This document shows, one piece after another, positions 1 through 43,208 of a stretch of 43,208 bases of DNA. Numbering within the stretch: the stretch's first letter is position 1; each line of letters opens with the position of its first letter. The stretch is from positions 1 through 43,208 of IMG/VR virus record IMGVR_UViG_3300042402_002860; one strand, written 5' to 3'. Under the pieces are notes generated by a model. The model was not told the origin of the DNA. It saw only the letters and a program-made list of their open reading frames with translations, and searched no databases. The translations under genes and the position numbers were made by a program. The stretch is from a virus.

Positions 1-1
1 G

Positions 2-67
2 CGTGTTGAATTTGAGAGCCTACGCCGCTTTTATCGTAGATTTATTCAGGACTTACCGGCCGCCTAG
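2..67 (+). CDS. possible 3' end of a plus-strand gene entering from the left edge
   Basis: An open frame enters at base 2 and stops at TAG 65-67 after 21 codons. Its residues (RVEFESLRR, then FYRRFIQDLPAA) have the alternating charged and hydrophobic look of a real C-terminal helix. The start lies outside the window, so family and length are unknown. All neighbouring genes are on the minus strand, so this would be a convergent gene. A chance open frame of this length is quite possible. Confidence 0.3.
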   Translation, partial: RVEFESLRRFYRRFIQDLPAA

Positions 68-236
68 CCTGACCTCGAGCACGATGGATATCACTTGGGA
101 TCCGTCCAGCGTAGTCTCCTTTACAGACCCCTGCAGTTCCCCGCAGGGTGGGAGTTGAACCCATTTGCCTTTTACTGCTCAGTACCTTCGAAGAATACTG
201 AACAGCGTGACTTCACTTGCTGACACTCTCAAAACT
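68..236. other. non-coding stretch with a strong hairpin and a T-arm-like element
   Basis: No convincing gene lies here. On the minus strand, just after the tRNA-Asp CCA, there is a 10-bp stem (CTGTTCAGTA pairing with TACTGAGCAG, one G-T pair, 11-nt loop). It is followed by a short hairpin whose 7-nt loop is TTCAACT, as in a tRNA or tmRNA T-arm, and then CCTGC...GCAGG. No matching 5' acceptor strand or CCA was found, so no RNA gene is called. Short minus-strand frames here lack a start codon or ribosome binding site. Confidence 0.4.
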
Positions 237-312
237 TGGCGGTCCTAGGGGGTAACGATCCCCACTCTTACGGCGTGACAAGCCGTCGTGCGTCCATGAA
301 CACTTTAGGACC
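237..312 (-). tRNA. tRNA-Asp (GTC)
   Basis: On the minus strand the acceptor GGTCCTA pairs with TAGGACC, followed by discriminator G and an encoded CCA. The anticodon arm has loop TTGTCAC, giving anticodon GTC. The T-arm is somewhat irregular: the loop reads ATCGTTA instead of TTCRANN. It lies directly downstream of tRNA-Tyr, and both are probably processed from one transcript. Confidence 0.85.
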
Positions 313-318
313 AAAAAT

Positions 319-404
319 TGGTGGAGACGGATGGATTCGAACCACCGCGCTTTTTAGGGGCGAGATTTACAGTCTCGTGCAATCAACCACTCTGCCACGT
401 CTCC
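319..404 (-). tRNA. tRNA-Tyr (GTA)
   Basis: The acceptor GGAGACG pairs with CGTCTCC, followed by A and an encoded CCA. The anticodon loop CTGTAAA gives GTA. The long variable arm is that of a class II tRNA, as expected for bacterial tRNA-Tyr, and the T-loop TTCGAAT is canonical. It is seven bases upstream of tRNA-Asp in the same direction. Confidence 0.95.
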
Positions 405-412
405 AAAAAAGA

Positions 413-479
413 GTAAGGGCAAGGTTGCAGAGCCTAGTGTCCCATTACTGGGAGAAGTGCTCAGGCGATATGCCCTTAC
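413..479 (-). ncRNA. tRNA-sized structured element of unknown function
   Basis: A perfect 9-bp inverted repeat (GTAAGGGCA at 413-421, TGCCCTTAC at 471-479) closes a 67-base element. Inside it nest GCCT/AGGC pairs (432-435 and 463-466) and a 5-bp stem with 4-base loop (440-444 and 449-453). It sits between a coding gene and tRNA-Tyr, inside the tRNA transcription unit. Length and closing stem resemble a tRNA, but there is no 7-base anticodon loop, no TTCRA T-loop and no CCA. It may be a degenerate tRNA, a processing signal or a small RNA. Confidence 0.45.
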
Positions 480-489
480 AAAATATACT

Positions 490-843
490 TTACAGATAAA
501 GTTGTATAAGACCACTTCTATCTATAACTCTGTTGTTTTTTTCTGCCCAATAATCCCACTCTTTGTCGCGGTAAAAATCAAAGAACTTATCAGCCGCTGT
601 TTCTGACGGAAAGTCCATCCAGCGGGCATGCACTAGACCGTTGAAGTTGGGATTCAAACCTGGCTGTTTCAAGGCACCCCATGTTTCGTACTGCCAACGA
701 TCAAACTCTTCCAATTCATCATCGTCGGGAAGATATTTAGATTCTGGACGTATTTCATTCACCCAATGATGATAGCAATGACGGGAGATTACTTCCAATC
801 GCTCATCCTCATACAGATCTATGCGCCAAACTGAATATTGCAT
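490..843 (-). CDS. hypothetical protein, 117 aa
   Basis: An acidic, aromatic-rich small protein that I do not recognise (MQYSVWRIDL..., ending IQLYL). An in-frame ATG 30 bases further upstream exists, but the ATG at 843 has a good ribosome binding site (AGGAG, six bases away), so I start there. It lies between tRNA-Glu and tRNA-Tyr in the same direction, so it is probably co-transcribed with the tRNAs. No membrane segment or known motif is visible. Confidence 0.7.
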   Translation of the reverse strand: MQYSVWRIDLYEDERLEVISRHCYHHWVNEIRPESKYLPDDDELEEFDRWQYETWGALKQPGLNPNFNGLVHARWMDFPSETAADKFFDFYRDKEWDYWAEKNNRVIDRSGLIQLYL

Positions 844-865
844 ACTGACTCCTGTTGAACAAAAA

Positions 866-941
866 TGGTACACGATACGGGAATCGAACCCGTCTTACCA
901 ACGTGAAAGGCTGGTGTCCTAAACCGATAGACGAATCGTGC
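866..941 (-). tRNA. tRNA-Glu (TTC)
   Basis: The acceptor GCACGAT pairs with ATCGTGT (first pair G-T), followed by A and an encoded CCA. The D-arm TCGTCTA...GGTTTAGGAC is typical of tRNA-Glu. The anticodon loop CTTTCAC gives TTC, and the T-loop TTCGATT is canonical. It is the first tRNA downstream of the promoter at 1122-1150. Confidence 0.95.
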
Positions 942-990
942 CGGCTATATGAAAACACACTTCAGATACTGTACTAAACAGAAACTATCC

Positions 991-1054
991 AACACGGCCT
1001 ATGCCGCTGAAGCGTGTTTACATATAGGGCCTTGCACTCGACAAGGCCTATATG
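991..1054. other. two adjacent hairpins in the tRNA operon leader
   Basis: The first hairpin pairs AACACG (991-996) with CGTGTT (1013-1018). The second pairs 1021-1034 with 1042-1054 (CATATAGG/CCTTG against CAAGG/CCTATATG with one bulged G) around a 7-base loop. Both lie between the promoter at 1122-1150 and tRNA-Glu. No T-run follows directly on the minus strand, so processing or attenuation is as likely as termination. Confidence 0.4.
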
Positions 1055-1121
1055 ACATATATCTTTTTAACGAACCTCTCAACTAGTCTCGATCGACTGT
1101 GCTGTTTTCTAACTAGTCTCT

Positions 1122-1150
1122 AGTATAACACTTCTGCCATTATTGGTCTA
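1122..1150 (-). promoter_or_regulatory. sigma70-type promoter for the tRNA-Glu/Tyr/Asp unit
   Basis: Minus strand: TAGACC, 17-base spacer, TATACT. The predicted start is near 1115. It lies just downstream of the terminator at 1161-1187, so it starts a new unit covering the leader hairpins, tRNA-Glu, the 117-aa gene, the structured element, tRNA-Tyr and tRNA-Asp. AACTAGTCTC occurs at 1081-1090 and again at 1111-1120, around the predicted start. Confidence 0.5.
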
Positions 1151-1160
1151 GCACAAAAAG

Positions 1161-1187
1161 AAAAACCCGCCTAGAAAGCGGGTTTTT
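1161..1187. terminator. bidirectional intrinsic terminator
   Basis: A perfect 10-bp inverted repeat (AAAAACCCGC, 7-base loop, GCGGGTTTTT) gives a GC-rich stem with a T-run on both strands. On the minus strand it ends the short unit started at 1312-1340. Confidence 0.9.
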
Positions 1188-1207
1188 GCTTGAATAGTAC
1201 TTTTGTA

Positions 1208-1306
1208 TTAGGTACCACTGCTCCCGCTGAGTATAATGTAGGCCAGCGCCTCACGATAATCATGTGAGGGTATCTCAAAGGACAGTTGGGCGTTTTGCTT
1301 AATCAT
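1208..1306 (-). CDS. possible 32-aa small protein in a short promoter-terminator unit
   Basis: The ORF starts MIKQNAQLSFEI and ends SGSSGT. It lies between a very good sigma70-type promoter and a strong terminator, and almost fills that unit. The ATG coincides with the predicted transcription start, so the message would be leaderless, and no ribosome binding site is visible. The unit may instead encode a small RNA of about 140 nt. Confidence 0.4.
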   Translation of the reverse strand: MIKQNAQLSFEIPSHDYREALAYIILSGSSGT

Positions 1307-1311
1307 AGTGT

Positions 1312-1340
1312 ATTATATATGACAGTGACTGAAAAGTCAA
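1312..1340 (-). promoter_or_regulatory. strong sigma70-type promoter
   Basis: Minus strand: TTGACT, exactly 17 bases, TATAAT. The predicted start is at about 1305. Together with the terminator at 1161-1187 it defines a discrete transcription unit of about 140 nt. Confidence 0.75.
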
Positions 1341-1389
1341 CAGTTTTCTGGTATTATTTGTCCAATTTGTCACAAAGTGTGATTGTGTA

Positions 1390-1479
1390 TTATTTTAACA
1401 CCATTATGATGTAAGCCACGGTGGCCGCTAAAACAGCACTGCCTAACACTGCTGATAGTAAAAGTATTGCGATTTCCAT
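1390..1479 (-). CDS. 29-aa single-pass membrane peptide
   Basis: The peptide begins MEIAILLLSAVLG and ends AYIIMVLK. It is almost entirely one hydrophobic helix with a lysine at the C-terminus. A ribosome binding site (AAGGA) lies seven bases before the ATG, and a near-consensus promoter lies just upstream, so it is very likely expressed. Its size and topology resemble phage membrane microproteins, but no function can be assigned. It is too short for most gene callers. Confidence 0.65.
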   Translation of the reverse strand: MEIAILLLSAVLGSAVLAATVAYIIMVLK

Positions 1480-1496
1480 TGTTGTTCCTTGTGTGT

Positions 1497-1525
1497 AGTA
1501 TATATTATTATTGCATCAGTGTCAA
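1497..1525 (-). promoter_or_regulatory. near-consensus sigma70-type promoter for the membrane peptide
   Basis: Minus strand: TTGACA, 17 bases, TATACT. The -35 hexamer contains the TGA stop codon of the upstream hydrolase gene. The predicted leader is short and contains the AAGGA site. Confidence 0.8.
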
Positions 1526-2118
1526 GACTTTTTCCCCAGCACCTTGCCAATTCGATCCAGCACCAAGTCCACCACAGCATTGCTGATCACAACTTCGTAG
1601 TGGTTTAGTGGCAGTTCTACCAATTCAAAATCTGTGCGATACTGCATGCTCTCTATGGTCACAACCCCATCATTGGCATCATGTATCCAGGGACTGGCAC
1701 CACGTGTTGTGACAACCTGTGTCCAATTGGGAGGTGCTGGTAGTTTTTTTGCGTCAGCCATGGGACGACTCATTGGTCCAATGTCTTTCATCAATCTGTT
1801 AAACGGCAGGAAGTAACGTGCAAAGTCTGCTTGTCGGCTACCGCCATAGGGTGTGCTCAAGCTCACACCACCCACAGTTGTGTCTTTGTAATAATTGGCC
1901 AAGTGCAAGGCATAGATACCGCCCAGGCTGTGACTCACAAAGAACAGTCGATCCTCGTCATCCAGTTGCCCTTTCATTGCAGCCAGGTTGTGGTCAAAGC
2001 CATCCTCACTGTTGTACTCCAATGCAGTGTCGGGCTCTTCGGTGTGATCTCGCACAAACTGTCTGATGTGTGTGAAACTTTCTGCTGTGGCTGACGCACC
2101 GTGTATGTAAACTATCAT
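1522..2118 (-). CDS. alpha/beta-hydrolase family protein (lipase/esterase-like), 198 aa
   Basis: The N-terminus MIVYIHGAS is the oxyanion-side HG motif of alpha/beta hydrolases. VSHSLGGIYALHLA near residue 63 is the G-x-S-x-G nucleophile elbow with catalytic serine. Later D residues (HDANDGVV) and the conserved LPLNHYEVV histidine complete the likely triad. Substrate unknown: lipid, ester or cell-envelope component are possible. No ribosome binding site precedes the ATG; instead GGTAAATA, a T4-late-like motif, ends five bases before it. The downstream promoter overlaps its stop codon. Confidence 0.8.
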   Translation of the reverse strand: MIVYIHGASATAESFTHIRQFVRDHTEEPDTALEYNSEDGFDHNLAAMKGQLDDEDRLFFVSHSLGGIYALHLANYYKDTTVGGVSLSTPYGGSRQADFARYFLPFNRLMKDIGPMSRPMADAKKLPAPPNWTQVVTTRGASPWIHDANDGVVTIESMQYRTDFELVELPLNHYEVVISNAVVDLVLDRIGKVLGKKS

Positions 2119-2143
2119 TTAGATATTTACCGTGTGCGCAGGG

Positions 2144-2539
2144 TCAAGTGTGTAGTGTACGATATTTCAGCAGCACTGCCTGACGTATCAAAAACAACTG
2201 CCACTCAATGTCGGGAGTTACATCACCTTCAGGATCGTCAGGTGTGCTGTCAGCACGAACACGTCCGTAATCTTCTCGTCTGGGACCGGTTATTTTGGCA
2301 TCGTCATCGATGTCAAGTTCGTCGTTTTGTTCCCAGTGGCTGTTGAGGTAAGCTGCTTTAAAAGGATTACTGCGGAAGATTTTTGGTCGGGGGATCTTGG
2401 TGAATTTCACAAGGGCCGGTACGTTTTTGGTCACAGTCGGCGCTGACCATGCGGTAGTCTTCGGGTGGCTCCCATGCCCATTTGCCAGGCTTGCTGTCGA
2501 CCAGATCGTCAAAATTATTCCAATAGTCAAACTTTTCAT
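2144..2539 (-). CDS. putative exported protein, 131 aa
   Basis: The N-terminus MKSLTIGIILTIWSTASLANG looks like a cleavable signal peptide (positive end, hydrophobic core, SLA before the cut). The mature part is charged and acidic in the middle (ELDIDDDAKITG), ending LLKYRTLHT. A good site (GAGGA, six bases before the ATG) supports this start. An overlapping frame (2367-2618) also looks somewhat protein-like (WNNFDDLVDSKPGKWAWEPP), so a frameshift between two frames cannot be excluded. No family recognised. Confidence 0.6.
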   Translation of the reverse strand: MKSLTIGIILTIWSTASLANGHGSHPKTTAWSAPTVTKNVPALVKFTKIPRPKIFRSNPFKAAYLNSHWEQNDELDIDDDAKITGPRREDYGRVRADSTPDDPEGDVTPDIEWQLFLIRQAVLLKYRTLHT

Positions 2540-2627
2540 TTCTAGTCCTCATTAACATGATTGATAACCCTGCCTTGTACATATACAACGCCTTGACCCA
2601 GCAAAGGGTTGACAACAATGGACAAGA

Positions 2628-2651
2628 AAATAGGCTCCGGAGAGCCTATTT
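2628..2651. terminator. hairpin terminator behind the tmRNA coding piece
   Basis: A perfect 10-bp inverted repeat AAATAGGCTC / GAGCCTATTT with loop CGGA. On the minus strand the stem is followed by a short T-run (TTTTC), so it can end the tmRNA transcript. Confidence 0.75.
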
Positions 2652-2665
2652 GGTGGTTTCTGTTG

Positions 2666-2728
2666 CTAGGCATATCCTGCCCCGGTTAGCCTTCTCAGGC
2701 CACCATTAGAAACTGTTCGTCGTTTGCA
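2666..2728 (-). other. proteolysis-tag reading frame of the tmRNA
   Basis: From resume codon GCA (2726-2728) the frame reads ANDEQFLMVG then LRRLTGAGYA and stops at TAG (2666-2668). The ANDE start matches bacterial tags. The tag is longer than the usual 8-15 residues and ends GYA rather than LAA or VAA, so its fate with host proteases may differ. The A-rich run before the resume codon is as in bacterial tmRNA. Confidence 0.65.
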
Positions 2729-2834
2729 TTTACGTTTTTTGCTTCTACGACCGGGTCTCCCCAATCCTACGGGTTCTGCTTTCCCGTGCTGTCCACTCTG
2801 TTACTTGTCGCCCTGTCGATACTATTCAGGCCCA

Positions 2835-2939
2835 TCAAAAAGACTCGTGTTCTCCGTTTACAAAATCAACAGTATAAAGAGCGGCATCTTCCATATCGGT
2901 AAATGCTTCTTTTAACCAACTAACAATTTTGTGAAACAT
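2835..2939 (-). CDS. 34-aa small ORF inside the tmRNA intervening segment
   Basis: The ORF begins MFHKIVSWLKEAF and ends NGEHESF. AAGGA lies six bases before the ATG, between the CCA of the acceptor piece and the ORF. Its stop codon ends two bases before the GGGCCTG start of the coding piece, so the ORF almost exactly fills the segment that would be cut out during tmRNA maturation. The N-terminal half could form an amphipathic helix. Function unknown; it may be translated from the tmRNA precursor. Confidence 0.5.
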   Translation of the reverse strand: MFHKIVSWLKEAFTDMEDAALYTVDFVNGEHESF

Positions 2940-3023
2940 ACAATTCCTTATGGTGGACCTGGGGGAGAACTGCCCTCCCCGTCCAGAACACCGTTCTCTC
3001 GGCTTCATACAGCAATAACTTAC

Positions 3024-3052
3024 AGTATATATTTATTTGATGTGGTTGTCAA
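3024..3052 (-). promoter_or_regulatory. near-consensus sigma70-type promoter of the tmRNA
   Basis: Minus strand: TTGACA, 17 bases, TATACT. The predicted start at about 3017 is three bases before the first tmRNA helix. It lies just behind the amidoligase stop codon. Confidence 0.8.
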
Positions 3053-3069
3053 TGACCTGTTACACCAAT

Positions 3070-5007
3070 TTATTGTGCTCGGGGTTTGGTGCGTTGGTGT
3101 TCGGCCCACAATCGTTTCACAAATGCCATGGTTCTGGGATCCGTTGCTGGCAGGGTGCTTTTGGTGTAGTAGGCCAAACCTGAATCTTCCCAACCACCGT
3201 GTTTTTGGATGGTCACTGTGTTGCGTGGTAGTTGCATCTTAGAGAATACTTCAACTTCTTGTAGATGTTGCGGAACAACCAACATGGAAAAGAAGCTGTC
3301 TGCAGGTGCTCGGGCAATCAGTTTGCGCTGATAGTCTGTCAGTGCCTTGTTGGCCAACACAGATCTTGTGGCATCGCCGCCTCCGGTCACTGCCACACTG
3401 TTGTTGGCAATGGCACTATAACCATCCATGGCGTCCAGGGCAAGATTCAATGGTGTTCTTTTCTTGCCAAGTCGCATGACATCCAGTTGTATCACTGGCA
3501 TGCCTTGGGTACGTATAGTCTGTAACATTGTGGGCACTGTGCTTGGTGAAGCAGCAGGGCTGGTGCCGGCCAATTTGGCCAACTTGGTTTGATATTCCTG
3601 TGCATACAGTGTGGGATCAGAGGCAATGATCATGGCACGAATAAAACGTCCCACCACATTGAAAACGCTGGTGTAATTTTGCAAGTAGTCGCCGCCGGCA
3701 TGCCGGAAACTGATGTATTTGCCGTTGTCGCTGATTGATGCTGTGTGAGCACCTGTGGCAGCTTGTGCAATTCGTTGCAGTGATTTGACGTCCAGGGTTG
3801 TTTGTGTTTTTGGTTGTCCCAGTACACCTGGTTTTTTTGCTGTCTTGGTTTTCAACACTGGAGAGCCACTGGCCACCCGCCCGGCAATGGACTGCTGGCT
3901 GCTCACTGCATAGTCGTTGTTTTGTCGGCCAAACTGCTGTAGCACATGTTGATCACCAGTAAACACAGCCAGTTTCAACACGTCTAATCGGTCGGGTATG
4001 CTGACATTGATGTGCAGGCCAGTGGAACTGTTGGTATACAGGTTCAATTGTGCCGCCATGGCATAAAAACGTTTTAGTGCGTCCACGGCTTGTGCAGCCG
4101 GCAGCGGAGGACTTACTATCTCTGCCGTGGCATCGTAGTCGTTGTTGGGATCTAAACTACCATCAGGTTCGATGTACCAGTCAGTGAGATTTTTACCACG
4201 TTGGTGATATCTTTGAAATATGTGTACCGGTGCACCCATGGTTTGCTCAATCATGGGTTTTAAGAACTCAGCAGCCCGTTGGTATTCAGGATCTTGATCA
4301 TACTCATCGTCTTTATACACTGACAAGTCCAACAGATCATAGGCCTGATTGGCATCATAATCAAACAACTGGTTGAAATTCTGTTCAATGGATTTCAATG
4401 GCTGGCCCAGTGCATATTCCAGCAGACCAGGCCAATCTTGGCGACTGGCATCCATCAATGCTCGTCCTGCACGTTCTGCGGCATTGCCATTGTTGTTGGT
4501 GTAAACTATTCGTCCCATGCGTTCAGCAAAATTTCTTTGCATGACGCGATCATAACCAGGATCAGTTTTCTTCAGCCCCTGCGCTTTGGCCAGGTTTTTG
4601 GCATCTTGCATGGCACGATCACGGTATTTTGCCCGTTGTTTTTCAGGAATTTGATTGTACAACTGTTGAAGTTGGTTCACAAATTCATCTTGATAACTGC
4701 TGTATGCTTCAGCCATGGTGGCAAAATTGCCAACCGGTTGTCGCAAACGAAACACCTGATCCCAGGCTTCAGGTGTGACTTGCTGGAAATAGATATCACT
4801 TAACACATTGTATGACCGTAACATTTCAGCAACTTGATCTTTGGTATGTGCTGTGTTTTTGCTTTGAGCAAATGTGGACTGGGGTATACCCACCTCAAAT
4901 TCAAATCCTACCAACACGCCCCGGGCTTGCCCTTGCTCAATGGCCTGGGCAAACTCAGCAGGATTCATGGCTGCTTCGTCAACGGGGTGGAATTCGCTAA
5001 ATCTCAT
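3070..5007 (-). CDS. amidoligase-like protein with capsid-targeting-like N-terminus, 645 aa
   Basis: Hallmarks of the amidoligase (ATP-grasp-unrelated, glutamine-synthetase-fold) family appear in order: VGFEFEVGIP (33-42), WYIEPDGSL (277-285), EIVSPPL (296-302), STGLHINVS (328-336) and an arginine-bearing ISFRHAGGDY (432-441). Such enzymes join carboxylates to amines; the substrate here is unknown. The first residues MRFSEFHPVDE/AAM resemble the short capsid-targeting leader of T4 internal proteins, cut after Glu, so the enzyme may be packaged and injected. A helical insert (about 100-260) is family-atypical. The family is inferred from motifs only. There is no ribosome binding site; GCTAAATA ends five bases before the ATG. 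Confidence 0.7.
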   Translation of the reverse strand: MRFSEFHPVDEAAMNPAEFAQAIEQGQARGVLVGFEFEVGIPQSTFAQSKNTAHTKDQVAEMLRSYNVLSDIYFQQVTPEAWDQVFRLRQPVGNFATMAEAYSSYQDEFVNQLQQLYNQIPEKQRAKYRDRAMQDAKNLAKAQGLKKTDPGYDRVMQRNFAERMGRIVYTNNNGNAAERAGRALMDASRQDWPGLLEYALGQPLKSIEQNFNQLFDYDANQAYDLLDLSVYKDDEYDQDPEYQRAAEFLKPMIEQTMGAPVHIFQRYHQRGKNLTDWYIEPDGSLDPNNDYDATAEIVSPPLPAAQAVDALKRFYAMAAQLNLYTNSSTGLHINVSIPDRLDVLKLAVFTGDQHVLQQFGRQNNDYAVSSQQSIAGRVASGSPVLKTKTAKKPGVLGQPKTQTTLDVKSLQRIAQAATGAHTASISDNGKYISFRHAGGDYLQNYTSVFNVVGRFIRAMIIASDPTLYAQEYQTKLAKLAGTSPAASPSTVPTMLQTIRTQGMPVIQLDVMRLGKKRTPLNLALDAMDGYSAIANNSVAVTGGGDATRSVLANKALTDYQRKLIARAPADSFFSMLVVPQHLQEVEVFSKMQLPRNTVTIQKHGGWEDSGLAYYTKSTLPATDPRTMAFVKRLWAEHQRTKPRAQ

Positions 5008-5103
5008 AAGATTATTTAGCTGTTGCGCAGTGAGCCTGAGTTATGATAATTCCAATTTAGTAACAATTTTTGTACTGCAACCGGTGAATTTATATATACA
5101 GGC

Positions 5104-6273
5104 ATGAGTTACACTATACAAGATCTTCTGAAATCTAAATCTCGAATTTGGTACGATGACACCACAGGTTGGGTTAAATTTTCAGACGTAGTCAAACAAG
5201 CCAAACAAGCATTTGCTGGACATGCACAAATTGTATGTGTGGCAACAACACCATACCAGGCATTTTTTGAATGGGTGGGTGCGCTATCAAATGACATTCC
5301 ATTTTATCAATGGGCACGACCTGGCGAGTGCCAACTGGAGCCTGATATTCACGGGTTTACCAGCATAGCCTATACCAGTGGTACCACTGGCTATCCCAAA
5401 AGAGTTGTTACAAAATTTGAAACATTCCTTGAAGGTGCCAACAGCATGCTGGAACATGCAATTACTTCAGAGTGCCATGGTGCAATATATTGTCCAGTTC
5501 CTTGGTCCACAAACAACATCATGAGTATTTTTTGGATGCCTGCACTGATCAGTGACCAAGACTTGGTTCTTGCAAAATTCAACCCATACAGCTGGGTGCA
5601 TGATATGGAAACACTGGGGGTTGGTTGGACTTTTATTTTGCCATCGATGCAACGAGTGCTCAACAAACTCAAAGATTTTCAAAACATCAAACAATTCAAA
5701 ACCTTGTCAAGAATAGGCATGGGAGCCAATATCATTGATCCAGGTTCGTTTGATATTTGGCGCGGCAAAAATGTCACACCCGGTACCATGTTTGGATCTA
5801 CAGAAGTCCCGGCACTGGCAGCGTTTGGAGCAGAAGAAAATTGGTTTGATATCTGTCCCAAACACATACAACGGATGATTGACGACGACAACATACTGCA
5901 TCTCAAATGGGATTCACAATGTGAATTTTGGAAAAGCAACGACATTGTCAGCACCAACAGTCAAGGTCATTGGAAAATTGTAGGTCGATCAACCACACAG
6001 TTCAAATACAAAGATGTGTTGATTTCTCCAGAGCAACAAGAAACTCTTGCTAGAGTGGTGCCAGGAGTTGATAATCTTGGGCTTGCCATGATTGATGAAA
6101 AATTGATTATGTTTTATGAGGGCCAAAAAGGTCTAGAATCTAAAATTCAAGCAGCCATTGCTCCATATGTGACATCCTTGGTAGTGCCCAAGGTACAGCA
6201 GGTTTCAAAAATTCCATTGAATTCACTGGGCAAAATCAGCAGAGATCAATTGAAAAATTTACAAATCACGTAA
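5104..6273 (+). CDS. ANL-superfamily acyl/aryl-adenylate-forming enzyme, 389 aa
   Basis: It activates a carboxylate with ATP and probably passes it to CoA, a carrier or an amine. Visible core motifs: YTSGTTGYPKRV (P-loop, about 90-101), MFGSTE (about 230), GRSTTQFKYKDVLISP (hinge and C-terminal domain, about 298) and NSLGKISRDQL with the catalytic lysine near the end. It is shorter than usual (about 500 aa) because most of the N-terminal subdomain is missing. It is one of only two clear plus-strand genes and lies head-to-head with the amidoligase gene. No carrier protein or thioesterase is adjacent. TATATA ends six bases before the ATG and no Shine-Dalgarno is seen. Confidence 0.85.
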   Translation: MSYTIQDLLKSKSRIWYDDTTGWVKFSDVVKQAKQAFAGHAQIVCVATTPYQAFFEWVGALSNDIPFYQWARPGECQLEPDIHGFTSIAYTSGTTGYPKRVVTKFETFLEGANSMLEHAITSECHGAIYCPVPWSTNNIMSIFWMPALISDQDLVLAKFNPYSWVHDMETLGVGWTFILPSMQRVLNKLKDFQNIKQFKTLSRIGMGANIIDPGSFDIWRGKNVTPGTMFGSTEVPALAAFGAEENWFDICPKHIQRMIDDDNILHLKWDSQCEFWKSNDIVSTNSQGHWKIVGRSTTQFKYKDVLISPEQQETLARVVPGVDNLGLAMIDEKLIMFYEGQKGLESKIQAAIAPYVTSLVVPKVQQVSKIPLNSLGKISRDQLKNLQIT

Positions 6274-6275
6274 AT

Positions 6276-6749
6276 TTATTCAACGTCAGGGTACTCAGAC
6301 ACACGCCATCCCAGCAGTGCCAAATCTGCGGCAATTTCGTCAGTGACGTTGCCTTCGCCAACAAATTTGCTGTCAGTTTTGTCACCAATGCCTGAGCAGT
6401 ACCAGTCCATGTAGTCTTCGCCTGCATCCCTTAGATCAGCCACAAGCCCGCCAGCATAACGCCAACTGCATGACCAGTGGGCATCTTTCAACACCAACCA
6501 AACATCTTGCTTTTGGAATGTGTTGTTGCACATGGCAGCATACAGGTTTTGTGCATAGTCATCACTGCCACGTACCTTGCTCAAGAACCAGTCTGCCTGG
6601 CCCATGTCGTATTCCATGTTGTTGACTTTGAACTCAGGATGTTCACGACGTTCAGCCTCCGCCCGGGCCCATTGGCCACGTAGGTCATCAAAGAAGTCAT
6701 CTTCAGTGCCTTCGCTCTCATGCTGTGGTTCAATCTTGGGGTCGCTCAT
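6276..6749 (-). CDS. hypothetical acidic protein, 157 aa
   Basis: Begins MSDPKIEPQHE and has a strongly acidic N-terminal part (EGTEDDFFDDL), then a Trp-rich region around WLVLKDAHWSCSW. The ATG at 6749 has AAAGGA at the right distance; an upstream in-frame ATG lies within tRNA-Leu sequence and is not used. It is convergent with the ANL gene, two bases apart, with no terminator between. Family not recognised. Confidence 0.65.
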   Translation of the reverse strand: MSDPKIEPQHESEGTEDDFFDDLRGQWARAEAERREHPEFKVNNMEYDMGQADWFLSKVRGSDDYAQNLYAAMCNNTFQKQDVWLVLKDAHWSCSWRYAGGLVADLRDAGEDYMDWYCSGIGDKTDSKFVGEGNVTDEIAADLALLGWRVSEYPDVE

Positions 6750-6770
6750 AGTTGTTCCTTTGGTACTTAT

Positions 6771-6853
6771 TGGTACGGGTGGAGAGACTCGAACTCTCAC
6801 GCCTTAGCGTCTGGGCTTAAACCAGGTGTGTCTACCAATTCCACCACACCCGC
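6771..6853 (-). tRNA. tRNA-Leu (TAA)
   Basis: Acceptor GCGGGTG/CACCCGT, then A and encoded CCA. Anticodon loop TTTAAGC gives TAA. The class II variable arm (ACGCTAAGGCGT) and T-loop TTCGAGT are typical. Third of three tRNAs behind the promoter at 7030-7058. Confidence 0.95.
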
Positions 6854-6867
6854 ACTGTTGTATTTAC

Positions 6868-6942
6868 TGGTCCGGCGTGCAGGAATCGAACCCACATTCT
6901 GGAGGTAGAAGCTCCATGTACTATCCATTGTACTAACGCCAG
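6868..6942 (-). tRNA. tRNA-Arg (TCT)
   Basis: Acceptor CTGGCGT pairs with ACGCCGG (one T-G), then A and encoded CCA. Stem TGGAG/CTCCA with loop CTTCTAC gives TCT. The T-loop TTCGATT is canonical. This reads AGA, and phages often carry it when host and phage codon use differ. Confidence 0.93.
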
Positions 6943-6945
6943 AAT

Positions 6946-7020
6946 TGGTGGGCCCACGTGGGATCGAACCACGACTCAAGGGATTATGAGTCCCTTGCTT
7001 TACCATTAAGCTATAGGCCC
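6946..7020 (-). tRNA. tRNA with CAT anticodon (Met or lysidine-type Ile)
   Basis: Acceptor GGGCCTA pairs with TGGGCCC (one T-G), then A and encoded CCA. Stem AGGGA/TCCCT with loop CTCATAA gives CAT. The loop fits both elongator Met and tRNA-Ile2; the identity depends on TilS recognition. It is the first of three tandem tRNAs. Confidence 0.9.
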
Positions 7021-7029
7021 AGTTATTTT

Positions 7030-7058
7030 ATTGTAACAGGAAATTTATTTATTGTCAA
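7030..7058 (-). promoter_or_regulatory. sigma70-type promoter of the tRNA-Met/Arg/Leu cluster
   Basis: Minus strand: TTGACA, 17 bases, TACAAT. The -10 lies nine bases before the first tRNA. The -35 contains the TGA stop codon of the upstream 81-aa gene. Confidence 0.8.
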
Positions 7059-7300
7059 GAAAATGCTGCCCAGGTGCATGCCTTGATGAACAACAACACA
7101 GATCCTGCAAACATGGCCAAGATCATGTAATCTAACATTCTAAGTCCTGGTCCAGGTGGCTGTGGACCGTGTTGTTCTGCCCAACTGCGGCCGATGGGTT
7201 TTACTTTTGCCGCACCCAAATGCAAGTCCTGTGCTGGCACTGCCTTAGGGACCAGGTCATCTGACCACTCGGGCAAATCAATGTCATCATCTTTTTTCAT
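7055..7300 (-). CDS. small protein with C-terminal membrane helix, 81 aa
   Basis: Charged N-terminus (MKKDDDIDLPEWSDD), Pro-rich middle, and a single hydrophobic segment near the C-terminus (YMILAMFAGSVLLFI). It looks tail-anchored in the membrane with most of the chain in the cytoplasm. It overlaps the upstream 87-aa gene by four bases, so translation is probably coupled. Function unknown. Confidence 0.7.
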   Translation of the reverse strand: MKKDDDIDLPEWSDDLVPKAVPAQDLHLGAAKVKPIGRSWAEQHGPQPPGPGLRMLDYMILAMFAGSVLLFIKACTWAAFS

Positions 7301-7560
7301 CGCTTCAACATCTCCCAGACTTTTTTCTTGTCCACAATGTCAATCAATTGCCGGACTTCGCGCTCACGCACTTCGTATTCCACAAATTCCCAGTCATCCA
7401 GTTGTCGTCGATACCATTCATTCTGACTGTTCATGTGTTGGGTAACAATAGCCCTGAGTTTGCCCAGGGTGTCATACACTTTGCCTGAGCCATTCCATGT
7501 GCCATCGCTTTTGCGAAACTGGGTTGGGTCAAACTTGTTGCGTATTTTGTAGTAGATCAT
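7297..7560 (-). CDS. hypothetical protein, 87 aa
   Basis: Begins MIYYKIRNKFDPTQF. The N-terminal part resembles the short phage proteins that start with Y-K-I-R and a strand-rich segment; the C-terminal half is helical and charged (VEYEVREREVRQLIDIVDKKKVWEML). Overlaps both neighbours by four bases in a row of small co-oriented genes. No function known. Confidence 0.65.
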   Translation of the reverse strand: MIYYKIRNKFDPTQFRKSDGTWNGSGKVYDTLGKLRAIVTQHMNSQNEWYRRQLDDWEFVEYEVREREVRQLIDIVDKKKVWEMLKR

Positions 7561-7778
7561 ATGTCAATGCCCAGGGTGGCAGGTGCGTGATCCAAAATAT
7601 CAACGCCATCCTCACGATAGAAATACGCATCCGAGTCTGTGATTGTGATGCTCAAATCACTGTGCGCCAAATCATAGTCCACAAAATTGTGATCAGCATC
7701 GTACACACGGAAATAATATTCACCGTTGATGCCGCGTATTAGGCATCCTTCAACACCTGTAGCTTTTGTCACTGTCAT
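7557..7778 (-). CDS. hypothetical protein, 73 aa
   Basis: Begins MTVTKATGVEG. A strand-rich, acidic small protein (GEYYFRVYDADHNFVDYDL). It overlaps the neighbours at both ends by four bases, which supports it as a real gene of a small-protein operon. No recognised family. Confidence 0.65.
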   Translation of the reverse strand: MTVTKATGVEGCLIRGINGEYYFRVYDADHNFVDYDLAHSDLSITITDSDAYFYREDGVDILDHAPATLGIDI

Positions 7779-8164
7779 TGTTCATCCTCGCACACAAGGT
7801 CAGTGTCAATCAGCACATGGCCAAACTCAAGTTGTCCTTTGTGCGAGCCAGTCTCAAACGGTTCAGCAAACTCTTGCACCGCACCCAAGTCCAAGATGTT
7901 GTCATACTTGTGGGCACGAATGTCTGACATTAGTATGCAACCAATACTTCCTGCGTCCACCGAATATGTGTGCCCGTATTGATCATAGTATTCACCGTCA
8001 CCCCAGCGGGTGCTGTAGATGGCAAATCTGCGTCCATCGGACAACTCAAATTCACCATCAATGCAGTTGTTGCCTTGGATGGTGATTGCACAAAATTCAT
8101 CCCACTCGTCGCTATCCATAACGTAGCACAAGTCACCAATGTAGTACTTTCCTGCGGGCATCAT
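7775..8164 (-). CDS. conserved-looking phage protein (KYYIGDLCYV type), 129 aa
   Basis: The N-terminus PAGKYYIGDLCYVM resembles a small protein type I recall from phages and some bacteria, followed by ISTRWGDGEYYDQ and an Asp-rich region; function unknown. Two ATG codons in tandem occur at the start; either is possible. Overlaps the 71-aa gene upstream by four bases. Confidence 0.7.
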   Translation of the reverse strand: MMPAGKYYIGDLCYVMDSDEWDEFCAITIQGNNCIDGEFELSDGRRFAIYSTRWGDGEYYDQYGHTYSVDAGSIGCILMSDIRAHKYDNILDLGAVQEFAEPFETGSHKGQLEFGHVLIDTDLVCEDEQ

Positions 8165-8376
8165 ACTGCAATCTCCCGATCAAATTCACAGCCAACATCG
8201 ACCCACAATTCAGGGTTCATCATGTCGTTATGGTAGTCACAGATTTCCTGTGCTTGTTCAAGTACAAAACACCGGTCCACTGTCTTACCAACTCGCGCAC
8301 CTTCCGCTGTGTCAGTCCAACGCACCACATCCCAACGATGCATTTTGTCATTCCATTCAACTGTGAATTTCATCAT
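8161..8376 (-). CDS. hypothetical protein, 71 aa
   Basis: Begins MMKFTVEWNDKMHRWDVVRW. A two-strand N-terminal pattern is followed by a helix with CFVLEQAQEICDYHND. Overlaps both neighbours by four bases. Not recognised. Confidence 0.65.
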   Translation of the reverse strand: MMKFTVEWNDKMHRWDVVRWTDTAEGARVGKTVDRCFVLEQAQEICDYHNDMMNPELWVDVGCEFDREIAV

Positions 8377-8744
8377 GCTGCCTTTCTAAAATAACCGTAG
8401 GGCAAGCCCTGGGTGAAAGCGAAATACTCCGAGTCGCCATTGGCGTGCTCAGCATCCATGAGCCAGGCAATCACACGCTCACGGTTGGCACCAGTGTGCA
8501 TGAGGCTGGCTACACGGGCTTCGAACTTGACAACAGCTTCAGCTTCGGCCGTCTTGCGGTCAGCCTCTTCACGCTGGATCACAGAGCCCAAGCTGGCAAA
8601 CTCCTGTTCGAAGTCTGCAAGGGTCCAGCTGGCAGTGTCAACACCACGGGGACGATAGCCATATGCGTCCTTGTACATGTCCCAATAGGTGCATTGGGCT
8701 TGCTCAAGATCAGTCATGTCTTCCCAACTTTTAAACTGTTCCAT
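8373..8744 (-). CDS. hypothetical protein, 123 aa
   Basis: Begins MEQFKSWEDMTDLEQ; largely helical with a central charged helix (QREEADRKTAEAEAVVKFEARV) and C-terminal GYFRKAA. AAGGAG stands seven bases before the ATG, and the promoter at 8775-8803 lies just upstream, so this is the first gene of the small-protein operon running down to the tRNA cluster. Function unknown. Confidence 0.75.
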   Translation of the reverse strand: MEQFKSWEDMTDLEQAQCTYWDMYKDAYGYRPRGVDTASWTLADFEQEFASLGSVIQREEADRKTAEAEAVVKFEARVASLMHTGANRERVIAWLMDAEHANGDSEYFAFTQGLPYGYFRKAA

Positions 8745-8774
8745 TGCTGACTCCTTTTTGCTCGGTATGTGACT

Positions 8775-8803
8775 ATTATAACAGTTTGTGAATTATTGTG
8801 CAA
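8775..8803 (-). promoter_or_regulatory. sigma70-type promoter of the 8.7-7.0 kb small-protein operon
   Basis: Minus strand: TTGCAC, 17 bases, TATAAT. The leader to the ATG at 8744 is about 25 nt and holds AAGGAG. The promoter overlaps the end of the GIY-YIG gene. Confidence 0.7.
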
Positions 8804-9125
8804 CCGATTTCACACGCACATCAGTGTTCAACGCAGGTGTATACTTTTGTATTAACTCGCGTTCTAACTTGTGTGCAACATCTTTGCCACGCACCGTGTC
8901 CACGATTGCATAGTTCACAGCGGCTTCGCCTGCGGCGCGGATTGCGTTGTACAGGTTCCAGCTCTTGTCTTCAGTTCGGCTCCGGTAGATGTGCTTGTTC
9001 ACACGGCTACGAAGCGACATGTTTATGGTGCGCTGAGTTTTGGCGGTAATACCAATGTAGTACTCCAATCCAATCTGGATCATGTACACAATGTGGGTTC
9101 TGTCAGTGCGTTTCTTTCTCATCAT
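8793..9125 (-). CDS. GIY-YIG domain protein, 110 aa
   Basis: [17 protein letters not shown] (residues about 9-25) is a GIY-YIG signature with Y and YIG, followed by LRSRVNKH, which carries the usual arginine and histidine, and an [13 protein letters not shown] segment near the end where the catalytic glutamate is expected. GIY-YIG domains cut DNA (repair or homing). A lone short domain can be a small endonuclease. The ATG at 9125 (another directly follows) is placed six bases after TATAAT, giving a leaderless message. Confidence 0.75.
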
Positions 9126-9131
9126 GTGTGT

Positions 9132-9160
9132 ATTATAGCATTTTGGACATTTCCGGTCAA
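9132..9160 (-). promoter_or_regulatory. near-consensus sigma70-type promoter of the GIY-YIG gene
   Basis: Minus strand: TTGACC, 17 bases, TATAAT. The usual start distance falls on the A of the ATG at 9125. Confidence 0.75.
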
Positions 9161-9217
9161 CCAAAATATACTAGTAAGAAAGTATTACTTTTTGTGTACT
9201 ACTTGAGTATTACCACG

Positions 9218-9577
9218 CTAGTAAGTCAAACTGTTGATAAACTGTTGCATGTTGCCATGCAGTGCTGCCATCATGGCTTCGCGGCTGCCGAACATCACTA
9301 TCTTGTTGAGCTTGCGATTATTGACCATGTAATAGGGACAGGTCATGTGTCGGTCCATGGCCAGCAAGTTCTTGGGAGTCAATAACTTCTCCGGCAGTTC
9401 AAATGTGTAACTGTCTAGTTCCAACAAGTTCTCAAACACATAGAAGCCTTGGTATGTGAGTCTCAATCCACCGTCCTCCTGAATGTTTTGCCACCATGAA
9501 CGCATGGCTTCATCCAAGGTGGGGGCATCAGGATAACGTGTTATCAGTTCTCGAGTGAGAGTGAGTTTATTGAGCAT
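9218..9577 (-). CDS. hypothetical protein, 119 aa
   Basis: Begins MLNKLTLTRELIT. Segment GGLRLTYQGFYVFENLLEL resembles a short DNA- or nucleotide-related phage protein, and CPYYMVNNRKLNKIVMFGSREAMMAALHG follows. I have no firm family. It overlaps the 98-aa gene upstream by 11 bases. Confidence 0.7.
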   Translation of the reverse strand: MLNKLTLTRELITRYPDAPTLDEAMRSWWQNIQEDGGLRLTYQGFYVFENLLELDSYTFELPEKLLTPKNLLAMDRHMTCPYYMVNNRKLNKIVMFGSREAMMAALHGNMQQFINSLTY

Positions 9578-9863
9578 TGGGATAGATTTTATCCCCTTGC
9601 GTCAACAGCACAACACTGAATTTGTCTGTTCTAAATTGTGTGTTGAGTTTGCGAGCCAAATTGATAGCGTGTCCGGGGTTGGAGAACGATACCTTTTTGT
9701 ACTTGGGTCCAGGAAACTGTGTGAGCAAGTTGCTGGTCTTTAAATTGATGGGCTTGGAGTCAAAAAACACTGCCCATACACCTTCAGCAGCCAGCACTTG
9801 TTCTGTCTTGTAGGTTTGTTTGTTAGTGTGCTCAATCAGCACTATGGGCTTTGGTCTACTCAC
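9567..9863 (-). CDS. hypothetical protein, 98 aa (GTG start)
   Basis: The first codon is GTG at 9861-9863, with GGAGA at a good distance and CATAAATA (late-promoter-like) about 16 bases upstream. The protein begins M-SRPKPIVLIEHTNKQTY and has alternating strands and helices (GVWAVFFDSKP, FSVVLLTQGDKIYP). Family unknown. Confidence 0.65.
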   Translation of the reverse strand: MSRPKPIVLIEHTNKQTYKTEQVLAAEGVWAVFFDSKPINLKTSNLLTQFPGPKYKKVSFSNPGHAINLARKLNTQFRTDKFSVVLLTQGDKIYPNAQ

Positions 9864-9893
9864 GTTGATCTCCGCTACTATTTATGCCGTTAT

Positions 9894-10106
9894 CTACGTG
9901 CTTTTAAAGCCACCACCAGAGAGTTCTATCTTGACTATTTCATTTGACTGCTGAATTTGTTGCTGTAAGTTCTGCATAGATAACAATAGTTTGGTTATAT
10001 CACTATGCAAATCCTTGGCATCACGCATGCTCATTGTGAAATCTCGTTGTCCACGTGCTTCGTGTGCTTTGATAGAGTCTACAAAACGATTTATGTGCAG
10101 GCTCAT
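9894..10106 (-). CDS. hypothetical coiled-coil protein, 70 aa
   Basis: Mostly helical with heptad-like Leu and Gln-rich stretch (LLLSMQNLQQQIQQSNEIV), ending GGGFKST. Overlaps the upstream gene by four bases. Function unknown. Confidence 0.65.
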   Translation of the reverse strand: MSLHINRFVDSIKAHEARGQRDFTMSMRDAKDLHSDITKLLLSMQNLQQQIQQSNEIVKIELSGGGFKST

Positions 10107-10303
10107 GGTCTAAACTCCATGTGCGGAGCAATATCGTTGTCAAAGATCTGTGCCATTTGATTCCATAAAAATTTGCGTTCAGCATCAGTCATGCCTGCCA
10201 CTTCAGGAAATGCCCACCCGCCAGGATCTGCATGTTTGGTCAAACCATAATCATGCCGCCAGGTATAGCACATTGAGGTAATAATTTCTTCGCGTGTTTT
10301 CAT
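10103..10303 (-). CDS. hypothetical protein, 66 aa
   Basis: Begins MKTREEIITSMCYTWRHDYGL. Short helical phage protein (MTDAERKFLWNQMAQIFDND). ATGA-type overlaps with both neighbours support it. Not recognised. Confidence 0.65.
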   Translation of the reverse strand: MKTREEIITSMCYTWRHDYGLTKHADPGGWAFPEVAGMTDAERKFLWNQMAQIFDNDIAPHMEFRP

Positions 10304-10671
10304 TTTCTAGTCAGGAATGGTGACAATACTGGTGGATGCCAACCTGTGGGCTTGAGTACCTTGCCATCTTCACGCTTGCGCACCTTGCCTGTTTCTCGAT
10401 CGATCTTGGCAAAGTTTGTGGCCATGACTTCTTTCCATGCACCTTCAGCATCAAATCCTGCTGAGTGAATAGCACCAATTGTCACAACCAAGATATCAAT
10501 CAATGCATCCAACATTTCTTCACGATCGTCTTCATTGTTGGCCACAAACAGTTCATTGTATTCTTCTTTGATAAGATTTAGATACAGTGTAAATTGTTCG
10601 TTGTTGAATTCGCCTACGGTTTGATCGCAGGCCCGCATAAACTTCTCTTGATCACGAAAGGGATTTGTCAC
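10300..10671 (-). CDS. mazG: MazG-like NTP pyrophosphohydrolase, 123 aa
   Basis: All-alpha NTP pyrophosphatase: KEEYNELFVA supplies the first E-x-x-E pair and EEMLDALIDILVV the second acidic helix (E..D), which bind magnesium and the nucleotide. GWHPP near the end resembles related phage proteins. Phage MazG may alter host nucleotide pools or clean non-canonical dNTPs, relevant if this phage uses modified guanine. I chose the GTG at 10671 because AGGAGG lies seven bases before it. Overlaps the upstream gene by 20 bases. Confidence 0.75.
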   Translation of the reverse strand: MTNPFRDQEKFMRACDQTVGEFNNEQFTLYLNLIKEEYNELFVANNEDDREEMLDALIDILVVTIGAIHSAGFDAEGAWKEVMATNFAKIDRETGKVRKREDGKVLKPTGWHPPVLSPFLTRK

Positions 10672-11101
10672 GTGCTGCCTCCTGGGTATGAAATGGACCT
10701 TGATATTGGTAACGTTCCAACACAATCAACTTTGGGTTGCGAATCAGTTTCCAACTACGATGTTGTTTCACAGCATACCAACCTGCGGCATACCATGACT
10801 TGGATTTGTTTTCTTTTGTAAACAGTGGTAGTCGATGTTTGACATCCCACATGGGGTTGAATGCTCGGCATCCTGTTTCGTATCCATGCACTTGATCCAG
10901 CGCAGGCTTTGTGGTCTTTTCAGGCGGGGAGAATTCAATGTTGGCTTTTTTGCGAACCATGGGAATGGTTTTGAATTTGCCAACTTGGTCATTGATGCGC
11001 ACAGTGTAACCATCACCTTCGGCTTCTACCACACCAACCTTGCGATTGTCCTGCTTGAGGATCCAATACTTTTTATCCACTATGGGCTTTGCTTCGATCA
11101 T
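10652..11101 (-). CDS. hypothetical protein, 149 aa
   Basis: Begins MIEAKPIVDKKYWILKQDNRKVG. Strand-rich N-terminus, then YAAGWYAVKQHRSWKLIRNPKLIVLERY. Basic overall. It overlaps the RNase H-like gene by 29 bases. Conserved-looking but with no family I can name. Confidence 0.65.
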   Translation of the reverse strand: MIEAKPIVDKKYWILKQDNRKVGVVEAEGDGYTVRINDQVGKFKTIPMVRKKANIEFSPPEKTTKPALDQVHGYETGCRAFNPMWDVKHRLPLFTKENKSKSWYAAGWYAVKQHRSWKLIRNPKLIVLERYQYQGPFHTQEAARDKSLS

Positions 11102-12131
11102 CCAATACTCCTTTGTATGTTTCGTTTAACCAGCGACCTATGGCATCTGCATAGTCACTGAGTTTGGTGAGCTCGTACTTGCCACAGAATCGCATGAAGT
11201 GGACGCCCACCATGCCCACATCTCTATGGCTAATTTGCTCACGTATGGCTTCGTCTACTACAGCTTTGATCGCATCGGGCTGTGCAGTGAGATCAATTAG
11301 TGTACGATTGCGTTCATAGTCGTCTAACACCTTGCGTTCCACTTGTTCATGGTCCATCCAACGTTGCAACATGAGATTGTTCCACGCATAGCCGCGTCGA
11401 TCACGATCTTCAAATGCTTCTGTGAGTCCAACTTGATTCTTTGTGCCTTTTACTCTCACACCTGGGTACGCAGAGAACACATTGTCACCAGGATCGCCAC
11501 GCATGCACTTCAAGAACAACACCCACTGTTGATAATCCACAGGTGGCACAAAGTTGGCATCGGGTTTGCCAACCTTGATCTTTGAGTTGCTTTCGATAGA
11601 GAATGCCAAGTTTTTGCCTTTTGCGTCTGTGACACCCGTGGTACTAAACAAGTGATCGTTGATGCCATTGTACAATTTTACATTGGGTGCAATCAACTGA
11701 ACGAAGTCAGAATCTGAGCTAACAATAACGTGCTCGTCTTGGGGGTGTAGTGCAATCCAACGTGCAATGACATCGTCTGCTTCTGCTGTGGCACAACGAA
11801 CAACACTACAGTTGGTTTTTGTAGACAAGTATTTAGTCAGCTCATCATAGGTTTCCCAGAACAGCTTGTCCTCTTCTGCTTCTGACTCGCTCATTTGCCC
11901 ACGTGCCACTGCGCGGTTTGCTTTGTAGGGCTTGTAGTAGTCTTTGCGCCAGCTACGGCCCTCCAGTGCGAATACCACATGATCAGCGCCCAAATCACGT
12001 GCTACCTTGTTTGCACTCATCAATGTAAGGTGCAGAGCAAAGCCCAGCTTGGTCCATGTGTCTGCCGCACGATGTGCTTGGTGCCGCGCACGGAAAAACA
12101 TGTTGGAAGTGTCAATTAGTAAGTATCGCAT
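11073..12131 (-). CDS. rnh: RNase H / 5'-3' flap exonuclease (T4 Rnh-like), 352 aa
   Basis: FEN/PIN-type nuclease removing RNA primers and 5' flaps at the lagging strand. MRYLLIDTSN gives the first aspartate; ALEGRSWRKDYYKPYKANR the helical-arch-like basic region; ATAEADDVIAR and VSSDSDFVQL the metal-binding acids; MRGDPGDNV the helix-hairpin-helix-like metal site. Slightly longer than T4 RNase H (305 aa). The start at 12131 overlaps the upstream SGNH gene by 20 bases; the longer frame upstream reads into that gene. Confidence 0.85.
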   Translation of the reverse strand: MRYLLIDTSNMFFRARHQAHRAADTWTKLGFALHLTLMSANKVARDLGADHVVFALEGRSWRKDYYKPYKANRAVARGQMSESEAEEDKLFWETYDELTKYLSTKTNCSVVRCATAEADDVIARWIALHPQDEHVIVSSDSDFVQLIAPNVKLYNGINDHLFSTTGVTDAKGKNLAFSIESNSKIKVGKPDANFVPPVDYQQWVLFLKCMRGDPGDNVFSAYPGVRVKGTKNQVGLTEAFEDRDRRGYAWNNLMLQRWMDHEQVERKVLDDYERNRTLIDLTAQPDAIKAVVDEAIREQISHRDVGMVGVHFMRFCGKYELTKLSDYADAIGRWLNETYKGVLDDRSKAHSG

Positions 12132-12840
12132 CAGCAGGTACCAGGTTGTTTTGCTTGATGTATTGTAACACATGTTCGGCCCAAAAGCTATGGGCATCTG
12201 CACCAAAATGCCAACTCTGTGGGTTTACTGTTGAAAATCCTGCTGTTTTGAGCAAATTGCTGTAGGTCATTTGGGAATTGTATGGATCCATGTAACCGTT
12301 GTTCCAATCTGGATGCCATGGTACAGATGCAAAATGGTTGTTGCCGTTGAAGAACACGTGCCGAATGTTTTTGGCTATTAATTCTCGATGAAATTGCCAA
12401 ATATCTCTGTGTGCCTGCTCAGCACAACGTTCCCAATTTATACTGGCAACAAACTGTTTGTAACGTTCTTGCAGTGCCCGGGGCACATGATCTATACCAG
12501 ATGCGTTGACCTGCCAATACTGACCTTCATAAGGCCACTCTTCTCGTTCCCAGGTCGACCACTGTATGACCATGACAGTACGGTCCAACCGATTGTAGTT
12601 TTTGCGTATCCAATCACGTGTGGTGCGCATGATTCTGGCGTTGCTGGCAGCTGACTCTGCATCGCAGTAGAATTCAGCATTGATCAGTTTGGCCAATTGC
12701 TGTCCCCAACTTACAGCCAAATTAGCAGGGTGGGGTCGTCTCCCCAACATGTACAAGTCACCATCGTCTTCGGCAAAACAATATGGGTTTACTGCTTCGG
12801 CTGCCGCAGTATGACTATCACCGTTTACATACAATATCAT
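12112..12840 (-). CDS. SGNH/GDSL-type hydrolase, 242 aa
   Basis: YVNGDSHTAAA holds the GDS block I nucleophile; VIQWSTWER resembles the later strand; FNGNNHF fits the block III asparagine; ADAHSFWAEHV is the D-x-H block V. Such esterases remove or transfer acyl groups, often on glycans. One of four SGNH proteins in this window, next to a nucleotidyltransferase gene with a four-base overlap. Confidence 0.75.
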   Translation of the reverse strand: MILYVNGDSHTAAAEAVNPYCFAEDDGDLYMLGRRPHPANLAVSWGQQLAKLINAEFYCDAESAASNARIMRTTRDWIRKNYNRLDRTVMVIQWSTWEREEWPYEGQYWQVNASGIDHVPRALQERYKQFVASINWERCAEQAHRDIWQFHRELIAKNIRHVFFNGNNHFASVPWHPDWNNGYMDPYNSQMTYSNLLKTAGFSTVNPQSWHFGADAHSFWAEHVLQYIKQNNLVPADAILTN

Positions 12841-13328
12841 CGTGGGCTGGGACCACCTGTGTCATCTGCACCCACTGGTTCCCAGGCTTCCAGTTTCTTT
12901 TTCAAGTCTTCAGCCTGGGCCACACGTTGGCGTAATTCACTGCTACTAAAACTGTGGTCGCGACCATTAAAGAACAATTCAATACCGCGCTTGTGGCAGA
13001 TTTCACGGCCGGTGAATTCTCGACCTTCATACTCTACACCAAGTATGCGCACGTCAATAGGTAACACCAACAGCAAGTCTTCTAGATCTTTTTCAGTGTT
13101 GTACACCCAGACTTCGTCCACATACTTGCAACCTATGAGTTGCAGTTGTCGTTCCACAATGCTCTGTACTGGGCGATTCTTGTTGGGACGATCCAGGGTG
13201 GGGTCGTTTTGCAATGCGCAAATCAAGTAGTCGCATTCTTCTCGGGCTTCACGCAACATGGCAATATGGCCAGCATGTAACAAATCAAATGTGCTGGCAG
13301 TAAAGCCCACACGTCTTCCATCCATCAT
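12837..13328 (-). CDS. cytidylyltransferase-type nucleotidyltransferase, 163 aa
   Basis: GFTASTFDLLHAGHIAMLREA carries the H-x-G-H motif of the nucleotidyltransferase alpha/beta superfamily, and HSFSSSELRQRV is the C-terminal phosphate-binding ISSTxxR-like motif. Closest in outline to glycerol-3-phosphate cytidylyltransferase or the ADP-heptose synthase C-terminal domain. It probably makes an activated polyol or sugar for a surface or virion glycan. The C-terminal tail is Pro/Gly-rich. Confidence 0.8.
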   Translation of the reverse strand: MMDGRRVGFTASTFDLLHAGHIAMLREAREECDYLICALQNDPTLDRPNKNRPVQSIVERQLQLIGCKYVDEVWVYNTEKDLEDLLLVLPIDVRILGVEYEGREFTGREICHKRGIELFFNGRDHSFSSSELRQRVAQAEDLKKKLEAWEPVGADDTGGPSPR

Positions 13329-13570
13329 GATTGTGTTTCCTTGTGTGCAGGATTGGGTATGTCTAATTCAAATATGTGATACTGTGGCTTTACTGCATCA
13401 GTGTTCTTCAACAGTTCCATGGTACGATTGTGTTCGGCTTCGGTCAAGGAGCTGTAGAATCCCACACCCCAGGTCAGGGTAGAAGCAGCGCCAGTATTGC
13501 TCAAATAAGCACCGCTTTGTTTGACCAGTTGATATATCTTGATTGTCTTAGGAGGTGCTATGGGTTCCAT
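13325..13570 (-). CDS. hypothetical protein, 81 aa
   Basis: Begins MEPIAPPKTIKIYQLV. Small strand-rich protein with YSSLTEAEHNRTMELLKNT, which resembles a short conserved phage domain. Overlaps neighbours by one to four bases. Function unknown. Confidence 0.6.
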   Translation of the reverse strand: MEPIAPPKTIKIYQLVKQSGAYLSNTGAASTLTWGVGFYSSLTEAEHNRTMELLKNTDAVKPQYHIFELDIPNPAHKETQS

Positions 13571-13971
13571 TATCTCACCTCACTGCGCCCATCGCCAAGA
13601 TCTCTGGTGTGAACATAACCACTTGCTGAGTTGCGCATGGCTTGGTCCTGTTCCCATGTTTCCATAACCACGTGTCTGCACACATTCTGGAACCACCGAT
13701 CCACAATGTCCGAGTCTGCGTCTGTGGGCTTCATCATGTAGCCAGCCTTGACCAGTCGAGCAATGAATATCTCATTCCAGTCTAGTTCAAATGCGCCTTG
13801 ATGTAGGTTGTTGGGATCAATGTCCATGGTCACAATGGCCACATAGGGTTCGCCCTTTTCTGTGGCCTTCTGCTTGGCAGTTTTTTCAGGTGCCCGGGGC
13901 ACACGCACAACCTTTTCCTCTTTGGCCACAGGTTCTGGTTTCTTTTTAAATCGATCAAACCATCCCATCAT
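13570..13971 (-). CDS. hypothetical protein, 133 aa
   Basis: The N-terminus GWFDRFKKKPEPV is followed by a Lys/Glu-rich linker and then a compact domain: YVAIVTMDIDPNNLHQGAFELDWN. This layout resembles conserved T4-like phage proteins of unknown role; the basic N-terminus could bind membrane or nucleic acid. Overlaps queE by four bases. Confidence 0.65.
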   Translation of the reverse strand: MMGWFDRFKKKPEPVAKEEKVVRVPRAPEKTAKQKATEKGEPYVAIVTMDIDPNNLHQGAFELDWNEIFIARLVKAGYMMKPTDADSDIVDRWFQNVCRHVVMETWEQDQAMRNSASGYVHTRDLGDGRSEVR

Positions 13972-14813
13972 TTACCCCATCCATTGCCCCAAAGATCAAC
14001 GTGTAATCTGGGACTGTACCAGTATCCACGCTTAAGTGCTTCGTCAGCAACATTGATTCTGTTGCCATCGTACACACTCACCACACCGCCCACAGGCATC
14101 ACAAACACAGGACCACCAAACTCACGCAGTCTATATTCATCCACTGCGCGATCCAGTTCGTCAAAGTCTTCAATCTTTTCCACCACAAACTTGAGATAAG
14201 TTACACCGTGTGTCTCATAGTCCCAGACCACGTCGGGTTTGATGGCATCTGCCCATGACTCACCTGACACTGAAAGTTTGGGACTGACACTAAATGTGAT
14301 CTCACCAAACCAGTTGCGCAAGTAATCTCTAAACTCTCGTGTTAGATCTTGTGTGCCGTTGGTTTCAAATGTGATGTGTCGCAAACCACGTTCGTGTAGC
14401 ACATCCAACAGTTCTGGATAGGCACGTTGCCAGCCCAGCAAGGGCTCACCCCCTGTGATCACAAGATGCACAGGATTGCCATTGGGTTGCAGCCAGTTGC
14501 CGTTGGGTAACAGTGCTGTTATTTTATCCACTAATTGTTCCACTGTGTATGTGGGACTCAAGTGTTTGAAGTCTGGATGCCATGACGCATAACTGTCACA
14601 ACCTGTGTTCACTAGTGGCAGTTCTTCAAATGTTCGGTACAACTCCACTGTCTTGGCCACTTCATCTGCTTCTGTGCTTTTTTCGCCAGGTTTGCAACCA
14701 AACCCTGAACAGGTGAAGTTGCAACCAAACATGCGCAAAAATACTGAAGGCACGCCAACATAGCGCCCTTCACCTTGTGCTGAATAAAATAATTCTGATA
14801 CTTTGAGTTTCAT
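13968..14813 (-). CDS. queE: 7-carboxy-7-deazaguanine synthase QueE (radical SAM), 281 aa
   Basis: Converts 6-carboxy-tetrahydropterin to 7-carboxy-7-deazaguanine. FYSAQGEGRYVGVPSVFLR is the QueE N-terminus; CNFTCSGFGC gives a first cluster-ligand region, with a larger gap than the standard C-x3-C-x2-C and a further GCDSYASWHPD typical of phage-type QueE; ITGGEPLLGWQ and ETNGTQ bind SAM. Together with queD and folE in this window and dpdA at 26-27.7 kb it points to 7-deazaguanine DNA modification. The ligand spacing deserves alignment. Confidence 0.88.
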   Translation of the reverse strand: MKLKVSELFYSAQGEGRYVGVPSVFLRMFGCNFTCSGFGCKPGEKSTEADEVAKTVELYRTFEELPLVNTGCDSYASWHPDFKHLSPTYTVEQLVDKITALLPNGNWLQPNGNPVHLVITGGEPLLGWQRAYPELLDVLHERGLRHITFETNGTQDLTREFRDYLRNWFGEITFSVSPKLSVSGESWADAIKPDVVWDYETHGVTYLKFVVEKIEDFDELDRAVDEYRLREFGGPVFVMPVGGVVSVYDGNRINVADEALKRGYWYSPRLHVDLWGNGWGK

Positions 14814-14820
14814 GTATTTC

Positions 14821-15528
14821 CTATAGTCTGTTGACTCGGGACATGCCCGAGCGTCTTGGATCTTTATTTAGATTGATACTTTGTTCATGCATTTTAACAC
14901 GAGTTTCTGCTTTTGTCACCCAACCTGGTAATACTGCATCCAAATAGGCCAAATGCTCTTCAGGACTAGGATGATAATCACCGTTACGATTTGGCCAACC
15001 AGTTTCGGCAAACAATGTATTATAGTAACTTGGCAAGATGCTATCTAATACATCACTGTATAATCGTACGGCATCTCTGTGCAAACTGACATGATCATCT
15101 GCAGTAGGTCTAGCCACGAGTTCTACCATGCTGAGAAAGCGCCAGGTCAAACCCGGGCGATTTTCCAACAGTGTTTTTACTGCCTTGATGTACGCCAGGT
15201 CTCTTATCAAATATCCTCGCTCGTCGTAATGATCTTTGAGATATTCGGGTTCATAGATAGGACAATTAAACACATTGCCCAGAGTGTGCCAACGACCATC
15301 TACATAACGATCGTCTCGATTGAAATCTGTCCAGCATACTACAACAGTATCTTCCGCACCAAAACGTTGCCGCTGATCTGCCTCCATCACTGAGTTAAAG
15401 ATATAGTGATTGCCACCACCACTTTGTCCCCAGTTTTGAAATTTATCAAATTCAGGGGCAAGGCAATGAGCCCACGTACTCCAGTGATAGTTAGTAAAAC
15501 TGCACCCAAATGCAAACAGTTGTTTCAA
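14821..15528 (-). CDS. SGNH/GDSL-type hydrolase, 235 aa
   Basis: FAFGCSFTNYHW is a GCS variant of block I; NWGQSGGGNHYIF resembles the block II glycine; VVVCWTDFNRDD fits the block III region; DYHPSPEEHLAYLD is the D-x-H-P block V. Related phage proteins are found next to glycan genes. It directly follows a truncated methyltransferase gene. The C-terminal tail (VKMHEQSINLNKDPRR) is basic. Confidence 0.75.
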   Translation of the reverse strand: MKQLFAFGCSFTNYHWSTWAHCLAPEFDKFQNWGQSGGGNHYIFNSVMEADQRQRFGAEDTVVVCWTDFNRDDRYVDGRWHTLGNVFNCPIYEPEYLKDHYDERGYLIRDLAYIKAVKTLLENRPGLTWRFLSMVELVARPTADDHVSLHRDAVRLYSDVLDSILPSYYNTLFAETGWPNRNGDYHPSPEEHLAYLDAVLPGWVTKAETRVKMHEQSINLNKDPRRSGMSRVNRL

Positions 15529-15530
15529 TT

Positions 15531-15923
15531 TTAAAACTCTCCACTAGAAGAAAAAATTTCTGGCTCAGTAACAAATTCTGTAATACTTGGAACATCGTAT
15601 TCTAATTTAAGATCAGATGCCAACTCTTTCATAAACTTGATTATTTTTTCAGCATCTCTGCTGCCACTCATGTGTACTATGCGTACTCGATCAATTGGTG
15701 TGCAGTTCCATAATTCTTGCGAGCGAAGCAAATTTGGTCCAGTCAACCTTGTATCAACACTGACGACTTTGGTACACCTTGGCGACAACAGTGCATATTG
15801 TAAGCTGCCCCCAAGATACGATCCAATTTCCAAATAATTATAAACGCCAAGACTTGATGCAAGTCCATGCATGTGCTGTAATATTTGATGATCTGCTGGT
15901 CGTAACTGGCTGGGGATGATCAT
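15531..15923 (-). CDS. truncated class I SAM methyltransferase-like protein, 130 aa
   Basis: MIIPSQLRPADHQIL then YNYLEIGSYLGGS is SAM motif I, and VVSVDTR is the end of strand 2. The usual following D-x-D-H-S-Y part of this type (about 200 aa) is missing; the last 40 residues look unlike a methyltransferase. It may be shortened by a frameshift or deletion. ATGA overlap with the upstream methyltransferase fixes the start at 15923. Confidence 0.6.
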   Translation of the reverse strand: MIIPSQLRPADHQILQHMHGLASSLGVYNYLEIGSYLGGSLQYALLSPRCTKVVSVDTRLTGPNLLRSQELWNCTPIDRVRIVHMSGSRDAEKIIKFMKELASDLKLEYDVPSITEFVTEPEIFSSSGEF

Positions 15924-16702
15924 AATTTTTTGGCTTTTACCAACAAGTGCCAACCCAGATATTCTCTCACTGCCTGCCGGTGGGTTTCAGGCATGACTTC
16001 AAACCAAGGTTCTAATTCATACCGGCCTGCTTTGTAAGCATCAATATTGTACATGAAACAATGATCTTGACGCAATCGTTCAACCCGCCATGTGGGTTCT
16101 AGCAGTTGATGAATTTCATCTTTGGTAAATGCTTGAGCATAAGGACAACCAGCCTGTGCTTCAAACTGATCCAAACCTTTTTGAATCATGGCATACTTCC
16201 ATGAGTTCTTGGCATACACCATGAAACGAAATTCACCGTTGTTTCCTGTAACTTTGTGAATATTATCAATAATTTTATCAATGCCCGGAAAATGGTGTAT
16301 CACACCGTAACTGTACACAAGATCAAATTTTCCTAGAGTTGACAGTGCATCAATATCGGATACATCTATGTGGTGAAATTCACCGTCTAATCCAAGCACT
16401 TCAAAACGTTGGCGTGCCAGTACAAGACTTTGATCGCTGAGATCAATTCCCACGTACTCGGCCCCGTGCTTGGCAAATTCTTCTGCATCGCTTCCAATGC
16501 CACAGCCTATTTCTAGTACACGTTTACCGGCCCATAAATGAAACCCTGCAAATTCGGGAATGTGTGATTCCACTTGATATCGCCGTTGACTAACTTCTCG
16601 AAAGTACTCGGGGGTTCCAACTTCGCTACGTCCGTGTTTTATATTGCAAGGCTGGGCGTTCCAGTATTTGCGAATTCTATCTTCAAGATTTTGATGTATC
16701 AT
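15920..16702 (-). CDS. class I SAM-dependent methyltransferase, 260 aa
   Basis: RVLEIGCGIGSDAEEFAKHGAEYVGIDLS is motif I plus the acidic end of strand 2; KFDLVYSYGVIHHFP is motif IV as in UbiE-type enzymes. A full small-molecule-type methyltransferase. Sits between a glycosyltransferase gene and a truncated methyltransferase, so a sugar or glycan substrate is likely. Confidence 0.8.
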   Translation of the reverse strand: MIHQNLEDRIRKYWNAQPCNIKHGRSEVGTPEYFREVSQRRYQVESHIPEFAGFHLWAGKRVLEIGCGIGSDAEEFAKHGAEYVGIDLSDQSLVLARQRFEVLGLDGEFHHIDVSDIDALSTLGKFDLVYSYGVIHHFPGIDKIIDNIHKVTGNNGEFRFMVYAKNSWKYAMIQKGLDQFEAQAGCPYAQAFTKDEIHQLLEPTWRVERLRQDHCFMYNIDAYKAGRYELEPWFEVMPETHRQAVREYLGWHLLVKAKKL

Positions 16703-17534
16703 TGTAAAAATGTGCGTGTGGATTTGTAAATTGTACCATTTGTTTGTTTATGTCATTTTTGGCTAATTTTTCCCAAGGGTCTTGTTGACCAGACATTACA
16801 TTGGCAAACCAAGTCATGTCTTGGCCTTGTTCATTGCGAAGATATGTGGCAATGATAGCACAATCTCGATGTCTTAATTCCATGCTTTGCTTGCTGTGAA
16901 AATCATCAGGATGTTTGGGATTGCCCTCCAGCATGGGACGATTTTGAAATGTTTCATCGTTGTTGTTGCCAGTCAAGTCATGACGGTCATGCAACACATC
17001 AACTGGAATTCTTTCCCAAATATCTAACATATATGCTTGTTGACTGAGCCATGCATCACTGATCTGGTGCGGACTCAGATATCCCAACAAATCAAGCCAT
17101 GCCCTGGGCACAATTGGAAAAATACTGTAAGGATGATCTCGATGAGTATGAAAAGCTAGTAGTTTGAATTCTCCATGGTATTTTATAATTTCTGTGTCCC
17201 AGCCCGATGTTTTCATCACAGCATCATCATTCCAAAATACCAACCAGTGCGCATCGCTATTTTTTGCCAAGGTGTTTACATATTCATTGAGACGAATGTA
17301 ACCCAATGGTTCAAACTTCATAGCAGTATAGTTAATTTTGTTTTCTTTGAGCCAGGGTTGTACAACTTCAGCAAAATGTTTGATGCCAACATCGTCATCC
17401 TTGTCAAACCCCAACATGATTTGAACACGTTCAGGTTGATCTGCAAGCTCAATTAAACTTTTAAGACTACGTTCAAGCATTTCTGCTCGGCCACGTGTGG
17501 GTAACAAAATTGCAATATTATATTTAGGCGTCAT
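16683..17534 (-). CDS. GT-A type glycosyltransferase, 283 aa
   Basis: NIAILLPTRGRAEMLERSLKSL is the start of a family-2-like GT-A fold; HWLVFWNDDAVM is the D-x-D-like metal and sugar-nucleotide site. The C-terminal half is aromatic and His-rich. It probably adds a sugar to a capsid, DNA or surface target. Overlaps queD by four bases and the methyltransferase by 20 bases. Confidence 0.75.
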   Translation of the reverse strand: MTPKYNIAILLPTRGRAEMLERSLKSLIELADQPERVQIMLGFDKDDDVGIKHFAEVVQPWLKENKINYTAMKFEPLGYIRLNEYVNTLAKNSDAHWLVFWNDDAVMKTSGWDTEIIKYHGEFKLLAFHTHRDHPYSIFPIVPRAWLDLLGYLSPHQISDAWLSQQAYMLDIWERIPVDVLHDRHDLTGNNNDETFQNRPMLEGNPKHPDDFHSKQSMELRHRDCAIIATYLRNEQGQDMTWFANVMSGQQDPWEKLAKNDINKQMVQFTNPHAHFYNDTSKS

Positions 17535-18064
17535 GCAAATAAATCCTCATTCCATTCTCTATGACCTTCTCTAAAAGCCATGTTTGATTGTGTTTCACGT
17601 ACTTCGACTCTGTAGCACCACAAGCGTTCTGCTTCACCTGGGCCCCACATGTCAGGAATGTACACTCCGTTAACATACTTGTACAGTTGATCAGCAAGTC
17701 CTTCGCAGCCTAACTTGGGCAATATAGTTAGCTTGGCAATGTTTCTGCGTTGCATTTCCTGGTAGAACTCCAGTTCAGGATCGTCTTCGGCCACCAACAA
17801 GGTGTGATCAAATTGACTTTCCAACACTGACTTGAGTTCTTTGAGTCCGCCATAGTCAGCAGCCCAGTTACGTGTGTCCAGGTTGTCTGTGCCAAAGTAG
17901 AACTTCATTGAGAAACTGTAGCCATGAATCAAATTGCAATGGCTGTCTGCCCGCCACTGACGATATGCACATGGAAATGCATCATGGTACTCTTTGGTAC
18001 TGGTATATTTGTATTGTCTTGCAGACATCCAACGATGCCCTACTTGATTTTGATCTTGTGTCAT
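17531..18064 (-). CDS. queD: 6-carboxy-tetrahydropterin synthase QueD-like, 177 aa
   Basis: Second step of 7-deazaguanine synthesis, using the FolE product. HDAFPCAYRQW is the entry with the catalytic Cys region; SHCNLIHGYSF carries the zinc-binding histidines; ADYGGLKEL...FDHTLL holds the conserved DHTxL. AAGGAG lies seven bases before the ATG. The SHCNLIHG form is typical of phage QueD homologues. Confidence 0.88.
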   Translation of the reverse strand: MTQDQNQVGHRWMSARQYKYTSTKEYHDAFPCAYRQWRADSHCNLIHGYSFSMKFYFGTDNLDTRNWAADYGGLKELKSVLESQFDHTLLVAEDDPELEFYQEMQRRNIAKLTILPKLGCEGLADQLYKYVNGVYIPDMWGPGEAERLWCYRVEVRETQSNMAFREGHREWNEDLFA

Positions 18065-18073
18065 GGGTGCTCC

Positions 18074-18790
18074 TTATTTTTCAAAAACTATGCGAATGTT
18101 GCCATCCATAAATTCGTCGTAACAATCGAGTATTAAATTATTGACTACTAAAAGTTGGTATGGTAATTTTTTAATCTGTTGGTCAATATATGTTGCAAGT
18201 TGGGTAGGGGTTGGCGTTGTTGTGTTAAATATTTCTATTTTTTTAAAATCAGATGTACGATCTATTAAACGAGCAATGTTCATAGCAATGTATCCGCGAC
18301 CACCAGGCTTTATAATGTTTGCAAATTGTATAATACGATCATAAAAACTAGATATTGAAATAAAATGCAACGCATCAATAGAAAAAGCGCAATCAAAATA
18401 ATTAGTGTGTCTAACACTAAAATTTTCATTAAAAAATTCTTTTATGTCAGCATAACTGTCATTACTGTCATTACCGTCTATTCCTACTATCCCAGGAATA
18501 ATGTCTTTAAAAAAATTCATTCCGCACCCAACATCTGCAATAACAGTTGGAGAAATTTCTACAAGATAATTAAGATAATAAAAAGATGCGCACGGAATAA
18601 TTTTTGTTATTGATACCAATCGAGGAGTGGTTATCTTTAGTATGGTATAGTCATGCGTAAGACACTTACGATAATCGTAAACCTCTTGAGGATATTTACT
18701 ACTGTATTTATTTCTAAGTTTGGTGATATAATTGGACTCAACAATATTCTTACACTTTTCTACACTATACGGATTTATTTCCAACAACAT
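18074..18790 (-). CDS. AT-rich SAM methyltransferase-like protein, 238 aa
   Basis: VIADVGCGMNFF is a motif I variant, IVGIDGNDSND the acidic strand-2 end, YFDCAFSIDALHF motif IV, and IKPGGRGYIAMNIAR motif V. The gene is clearly richer in A and T than both neighbours, uses many Ile, Asn and Lys codons, and has its own promoter at 18811-18839. It therefore looks like a recently gained gene set between the HIT gene and queD. Confidence 0.65.
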   Translation of the reverse strand: MLLEINPYSVEKCKNIVESNYITKLRNKYSSKYPQEVYDYRKCLTHDYTILKITTPRLVSITKIIPCASFYYLNYLVEISPTVIADVGCGMNFFKDIIPGIVGIDGNDSNDSYADIKEFFNENFSVRHTNYFDCAFSIDALHFISISSFYDRIIQFANIIKPGGRGYIAMNIARLIDRTSDFKKIEIFNTTTPTPTQLATYIDQQIKKLPYQLLVVNNLILDCYDEFMDGNIRIVFEK

Positions 18791-18810
18791 TTTATTTTTT
18801 TCCTACGTTA

Positions 18811-18839
18811 ATTTTAGCATAGGCAGCAGAATTTGTCGA
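18811..18839 (-). promoter_or_regulatory. sigma70-type promoter of the AT-rich methyltransferase
   Basis: Minus strand: TCGACA, 17 bases, TAAAAT, with GTAGGA before the ATG. It lies between the HIT gene and the methyltransferase. Confidence 0.5.
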
Positions 18840-18873
18840 GCGGGGATGATGCCAAGGCCGCTTGGAAAGATAT

Positions 18874-19278
18874 TTATGTGGGCTGTTGATAGCCGCCTGT
18901 TTTGTAGTTGGCTTGACCAAAGATAACGCCACGTACACCACCAACGGGGTCAGCACAGTCTCCATGTTGGCGTGGGATCAAATGCACATGCGGATACATC
19001 ACCGTTTGGCCAGCAGCCTGTCCCATATTGATACCAATGTTAAATGCATCACATTCACCAGCCGCAACCATTCGTTGACCTTCACGCATGGCAGACTCAA
19101 AACAGTCTGAGATCACATCATCTGTATTGTATTGCGGTACAAACAACAAGTGTCCACAAGTCACAGGATATCGATCTTCAAACACAGCCACATGAAAGTC
19201 TGTAAGACGTTCAACCGCCAAGTCCCAAGGTGCTACACCTGCTGCCAGTGCTTCGTATAATGTTTCGTACCGAATCAT
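18874..19278 (-). CDS. HIT-family nucleotide hydrolase, 134 aa
   Basis: YPVTCGHLLFVPQ and GQTVMYPHVHLIPR form the histidine-triad fold; HVHLIPR replaces H-x-H-x-H, as in Fhit/Ap4A-type relatives where the last position varies. Cleaves nucleoside phosphoramidate or dinucleoside polyphosphates. It overlaps the upstream 216-aa gene by four bases. Confidence 0.78.
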   Translation of the reverse strand: MIRYETLYEALAAGVAPWDLAVERLTDFHVAVFEDRYPVTCGHLLFVPQYNTDDVISDCFESAMREGQRMVAAGECDAFNIGINMGQAAGQTVMYPHVHLIPRQHGDCADPVGGVRGVIFGQANYKTGGYQQPT

Positions 19279-19925
19279 TTATTGGGATCTTCTGCTAATC
19301 CGCGCCACTGTGCAATACTGTCATCACTCCACTTTTGCCCATCCCACTCGGCATAAACAGGAAATGGCCAGTGTGGAATTTTATTGTCAGACACTATGTA
19401 ACGACCCTCACGCACAGGATTCACATCAGAAGGAAACCATTCGGTCAACGGTGGTGAAATCTTGTCAAGTTCTGCTGCAGGATCCCATTCTTCTTCGGGC
19501 TTGATATTGCCGTCAGCATCCAACACAGAAAACTCTTCTCCAGTGTCTCGGTTCACCAACTTCAGTGGTCCTTGGAACCAGTATTCTGTGTCATCATTGC
19601 TCCACCCCAAGGCTTCCATGCCTTCGTACCATTCATTGTCCCAGGCTTCTTGAATTTTTTCACGTTCTTCTTCGCTCACAGAATCAGGAAATTCCCAGTC
19701 AGCCCAGCAACCATCATCCAGGCTGTCTAGTTCCCAATCATAATCGGCCAATTCATAGCCGGCGCCTTCATTGCGCAGATCGATGTCTGGCCGTTCATCG
19801 CTTTCGCAGTAGAATGTGCCCCAGCGATAGCCTTCGATGCGTTTGATAGTGACACCGTCTTTGTACCACAGTTGTACTTCGATAGCGTTCTTTTTGTATT
19901 CAGTTGATAGTTCCCAGACAGCCAT
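19275..19925 (-). CDS. acidic hypothetical protein, 216 aa
   Basis: Begins MAVWELSTEYKKNAIEV with AAGGAA before the ATG. Very acidic (DYDWELDSLDDGCWADWEF) and Trp-rich; C-terminal PFPVYAEWDGQKWSDD repeats W-D patterns. It looks like a soluble phage protein of unknown role, perhaps DNA-mimicking because of its charge; this is speculation. Confidence 0.7.
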   Translation of the reverse strand: MAVWELSTEYKKNAIEVQLWYKDGVTIKRIEGYRWGTFYCESDERPDIDLRNEGAGYELADYDWELDSLDDGCWADWEFPDSVSEEEREKIQEAWDNEWYEGMEALGWSNDDTEYWFQGPLKLVNRDTGEEFSVLDADGNIKPEEEWDPAAELDKISPPLTEWFPSDVNPVREGRYIVSDNKIPHWPFPVYAEWDGQKWSDDSIAQWRGLAEDPNK

Positions 19926-19934
19926 GGCAGTTCC

Positions 19935-20129
19935 TTAAGAGTCCAGTTCCATTGAGTTCCACTCCTTGACCACATCCAGCATTTCTGCTTCTGTGGCACA
20001 AAGAACTTTGGCAGTTTTCCAATCGTTTTCTTTGTCTCGTCCACCCACTTCCACCATGAAGCCGTTGTCATAACGGTTCACTGTGATTGATTCATTTACT
20101 TTGTCCAGTTTGTTTAGTTTCTTTGCCAT
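19935..20129 (-). CDS. hypothetical protein, 64 aa
   Basis: Begins MAKKLNKLDKVNES; ends VKEWNSMELDS. AAGGAG before the ATG overlaps the end of the 37-aa gene upstream. Resembles a short conserved phage protein; no function known. Confidence 0.7.
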   Translation of the reverse strand: MAKKLNKLDKVNESITVNRYDNGFMVEVGGRDKENDWKTAKVLCATEAEMLDVVKEWNSMELDS

Positions 20130-20139
20130 TGCTCTCTCC

Positions 20140-20253
20140 TTAAGTTAGTTCTACTACCCGATATTGGCTTGCAGGATAATGTTCCTGCAACCACTCCAAC
20201 AGCCCTGGTTCCCAAGGCAGTCGGATTTCGCCTGTGATGTTTGTGATATACAT
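20140..20253 (-). CDS. 37-aa small protein translationally coupled to folE
   Basis: The ATG overlaps the folE stop codon as TAATG, so it is probably translated by re-initiation. The peptide starts MYITNITGEIRLPW and ends VVELT. It is the only open frame in the 120-base space between folE and the 64-aa gene. No family. Confidence 0.55.
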   Translation of the reverse strand: MYITNITGEIRLPWEPGLLEWLQEHYPASQYRVVELT

Positions 20254-20993
20254 TATCGTGGTGCAAACTCTTGTTGCAGTTTAATATTGTCCATAAACTC
20301 TTTTTTCACACTGTCGTCGTCTTTGAAAGCGCCACGCAATACTGTGGTCTGTGTTAGACTTGAATGTGCCATGATGCCGCGATTCTCACAGCACCCATGT
20401 GTGGCCTGAATGTACACGCCCACATCCTTAGACGCAGTTGCAGCCATGATCTCGTTGGCAATGTCTATGCACAGTTCTTCCTGCAAAGTACCGCGCCTAG
20501 CGCACCACTGAGCAATACGAGTATACTTAGACAAACCAATAAGTTTTTGTGCAGCGATAATTCCGATGTAGGCAACACCACTAACAGGCTGATGATGATG
20601 ACTGCACATACTACGTAACTCGCTACGCACCACCAACATGCCTTCATAACGATCTGCTGAATCATTAGGGAATGCTGTTGCTTCTGGTGGGGGTTCATAT
20701 CTACCTGCCATTATTTCGTTGTAGTACATCTTGGCCAAGCGTTGGGCTGTGCCTTTACTATTTGGATCGTTTTCTCTATCAATCAGCAATGCATCCAACA
20801 CTTTTTCAAATGCCGCTGTTGCTTCGTCGATCAAGGCAGATTTGGTTGCAGGGGTAATGTATTCTGAGATGTTATCTCCAGCCCAAAAACGTCTACCATT
20901 TTGGCGCATCTTGTCGCGAATAACCTGCGATAAGTTTTTGCTTGTATCAACGACATCGGCATCGTTGCTTTCATATGCTTTGTTGTATACCAT
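20253..20993 (-). CDS. folE: GTP cyclohydrolase I (FolE), 246 aa
   Basis: Makes dihydroneopterin triphosphate from GTP, the entry step to 7-deazaguanine (and folate). CSHHHQPVSGVAYIG contains zinc ligand Cys and histidines; QATHGCCENRGI the second zinc Cys; AQRLAKMY and SKYTRIAQWCARRGTLQEEL the conserved GTP-binding parts. An N-terminal extension of about 60 residues precedes the core. GGAG is before the ATG, and a good promoter lies upstream. Confidence 0.93.
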   Translation of the reverse strand: MVYNKAYESNDADVVDTSKNLSQVIRDKMRQNGRRFWAGDNISEYITPATKSALIDEATAAFEKVLDALLIDRENDPNSKGTAQRLAKMYYNEIMAGRYEPPPEATAFPNDSADRYEGMLVVRSELRSMCSHHHQPVSGVAYIGIIAAQKLIGLSKYTRIAQWCARRGTLQEELCIDIANEIMAATASKDVGVYIQATHGCCENRGIMAHSSLTQTTVLRGAFKDDDSVKKEFMDNIKLQQEFAPR

Positions 20994-21010
20994 TTTTACT
21001 CCAGTGTGTG

Positions 21011-21039
21011 ATTGTACACTATTTAGATCGTGAGGTCAA
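21011..21039 (-). promoter_or_regulatory. sigma70-type promoter of folE
   Basis: Minus strand: TTGACC, 17 bases, TACAAT. The -35 contains the TGA stop codon of the upstream aminotransferase-like gene. TAAATA lies in the spacer, so late transcription from the same place is also possible. Confidence 0.7.
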
Positions 21040-21650
21040 CTGACTATGGAAATTTGTCTGCAATCTGGATAAACAACCTCGCGTGGCGGCTGGCTAGTGT
21101 ATTGATTCAACAACTCCAGTCCACGTTCAGCTTCTTCGATTGTGGGGCGGTAGTGATAGCCCACACGGAATTCTCGTTGTTCAATCCAAGGTCGGATGGT
21201 CAAATCTCTACCATCATATCGCATGCGCAATAATGCTTGGTATGCTTGTTCATCATCCAACAATATAGCACCACCACGCCCAATGCTCAAAGGTTTGTCA
21301 TGTCCAAAACTCAAGCACTGCATCATTCCCGACCGGTACATGTTCTTTTCCAAACGTCTAGCACTGTCCCAGATGCGTGTAAATTCAAATTTGTACTCTC
21401 CGATCCACTGTTGTCTATGCGGCAGTGAATCTGGATAGTAATTGTAACGGATACCCAACTTGTGCATGGTCATTGGTATACTAAGATAGGTATAAGGAGT
21501 AAAACTACATTCCTTGACCTGATCGTAGCGCAAACACAGCTCAATAGCGTGTGTGCAACAATCGGTCATGATGGCACGTGGTGCGCCAGTAAACTCAGCC
21601 AATGCAGTTTCGAATGCTAGTATCTTATCGAACATACCATGCCCAGGCAT
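21036..21650 (-). CDS. short DegT/DnrJ/EryC1-like aminotransferase, 204 aa
   Basis: EFTGAPRAIMTDCCTHAIELCL resembles the DegT N-terminus (G..a.a...GT.Al.l); TRIWDSARRLEK corresponds to D-A-A; and CLSFGHDKPLSIGRGGAIL holds the SF..K...GRGG PLP-lysine motif. Full family members are about 370 aa, so middle and C-terminal parts are much reduced. It overlaps galE by 26 bases. It may act on a nucleotide-sugar or be a reduced relative. Confidence 0.65.
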   Translation of the reverse strand: MPGHGMFDKILAFETALAEFTGAPRAIMTDCCTHAIELCLRYDQVKECSFTPYTYLSIPMTMHKLGIRYNYYPDSLPHRQQWIGEYKFEFTRIWDSARRLEKNMYRSGMMQCLSFGHDKPLSIGRGGAILLDDEQAYQALLRMRYDGRDLTIRPWIEQREFRVGYHYRPTIEEAERGLELLNQYTSQPPREVVYPDCRQISIVS

Positions 21651-22575
21651 GCTGTATCATGTCGTCCAAGGTGTAGTGTCGCCACTCTCCCGCAACCATG
21701 CCAAACTTGGCAGCACTGGCTGTGAGCATGTCGGGATCGCCTGGTCTGGCTTCCCCCAGCACCACTTTTACTTTTTTGCCAGTAATGCGTTCAGCAGCGG
21801 CAATGATTTCTTGATTGCTGGTTCCGTTGTTGGATCCCAAGTTGTACACACCTGCGGGAACATCATGATAAATTGCTAGGCTGTGTGCTCGGGCAATGTC
21901 TTCCACATGCACATAATCGCGAACGCAAGTTTTATCAGGAGTCGGGAAGTTTACGCCATTCAAAACGAATTCACCATCATCTCTTGTGGCTTCCAGCACT
22001 CTAGCAATAATGTGCGTTCCTTTTGGTGCCGGTCCATGTCGTCCTTGGGGGTCGGCACCACAGGCATTGAAATAACGAAACGCTACGTAGTTTAATTGAT
22101 ATGCACGATGATATGATTCCAACATCATTTCCGTTATAAACTTGCTTTCACCATAAGGACTGATGGGCTCTTTTGGGTCAACTTCTTGGCAGGGAGTCAT
22201 AATAGGTGTACCATAAGTGGCTGCACTGCTACTAAAGATGAACTTGATTCTGGGCATGGCCTTGCGCACTATTTCCAATAGTTGGAATGTTTTGATTACG
22301 TTATTATCGTAATATTCAGCAGGATCCATTATGCTGGGCCCGACCAAGCTGGTGCCTGCGCAATGAACAATAGCATCAGGATGTTCTTGTACAATAGTGC
22401 TGAGTGCATGTGTGCTGGCAAAATCTTCTTGTATAAATCTATCGCATACACCTTTGAGATGTGGGGGCAAGGGACGACGATCAATGCCGACCACACGTTT
22501 GCCTGCGTCTTTCAACAGCAGTGCAGTTTGGCCGCCAATGTAACCTGACACTCCTGTGACAACTACTGTGCTCAT
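21625..22575 (-). CDS. galE: UDP-glucose 4-epimerase-like NAD-dependent epimerase, 316 aa
   Basis: VVVTGVSGYIGGQTALLLKDAGKRVVGIDR is the Rossmann NAD site; SSAATYG and SPYGESKFITEMM give the Ser-Tyr-x3-Lys catalytic set; VRDYVHVEDIARAH and NLGSNNGTSNQEI are typical of GalE. It supplies UDP-galactose or a related sugar for the glycosyltransferases nearby. Confidence 0.9.
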   Translation of the reverse strand: MSTVVVTGVSGYIGGQTALLLKDAGKRVVGIDRRPLPPHLKGVCDRFIQEDFASTHALSTIVQEHPDAIVHCAGTSLVGPSIMDPAEYYDNNVIKTFQLLEIVRKAMPRIKFIFSSSAATYGTPIMTPCQEVDPKEPISPYGESKFITEMMLESYHRAYQLNYVAFRYFNACGADPQGRHGPAPKGTHIIARVLEATRDDGEFVLNGVNFPTPDKTCVRDYVHVEDIARAHSLAIYHDVPAGVYNLGSNNGTSNQEIIAAAERITGKKVKVVLGEARPGDPDMLTASAAKFGMVAGEWRHYTLDDMIQHAWAWYVR

Positions 22576-22775
22576 TCAACTTCCTTAAACAAAGGCATAC
22601 TTTCACTCAGCATTCTAACAAACTCTAGGTTAGTTGGAAATGTGTCCAATGTATCTTTGTGATTTGTGATATTAATTTTCATGTTTTCTAACGGGCCCGA
22701 CCCTGATTCTAAGCCATAGAAAAACATAGTAGTAGCACCATGCTCTATTTGATTTTTAAAATGTTCGTTAATCAT
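22572..22775 (-). CDS. hypothetical protein, 67 aa
   Basis: Begins MINEHFKNQIEHGATTMFFYGLESGSGP. Four-base overlaps with galE and the glycosyltransferase show it is part of that operon. Family unknown. Confidence 0.6.
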   Translation of the reverse strand: MINEHFKNQIEHGATTMFFYGLESGSGPLENMKINITNHKDTLDTFPTNLEFVRMLSESMPLFKEVE

Positions 22776-23974
22776 TGTTCAATCTTTCTTACATGATACT
22801 TGGCTTCAGCAGTGTGGTCACGATATCGTGCGCCTGCTCTATTCCATTGCTCACCCCCACCAGTAACAATATCAACAATGCGATCCACAGTGGCATTGTT
22901 CCAATCGCTAATAAGTCCCATGTTGTGATGTGTGTCTCGCAACAAGTTTTGCATTTTATGGTAAGCATCGTCTATGCTCCAAGGTATGTAGAGACGATTG
23001 GGGTCATTGGCAAAAGTTTCAGGGAAACTGCGATAAGCAGGATACAGAACATTACAGCCCAATGTATCGGCTTCACTGACTGTATTGCTGACCCAATCTT
23101 GTAGCGCACAATTAAACAGAACACGAGTATTGTTAAGATGCGCATAGTATTCGTTCTTGCTGATGTTGTCGTAGATTTTGAGTTTGCCGGCTGCTTCCAT
23201 CTCTCTAGCACGGGTCACATACTCTGCGTTGTTGCTACGCAATGGACCACCAGAATAGATGCAAAACTCCACACCCACTGGACCTTGATCATGGAACATA
23301 TCAATCAAGTCCATGAAGAAGCCTGGTTGTTTCTCTTGGTCAAATCTTGCGGCAAAGCCCACACAACGAGGACGATCTTCAAATGGCCGGATGTTATCAA
23401 CGCCGCCAATGCGTTCCAGCACTTCCGCCTTGCCAAACGCCAATCCTGAGATGTTGTAGATTGGAGCAGTCCAACCGGCAATGCGCATGTGTGCAACCAT
23501 TTCTTCGTTTGTGGCCAGCACGCCTGTGACAAAGTGATTGACCATCTTCTCATATGTGCTCATCCAACCAGCCATGCCCCACACATGCACAAAGTCATCG
23601 GGGTCAATGGCCTGTGCTAGACAGCGCACATAAATGCGGGGACGCTGTTCTGCAGGAATCTGGTCCATGATATATGGCAGACTCTCAATGCCAGGTTGGA
23701 ACATGTCTTCAAAATAGATCACATCTTCCGCAGTGACTTCTCCATTCTTCATCAGTTGAACCAAGTTCATCATTTGACTCATGGAGAAATAACTGCGTCC
23801 GTGTGCATCCAGTACTTGCCCAACTGAAATGCTCTGTGTGTTGTCAATAGTGGTGCCGGGCACGTAGACCACATCAAGTCCACGGCGTTCAAACACACGC
23901 CGATTCCACTCAGTTAGTTGTAGAGTGTATCTTGCTTCATACGACTCCAGCCCCATGTAGTACAGTTTTCTCAT
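22772..23974 (-). CDS. GT-B-like glycosyltransferase, 400 aa
   Basis: FAARFDQEKQPGFFMDLIDMF is the typical start of the second Rossmann domain in family-4-like enzymes; VSNTVSEADTLGCNVLYPAYRSFPE contains the E-x-x-x-x-G sugar-nucleotide motif. The N-terminal domain is divergent. Phages use such enzymes on DNA bases or glycans. With modified bases predicted here, DNA is a possible target. Overlaps the 74-aa gene by four bases. Confidence 0.75.
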   Translation of the reverse strand: MRKLYYMGLESYEARYTLQLTEWNRRVFERRGLDVVYVPGTTIDNTQSISVGQVLDAHGRSYFSMSQMMNLVQLMKNGEVTAEDVIYFEDMFQPGIESLPYIMDQIPAEQRPRIYVRCLAQAIDPDDFVHVWGMAGWMSTYEKMVNHFVTGVLATNEEMVAHMRIAGWTAPIYNISGLAFGKAEVLERIGGVDNIRPFEDRPRCVGFAARFDQEKQPGFFMDLIDMFHDQGPVGVEFCIYSGGPLRSNNAEYVTRAREMEAAGKLKIYDNISKNEYYAHLNNTRVLFNCALQDWVSNTVSEADTLGCNVLYPAYRSFPETFANDPNRLYIPWSIDDAYHKMQNLLRDTHHNMGLISDWNNATVDRIVDIVTGGGEQWNRAGARYRDHTAEAKYHVRKIEQ

Positions 23975-24195
23975 GTGCGGTATCCTGCAAAGCGACGAGT
24001 GTCCTCATCCCACATGTTCTTGGCATACTTGCCAGCATGCCACTTGCTGAACTGCTGCCAGGCATAGGTTTTGAAGTTGTATAGATCCGCTTCGTTGTAG
24101 CGGTATCCATAGTCCTGACAGAACTCTTGGAATACTTCCAAGTCTTCAAAGATCTCTGTGACTTTGGGGTTGGGTTTAAATGTAGGTCTTGCCAT
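23971..24195 (-). CDS. hypothetical protein (MARPTFKP type), 74 aa
   Basis: Begins MARPTFKPNPKVTEIF and looks helical and aromatic (FCQDYGYRYNEADLYNF). AAGGAG seven bases before the ATG at 24195 decides the start over an upstream ATG. Resembles a small protein common in T4-like phages; unknown role. Confidence 0.7.
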   Translation of the reverse strand: MARPTFKPNPKVTEIFEDLEVFQEFCQDYGYRYNEADLYNFKTYAWQQFSKWHAGKYAKNMWDEDTRRFAGYRT

Positions 24196-24205
24196 GGTGT
24201 TCTCC

Positions 24206-24640
24206 TTAGATGACAATGTTGTTGAGAGGTCTAGTGATTTCGTATTTGATCAGTGCGCCATTTTCGCCGTCCTCGGAGACTTCGATCCACACTGCTCGGT
24301 TGGGATAGCGTGACGCTATTTGTATATATAGGTCGTCTGCCATCATCTCGCAACTTTTGTGGTCAAGACTTAGAACGGCACCTTGACCATGATACAGCGA
24401 CTCGCACCAGCGTTTGAATTGGATGAATTCAAGGTCCCGGTCATTGTGGAACACATCAATCCACACCCGGAAATGAAACATGTGACGATGAGGATAACCA
24501 AGAAATTGTACATCAGCTAAGTTGGGGTCTGTCAAGGCAGCAGGGTATTTATGGATACCTTCTTTTTGCCAAGTGATCCAAATTTGTCGCTGTGCTTTTT
24601 CCATCACACGGCCTGTTACTTCACGTTGTTCTTGATTCAT
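24206..24640 (-). CDS. conserved-looking phage protein, 144 aa
   Basis: FLGYPHRHMFHFRVWIDVFHNDRDLEF is a strongly conserved-looking block with His and acidic residues that could bind metal, followed by a helix and SCEMMADDLYIQIASRYPNR. The pattern resembles the T-fold proteins related to QueD (H..H plus E), so a remote PTPS-like fold is possible but not shown. Overlaps the upstream gene by four bases. Confidence 0.65.
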   Translation of the reverse strand: MNQEQREVTGRVMEKAQRQIWITWQKEGIHKYPAALTDPNLADVQFLGYPHRHMFHFRVWIDVFHNDRDLEFIQFKRWCESLYHGQGAVLSLDHKSCEMMADDLYIQIASRYPNRAVWIEVSEDGENGALIKYEITRPLNNIVI

Positions 24641-24945
24641 AATGATTTCAATCCTTCAAATGTAACAATCTTGCCCAAGGATGCACCAAGGTCCTCATCA
24701 GGGGTCACAATGTGCAGTTCGCAGTAGTGTTGGTCCTTGCGTTCATCATATCGATTGATTTCTACCAACACACCACCGTTGGCACGATACACAACAAAGT
24801 TCATTCTGTGCCGGCTACTGCCAATGCTGGGTCGATCTTCACTTATAGAAATGCCAGTTTGTAATTTATCTATTGATGATATTGTTTCATTGCGATTTCT
24901 AATGTGCTTGGCACGCCGTAATATCCAGTTGTCTAACCATTTCAT
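24637..24945 (-). CDS. hypothetical protein, 102 aa
   Basis: Begins MKWLDNWILRRAKHI. An amphipathic N-terminal helix is followed by strands (MNFVVYRANGGVLVEINRYDER). ATGA-type overlaps with both neighbours. Not recognised. Confidence 0.65.
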   Translation of the reverse strand: MKWLDNWILRRAKHIRNRNETISSIDKLQTGISISEDRPSIGSSRHRMNFVVYRANGGVLVEINRYDERKDQHYCELHIVTPDEDLGASLGKIVTFEGLKSL

Positions 24946-25439
24946 AGTGGTTGATCTTCCTTGTAGTCATCCCAACTAGTAAAAGTCTCACGGCTCATTA
25001 GGCTGTGTAGACTATGGCACCAGACGCCGGGATTGGTAGCGTCAAAGTCCTTGTCATCTATTTTTAACATTGTATTATAATTCCACAGTTTTGTATACGG
25101 TACACTTACTCGAATCTGTGGGATAAAGTTACGATAGTCACATAAGGAGCCATCATTAAATTCTTCCACAGCCGAAATGGGAATGTCTAGTGTACACAAA
25201 TAGCCCAGGGCCAAAAAGTGTGAGACCATGCGTTCCCACTGTGCCCATTCTTCAGCCCTCTGCGGATCAAAACTGTGATTGGCCCCAAAGAATATGTGCT
25301 CACAACCTTGTATATTGGCTGCAATATCAGCAATGGGTTGTAGTCCTACCACAAACAGTGTTCGCCGACCAAATGCTGGTGTGCGTTCTACTTCGGTTCC
25401 TGTAAAGAAATTGACGTCGTCATGTCCTGCTCTATTCAT
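24942..25439 (-). CDS. hypothetical protein, 165 aa
   Basis: Begins MNRAGHDDVNFFTGTEVERTPAF. TLFVVGLQP then EHIFFGANHSFDP looks like an alpha/beta (Rossmann or TIM-like) fold; CTLDIPISAVEEFN and an aromatic C-terminus follow. Conserved-looking and next to the modification genes, but function unknown. Confidence 0.65.
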   Translation of the reverse strand: MNRAGHDDVNFFTGTEVERTPAFGRRTLFVVGLQPIADIAANIQGCEHIFFGANHSFDPQRAEEWAQWERMVSHFLALGYLCTLDIPISAVEEFNDGSLCDYRNFIPQIRVSVPYTKLWNYNTMLKIDDKDFDATNPGVWCHSLHSLMSRETFTSWDDYKEDQPL

Positions 25440-26191
25440 AATTGCACTTTCTCTAGATTATTGTGTATTTTACTATAAACATGCTTGGCAATCAACCTGT
25501 GTCCTTCTGGACTGGGATGATCTGGATGCAACCCATCTGGACCATCAATATATTGTTCGGTTATAAATGTTGTCCAGGGAGTAAAATCCAAGTGCCATTG
25601 TTGAAATTGATTTCTAAAAAATTTAAATGATTCAGTGTAGTAGTTGATGCAATAATCAGTTTTGTCAGCAACTTTGCTTTTGACCCAATTGTCAATTTCA
25701 GTGTCTGTACCTAGACACCACTGGTTCATTTTCAAAATATCTTTTTGCCACGCATTAAAAAATATCACCGGGCAACCAATAATTATATCACAAAATACTT
25801 TTATTTGATGAATGATATTGTAGTACTGATAAGAATACTCTAACACATCAAAAGAGTTGGCTATCCACCATTTTTTTATAGATTCATCCACAACACCAGA
25901 TCGATCATTTATTATAGTTCCTGATGATATATTCCAAATACTATTCAATGGTGCTGGCAAATGCCATCGACTAAGATCACTAAGCGCAATGATCACCAAT
26001 GCTGGGGCAACGCCGCGATAGTGTAATCTTTGTAGATTATCTAGCATTCGACTGTTGCTACTGCAACCAGCACTCTCATTCAATACTTCTGTGCCAGTCA
26101 ATTTAGACAACACATTGGGCCACGAATAGTCTATTGGTTGATCCTTGTGCCATTGATTCTGTGACCAAGAGTCACCATTTACATATATCAT
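25436..26191 (-). CDS. SGNH/GDSL-type hydrolase, 251 aa
   Basis: YVNGDSWSQNQW is block I; NESAGCSSNSRM resembles block II; VIIALSDLSRWH block III; GLHPDHPSPEGHRLIAKHV contains the D-x-H block V. The gene is rather AT-rich. It ends and starts within four bases of its neighbours. Confidence 0.78.
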   Translation of the reverse strand: MIYVNGDSWSQNQWHKDQPIDYSWPNVLSKLTGTEVLNESAGCSSNSRMLDNLQRLHYRGVAPALVIIALSDLSRWHLPAPLNSIWNISSGTIINDRSGVVDESIKKWWIANSFDVLEYSYQYYNIIHQIKVFCDIIIGCPVIFFNAWQKDILKMNQWCLGTDTEIDNWVKSKVADKTDYCINYYTESFKFFRNQFQQWHLDFTPWTTFITEQYIDGPDGLHPDHPSPEGHRLIAKHVYSKIHNNLEKVQL

Positions 26192-27658
26192 TTAATCAAA
26201 CAGTACGTTGAACTGTGTACGTGCGTTTTTGGCCTTTTTGCCTTTGTGACCACGTGTGCCCACAATCTCCATCCAATAGCGATCATAATGTTCAATAATG
26301 GCTTCTGACTCTGCACGGGTAGGGGCAGCAAATATAGCCTCTACAATGTCTGCAAACTTGGCATGGTCACCGTTTTCATACCACATCATGTAAGGCCATG
26401 TACCAGCATCAAAGTCACGATTAGCACGTTGCACTGCTTCAATGTGCGTCCAAACATTGTGACCCATCAACAGTGCATAACTGAAACTGTCCCATGATGT
26501 TTTGCCTTCCTTACCATTTTTATTTAGATCGCCGGGTTTGTAGATGCAAATATCTTTCAATGTCAACATTTGGCTTATGGGAGATTCATCAAAACAAGGC
26601 ACCCAACCTTCTGACACAGCAGCCTGTCCATAAGGTCGTGTGTCTGTGCTGTACTTTTTGTCGTCCACAATGGGACTCATTCTGTAACTCCACTTTTGAT
26701 TGTGTGTGGTGTCAATTTGATAGTACACCTGACCATTGGCTGTGGCGAGGAATGGGCTGGCACAATCAAAGGAGATAGTAAATTCGGGGTTAACGTATTT
26801 TCTAACTGCTCTTTGAATCACGGTGAGTAGCACAGCCCATTCCAACTTTGATGTGCCCAAGAAGTGCATCCAGTCATGCACACCTGGTTGCAACAATCCA
26901 TCATATTTGAGTGCGATCAATCGTTTGAGAATCAAATGCACATCACACATGTTCTGACCACCCATGGCCCAACCATCAAAGTGTGTGTCTGGGTATTTTT
27001 GTGGATCACAATACTCTTTCATGAGTTGGTACCATGACTCTGCTGATGTGTGATTGTCACCTTGCAACACATTCAAGAATCGAGCACCACCATTGGCTTT
27101 GCCCCGGCGATGCTTCATGAAGTATTCGTTGTTGAATTTGGTGGCAGCAACTGCTTCTTCCAAGGTCTTGATACCACAAGCATTGCCGGCGTTTTTGTCA
27201 TGTATGACCCATGTGGGAATGTCAAGAATCATGCCATAGTCAGCAAGATTATCCAACCATTTCAGCACAGAACTACGTTTCTTTTCAGCTTTGGGACAAC
27301 CCGAGTTGGCTTTCCAATCACCTTCCCACAAGCCCTTGGCAATCTGAAATCCCCCTGAGTCACCCAACAAAAATGTGCCAGGTTCACGACTGCGAACCAT
27401 GTCCTCAGACCAGTCTTGTTTGGTCAAGTCCAAGTTAGCATGTCCTGCTGAATACAAACTCCACCGGTATGGAAACAATGCTTTTTGACTGTCAAGCCAA
27501 TTCAGTTGTTCCATGTCAGTGAGACCTGCGGGAAAACGTGCAGGATCCACATACTGTTCGTTGCGTTGTCTGCCCACAAACGTGGCATAGAAACCTGATA
27601 TAGCCGGCAAGAACACGGCGTAATCAAGTTGTTTAGCGGTCAAATTATCTTGGGTCAT
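26192..27658 (-). CDS. dpdA: DpdA-type DNA-guanine transglycosylase (TGT-like), 488 aa
   Basis: Exchanges guanine in DNA for a 7-deazaguanine base, by homology to queuine tRNA transglycosylase. FLLGDSGGFQIAKG (about 96-109) holds the TGT-like DSGGFQ active site; FLNVLQGDNH and GWAMGGQN are further substrate-pocket blocks; ISFDCASPFLAT supplies the likely nucleophile aspartate. No C-x-C-x2-C-x-H zinc site is seen. FLPAISGFYATFVGR at the start fits phage DpdA. Together with folE, queD and queE this gives a deazaguanine route. Its first 37 bases occur again at 28720-28756. Confidence 0.85.
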   Translation of the reverse strand: MTQDNLTAKQLDYAVFLPAISGFYATFVGRQRNEQYVDPARFPAGLTDMEQLNWLDSQKALFPYRWSLYSAGHANLDLTKQDWSEDMVRSREPGTFLLGDSGGFQIAKGLWEGDWKANSGCPKAEKKRSSVLKWLDNLADYGMILDIPTWVIHDKNAGNACGIKTLEEAVAATKFNNEYFMKHRRGKANGGARFLNVLQGDNHTSAESWYQLMKEYCDPQKYPDTHFDGWAMGGQNMCDVHLILKRLIALKYDGLLQPGVHDWMHFLGTSKLEWAVLLTVIQRAVRKYVNPEFTISFDCASPFLATANGQVYYQIDTTHNQKWSYRMSPIVDDKKYSTDTRPYGQAAVSEGWVPCFDESPISQMLTLKDICIYKPGDLNKNGKEGKTSWDSFSYALLMGHNVWTHIEAVQRANRDFDAGTWPYMMWYENGDHAKFADIVEAIFAAPTRAESEAIIEHYDRYWMEIVGTRGHKGKKAKNARTQFNVLFD

Positions 27659-28725
27659 TTAAATTTGTTAAAATAAGGACTTATATTCAAATTTGTATTT
27701 TGATTATAAGTGTTACGAATAATTGTTAAAAATTCCAAATGCTCGGGATGAGTTGGGTTGGCAATGTCATGATCAAGATACGTCCCGTTAGCAATGGTAT
27801 ATGCGTCTGGATTTTTTACAGGTTGAGAATTCCAAGTTCCCCAATCAAAGAGTGGTTGTAAACTTCCAATAAAATTCAACCGACGGCATAACTCATCAAA
27901 CGCAGCAATATCTTTAAAATTTGTTTTTTGCACAATAAACATTAGTTTAACTTGGGTTGAACCTCGATTTTCTGACATCCATTCAAGATTTTCTAACAAT
28001 ATCTTCCACTTGCCCGGTCTTCTCACTTGTTCGTAAACATTAGCAGACCCAGCATCAACACTTATTGCAATAGACTTCATGTGTGATCGTATTGGTGAAT
28101 TTGGGATTATTTTTTTTATCAAAAGTCCGTTGGTACTAATGCTAAATGATTGTCTAGGTGTGGGATGATAGTTTAGTAAAAGATGTCTAGTAATATGGCT
28201 AGCCAGTGCATCCCCACTGACACCAAGTGCTATTTCTACTGGGTGTTCAAATTCTTCTAATAACCGCATGATATGATTCATGTTTGTTATTTTATTTTCA
28301 AATTCTGGTCCAGAATCTAGCATGTGCAATTCTCTTCGGCAACTAGGGCATGCAAGATTGCAACTGTCATCGATACCAATGGCAATATTATATTTTACTT
28401 GTTGGTTACTTTGGTGTACAATCCCGCAATGTGTTACTGCACACCATGTAAATTTATTTTCCGTAACATCACTTTGAATCATTTTAGCGATAGGAGAATT
28501 CCAAATATCAGATAACTTATTAAAGTCTGAAATTTTACCTACCGGGATTGGTAACCACGCAGAGCAACTGCACACAAAACAATCTAAGTTGTTATCAATG
28601 CTTAGATGAGTAAACGGAACTTTACAAGTATTTGTGATTGGATGCTCATAAGTACGGCCACGTTGGATTGACTTTAAAGTAAATTTTAATCCAGGAGTTA
28701 ATATTACTTTCTGAAAATCAATCAT
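27655..28725 (-). CDS. radical SAM/SPASM-domain protein, 356 aa
   Basis: CNLACPSCRREL is the C-x3-C-x2-C cluster motif, placed unusually late (about 122-129) behind an N-terminal cysteine-rich region (NLDCFVCSCSAW, WCAVTHCGIV). GVSGDALA and ISTNGLLI are SAM-binding parts, SVDAGSANVYEQVR the conserved D-G/A strand. Auxiliary clusters seem to lie at the N-terminus instead of the C-terminus. AT-rich compared with dpdA. Its ATG lies inside the duplicated dpdA start, so it was probably inserted here. Confidence 0.75.
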   Translation of the reverse strand: MIDFQKVILTPGLKFTLKSIQRGRTYEHPITNTCKVPFTHLSIDNNLDCFVCSCSAWLPIPVGKISDFNKLSDIWNSPIAKMIQSDVTENKFTWCAVTHCGIVHQSNQQVKYNIAIGIDDSCNLACPSCRRELHMLDSGPEFENKITNMNHIMRLLEEFEHPVEIALGVSGDALASHITRHLLLNYHPTPRQSFSISTNGLLIKKIIPNSPIRSHMKSIAISVDAGSANVYEQVRRPGKWKILLENLEWMSENRGSTQVKLMFIVQKTNFKDIAAFDELCRRLNFIGSLQPLFDWGTWNSQPVKNPDAYTIANGTYLDHDIANPTHPEHLEFLTIIRNTYNQNTNLNISPYFNKFK

Positions 28726-28756
28726 TTTGTTTAGCGGTTAAATTATCTTGTGTCAT
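28720..28756 (-). repeat. imperfect second copy of the dpdA 5' end
   Basis: The sequence encodes MTQDNLTAKQ then ND and a stop, as against MTQDNLTAKQLD at the true dpdA start (27622-27658). Only four or five of 37 positions differ. The radical SAM gene begins inside it (ATG at 28725). This marks a duplication around the radical SAM gene. Confidence 0.8.
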
Positions 28757-28760
28757 TAAA

Positions 28761-29070
28761 TTATTTTCTATAGGCATAACGATATTTTTCTGGACTAAGT
28801 TGGTAACCCGCCTCAACTAACAAAGGAATAGCAGTAGCGCATTTCCCATATATTTTACCTCGATTGTCAAGTGAGTCATCCTAGAATATTTTTAGTGTTA
28901 TCGCTTATGTCAATGGAATAAAAAGGCAAATTGCGTTTTTTTGCCCAACGGTGTAGATACTCAGTGCTGCCGTCGATTGTCCCGCTTCCAATCTCAACCA
29001 CAATATCCGTTTCTGGATTGCAATTGAGATTTAGAAATCTTTCTTCTAACAAATAGTAAGGACTACCCAT
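28761..29070 (-). pseudogene. decayed SAM-binding-like gene, two frames
   Basis: The first part (from ATG 29070: MGSPYYLLEERFLNL, VVEIGSGTIDGSTEYL, FYSIDIS) resembles a Rossmann methyltransferase start and stops at a TGA near 28870. In another frame, DDSLDNRGKIYG...AIPLLVEAGYQLSPEKY continues to TAA 28761-28763 and looks like the C-terminus of the same kind of protein. The middle of a normal domain is missing. Frameshift plus internal deletion is the simplest reading. Confidence 0.6.
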
Positions 29071-29082
29071 TGACAAGTTGTA

Positions 29083-29805
29083 TCACTTGCTTTGCGCTGG
29101 TAAGATATAGTTGTAAACAGCTACACCACTATCCACTGTGATCTTGGCAGCACCGTCATCTGAGATGCGAATTGTTTTGTCCCCAGTCAATGCCATGATG
29201 TTGATAAACTGGGTAACTGGCCACGACCAAGAACGTTTGAGTTGACCATTTACGCCTGAGTGAAACACAAAGTTGCCAGCGTGTGTTGAATGGTCACCAA
29301 AGAAAAACTTCAAGTCGCCGTTTTCAGTACGTGCTTGGAAGTTAGGTTCTTCTGCATTAGCCTGTGCTTGCATACGTAATTTTTGGATAGCAGCCACAGT
29401 GGGTTCAAATTCAATGTGCCATGCGACACCTTTAAACTTGGGTGTTTTGAGTTTGTCGTTGACAATTTCACTGGCCATAAAACGATAGTTGTTGCGGAAG
29501 TCGCCGGTGGCGTTTTCAAAGTCAACACCATCTGGTGCACCAGTGGCTTTTTTGGTCAAACTAAGTTTGGCATTTTCCTTGTACTCTGGCAAGTTCAACA
29601 AAATTTTCAATTTGTTCAAGTTGGGCATGCCAAATGTACCCATGAAATCTGGATGTGGGTTTTTGAATTCACCTTCCAACACCACACTCAAGTCTTCTGC
29701 CACTCCTACAATGGCTGTGCTTTTGTCGTCGCCGGTGATTTTGATCAAGTCAATGCAGCCAAGATCATGTGTGTGTTCTACCAAGTCTTTAAGATAATCT
29801 CTCAT
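29083..29805 (-). CDS. 45: DNA polymerase sliding clamp (gp45-like), 240 aa
   Basis: Ring-forming processivity factor for the phage polymerase, and in T4 also an activator of late transcription. MRDYLKDLVEHTHDLGCIDLIKI, LNLPEY, and DKTIRISDDGAAKITVDSGVAVYNYILPAQ fit the gp45 family from T4-like phages; length is as usual (228 aa in T4). AGGAG lies before the ATG, and CTAAATA about 45 bases upstream is a possible late promoter. In T4 regA, 62 and 44 lie between 43 and 45; here one methyltransferase-like gene does. Confidence 0.8.
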   Translation of the reverse strand: MRDYLKDLVEHTHDLGCIDLIKITGDDKSTAIVGVAEDLSVVLEGEFKNPHPDFMGTFGMPNLNKLKILLNLPEYKENAKLSLTKKATGAPDGVDFENATGDFRNNYRFMASEIVNDKLKTPKFKGVAWHIEFEPTVAAIQKLRMQAQANAEEPNFQARTENGDLKFFFGDHSTHAGNFVFHSGVNGQLKRSWSWPVTQFINIMALTGDKTIRISDDGAAKITVDSGVAVYNYILPAQSK

Positions 29806-29856
29806 TATAAAATGCTCCTATGGTTATATTATGTACGAAATATTTAGATTGTGCAA

Positions 29857-30798
29857 TCATTTTGGCATAATTTTTGCCAGTGTTTGTCCGCCTCTCAAAC
29901 TTTGTATGCTGCCGGGTTTTTTGAATTCTAACCAGGCCAAATCAGCAGCGCCAATGTATTGTGTAATTAATTCAAGATCTGAATTCTCAGCGTGTCGAAT
30001 AATTTCTTTACCAGGTGTATAGCACATAAAATTTTTTTCAACTAAACCAACACCATGATCTCGATCACATTCATTATAGGTCATAATAAAGCTGCCACCG
30101 GGTCGAAGTTTATTGGTCAACTCTTTAAAATATCTTGCAATTACTTCAATTGGTTTGTAGTTGAAATAATTATAAGCAAAAATCAAACCAAATTGATTGT
30201 TTGGCAGTTGCGCTAAAATTTCTCCTGGTTGGTAATCATTGACAGTGTAAATTCTCAATCTGCGTTGATACTCGTCAGTAAATTTAGAAATTGCCGGTTG
30301 CAACAGGTCTTGATTGTGATCGACAATATACATTGGGTCAAGAGGTACCAAGTATTCAACAAAAGTTTCTAGTCCTGGTCTAAACACCAGCCCTGGCAAT
30401 CGCCAATCAGTTAATTGCAATAATCTACCTTGCAGACATAGTTTGCTGTCATCATCGGTGTGTAAACGTCGATTAAGAATGTATTCAGAGGTTTCAAAAA
30501 TCATTTCTTGTTCGTACAATTGCATGCTTTTTTGATAATACTCAGGAGACAGTGCATCTATTGCCATTTGACATTTTTCTTTGGCAAAGAAAATGCGATC
30601 TTGAAACCTAGTGTATGCTGTTCTTACCGCAGCGGCACTGTCTAACAAATCTTTTTCAACATCATGCAGCCTTACAGTGTGAGTTTGAATATAGTACATA
30701 AACTCTCCAATAACATGATGCGCCGGATCAAAGTCTGGACAAACTGCTGGATCATCCAATAAATTTCGTAAATGTACAATATTGCTTAATTTTGTCAT
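29857..30798 (-). CDS. methyltransferase-like protein, 313 aa
   Basis: The C-terminal half reads like a Rossmann methyltransferase: YIVDHNQDLLQ, FGLIFAYNYFNYKPI, LRPGGSFIMTYNECDRDHG. The N-terminal 130 residues are helical and not recognised. Motif I is not canonical. It overlaps the polymerase gene by four bases. Low GC. Substrate unknown. Confidence 0.6.
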   Translation of the reverse strand: MTKLSNIVHLRNLLDDPAVCPDFDPAHHVIGEFMYYIQTHTVRLHDVEKDLLDSAAAVRTAYTRFQDRIFFAKEKCQMAIDALSPEYYQKSMQLYEQEMIFETSEYILNRRLHTDDDSKLCLQGRLLQLTDWRLPGLVFRPGLETFVEYLVPLDPMYIVDHNQDLLQPAISKFTDEYQRRLRIYTVNDYQPGEILAQLPNNQFGLIFAYNYFNYKPIEVIARYFKELTNKLRPGGSFIMTYNECDRDHGVGLVEKNFMCYTPGKEIIRHAENSDLELITQYIGAADLAWLEFKKPGSIQSLRGGQTLAKIMPK

Positions 30799-33458
30799 TC
30801 GAATGAGAACAGTGCAGTAAATGTGTTTTCTGTGTTGGTGGCTGCGGCCAAGTCCCAGTTCAACACACCCAACAGGTTATCAACTTTTTTGTCCACCACA
30901 GTGGCTTCCATGGCGTCATTGTCAAACGGCAATTCAGTAAACCAAGTGGGCAAGCGTTGTTCATCTGTGGGATAGCCAATTGATGTCCAACCCAGGGCAT
31001 TGGGCTTGAGTTTGCACACAATGGTCTTCATGCCGTCAACGATTTGCATGCTGTAGTTGTCTGAGTTCATTCTTCGCAAGTTGTTCCAGTTTAGTGCCGC
31101 ACGTACATGCCCGGGCATGTTGGCTTTGCCCTGCCGGGCTTCTTCGGCAGCGTAGTTGGTCAAGTTGTTGACACGTTTGGGGCTTCCTTTTTCCCAACCT
31201 GGACGGTCCATGAATTGGTATTTGAATGCACGAATGTGTTCTACGAGTTCGTCCTTTTCTGCACCAGCCAGTAGCTTATTTAGAATTTCCAGCAAAAAGT
31301 CTTGAATAACTTTGGGGGTATCACTGCGCTTTAGATCCAAGCCAGTGGCCTTGGTTTTACCAATCCGGCCGTTGACATCTAGTCTGACATTCTCAATGTC
31401 AATGGCGTTAACAGCATAGCGTTTCTTGGTGATGAACAATCCACGGTCTGCCACAGTTTCACGACCGGCTCGGATCAACTCGCCCATGTCTCTGGGGCAG
31501 TGAAATGCACGTTCCATGAATCCTGGGAATGAATCGTTGACTTGGTCCGCCAAGGAATCGTATAACTGGATACAAATCTCTTTGCTCCACTCCATGCGAC
31601 CTTCTTCTACTTCTTTCTTCAGCACAGGCCATGCTGAGAAGTAACATGAGTCTGTGTCACCATAGATAACCGCCTCGCCCACGTGATCATATTCACCAGT
31701 GATACATTCATTCAAGTACGCATCCATGTGCTTGGCAATGCTACGTCCTGTTAGTGTGGTTGATTGTCCAATGCGCTTGTCAAAGAATCTACAGCCGGGA
31801 TTCAAAATAGCACCGTACAAACTATTCAAGTTAATCTTCTTGACCAGTTGTCGCTTGTCCCAGAACGCAACTTCTTTGGGATCAGTTGCGGTCTTTTTCT
31901 TGGCCTGCATGTCTTTGCGTTCAGCATACCAACGTTCCAACAAGCCAGGAATGATACCTTTCTTTTCATAACTCAATATGGTACCATTGGCAGTCAAAAT
32001 CCAAGGTTGATTTGAGTCAAAGATTAGACTCCAAACTTCAGCGGCGCTGTGTGTAGTCTCCTCACCGCTTTCCCAGTCAATAGTGATCTCTGTGCCAATC
32101 TCATTGTTCATCACAGAAGTATACTCCAGTGCGGCAAACAAACCTTCCCAGGCCTCAGCAAACTTGCCCCCGTTCTTGGCCATTTGTTCGCGAATGTACT
32201 GATTGGTCTGAGTTTGACGCAGTTGCCCCACAATGGTCTCTGGTCCCATATTCATGGCACGAATTGCACTAGGATACAGTGAGTTGATGTCAACTGACCC
32301 TACCCACTCATGCAAGCCCTTGCGTGGATATGCCACATACGCACCAGCGGCTTGATTGTCAGCTGAGTCCGTGCGTTGTTTGCGATTGGGCACAACCATG
32401 CCACGTTCGTGTGCTTCATTGATAATGGCCTGTTCAGTTACGGCCACAGCACCCATGGTGGTCTGCAATAACACTGTGTTGGCATGTGCCAGCTCACTGG
32501 CCAGTTCCAAGAAGCGTAATTTTTTGTCCAGCTTGTCCAACAGTGCAGTATCCTGCCTGTTGTATCGAATAAACGTGGTGAAGTGTTGGTTGTACAGTTG
32601 ATCTAGTGTGCCTTCAAACTGTGTCTTGCGTTCGCCCAGTTCGTATTCAGCAATGGCATCCAAGCTGTATGAATGGCGTTCTTCATAAGTGTACTTGCGA
32701 TACAGTTGCATATAGTCCATATGCACACGACCCACCAGGTCATAGGTTTCATTCTCAGCACCAAAACGTTCAAACACACGTTTCTTGGGAAACTGTCCCC
32801 ACAAACAGAACTTGCGTGTGTCGTCTTTGGTCAACACCCTTGTGATGCGGTTGATGGTGTAGGGTATGTCATAGCCTTCACTGTTCCAACCTGACAGCAC
32901 ATCGGCATCGTCAATTAGATCCAAGAACATCTTCAGCATGTCTGCTTCGTTGTCAAACAATATGGTGTTTTCAAACTCTGCAACCATTTCCTGTGCAGTG
33001 GCCATGCTCAAATGTTTAGGCGGCACAGCCAATGTGACCATTTGATCCAACCAGTTCAGGTACACTGATATGGCGGTGATAGCGTTGAATGGATCTTCCA
33101 CAGGCGAGAAGCCACGAACCTTGTCAAAGTCTACTTCAATGTCAAAAAAGGCTGTGTGAATGTCAGGTGCATCTTGATCTTTGTAGTTCTCTTCCAAACA
33201 ACGAAAGATGGGGTTGATGTCCGACTCATACAGTTGCTTGCCCGAGTGCATGCGAACTTCTTTGCGAAACTCTTTGTTGTTGCGTGTGCTAAACCTTGAC
33301 ACAGGTGTGCCGTAGATGCTCTGAAATTTGCCACGCGGATCATCATAGTAAAAGATGTAGTTGGCAGGGTATTCTTGATAGCGTCTAACACCGTCTCGGC
33401 GTTCTACAACATGAATGCGATCGTGTTCACGATCAAATAGTGCGTCAATATAACTCAT
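30795..33458 (-). CDS. 43: family-B DNA polymerase (gp43-like), 887 aa
   Basis: Replicative polymerase with proofreading. Exonuclease motifs: FFDIEVD (105-111), LSGWNSEGYDIPY (188-200), YNRQDTALL (299-307). Polymerase motifs: DINSLYPS (390-397), KKINLNSLYG (540-549), IYGDTDS (598-604). The C-terminus ENTFTALFSFE resembles the clamp-binding tail of T4 gp43. Length is close to T4 (898 aa). CGGAGA precedes the ATG; a TATAAATA box lies about 75 bases upstream. Confidence 0.97.
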   Translation of the reverse strand: MSYIDALFDREHDRIHVVERRDGVRRYQEYPANYIFYYDDPRGKFQSIYGTPVSRFSTRNNKEFRKEVRMHSGKQLYESDINPIFRCLEENYKDQDAPDIHTAFFDIEVDFDKVRGFSPVEDPFNAITAISVYLNWLDQMVTLAVPPKHLSMATAQEMVAEFENTILFDNEADMLKMFLDLIDDADVLSGWNSEGYDIPYTINRITRVLTKDDTRKFCLWGQFPKKRVFERFGAENETYDLVGRVHMDYMQLYRKYTYEERHSYSLDAIAEYELGERKTQFEGTLDQLYNQHFTTFIRYNRQDTALLDKLDKKLRFLELASELAHANTVLLQTTMGAVAVTEQAIINEAHERGMVVPNRKQRTDSADNQAAGAYVAYPRKGLHEWVGSVDINSLYPSAIRAMNMGPETIVGQLRQTQTNQYIREQMAKNGGKFAEAWEGLFAALEYTSVMNNEIGTEITIDWESGEETTHSAAEVWSLIFDSNQPWILTANGTILSYEKKGIIPGLLERWYAERKDMQAKKKTATDPKEVAFWDKRQLVKKINLNSLYGAILNPGCRFFDKRIGQSTTLTGRSIAKHMDAYLNECITGEYDHVGEAVIYGDTDSCYFSAWPVLKKEVEEGRMEWSKEICIQLYDSLADQVNDSFPGFMERAFHCPRDMGELIRAGRETVADRGLFITKKRYAVNAIDIENVRLDVNGRIGKTKATGLDLKRSDTPKVIQDFLLEILNKLLAGAEKDELVEHIRAFKYQFMDRPGWEKGSPKRVNNLTNYAAEEARQGKANMPGHVRAALNWNNLRRMNSDNYSMQIVDGMKTIVCKLKPNALGWTSIGYPTDEQRLPTWFTELPFDNDAMEATVVDKKVDNLLGVLNWDLAAATNTENTFTALFSFE

Positions 33459-33531
33459 TGGTCTCCGTTTGTGGCCGGTATAGCCTTGCTACATGTTCGT
33501 AACGTGAACGACTCGTTGCTGTTGAAAGCAA

Positions 33532-33539
33532 TATTTATA
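33532..33539 (-). promoter_or_regulatory. T4-late-type promoter box TATAAATA
   Basis: Exact TATAAATA on the minus strand, about 75 bases before the polymerase ATG, overlapping the end of the DsbA-like gene. In the leader, GTTC/GAAC can form a small hairpin. A late promoter for polymerase is not the usual T4 pattern, so this may be coincidental. Confidence 0.4.
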
Positions 33540-33795
33540 GCGTTTTGCCCACTGTTTCAAGAATTGTTTCCAACAGCTCTTGATCTTGTTTGGTTTTGCC
33601 AAACTCAGCTTTGTGTGCTACACGGATGGCTTTCTTCAGCACAGCCGGTTTGATTTCCAATTCTTCTGCGATGGCCTTGATGGTGTCAGTCAAGCCACCT
33701 TGCAAGGTATCAATTTCGTGCATCACGGCCATGCCCTCATTGATGATTTGGGTAAGTTTGAGTTTTTGCTCGCCGTTGAATGATTTAGTATCCAT
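33535..33795 (-). CDS. dsbA: DsbA-like double-stranded DNA-binding protein, 86 aa
   Basis: Small helical protein: NGEQKLKLTQIINEGMAVMHEID then LTDTIKAIAEELEIKPAVLKKAIRVAHKAEFGKTKQDQELLETIL. Length and pattern (DxIKxxAEEL.....LxKxIxxxHK) fit T4 DsbA, which binds late promoter regions. AAAGGA before the ATG. Assignment is by pattern only. Confidence 0.65.
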   Translation of the reverse strand: MDTKSFNGEQKLKLTQIINEGMAVMHEIDTLQGGLTDTIKAIAEELEIKPAVLKKAIRVAHKAEFGKTKQDQELLETILETVGKTL

Positions 33796-33816
33796 AACCG
33801 TTCCTTTAAAAATTAC

Positions 33817-33845
33817 ATTGTATATAAAGCTTAAAGAAAAGTCTA
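33817..33845 (-). promoter_or_regulatory. sigma70-type promoter of the DsbA-like gene
   Basis: Minus strand: TAGACT, 17 bases, TACAAT; about 20-base leader with AAAGGA. It may start an operon through polymerase and clamp. Confidence 0.5.
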
Positions 33846-33861
33846 CTAAATTGGCATAAAA

Positions 33862-33912
33862 ATCCCCTGTTTAAGTAAAAAGGTAGCGAATCTTTTTACT
33901 TCGGTCGGGGAT
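33862..33912 (-). terminator. nested hairpin terminator behind the 589-aa structural gene
   Basis: Outer pairing ATCCCC (33862-33867) / GGGGAT (33907-33912) and inner 9-bp pairing AGTAAAAAG (33874-33882) / CTTTTTACT (33892-33900). On the minus strand the outer stem is followed by TTTTA, so termination of the virion-protein operon is likely. Confidence 0.6.
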
Positions 33913-33936
33913 ACCGACACGGTCCTAAGGCCAGTG

Positions 33937-35706
33937 TTAGTGCAATTTTTTCAACAAACTTGCGCTTGGATCCCAGTTCTTGCTCCAAGTCAATGATTCT
34001 GCCAATGCTGAAACATTGAGCTCGGGCATGGTTGATGCCGGGGTAGCAACTGGTTTGGTAGGAATTTGATATGGTGTTGTTGGCGCAGCAGTGGCCTTCC
34101 CACCAGCAGGAACAAATGATGTTTTTGTAGCTGGTGTTTTGGCGGTGGCTGCTTTTTTAACTTTTGGTTGTGCAATTTCAATTTGTTTGATAAATGCCAA
34201 TGCTTGTTTTGCTTGTTCTGGTGTAAATCCTGCAATTGCTATTTGCAAATCATCCACACTCATTGCACCGCTGCCAACATATTTTTGTCCAGCTTGTTTT
34301 CCTTTGGCATAGGCCTGTTTCATACCACCCCAGGTACCTGCAACTGCACCAGCACCTGTGGCCAAAGCGCCTGGTGTAGCGGCAGCAATTTGTCCGGCTT
34401 TTTTAAGGCCAGTTCCAACTGCACCTGCTGCCTTTTTAACATAAGGAGTTGCGGCCTTGGCAAAAGATCCAATAGCACGTGAAGGAGAAAATGCTTCGTT
34501 GGTGGCTTCTTTTGCTTTGAGTTGTAACATGCGCTTAACAATGTCTCGTTTGGCTTTGTCCAAGGCTTGCAGAGTTTGGAAAAAATCTTGTGAAACTGGC
34601 TGAGCAGCACTTGCGGCCGGTTGTACAGGAGGTTGTACGGCAGATTGATCAGTGCCAATTGCAGCAATGTAATCTCTTTGCTGTGGTGTGAGAGTATCAC
34701 CAGCGGGTTCCTGTGGTTGTGTTTGTATTTGTTGCAATTCGCTTTGTAGTTGACGCATTTGTGTACGATATTGCGTGTCAAGATTTTTAATATCTTGCTG
34801 AACAACTGCAATAGTTCGATCAGCTGAACCAGTTGTTTGCATGGATCCTACCACTGCAGGCTCGTCATCACCAAAGTCACTGGGTACATAGGCACGACCT
34901 GTGGCAGGATTGATCATCCCAGTTGCAGTTGGAATTTGTTTCCCGCCATAGGCTGCGCCTGGAACATCAGATCTAGGATTTGAACCATCGTCTGCGGCAC
35001 CGCCGATACCTTGCACTGCGCCACGATAACCTTTTTTAACAGCACGTCCAATGCCTTGTGGCACGCCGGCTACTGCGCCAGCAGCCTTGCTCACACCACC
35101 AATCACATTGCCAATGCTTTGACCAATTTGGTCTAAACTAATTTCGTCTAATTGTTGTGATTCAGTCAGGCCTTGAATTATGCGTTGTATTTGTCGCAGT
35201 CGTTGATAGTTCTGTTCAGCATCACGAGCAGCATAGTAGGCTTCACCATCGGCCATTTCGTAGTCGGGATCTCGGTTGAGTTCGGCTCTGCGCACCAGCT
35301 CATCAATGTTGGGATACTTGGCAGTCAAGTCACGTTGTTGCTTTTCCAAGTCCGCAGGAGGCGCAGGCGGAGGTGTGTACTGCTTGCCCCAATTTTTTGG
35401 CTTTTGCACTTCTTGCCCGTCTTTGCTGATGTAAGCGTTAGGAAACTTTTTCTGTGCCATGGCTGCCATGTCATCGGCCATATTTTCGTCTATGTTTTTC
35501 ATGTTATCAACGGGTCTAATTTTATATCCTGGGCCAAATTGCTTTTCTAATTTTAAAAGCCACCGACGAGCTTTTTCTAAATTTTGTTTTATTGCTTTTA
35601 CCTTGCCATCGGGGTCAAGTATAACATAATTATTTTCATACGAGTGTCTTGAATCGCCTTCCGCCACCGCAGTTTTTTTGTTGTTGAATAAATCGTTGAT
35701 GATCAT
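33937..35706 (-). CDS. large internal/structural virion protein, 589 aa
   Basis: Low-complexity Ala/Gly/Pro/Gln-rich protein. N-terminus MIINDLFNNKKTAVAE/GDS looks like a capsid-targeting leader with a cleavage site after Glu. It then has a helical segment (LEKARRWLLKLEKQFGPGYKIR), a repeat of small modules such as GLTESQQLDEISLDQIG, glycine-rich hydrophobic stretches (IGNVIGGVSKAAGAVAGVPQGIG, GALATGAGAVAGTWGG) that could penetrate membrane, and ends ESLTWSKNWDPSASLLKKLH. Probably an internal head or injected protein. Starts three bases after the upstream stop. Confidence 0.6.
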   Translation of the reverse strand: MIINDLFNNKKTAVAEGDSRHSYENNYVILDPDGKVKAIKQNLEKARRWLLKLEKQFGPGYKIRPVDNMKNIDENMADDMAAMAQKKFPNAYISKDGQEVQKPKNWGKQYTPPPAPPADLEKQQRDLTAKYPNIDELVRRAELNRDPDYEMADGEAYYAARDAEQNYQRLRQIQRIIQGLTESQQLDEISLDQIGQSIGNVIGGVSKAAGAVAGVPQGIGRAVKKGYRGAVQGIGGAADDGSNPRSDVPGAAYGGKQIPTATGMINPATGRAYVPSDFGDDEPAVVGSMQTTGSADRTIAVVQQDIKNLDTQYRTQMRQLQSELQQIQTQPQEPAGDTLTPQQRDYIAAIGTDQSAVQPPVQPAASAAQPVSQDFFQTLQALDKAKRDIVKRMLQLKAKEATNEAFSPSRAIGSFAKAATPYVKKAAGAVGTGLKKAGQIAAATPGALATGAGAVAGTWGGMKQAYAKGKQAGQKYVGSGAMSVDDLQIAIAGFTPEQAKQALAFIKQIEIAQPKVKKAATAKTPATKTSFVPAGGKATAAPTTPYQIPTKPVATPASTMPELNVSALAESLTWSKNWDPSASLLKKLH

Positions 35707-35708
35707 GA

Positions 35709-36686
35709 TTATCGTTCTTCTATGTAATCTTGACTTGGGTCTTGCTCAGGCCGTTGTTGTTGCTTTTTACGGGCTTGATACAGTTTAACTGCCATACCAG
35801 CATCATCCAAGTTCTTAAAGCGACTGGGCAAGGTCTTGTCGCCACGACGCAGTTCATAACCTGTGTCGTCATCGCCCCAGCATTCCAGTGCCACACCATC
35901 AGCCATTTCAAATGTGGCTTGTGGTGCTTGCGGAGCCTGTGGTGCATTTAGTTTGTCTGTGATGCCTGCTTCAATGTAGTGTGCTGTTTCGGTGTCTAGC
36001 GGATCGCTAGGACCTTGCATGGCAGCAGGATCAGTGTCTATTTCTTCGTTTAAATCTAAATCACTGTGAGCAAACGCTACAGTATCACGGCCATCTTCGT
36101 CCCCTATACGATACACGTACACACCTGCATCGTCATCACCAGATTCATCTGGACCAATTTCCCAGCCCATTGCAGCCAGAGTGTTCTGTGCCTTGACCAT
36201 TTGTTGTTCTGTACCATTCCACCATTGTGCGGCTAATTGACGAAGAATTTCTTCTTCATCAGGTTCACGGTCGTCTCCGCCAGGAGGTGCAAACTCTTCA
36301 ATCTCTTCTTCAGCCTGGCCTTTTTTCACAGCATCAACTGCTTTGTCTTTCAAATCGCGACTGATGCTGACTTTCTTTTCCAGTCGATCCAAGTATTGTG
36401 TTAGATCTTTCTTGACCTTGCTGAGCATGTCTTCTTCAATTTCTGCCATGGCTTCTTCCAGTGCAGTTTTAGTAGGTTCTACTGAATCACCAACCATGTA
36501 TCCTGCCATGGGATGTTTAGGATCAGTTTTTGAGCCTAATGCTTTTATGCCATGTGGCTTGAACAGTGCAGGCAATTGTGGTACGTTTTTTTGTTGTCGG
36601 TTGAGACCCGACTTGATGCCCACAGGGGTTAGTTGGCTTTCAACTGCCGTCAGGCGTTGTAGTATGTCACGGATGTCGTTGCTCAT
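35709..36686 (-). CDS. acidic virion-associated-like protein, 325 aa
   Basis: MSNDIRDILQRLTAVESQL starts a helical segment, then EEAMAEIEEDMLSKVKKDLTQYLDRLEKKV coiled coil, EEFAPPGGDDREPDEEE, and LAAQWWNGTEQQMVKAQNTLAAMGWEIG, a small domain that resembles repeats in other large-phage virion proteins. The ATG at 36686 overlaps the Dps stop as ATGA. No enzyme motif. Likely a head or scaffold-associated component. Confidence 0.55.
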   Translation of the reverse strand: MSNDIRDILQRLTAVESQLTPVGIKSGLNRQQKNVPQLPALFKPHGIKALGSKTDPKHPMAGYMVGDSVEPTKTALEEAMAEIEEDMLSKVKKDLTQYLDRLEKKVSISRDLKDKAVDAVKKGQAEEEIEEFAPPGGDDREPDEEEILRQLAAQWWNGTEQQMVKAQNTLAAMGWEIGPDESGDDDAGVYVYRIGDEDGRDTVAFAHSDLDLNEEIDTDPAAMQGPSDPLDTETAHYIEAGITDKLNAPQAPQAPQATFEMADGVALECWGDDDTGYELRRGDKTLPSRFKNLDDAGMAVKLYQARKKQQQRPEQDPSQDYIEER

Positions 36687-37123
36687 GCTCGCTGGTCTTT
36701 CAGATAACTGCGCAGTTGCCATTGGTATTTGCCGTGTTGGCTCAACCGCTGGCTCACAAAGTCAGCAATGCCCTGTTGATTTTCTTGTTCAGCAGCAGCA
36801 AAACACTGATTCAGCAGGTCGATCATTTGTTGTGTGTTGGCCAACAACTCTTCGATCATGAGTCGAGCACGTGGGATTTTTGATTGTCCTTGTATCACAC
36901 TAAGTTCACTAAAACGTTCCATGCTGCCGGGTGCGTATTCGTCAAGATATCTAATGTATTCTGCTGTTTGATCCAACGCACCATATGCGTCTTCGTAGAT
37001 TTCTTGGAAAAAATTATGCAGTTCGCTGAAGTCAGGACCTTCCACATTCCAATGGAATTGGTGTGCTTTGAGATAGTAGACAAAATTACTTGCCAATAGA
37101 GTTTTCAAATTGTCCGCGAGCAT
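36683..37123 (-). CDS. Dps/ferritin-like protein, 146 aa
   Basis: KAHQFHWNVEGPDFSELHNFFQEIYEDAYGALDQTAEYI (about 19-57) contains the Dps ferroxidase residues: His of the FHWNV motif, Asp and Glu of the D-x-x-A-E motif. The chain has the four-helix length of Dps (about 150-170 aa). Dps stores iron and protects DNA. The C-terminal part lacks the usual lysine-rich DNA tail. AAGGA precedes the ATG. It is placed among virion-protein genes, so it may be packaged. Confidence 0.8.
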   Translation of the reverse strand: MLADNLKTLLASNFVYYLKAHQFHWNVEGPDFSELHNFFQEIYEDAYGALDQTAEYIRYLDEYAPGSMERFSELSVIQGQSKIPRARLMIEELLANTQQMIDLLNQCFAAAEQENQQGIADFVSQRLSQHGKYQWQLRSYLKDQRA

Positions 37124-37304
37124 GCTTGTTCCTTTTGTATTCTTTAGGTGTATTCGGCGTAGGGTCCGAACCAGTTGTATATTTACCTGAGAGCATGGAA
37201 CCTCCAGATCTTGACGTCATACCCATGGGCATGGCCACAGGGGCAACTCCACCTGCACCTGTTGCGCCTGCTGACGCTGATTCTACGATTTCATGAGCTC
37301 TCAT
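37086..37304 (-). CDS. small protein with capsid-targeting-like leader, 72 aa
   Basis: [16 protein letters not shown] matches the leader type of the other proteins in this block. The body is Gly/Met/Ser-rich (GGVAPVAMPMGMTSRSGGSML) and the tail basic (KEYKRNKHARGQFENSIGK). It overlaps the Dps gene by 38 bases. Probably a minor internal head protein. Its ATG overlaps the upstream stop as TAATG. Confidence 0.6.
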   Translation of the reverse strand: MRAHEIVESASAGATGAGGVAPVAMPMGMTSRSGGSMLSGKYTTGSDPTPNTPKEYKRNKHARGQFENSIGK

Positions 37305-37581
37305 TATGAATTACTAAATTCCCTTGTTGATTAATGCCTGCTGGACCACTGTGTACTTTCCAGTTTTCCAAAGTTATTTTTGCTCCGTCTAAAGGTTCAT
37401 ATCTAATTTGATATTGACCAGGGAGTGCTTGAATTTGAAATTTTTCTCTAAGATATGCATCTTTCCAAATCCATGTACGTTCTATAAAAAGTTCATTATT
37501 TACATAGGCACGATATCTCGGTGGTTGGTTGTTCCACTCGCAATATACATCACATTCAACAGCAACAAATTTGGTTTGCAT
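37291..37581 (-). CDS. hypothetical beta-rich protein, 96 aa
   Basis: [18 protein letters not shown] then [17 protein letters not shown] and [23 protein letters not shown]: a beta-sandwich-like small protein resembling ones seen in T4-like phages. The ATG at 37581 is preceded by GCTAAATA with a four-base gap and no Shine-Dalgarno. Only 36 bases separate it from the divergent plus-strand radical SAM gene. Confidence 0.65.
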
Positions 37582-37605
37582 ATTGTATTTAGCAAAATAG
37601 CAGCC

Positions 37606-37613
37606 TATAAATA
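37606..37613 (+). promoter_or_regulatory. TATAAATA late-promoter-like box for the plus-strand radical SAM gene
   Basis: An exact T4-late consensus box four bases before the ATG, so the transcript would begin at or in the start codon. It is back-to-back with TAAATA for the minus-strand gene (37586-37593). Confidence 0.5.
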
Positions 37614-37617
37614 TTGC

Positions 37618-38607
37618 ATGCTTGTTCTTGATCAAATACGCCAGGTGCATGTGGAACTCACCACCCGATGCAATGCTCGTTGTCCCATGTGTATGCGCAA
37701 CTATCGTGGATTGGATTACAATTCTGGCTACCCTGATGTGGAACTAAGCCTAGAAAATTTTCAACACATTGTTGGTCCTATAATTGCACAATTAACACAT
37801 GTCAATTTCAACGGCAATTTGGGAGACTTTGCAAGTGCTCGTGACGCTGTGGAAATAGTTGAGTACCTTGTTGCGCACAGTATCAAAGTAAACATCAACA
37901 CCAACGGCAGTTTACGCAATCAAGATTGGTGGCGTAGACTAGCACTGCCAGACGTGACGGTGGGATTCGCGCTGGATGGATTGGCAGACACCCACGCACT
38001 GTACCGTCAAGACACGGATTGGCACCGAGTTGTTGCCAATGCACAGGCGTTTATCGGTGCAGGAGGACAAGCCAAGTGGCGCTTTGTTCCGTTTGATCAC
38101 AACCGACATCAAGAACAACAATGTAGACAGCTGGCGCAAGACATGGGATTTGTGGCGTTTGAAAACATTTACGATGGCCGAGACTCTGGTCCAGTGTTCA
38201 CTAGAACAGGGGAATACAGTCACAGGATTGGCATGGATCCCAGCGGACATGTACCACACATCAAAGATCTGTTGCAAAGTCATATCACATGGTTCGATCC
38301 ACGCACTGTGCAGAGCCACAAGGACACACCTGACTTGAAACTGCGCTGCCAACACAAACTCAAAAGAGAAATATACATAGCCGCAGATGGCTCAGTGTAT
38401 CCCTGTTGCTACCTGGGGTTTTATCCTGCGACCATGACCCACGCTGGCAACAGTCAAACAAAAGAATTAGTGGAAGAAAACAACGCACTTAAATATGATT
38501 TGGCACATTGCCTGGCGTGGTTTGACCGTGTGGAACAGACCTGGGCTCGAGACAGCATAGCTGACGGCAGACTGTATCAATGTGTCAACAGTTGCTCAAT
38601 CACTTAA
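37618..38607 (+). CDS. radical SAM/SPASM protein, 329 aa
   Basis: CNARCPMC (about 18-25) is the C-x3-C-x2-C cluster motif; INTNGSL and [12 protein letters not shown] are core SAM/substrate parts; [17 protein letters not shown] with later CQHKL, C and CVNSC form a SPASM-like auxiliary cluster region. Such proteins modify peptides or other ligands. No precursor peptide is recognised nearby. The start is set by the motif position; an upstream ORF extension overlaps the opposite gene. It ends tail-to-tail with the SGNH gene, stop codons overlapping at TTAA. Confidence 0.85.
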
Positions 38608-39413
38608 AATATAAAGTTATTAACAATATGTTGATAAAAATTTTCTGCAATTATTTCTTGTCCTTGAGGACTTGAGTGATAGCCGGGATCTTCTCCTGAG
38701 AACGGATTGTTGCCGCATATGGCCTGTGGTGACTTTAATGGGTCCAAATTGATATAATGGTCTGGTACGATGGCGGGAAACGCCGCACGCCATTGATCAC
38801 AATTGTCAGGATCAAATGGCCACAACAGGCCCGGGCACACAATAAATTGGATACCATCCAAGTAAGTCATAACAATGCCTTCTCGCATGATCCACTCGTC
38901 GCACTGCTTTTTCCAAGCATTGTCGTAGATTGAGTCAATCCAATGTCGCACACCAGTTTGTGCTTGTCGGGTAATGCGTCCCTGTCTATAGGGATGATCA
39001 AAGTTTTCTGCTAATGTAAAGATAGTTTCGCAGATCATGTTTGACGGTTCTCGGCCATAGTTCACATTGCGGATGCCATCTTCCCTGCGATAACCATTGC
39101 CTAATGCTCTATTTTGCAAGTGCTGTTCCAAGGGAGGATTCTCTCCTGAACTAGGCGCTTGGTTCCAATCATAAGGTACTGAGTTAGCAGGTATTTCCAT
39201 TCTGTCCCAGAATGTGGGCCCAATCACAGCAAAGTCTGGACGCTGTCTGCGTATCTCATCTATTTGAATACGAATGCCACCATTGCTACAACCTTGACGT
39301 GCCAGGTTGACCAAGTCCCATCCCAGTTTCTCAGCCAATACTTCGCTCCATGCGGTACCTGGCAATGTTTTTGACACTGCTGAAAATGAGCAGCCTGCCA
39401 CCATTAGTTTCAT
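38604..39413 (-). CDS. SGNH/GDSL-type hydrolase, 269 aa
   Basis: [12 protein letters not shown] is a GCS block [13 protein letters not shown] the block II glycine; [13 protein letters not shown] a block III-like part; [17 protein letters not shown] carries the block V histidine. It overlaps the PIG-L gene by four bases, suggesting a shared glycan substrate. Confidence 0.75.
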
Positions 39414-39925
39414 ACAGGTTCCTTGTAACTGTTTTGATGTTGTGTGTGGTGAAAATTCTTGACAATGTCTCTGTGTTGAGGCAGCTCATCCAAACTGTAT
39501 GCATTCAGTGGAACATCAAGCGTGACTGTGCCTTTGCCCAGTGGAGCAAATGTGACCAAATGTGGATGCCACTGCACTGAATGATGTACCAACACATGAT
39601 GTATGTGCCCGTAATCACCGTGTTCGTCGTGCGTCAACACCAGATCAAAATTCTTGGCCAATTCCCAACAGGCTCGCTCGGCACGTTCTTCTGTCCAGCG
39701 AGAGAAAGTTTTTGTTTCATTGTCGTACCAGTGATCTTCAAAGCCCAAGAACACACAATCAATACCACGGCGCTGCCAAAATGCAGCTATTTCTTGACCA
39801 CGTGGGTCTGCCTCAGTATGGGTCAAATATCCAATGGTCCAGTCATGTTCAGGATGATTGTGGATATAACCGAATCCAAATATCACACAGTCATCGGGGT
39901 GTGCTACCAAACACAGTGCTTTCAT
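39410..39925 (-). CDS. PIG-L/LmbE-like deacetylase, 171 aa
   Basis: LVAHPDDCVIFGFG is the AHPDDE zinc motif with Cys in place of the Glu; VLTHDEHGDYGHIHHVLVHHS supplies the distal H-x3-H. Family members remove N-acetyl groups from GlcNAc-type sugars. Shorter than usual (about 220 aa). The Cys for Glu change could weaken activity. Translationally coupled to its neighbours. Confidence 0.8.
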   Translation of the reverse strand: MKALCLVAHPDDCVIFGFGYIHNHPEHDWTIGYLTHTEADPRGQEIAAFWQRRGIDCVFLGFEDHWYDNETKTFSRWTEERAERACWELAKNFDLVLTHDEHGDYGHIHHVLVHHSVQWHPHLVTFAPLGKGTVTLDVPLNAYSLDELPQHRDIVKNFHHTQHQNSYKEPV

Positions 39926-40764
39926 AGATCCGCCGCAGCCTCTATACCACGTTGCAACAACAAGTCCCGATATTCTTGACGTTGTTGAGCAGTGAGTCGG
40001 GTCCAGGCACCACGATGCACACTCACAGTAAGTGCATTGCGATGAGCCATTTGACTTATTTTGATCAACCAGGCATCAGTTTCGTCGTGGCTGACATTGA
40101 CCACATGTCCAAGATGATTTTCGGTGCTGTACAACCCTGACAAATCTCCGCACAAGAATTTTACAAATCCTGAGTACAAGATAAACTCTGTGACCCGGCC
40201 CTGTTGTTGAAACCAGACGGGAAAAGATGTTCGTGTGCGCAAGGTGACTTCAGCAATCATCATTCTCACAGTGTCGTTGTGTACAATGAATGGCACACCG
40301 CCAGGCCCCAGTTGGTCGGGCAGCTCAATGTCAAAAAGTTCTTGTACTATTTTTCTACTGGGATCAAACACAGGGTATATGGGGCATCTACCTGTGAGTA
40401 TTCGATCTGTGGCATCTACCACAGTTGCAGGATCCAGTTCACGTACAAATATAGTTTTGGCATCCAAGATCATTGAGTAGGTGTTGTAACTCATGGCTGC
40501 TGCGAGCAGTTTGAGCACCTGCTGACTTACCCAGCCGTTTTCCACAAATGCGGTGGAGAATGCTGTGCGTGGAATCACCAACACATTACTAGCCAGTGGT
40601 CCCCACCAGGCAGGATCAATTTGTTCAGCAATGGTTTCTGAATCGTTCAACACCACGTAGATGTTGCGTATACCAATACGTCGGCAATTCAAGACAATAC
40701 TTTGTGCTTGTGCTCGTAATACAGGAATTTCTGGTTCAAAAACAACCGTGACAATATCAATCAT
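39922..40764 (-). CDS. glycosyltransferase-like protein (DUF6492-like), 280 aa
   Basis: MIDIVTVVFEPEIPVLRAQAQSI is a GT-A like first strand and helix; YSMILDAKTIFVREL corresponds to a D-x-K/D metal site; HNDTVRMMIAE and QGRVTEFILYSGFV follow. It resembles a glycosyltransferase-like family of unknown substrate. Together with PIG-L and SGNH it forms a sugar-editing trio. Confidence 0.6.
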   Translation of the reverse strand: MIDIVTVVFEPEIPVLRAQAQSIVLNCRRIGIRNIYVVLNDSETIAEQIDPAWWGPLASNVLVIPRTAFSTAFVENGWVSQQVLKLLAAAMSYNTYSMILDAKTIFVRELDPATVVDATDRILTGRCPIYPVFDPSRKIVQELFDIELPDQLGPGGVPFIVHNDTVRMMIAEVTLRTRTSFPVWFQQQGRVTEFILYSGFVKFLCGDLSGLYSTENHLGHVVNVSHDETDAWLIKISQMAHRNALTVSVHRGAWTRLTAQQRQEYRDLLLQRGIEAAADL

Positions 40765-40797
40765 GCACTTATGTATTTGTGATTGATGTGTGGGGTG

Positions 40798-41757
40798 TTA
40801 TTTTCCTGCTGCCGCCAAGCCAGCGCCTTTGTTGAAACTGGGGCTCCATGAATTGGCTTGGCGCAGGCCCTTGCGTTTGGACCAGTCATATCCGGCACGG
40901 TGTCCCGAACAATCCTTGGTGCATTCCGATCCTAGGAAACTGAGTTCGTCCAGTTGTTCTTCTGCCACACCTTGTTTTATTCGTGATAACTCATATTTGA
41001 CTTCATCGCCATGATCAAAACTGTGTGGGGTGTATCCCCAGGCAGCGGCATAGCGATTGACCATGCGGTTGTACAACTTGGCACGACTTTCCGAGTTTTG
41101 TCCAGGCTCAACTTCTTTGCTGGCTGAAAATGATATGTTGGCTGGTTGTTCTTTAGTGAGAAACTTTTGAATAGCAGCCAACACAGTGGCAAATATTCGT
41201 TGAGCATCACCTTCACCTGTGACGTCAAGACTGTTGTTTCTCCAGAACGAGATGTTGACTTCGTAAGGAGTGGTATGTTCAAACATGATAGTGAGATAGG
41301 TGCCATCGGGCAGTGTGACCAATGCATCAATGTCACCGTAGTCACTCTTTTCCCACTTCATTTTGTATGGCTGGTCAAAGGCTTCCGCTACTTTGTTTGT
41401 TTTGAGTTTTTTGCCTTGTACCGCAGTGGTTCTGTCGGGATCATCTGCAGAACCGGGTCGAGCCTGAGGCATGAACCGATTTATTGATTTTTGTGTGAGT
41501 GGTCCAAGAACACCATCCACGTCTAAATTTGCGTTGAACCGGTCATTCAACATTTTCTGTATGCGGCGAATTGCTTGTTCTCTATCATTGCTCTCTGCCA
41601 TGCCTGACCGTGATTCCCCACCACCATCTCCACCGCCTTCGCCAGAGTCTCCACCACCACCGTAATAGCCATATCCTGGAAAGAAATATCCACCGTGACG
41701 GCTGGATTTTTTCCGGCGGCTTTTTTTGCGTTCAGTTACAAACTCTTGTGCTCTCAT
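40798..41757 (-). CDS. internal/structural protein with peptidoglycan-binding-like domain, 319 aa
   Basis: MRAQEFVTE/RKKSRRKK is a targeting-like leader with basic stretch. A Tyr/Gly-rich spacer (FFPGYGYYGGGG) follows. REQAIRRIQKMLNDRF...DVDGVLGPLTQKSINRFM (about 59-95) fits the PG_binding_1 fold. A third domain with PANISFSASKEVEPGQNSESRAKLY and a C-terminal ECTKDCSGHRAGYDW with Cys/His, possibly metal-binding, complete it. GVAEEQLDELS repeats a motif of the 589-aa protein. Likely a virion part touching the cell wall. Confidence 0.65.
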   Translation of the reverse strand: MRAQEFVTERKKSRRKKSSRHGGYFFPGYGYYGGGGDSGEGGGDGGGESRSGMAESNDREQAIRRIQKMLNDRFNANLDVDGVLGPLTQKSINRFMPQARPGSADDPDRTTAVQGKKLKTNKVAEAFDQPYKMKWEKSDYGDIDALVTLPDGTYLTIMFEHTTPYEVNISFWRNNSLDVTGEGDAQRIFATVLAAIQKFLTKEQPANISFSASKEVEPGQNSESRAKLYNRMVNRYAAAWGYTPHSFDHGDEVKYELSRIKQGVAEEQLDELSFLGSECTKDCSGHRAGYDWSKRKGLRQANSWSPSFNKGAGLAAAGK

Positions 41758-42635
41758 GGTATTCCTGCCAAGGCCTTGAGTCTCTCAGTTAGATCTAGTT
41801 CTCGTTGATTTGCAACCGATTTTACCGCTGCTGGATCATACAAAACATCTCTCTGTGCCGGGGGTAGAGTGGCCAATTTCCGTGCAATTTGACTTGTGAG
41901 TTCTCTATAAGGCACATCCACAGCCTTTGATGTATCAAACTGTCCGGGTCTGTTGTTGTCAAATGGCAATTCTTTTTGTTTTGGTTCAAGTTCACGTGCC
42001 ATGCGACTGAACGCATCATTGGGGCTGGTCAGGGCTTTGACCATGGGAGCAAATGTATTTTTTCTACTGTCCCCGGGATCTGCAATCTTGGGCATTAGAT
42101 CAATGGTGCTGGCTGGTTCAGCAACCTTGGCAGGTGCTGTGGGATTGATTTGAGCGGACGATGCCTGACGGATTTTTTCACGTTGCGCTTGTTGTGGCAT
42201 GGGATCAAATGCAGGACCAAGACTGTTTCTAGACTTTGGTTCGGATTTTTTATCAGCACTGGGTTGGGCAATTGGTGCAGGTGTTGTTCCAATGTTGTTT
42301 AATTGCTGTTCAAGATCTTGTATTTCACGTTCTTGAGTATCATTTTCGTCATCAAGTGATTTAAGTTGAGCATTTTGTTTCTTGGCAAGATCCTGCAGTC
42401 TTGACAAATATGAATCTTGACGAGCATTGGTTTGTTGTTGACGACTAAGGTCTTGATCAATTTCACTTGACTTTTCAATTTCTTGACGAATGTATGCTTC
42501 AATGTCGCTGCCAGCTGTGGGATATTTGCTGTAAGCGCGACGAAGTGCCACTGCTGTTCTAGGATCACGAGCTGTTTTTCTATCAAGTTCAACAGAATCT
42601 TTTTTAGCTTCAACAACAATGTCTGAGATTTTCAT
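41754..42635 (-). CDS. coiled-coil internal/scaffold-like protein, 293 aa
   Basis: MKISDIVVE/AKKDSVELD is a targeting-like leader ending in V-V-E before Ala. A long coiled coil (LSRLQDLAKKQNAQLKSLDDENDTQEREIQDLEQQLNN) and Pro-rich linker follow, then a helical C-terminus LTERLKALAGIP. The ATG at 42635 directly follows the upstream stop (TAAT-ATG). Probably a head core or tape-like component. Confidence 0.6.
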   Translation of the reverse strand: MKISDIVVEAKKDSVELDRKTARDPRTAVALRRAYSKYPTAGSDIEAYIRQEIEKSSEIDQDLSRQQQTNARQDSYLSRLQDLAKKQNAQLKSLDDENDTQEREIQDLEQQLNNIGTTPAPIAQPSADKKSEPKSRNSLGPAFDPMPQQAQREKIRQASSAQINPTAPAKVAEPASTIDLMPKIADPGDSRKNTFAPMVKALTSPNDAFSRMARELEPKQKELPFDNNRPGQFDTSKAVDVPYRELTSQIARKLATLPPAQRDVLYDPAAVKSVANQRELDLTERLKALAGIP

Positions 42636-42636
42636 A

Positions 42637-43208
42637 TTATTTTTTTGGTTGTTGAGCTGTGGGCATGTTGCGATACACACGCTTGGTAGGGTCGTATACA
42701 GTTTTCATGGGACCAAGTCCAGCTAGTCGTTTAACTCTGGCCACCATGGCATCGTACTCGCCATCGTAGTCACGTTCGTTGGGGTCGCGATAGTCAGCAC
42801 CCGGTTGTTGCTCGCCTTCTGCGGTGGTCAATGGTTTGGTACCACCAAAGTTGGCAAACATTGCTGCTCGTTGTGCGTCAGTGGCACCTTGGCGGTATGC
42901 CCAGTCTTGATCACTTTGAAAAGTATAAGGGCTTTTTTGTATCAGTTGCTTGCCTGCTTTTTGCTGTGCTGCCTGCCCTTGTTGGTAAGCCGGAAGTTTT
43001 TTAAATCCTGCAAAGTCTTCAGGTTCAAGATTGTCAGTCTCGCCGGGCTTAAGCGTCATTGGTATTTGGCCTCGGCGTGTTTCCGCCACACCTTGCTGTT
43101 TAGGTTTAGCAGTGACTACTGGGTTCTTACTTGTACCAAATCTTGCCACTGCTTGCTTGATTGCTTGTTCTTTAGTGCCACTGAAAGTCATAGTGTGTGA
43201 TGTGCCAC
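42637..43208 (-). CDS. virion-associated-like protein, N-terminus beyond the right edge
   Basis: An ATG lies at 43191, but the frame continues open to the window edge (T-S-H-T before it), so the gene may start outside. The visible 184 residues begin MTFSGTKEQAIKQAVARFG, contain GVAETRRG (possible processing site), and a segment MVARVKRLAGLGPM like the end of the next gene (LKALAGIP). Pro/Gln-rich. Structural or internal head protein is likely from the neighbourhood. Confidence 0.55.
   Translation of the reverse strand, partial: GTSHTMTFSGTKEQAIKQAVARFGTSKNPVVTAKPKQQGVAETRRGQIPMTLKPGETDNLEPEDFAGFKKLPAYQQGQAAQQKAGKQLIQKSPYTFQSDQDWAYRQGATDAQRAAMFANFGGTKPLTTAEGEQQPGADYRDPNERDYDGEYDAMVARVKRLAGLGPMKTVYDPTKRVYRNMPTAQQPKK

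Follow-up and report, generated by a model that had tools for sequence, protein, structure and literature searches.

In the phage-encoded permuted tmRNA gene described here, a small protein gene is probably nested in the intervening segment. The window analysed here, the whole 43,208-nucleotide stretch of IMG/VR record IMGVR_UViG_3300042402_002860, is a virus contig with a phage-type DNA polymerase and tRNAs, and the tmRNA gene is encoded on its minus strand (Table 1). Permuted tmRNAs in phages are known; apparently new are the protein genes nested in the segment, across many related phages. Phages can in this way keep protein genes in the discarded spacer of a split RNA gene. Such loci also provide a testable case in which one transcript would act both as mRNA and as stable-RNA precursor, with a stop codon that doubles as the structural partner of the CCA end.

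Table 1. Elements of the permuted tmRNA unit, with positions in the window.
Feature	Position	Strand	Remarks
Promoter, sigma-70-type, TTGACA-17-TATACT	3024..3052	-	11/12 matches; same promoter upstream of the tmRNA in L003 and L004
Acceptor piece (tRNA-like 3' part), encoded CCA at its end	2951..3014	-	RF04321 match begins at model position 1
T arm: 6-bp stem GGGGAG/CTCCCC, loop GGCAGTT	2962..2980	-	Alphaproteobacterial-type loop
Intervening segment, 117 nt	2834..2950	-	Expected to be absent from the mature tmRNA, by family knowledge
Shine-Dalgarno AAGGA, directly 3' of CCA	2945..2949	-	Also 5' strand of the base stem; position conserved in the class
Nested ORF, 34 aa, MFHKIVSWLKEAFTDMEDAALYTVDFVNGEHESF	2835..2939	-	UGA stop 1 nt before the coding piece
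Conserved TGAT	2834..2837	-	Complementary to ACCA; contains the UGA stop of the ORF
Coding piece as modelled: GGGCCTG, TCGACAGGG core, tag region	2695..2833	-	RF04321
Tag frame ANDEQFLMVA-stop	2695..2727	-	Resume codon and stop present
Terminator-like hairpin, 10-bp stem	2628..2651	-	Inside the RF01850 match, which extends to 2625

The assignment of the element as a phage-encoded permuted tmRNA is supported by covariance models, acceptor pairing, the tag and conservation in sibling phages. RF04321 (tmRNA_permuted) matches 3014-2695 of the minus strand over the entire model (positions 1-213 of 213) with 97.8 bits (E 6e-18, gathering threshold 47), and a marginal match to RF01850 (beta_tmRNA) extends over 3066-2625 of the same strand (86.8 bits, E 6.5e-25, gathering threshold 84). 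Both matches cover the two halves in permuted order; ARAGORN, run on the window, missed the tmRNA. The acceptor strands GGGCCTG (2833-2827) and CAGGTCC (2961-2955) form a fully paired 7-bp stem that includes G3·U70, the identity pair for AlaRS, and A73 (2954) and the CCA end (2953-2951) are gene-encoded on the same strand. The sibling contigs L003 and L004, found via a neighbouring 645-aa protein (79% identical), have a permuted tmRNA at the same place. As judged from the family, the window tmRNA would mature into two pieces, and the coding piece probably runs on to about 2640.

Much of what an initial annotation had proposed from the sequence alone is borne out by these data, namely a two-piece gene with the acceptor half before the coding half, acceptor strands that pair over all seven positions and a near-consensus promoter. 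The coding half carries TCGACAGGG after GGGCCTG, as it had stated, and the resume region GCAAACGACGAA begins at 2727. It had suggested covariance models and ARAGORN as checks, and the former gave the hits described above. The proposed terminator stands as a symmetric, terminator-like 10-bp stem that ends the unit; it was called on the plus strand by the terminator scan, and the T-run on the minus strand is short. The features that had been singled out as notable fared less well. The tag, thought to be long, has 10 residues (ANDEQFLMVA), the usual length, and the same tag, LMVA end included, is present in the independent contig L037. The T-loop GGCAGTT, regarded as non-canonical, is a variant of the normal GGCAGTA/GGCGGTA loop of nearly all alphaproteobacterial permuted tmRNAs parsed, and loops of the GGCAGTA type are also found in many other phage tmRNAs; its novelty was rejected on these grounds. 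The only unusual feature of the T arm is a stem that is one pair longer than usual. With GGCAGTT in place of a UUCGANN-type loop, a betaproteobacterial-type feature, and a match to RF01850, the window tmRNA is a mosaic. The location in a phage is not novel either, since permuted tmRNAs in phages have already been published (PMC9004378). The real surprise, which the initial annotation overlooked, is the probable protein-coding frame that fills the intervening segment.

This segment reads TAAGGAATTGT-ATG...TGA-T, with a Shine-Dalgarno (SD) sequence right after the CCA end, a start codon at offset 11 and a 34-codon frame that stops with UGA at position -1. The frame thereby belongs to a class that we define by an SD right after CCA, a start offset of 9-18 and a frame of at least 60% of the segment. 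The window ORF is shared with L003 and L042 and is present in part in L034; no further relatives were found among the listed matches, which contain two distinct full sequences that are one amino-acid change apart. The window ORF thus has one distinct full-length relative, and it is the architecture that suggests that the frame is coding. No family match was found for the 34-aa protein, and a comparison of the locus DNA with annotated phages gave short chance matches only.

Viral permuted tmRNAs were collected with two patterns blind to segment content and one aimed at an SD plus ATG. The contigs in IMG/VR are redundant, and the 304 viral tmRNAs are the matches listed, of a total of at least 304. 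For the counts in the blind samples, SD-led frames of at least 18 codons and at least 60% of the segment were scored in distinct segments. Such frames are present in 10 of the 78 distinct segments of the first sample (shuffles: mean 1.7, maximum 7; shuffles with the ends kept: mean 2.3, maximum 6) and in 7 of the 60 of the second (shuffles: mean about 1, maximum 4), that is, in roughly one-eighth of the segments, where chance alone would yield one or two per sample. The nest is optional, since the majority of viral intervening segments lack an ORF. The ORF-bearing segments fall into 41 protein families among the matches listed. In 23 independent gapless pairs from 13 of these families, substitutions at codon positions 1, 2 and 3 number 77, 48 and 165. 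The reading frame has a pN/pS of 0.24 and 0 stops, whereas the two alternative frames have pN/pS values of 1.13 and 1.39 and contain 111 and 117 stops. This pattern argues for protein-level purifying selection on the class. Rfam models recognise L191, L180, L112, L113, L132 and L260 as permuted tmRNAs across the nested gene.

The nested ORF of L191 encodes a complete 84-aa thioredoxin (PF00085, E 4e-21), that of L037 a CxxCxxCC protein (PF03692, E 1.3e-6) and that in the 531-nt segment of L084 an HNH-like protein just below the family cut-off (E 8e-4). Many other nested proteins are one-helix membrane peptides or zinc-ribbon-like, as judged by eye. Twelve families also have relatives outside the segment, mostly near the tmRNA in sibling phages, and these ordinary genes are independent proof that the nested frames are genes. 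The L191 thioredoxin, for instance, is 68% identical to an ordinary gene in L043, and the L139 family corresponds to gp85 (59%) of Melnitz phages, which are in culture and whose annotation places gp85 immediately ahead of ssrA. A relative of the L140 protein in L063 is encoded outside the tmRNA and retains the terminal TCTTTATGAT of the segment, as if it had moved out together with the segment end. The thioredoxin gene of L043 (231-476, minus strand) overlaps with its stop codon the 5' end of the tmRNA acceptor half.

In 32 bacterial permuted tmRNAs the segment has a length of 4-58 nt (median 26.5), and none of these reads like the viral ORF segments; these host controls are mainly alphaproteobacterial, with betaproteobacteria represented by the RF01850 consensus and its segment of about 30 nt. 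The viral segments, in contrast, have a median of about 82 nt and a maximum of 531 nt among those listed in the collection of 304. When 84,980 bacterial and archaeal genomes were searched with one strict nested-ORF pattern, none of the 21 matches was a tmRNA. ARAGORN found no tRNAs inside the intervening segments, and the non-coding segments of ten loci matched no known RNA family. L002 and L094 have long non-coding segments that are similar to each other and match no Rfam family.

The ends of the viral segments pair with each other over a mean of 9.7 bp (ORF-bearing) and 9.9 bp (other segments), compared with 6.4 and 4.1 bp, respectively, when ends are re-paired at random; the base stem of the window segment is short, with 5 bp. 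TGAT forms the last four bases in 236 of the 304 listed viral segments. As it is complementary to ACCA (A-U, C·A, C-G, A-U), the acceptor stem, the CCA end and the segment stem could form one long helix. The conserved UGA is the ORF stop in 19 of the 41 families; in other families the frame ends at -12 or continues into the coding half. In eight of the 19 the protein has the C-terminus ..VSL, three residues dictated by the stem sequence GTTTCTTTA-TGA, and unrelated proteins are in this way tied to one RNA structure.

The segments are also exchanged between tmRNA genes. Between the window and L003 the segment is identical at 115 of 117 positions (98%), whereas identity is 81-82% in the acceptor half, the coding half and the neighbouring gene, and L004 has a different ORF in the segment at the same locus. 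Near-identical segments are combined with different T arms in several pairs, for example L097/L362 (96% over 284 nt). Judged by these alignments, the segment behaves as an exchangeable cassette. Given the many unrelated small genes that it carries, the site probably offers a tolerant place for cargo behind an existing promoter and does not itself take part in trans-translation. Some non-coding segments, too, are shared by dissimilar tmRNA backbones (e.g. L068/L123/L104).

We hypothesize that transcription from the single promoter would give a precursor consisting of the acceptor half, the nested mRNA and the coding half. The segment would be cut out by tRNA-processing enzymes, the two halves would join to form the working tmRNA, and the nested frame would be translated from either the precursor or the excised piece. 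Both the SD and the stop codon belong to the base stem, so that translation is probably in competition with maturation of the tmRNA. More tentatively, and with rather low probability, these loci might be dual genes, in which one transcript provides a protein mRNA and a ribosome-rescue RNA, cargo translation and maturation are mutually exclusive due to the SD and stop in the processing stem, and small genes are exchanged as cassettes at the segment. A control device is rather unlikely. In such a device, a ribosome stopping at the UGA opposite the CCA end would open the base stem and mask the 5' terminus of the coding half; translation would thereby tune maturation, and the peptide would matter little. 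The SD and stop are indeed located in a conserved base stem, and in 19 of the 41 families the stop has an invariant place, one base ahead of the coding half; however, the peptides, a complete thioredoxin included, are under strong amino-acid constraint, the frames of other families end at -12 or extend into the coding half, and most segments have no ORF at all.

The scarcity of ORFs among viral segments would also fit a permuted phage tmRNA of the usual kind whose long segment is non-coding, the window frame being due to chance. In shuffled segments of the window's composition the frame stays open 7% of the time, and its relatives are too few for a selection test. We consider this explanation unlikely, as the window frame matches the class architecture exactly (an SD following CCA, the ATG at offset 11, the UGA at -1) and the class is under selection at the protein level and includes known domains. 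A homing-type mobile element, disseminated by endonucleases encoded in the segment and carrying the other ORFs as passengers, is very improbable. While the HNH-like protein of L084 and the near-identical segments in different tmRNA backbones would agree with this, it is the single endonuclease-like ORF among the listed segments, and homologous recombination across the conserved tmRNA halves accounts for the exchange. Least credible of all is that the window tmRNA is a decaying copy with an altered T arm, an LMVA tag and a changed hairpin. Its T arm, core hairpin and tag end do differ from those of L003 and L004, but the T-loop is of a functional alphaproteobacterial kind, the stems are compensated, G3·U70 and CCA are retained, and the LMVA tag recurs in L037. 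A nested protein gene hence remains our preferred reading of the segment.

With known permuted tmRNAs (RF04321, RF01850, RF01849) the window element shares the order of the halves, acceptor pairing, CCA, tag, tRNA domain and whole-model covariance hits. It differs from the bacterial ones sampled in that its segment is longer (117 nt, with relatives reaching 531 nt, versus 4-58 nt) and probably protein-coding. Excision of the segment by tRNA-processing enzymes is given as established in the available sections of PMC11915505, which also place a repeat element and one tRNA-Ala inside such segments and describe no protein gene there. More generally, the papers found in the open-licence literature cover phage permuted tmRNAs and the tRNA-Ala in one segment, and none of them reports a nested protein gene. 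A close published case is the permuted tmRNA of the cultured Methylophilales phage Melnitz (MZ577097; PMC9004378), whose 142-nt segment, as examined in this analysis, likewise contains an SD-led ORF. The annotation mentions only a tmRNA across this segment, an example of coding space overlooked by annotation pipelines, and gp85, a relative of another nested ORF, is a separate gene just upstream. The glutamine riboswitch published for the 3' end of the Melnitz tmRNA was reproduced here (L459, 1899-1947). The same sections of PMC11915505 describe tmRNA genes with a group I intron that encodes a LAGLIDADG homing endonuclease, a further case of a protein gene within a tmRNA gene, lodged in a portion that the mature RNA lacks. 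That element is a self-splicing intron in the T-loop of another gene form, whereas the host in the window is the permutation spacer between CCA and the coding half; cmscan matched no intron family at the window locus, where the T-loop lacks a group I intron, and the cargo of the viral class is diverse.

Directly upstream of the window tmRNA (3070-5007, minus strand) is the gene for the 645-aa protein, which has no PHROG match and a distant relative in the Agrobacterium jumbo phage Atu_ph07 (32% over 36%). A radical SAM domain protein (PHROG hits) is encoded at 27655-28725 of the same strand. In phage DSS3_MAL1 (MN602268; L462), a GOLLD RNA (269-732, Rfam 160.5 bits) is located just upstream of the permuted tmRNA.
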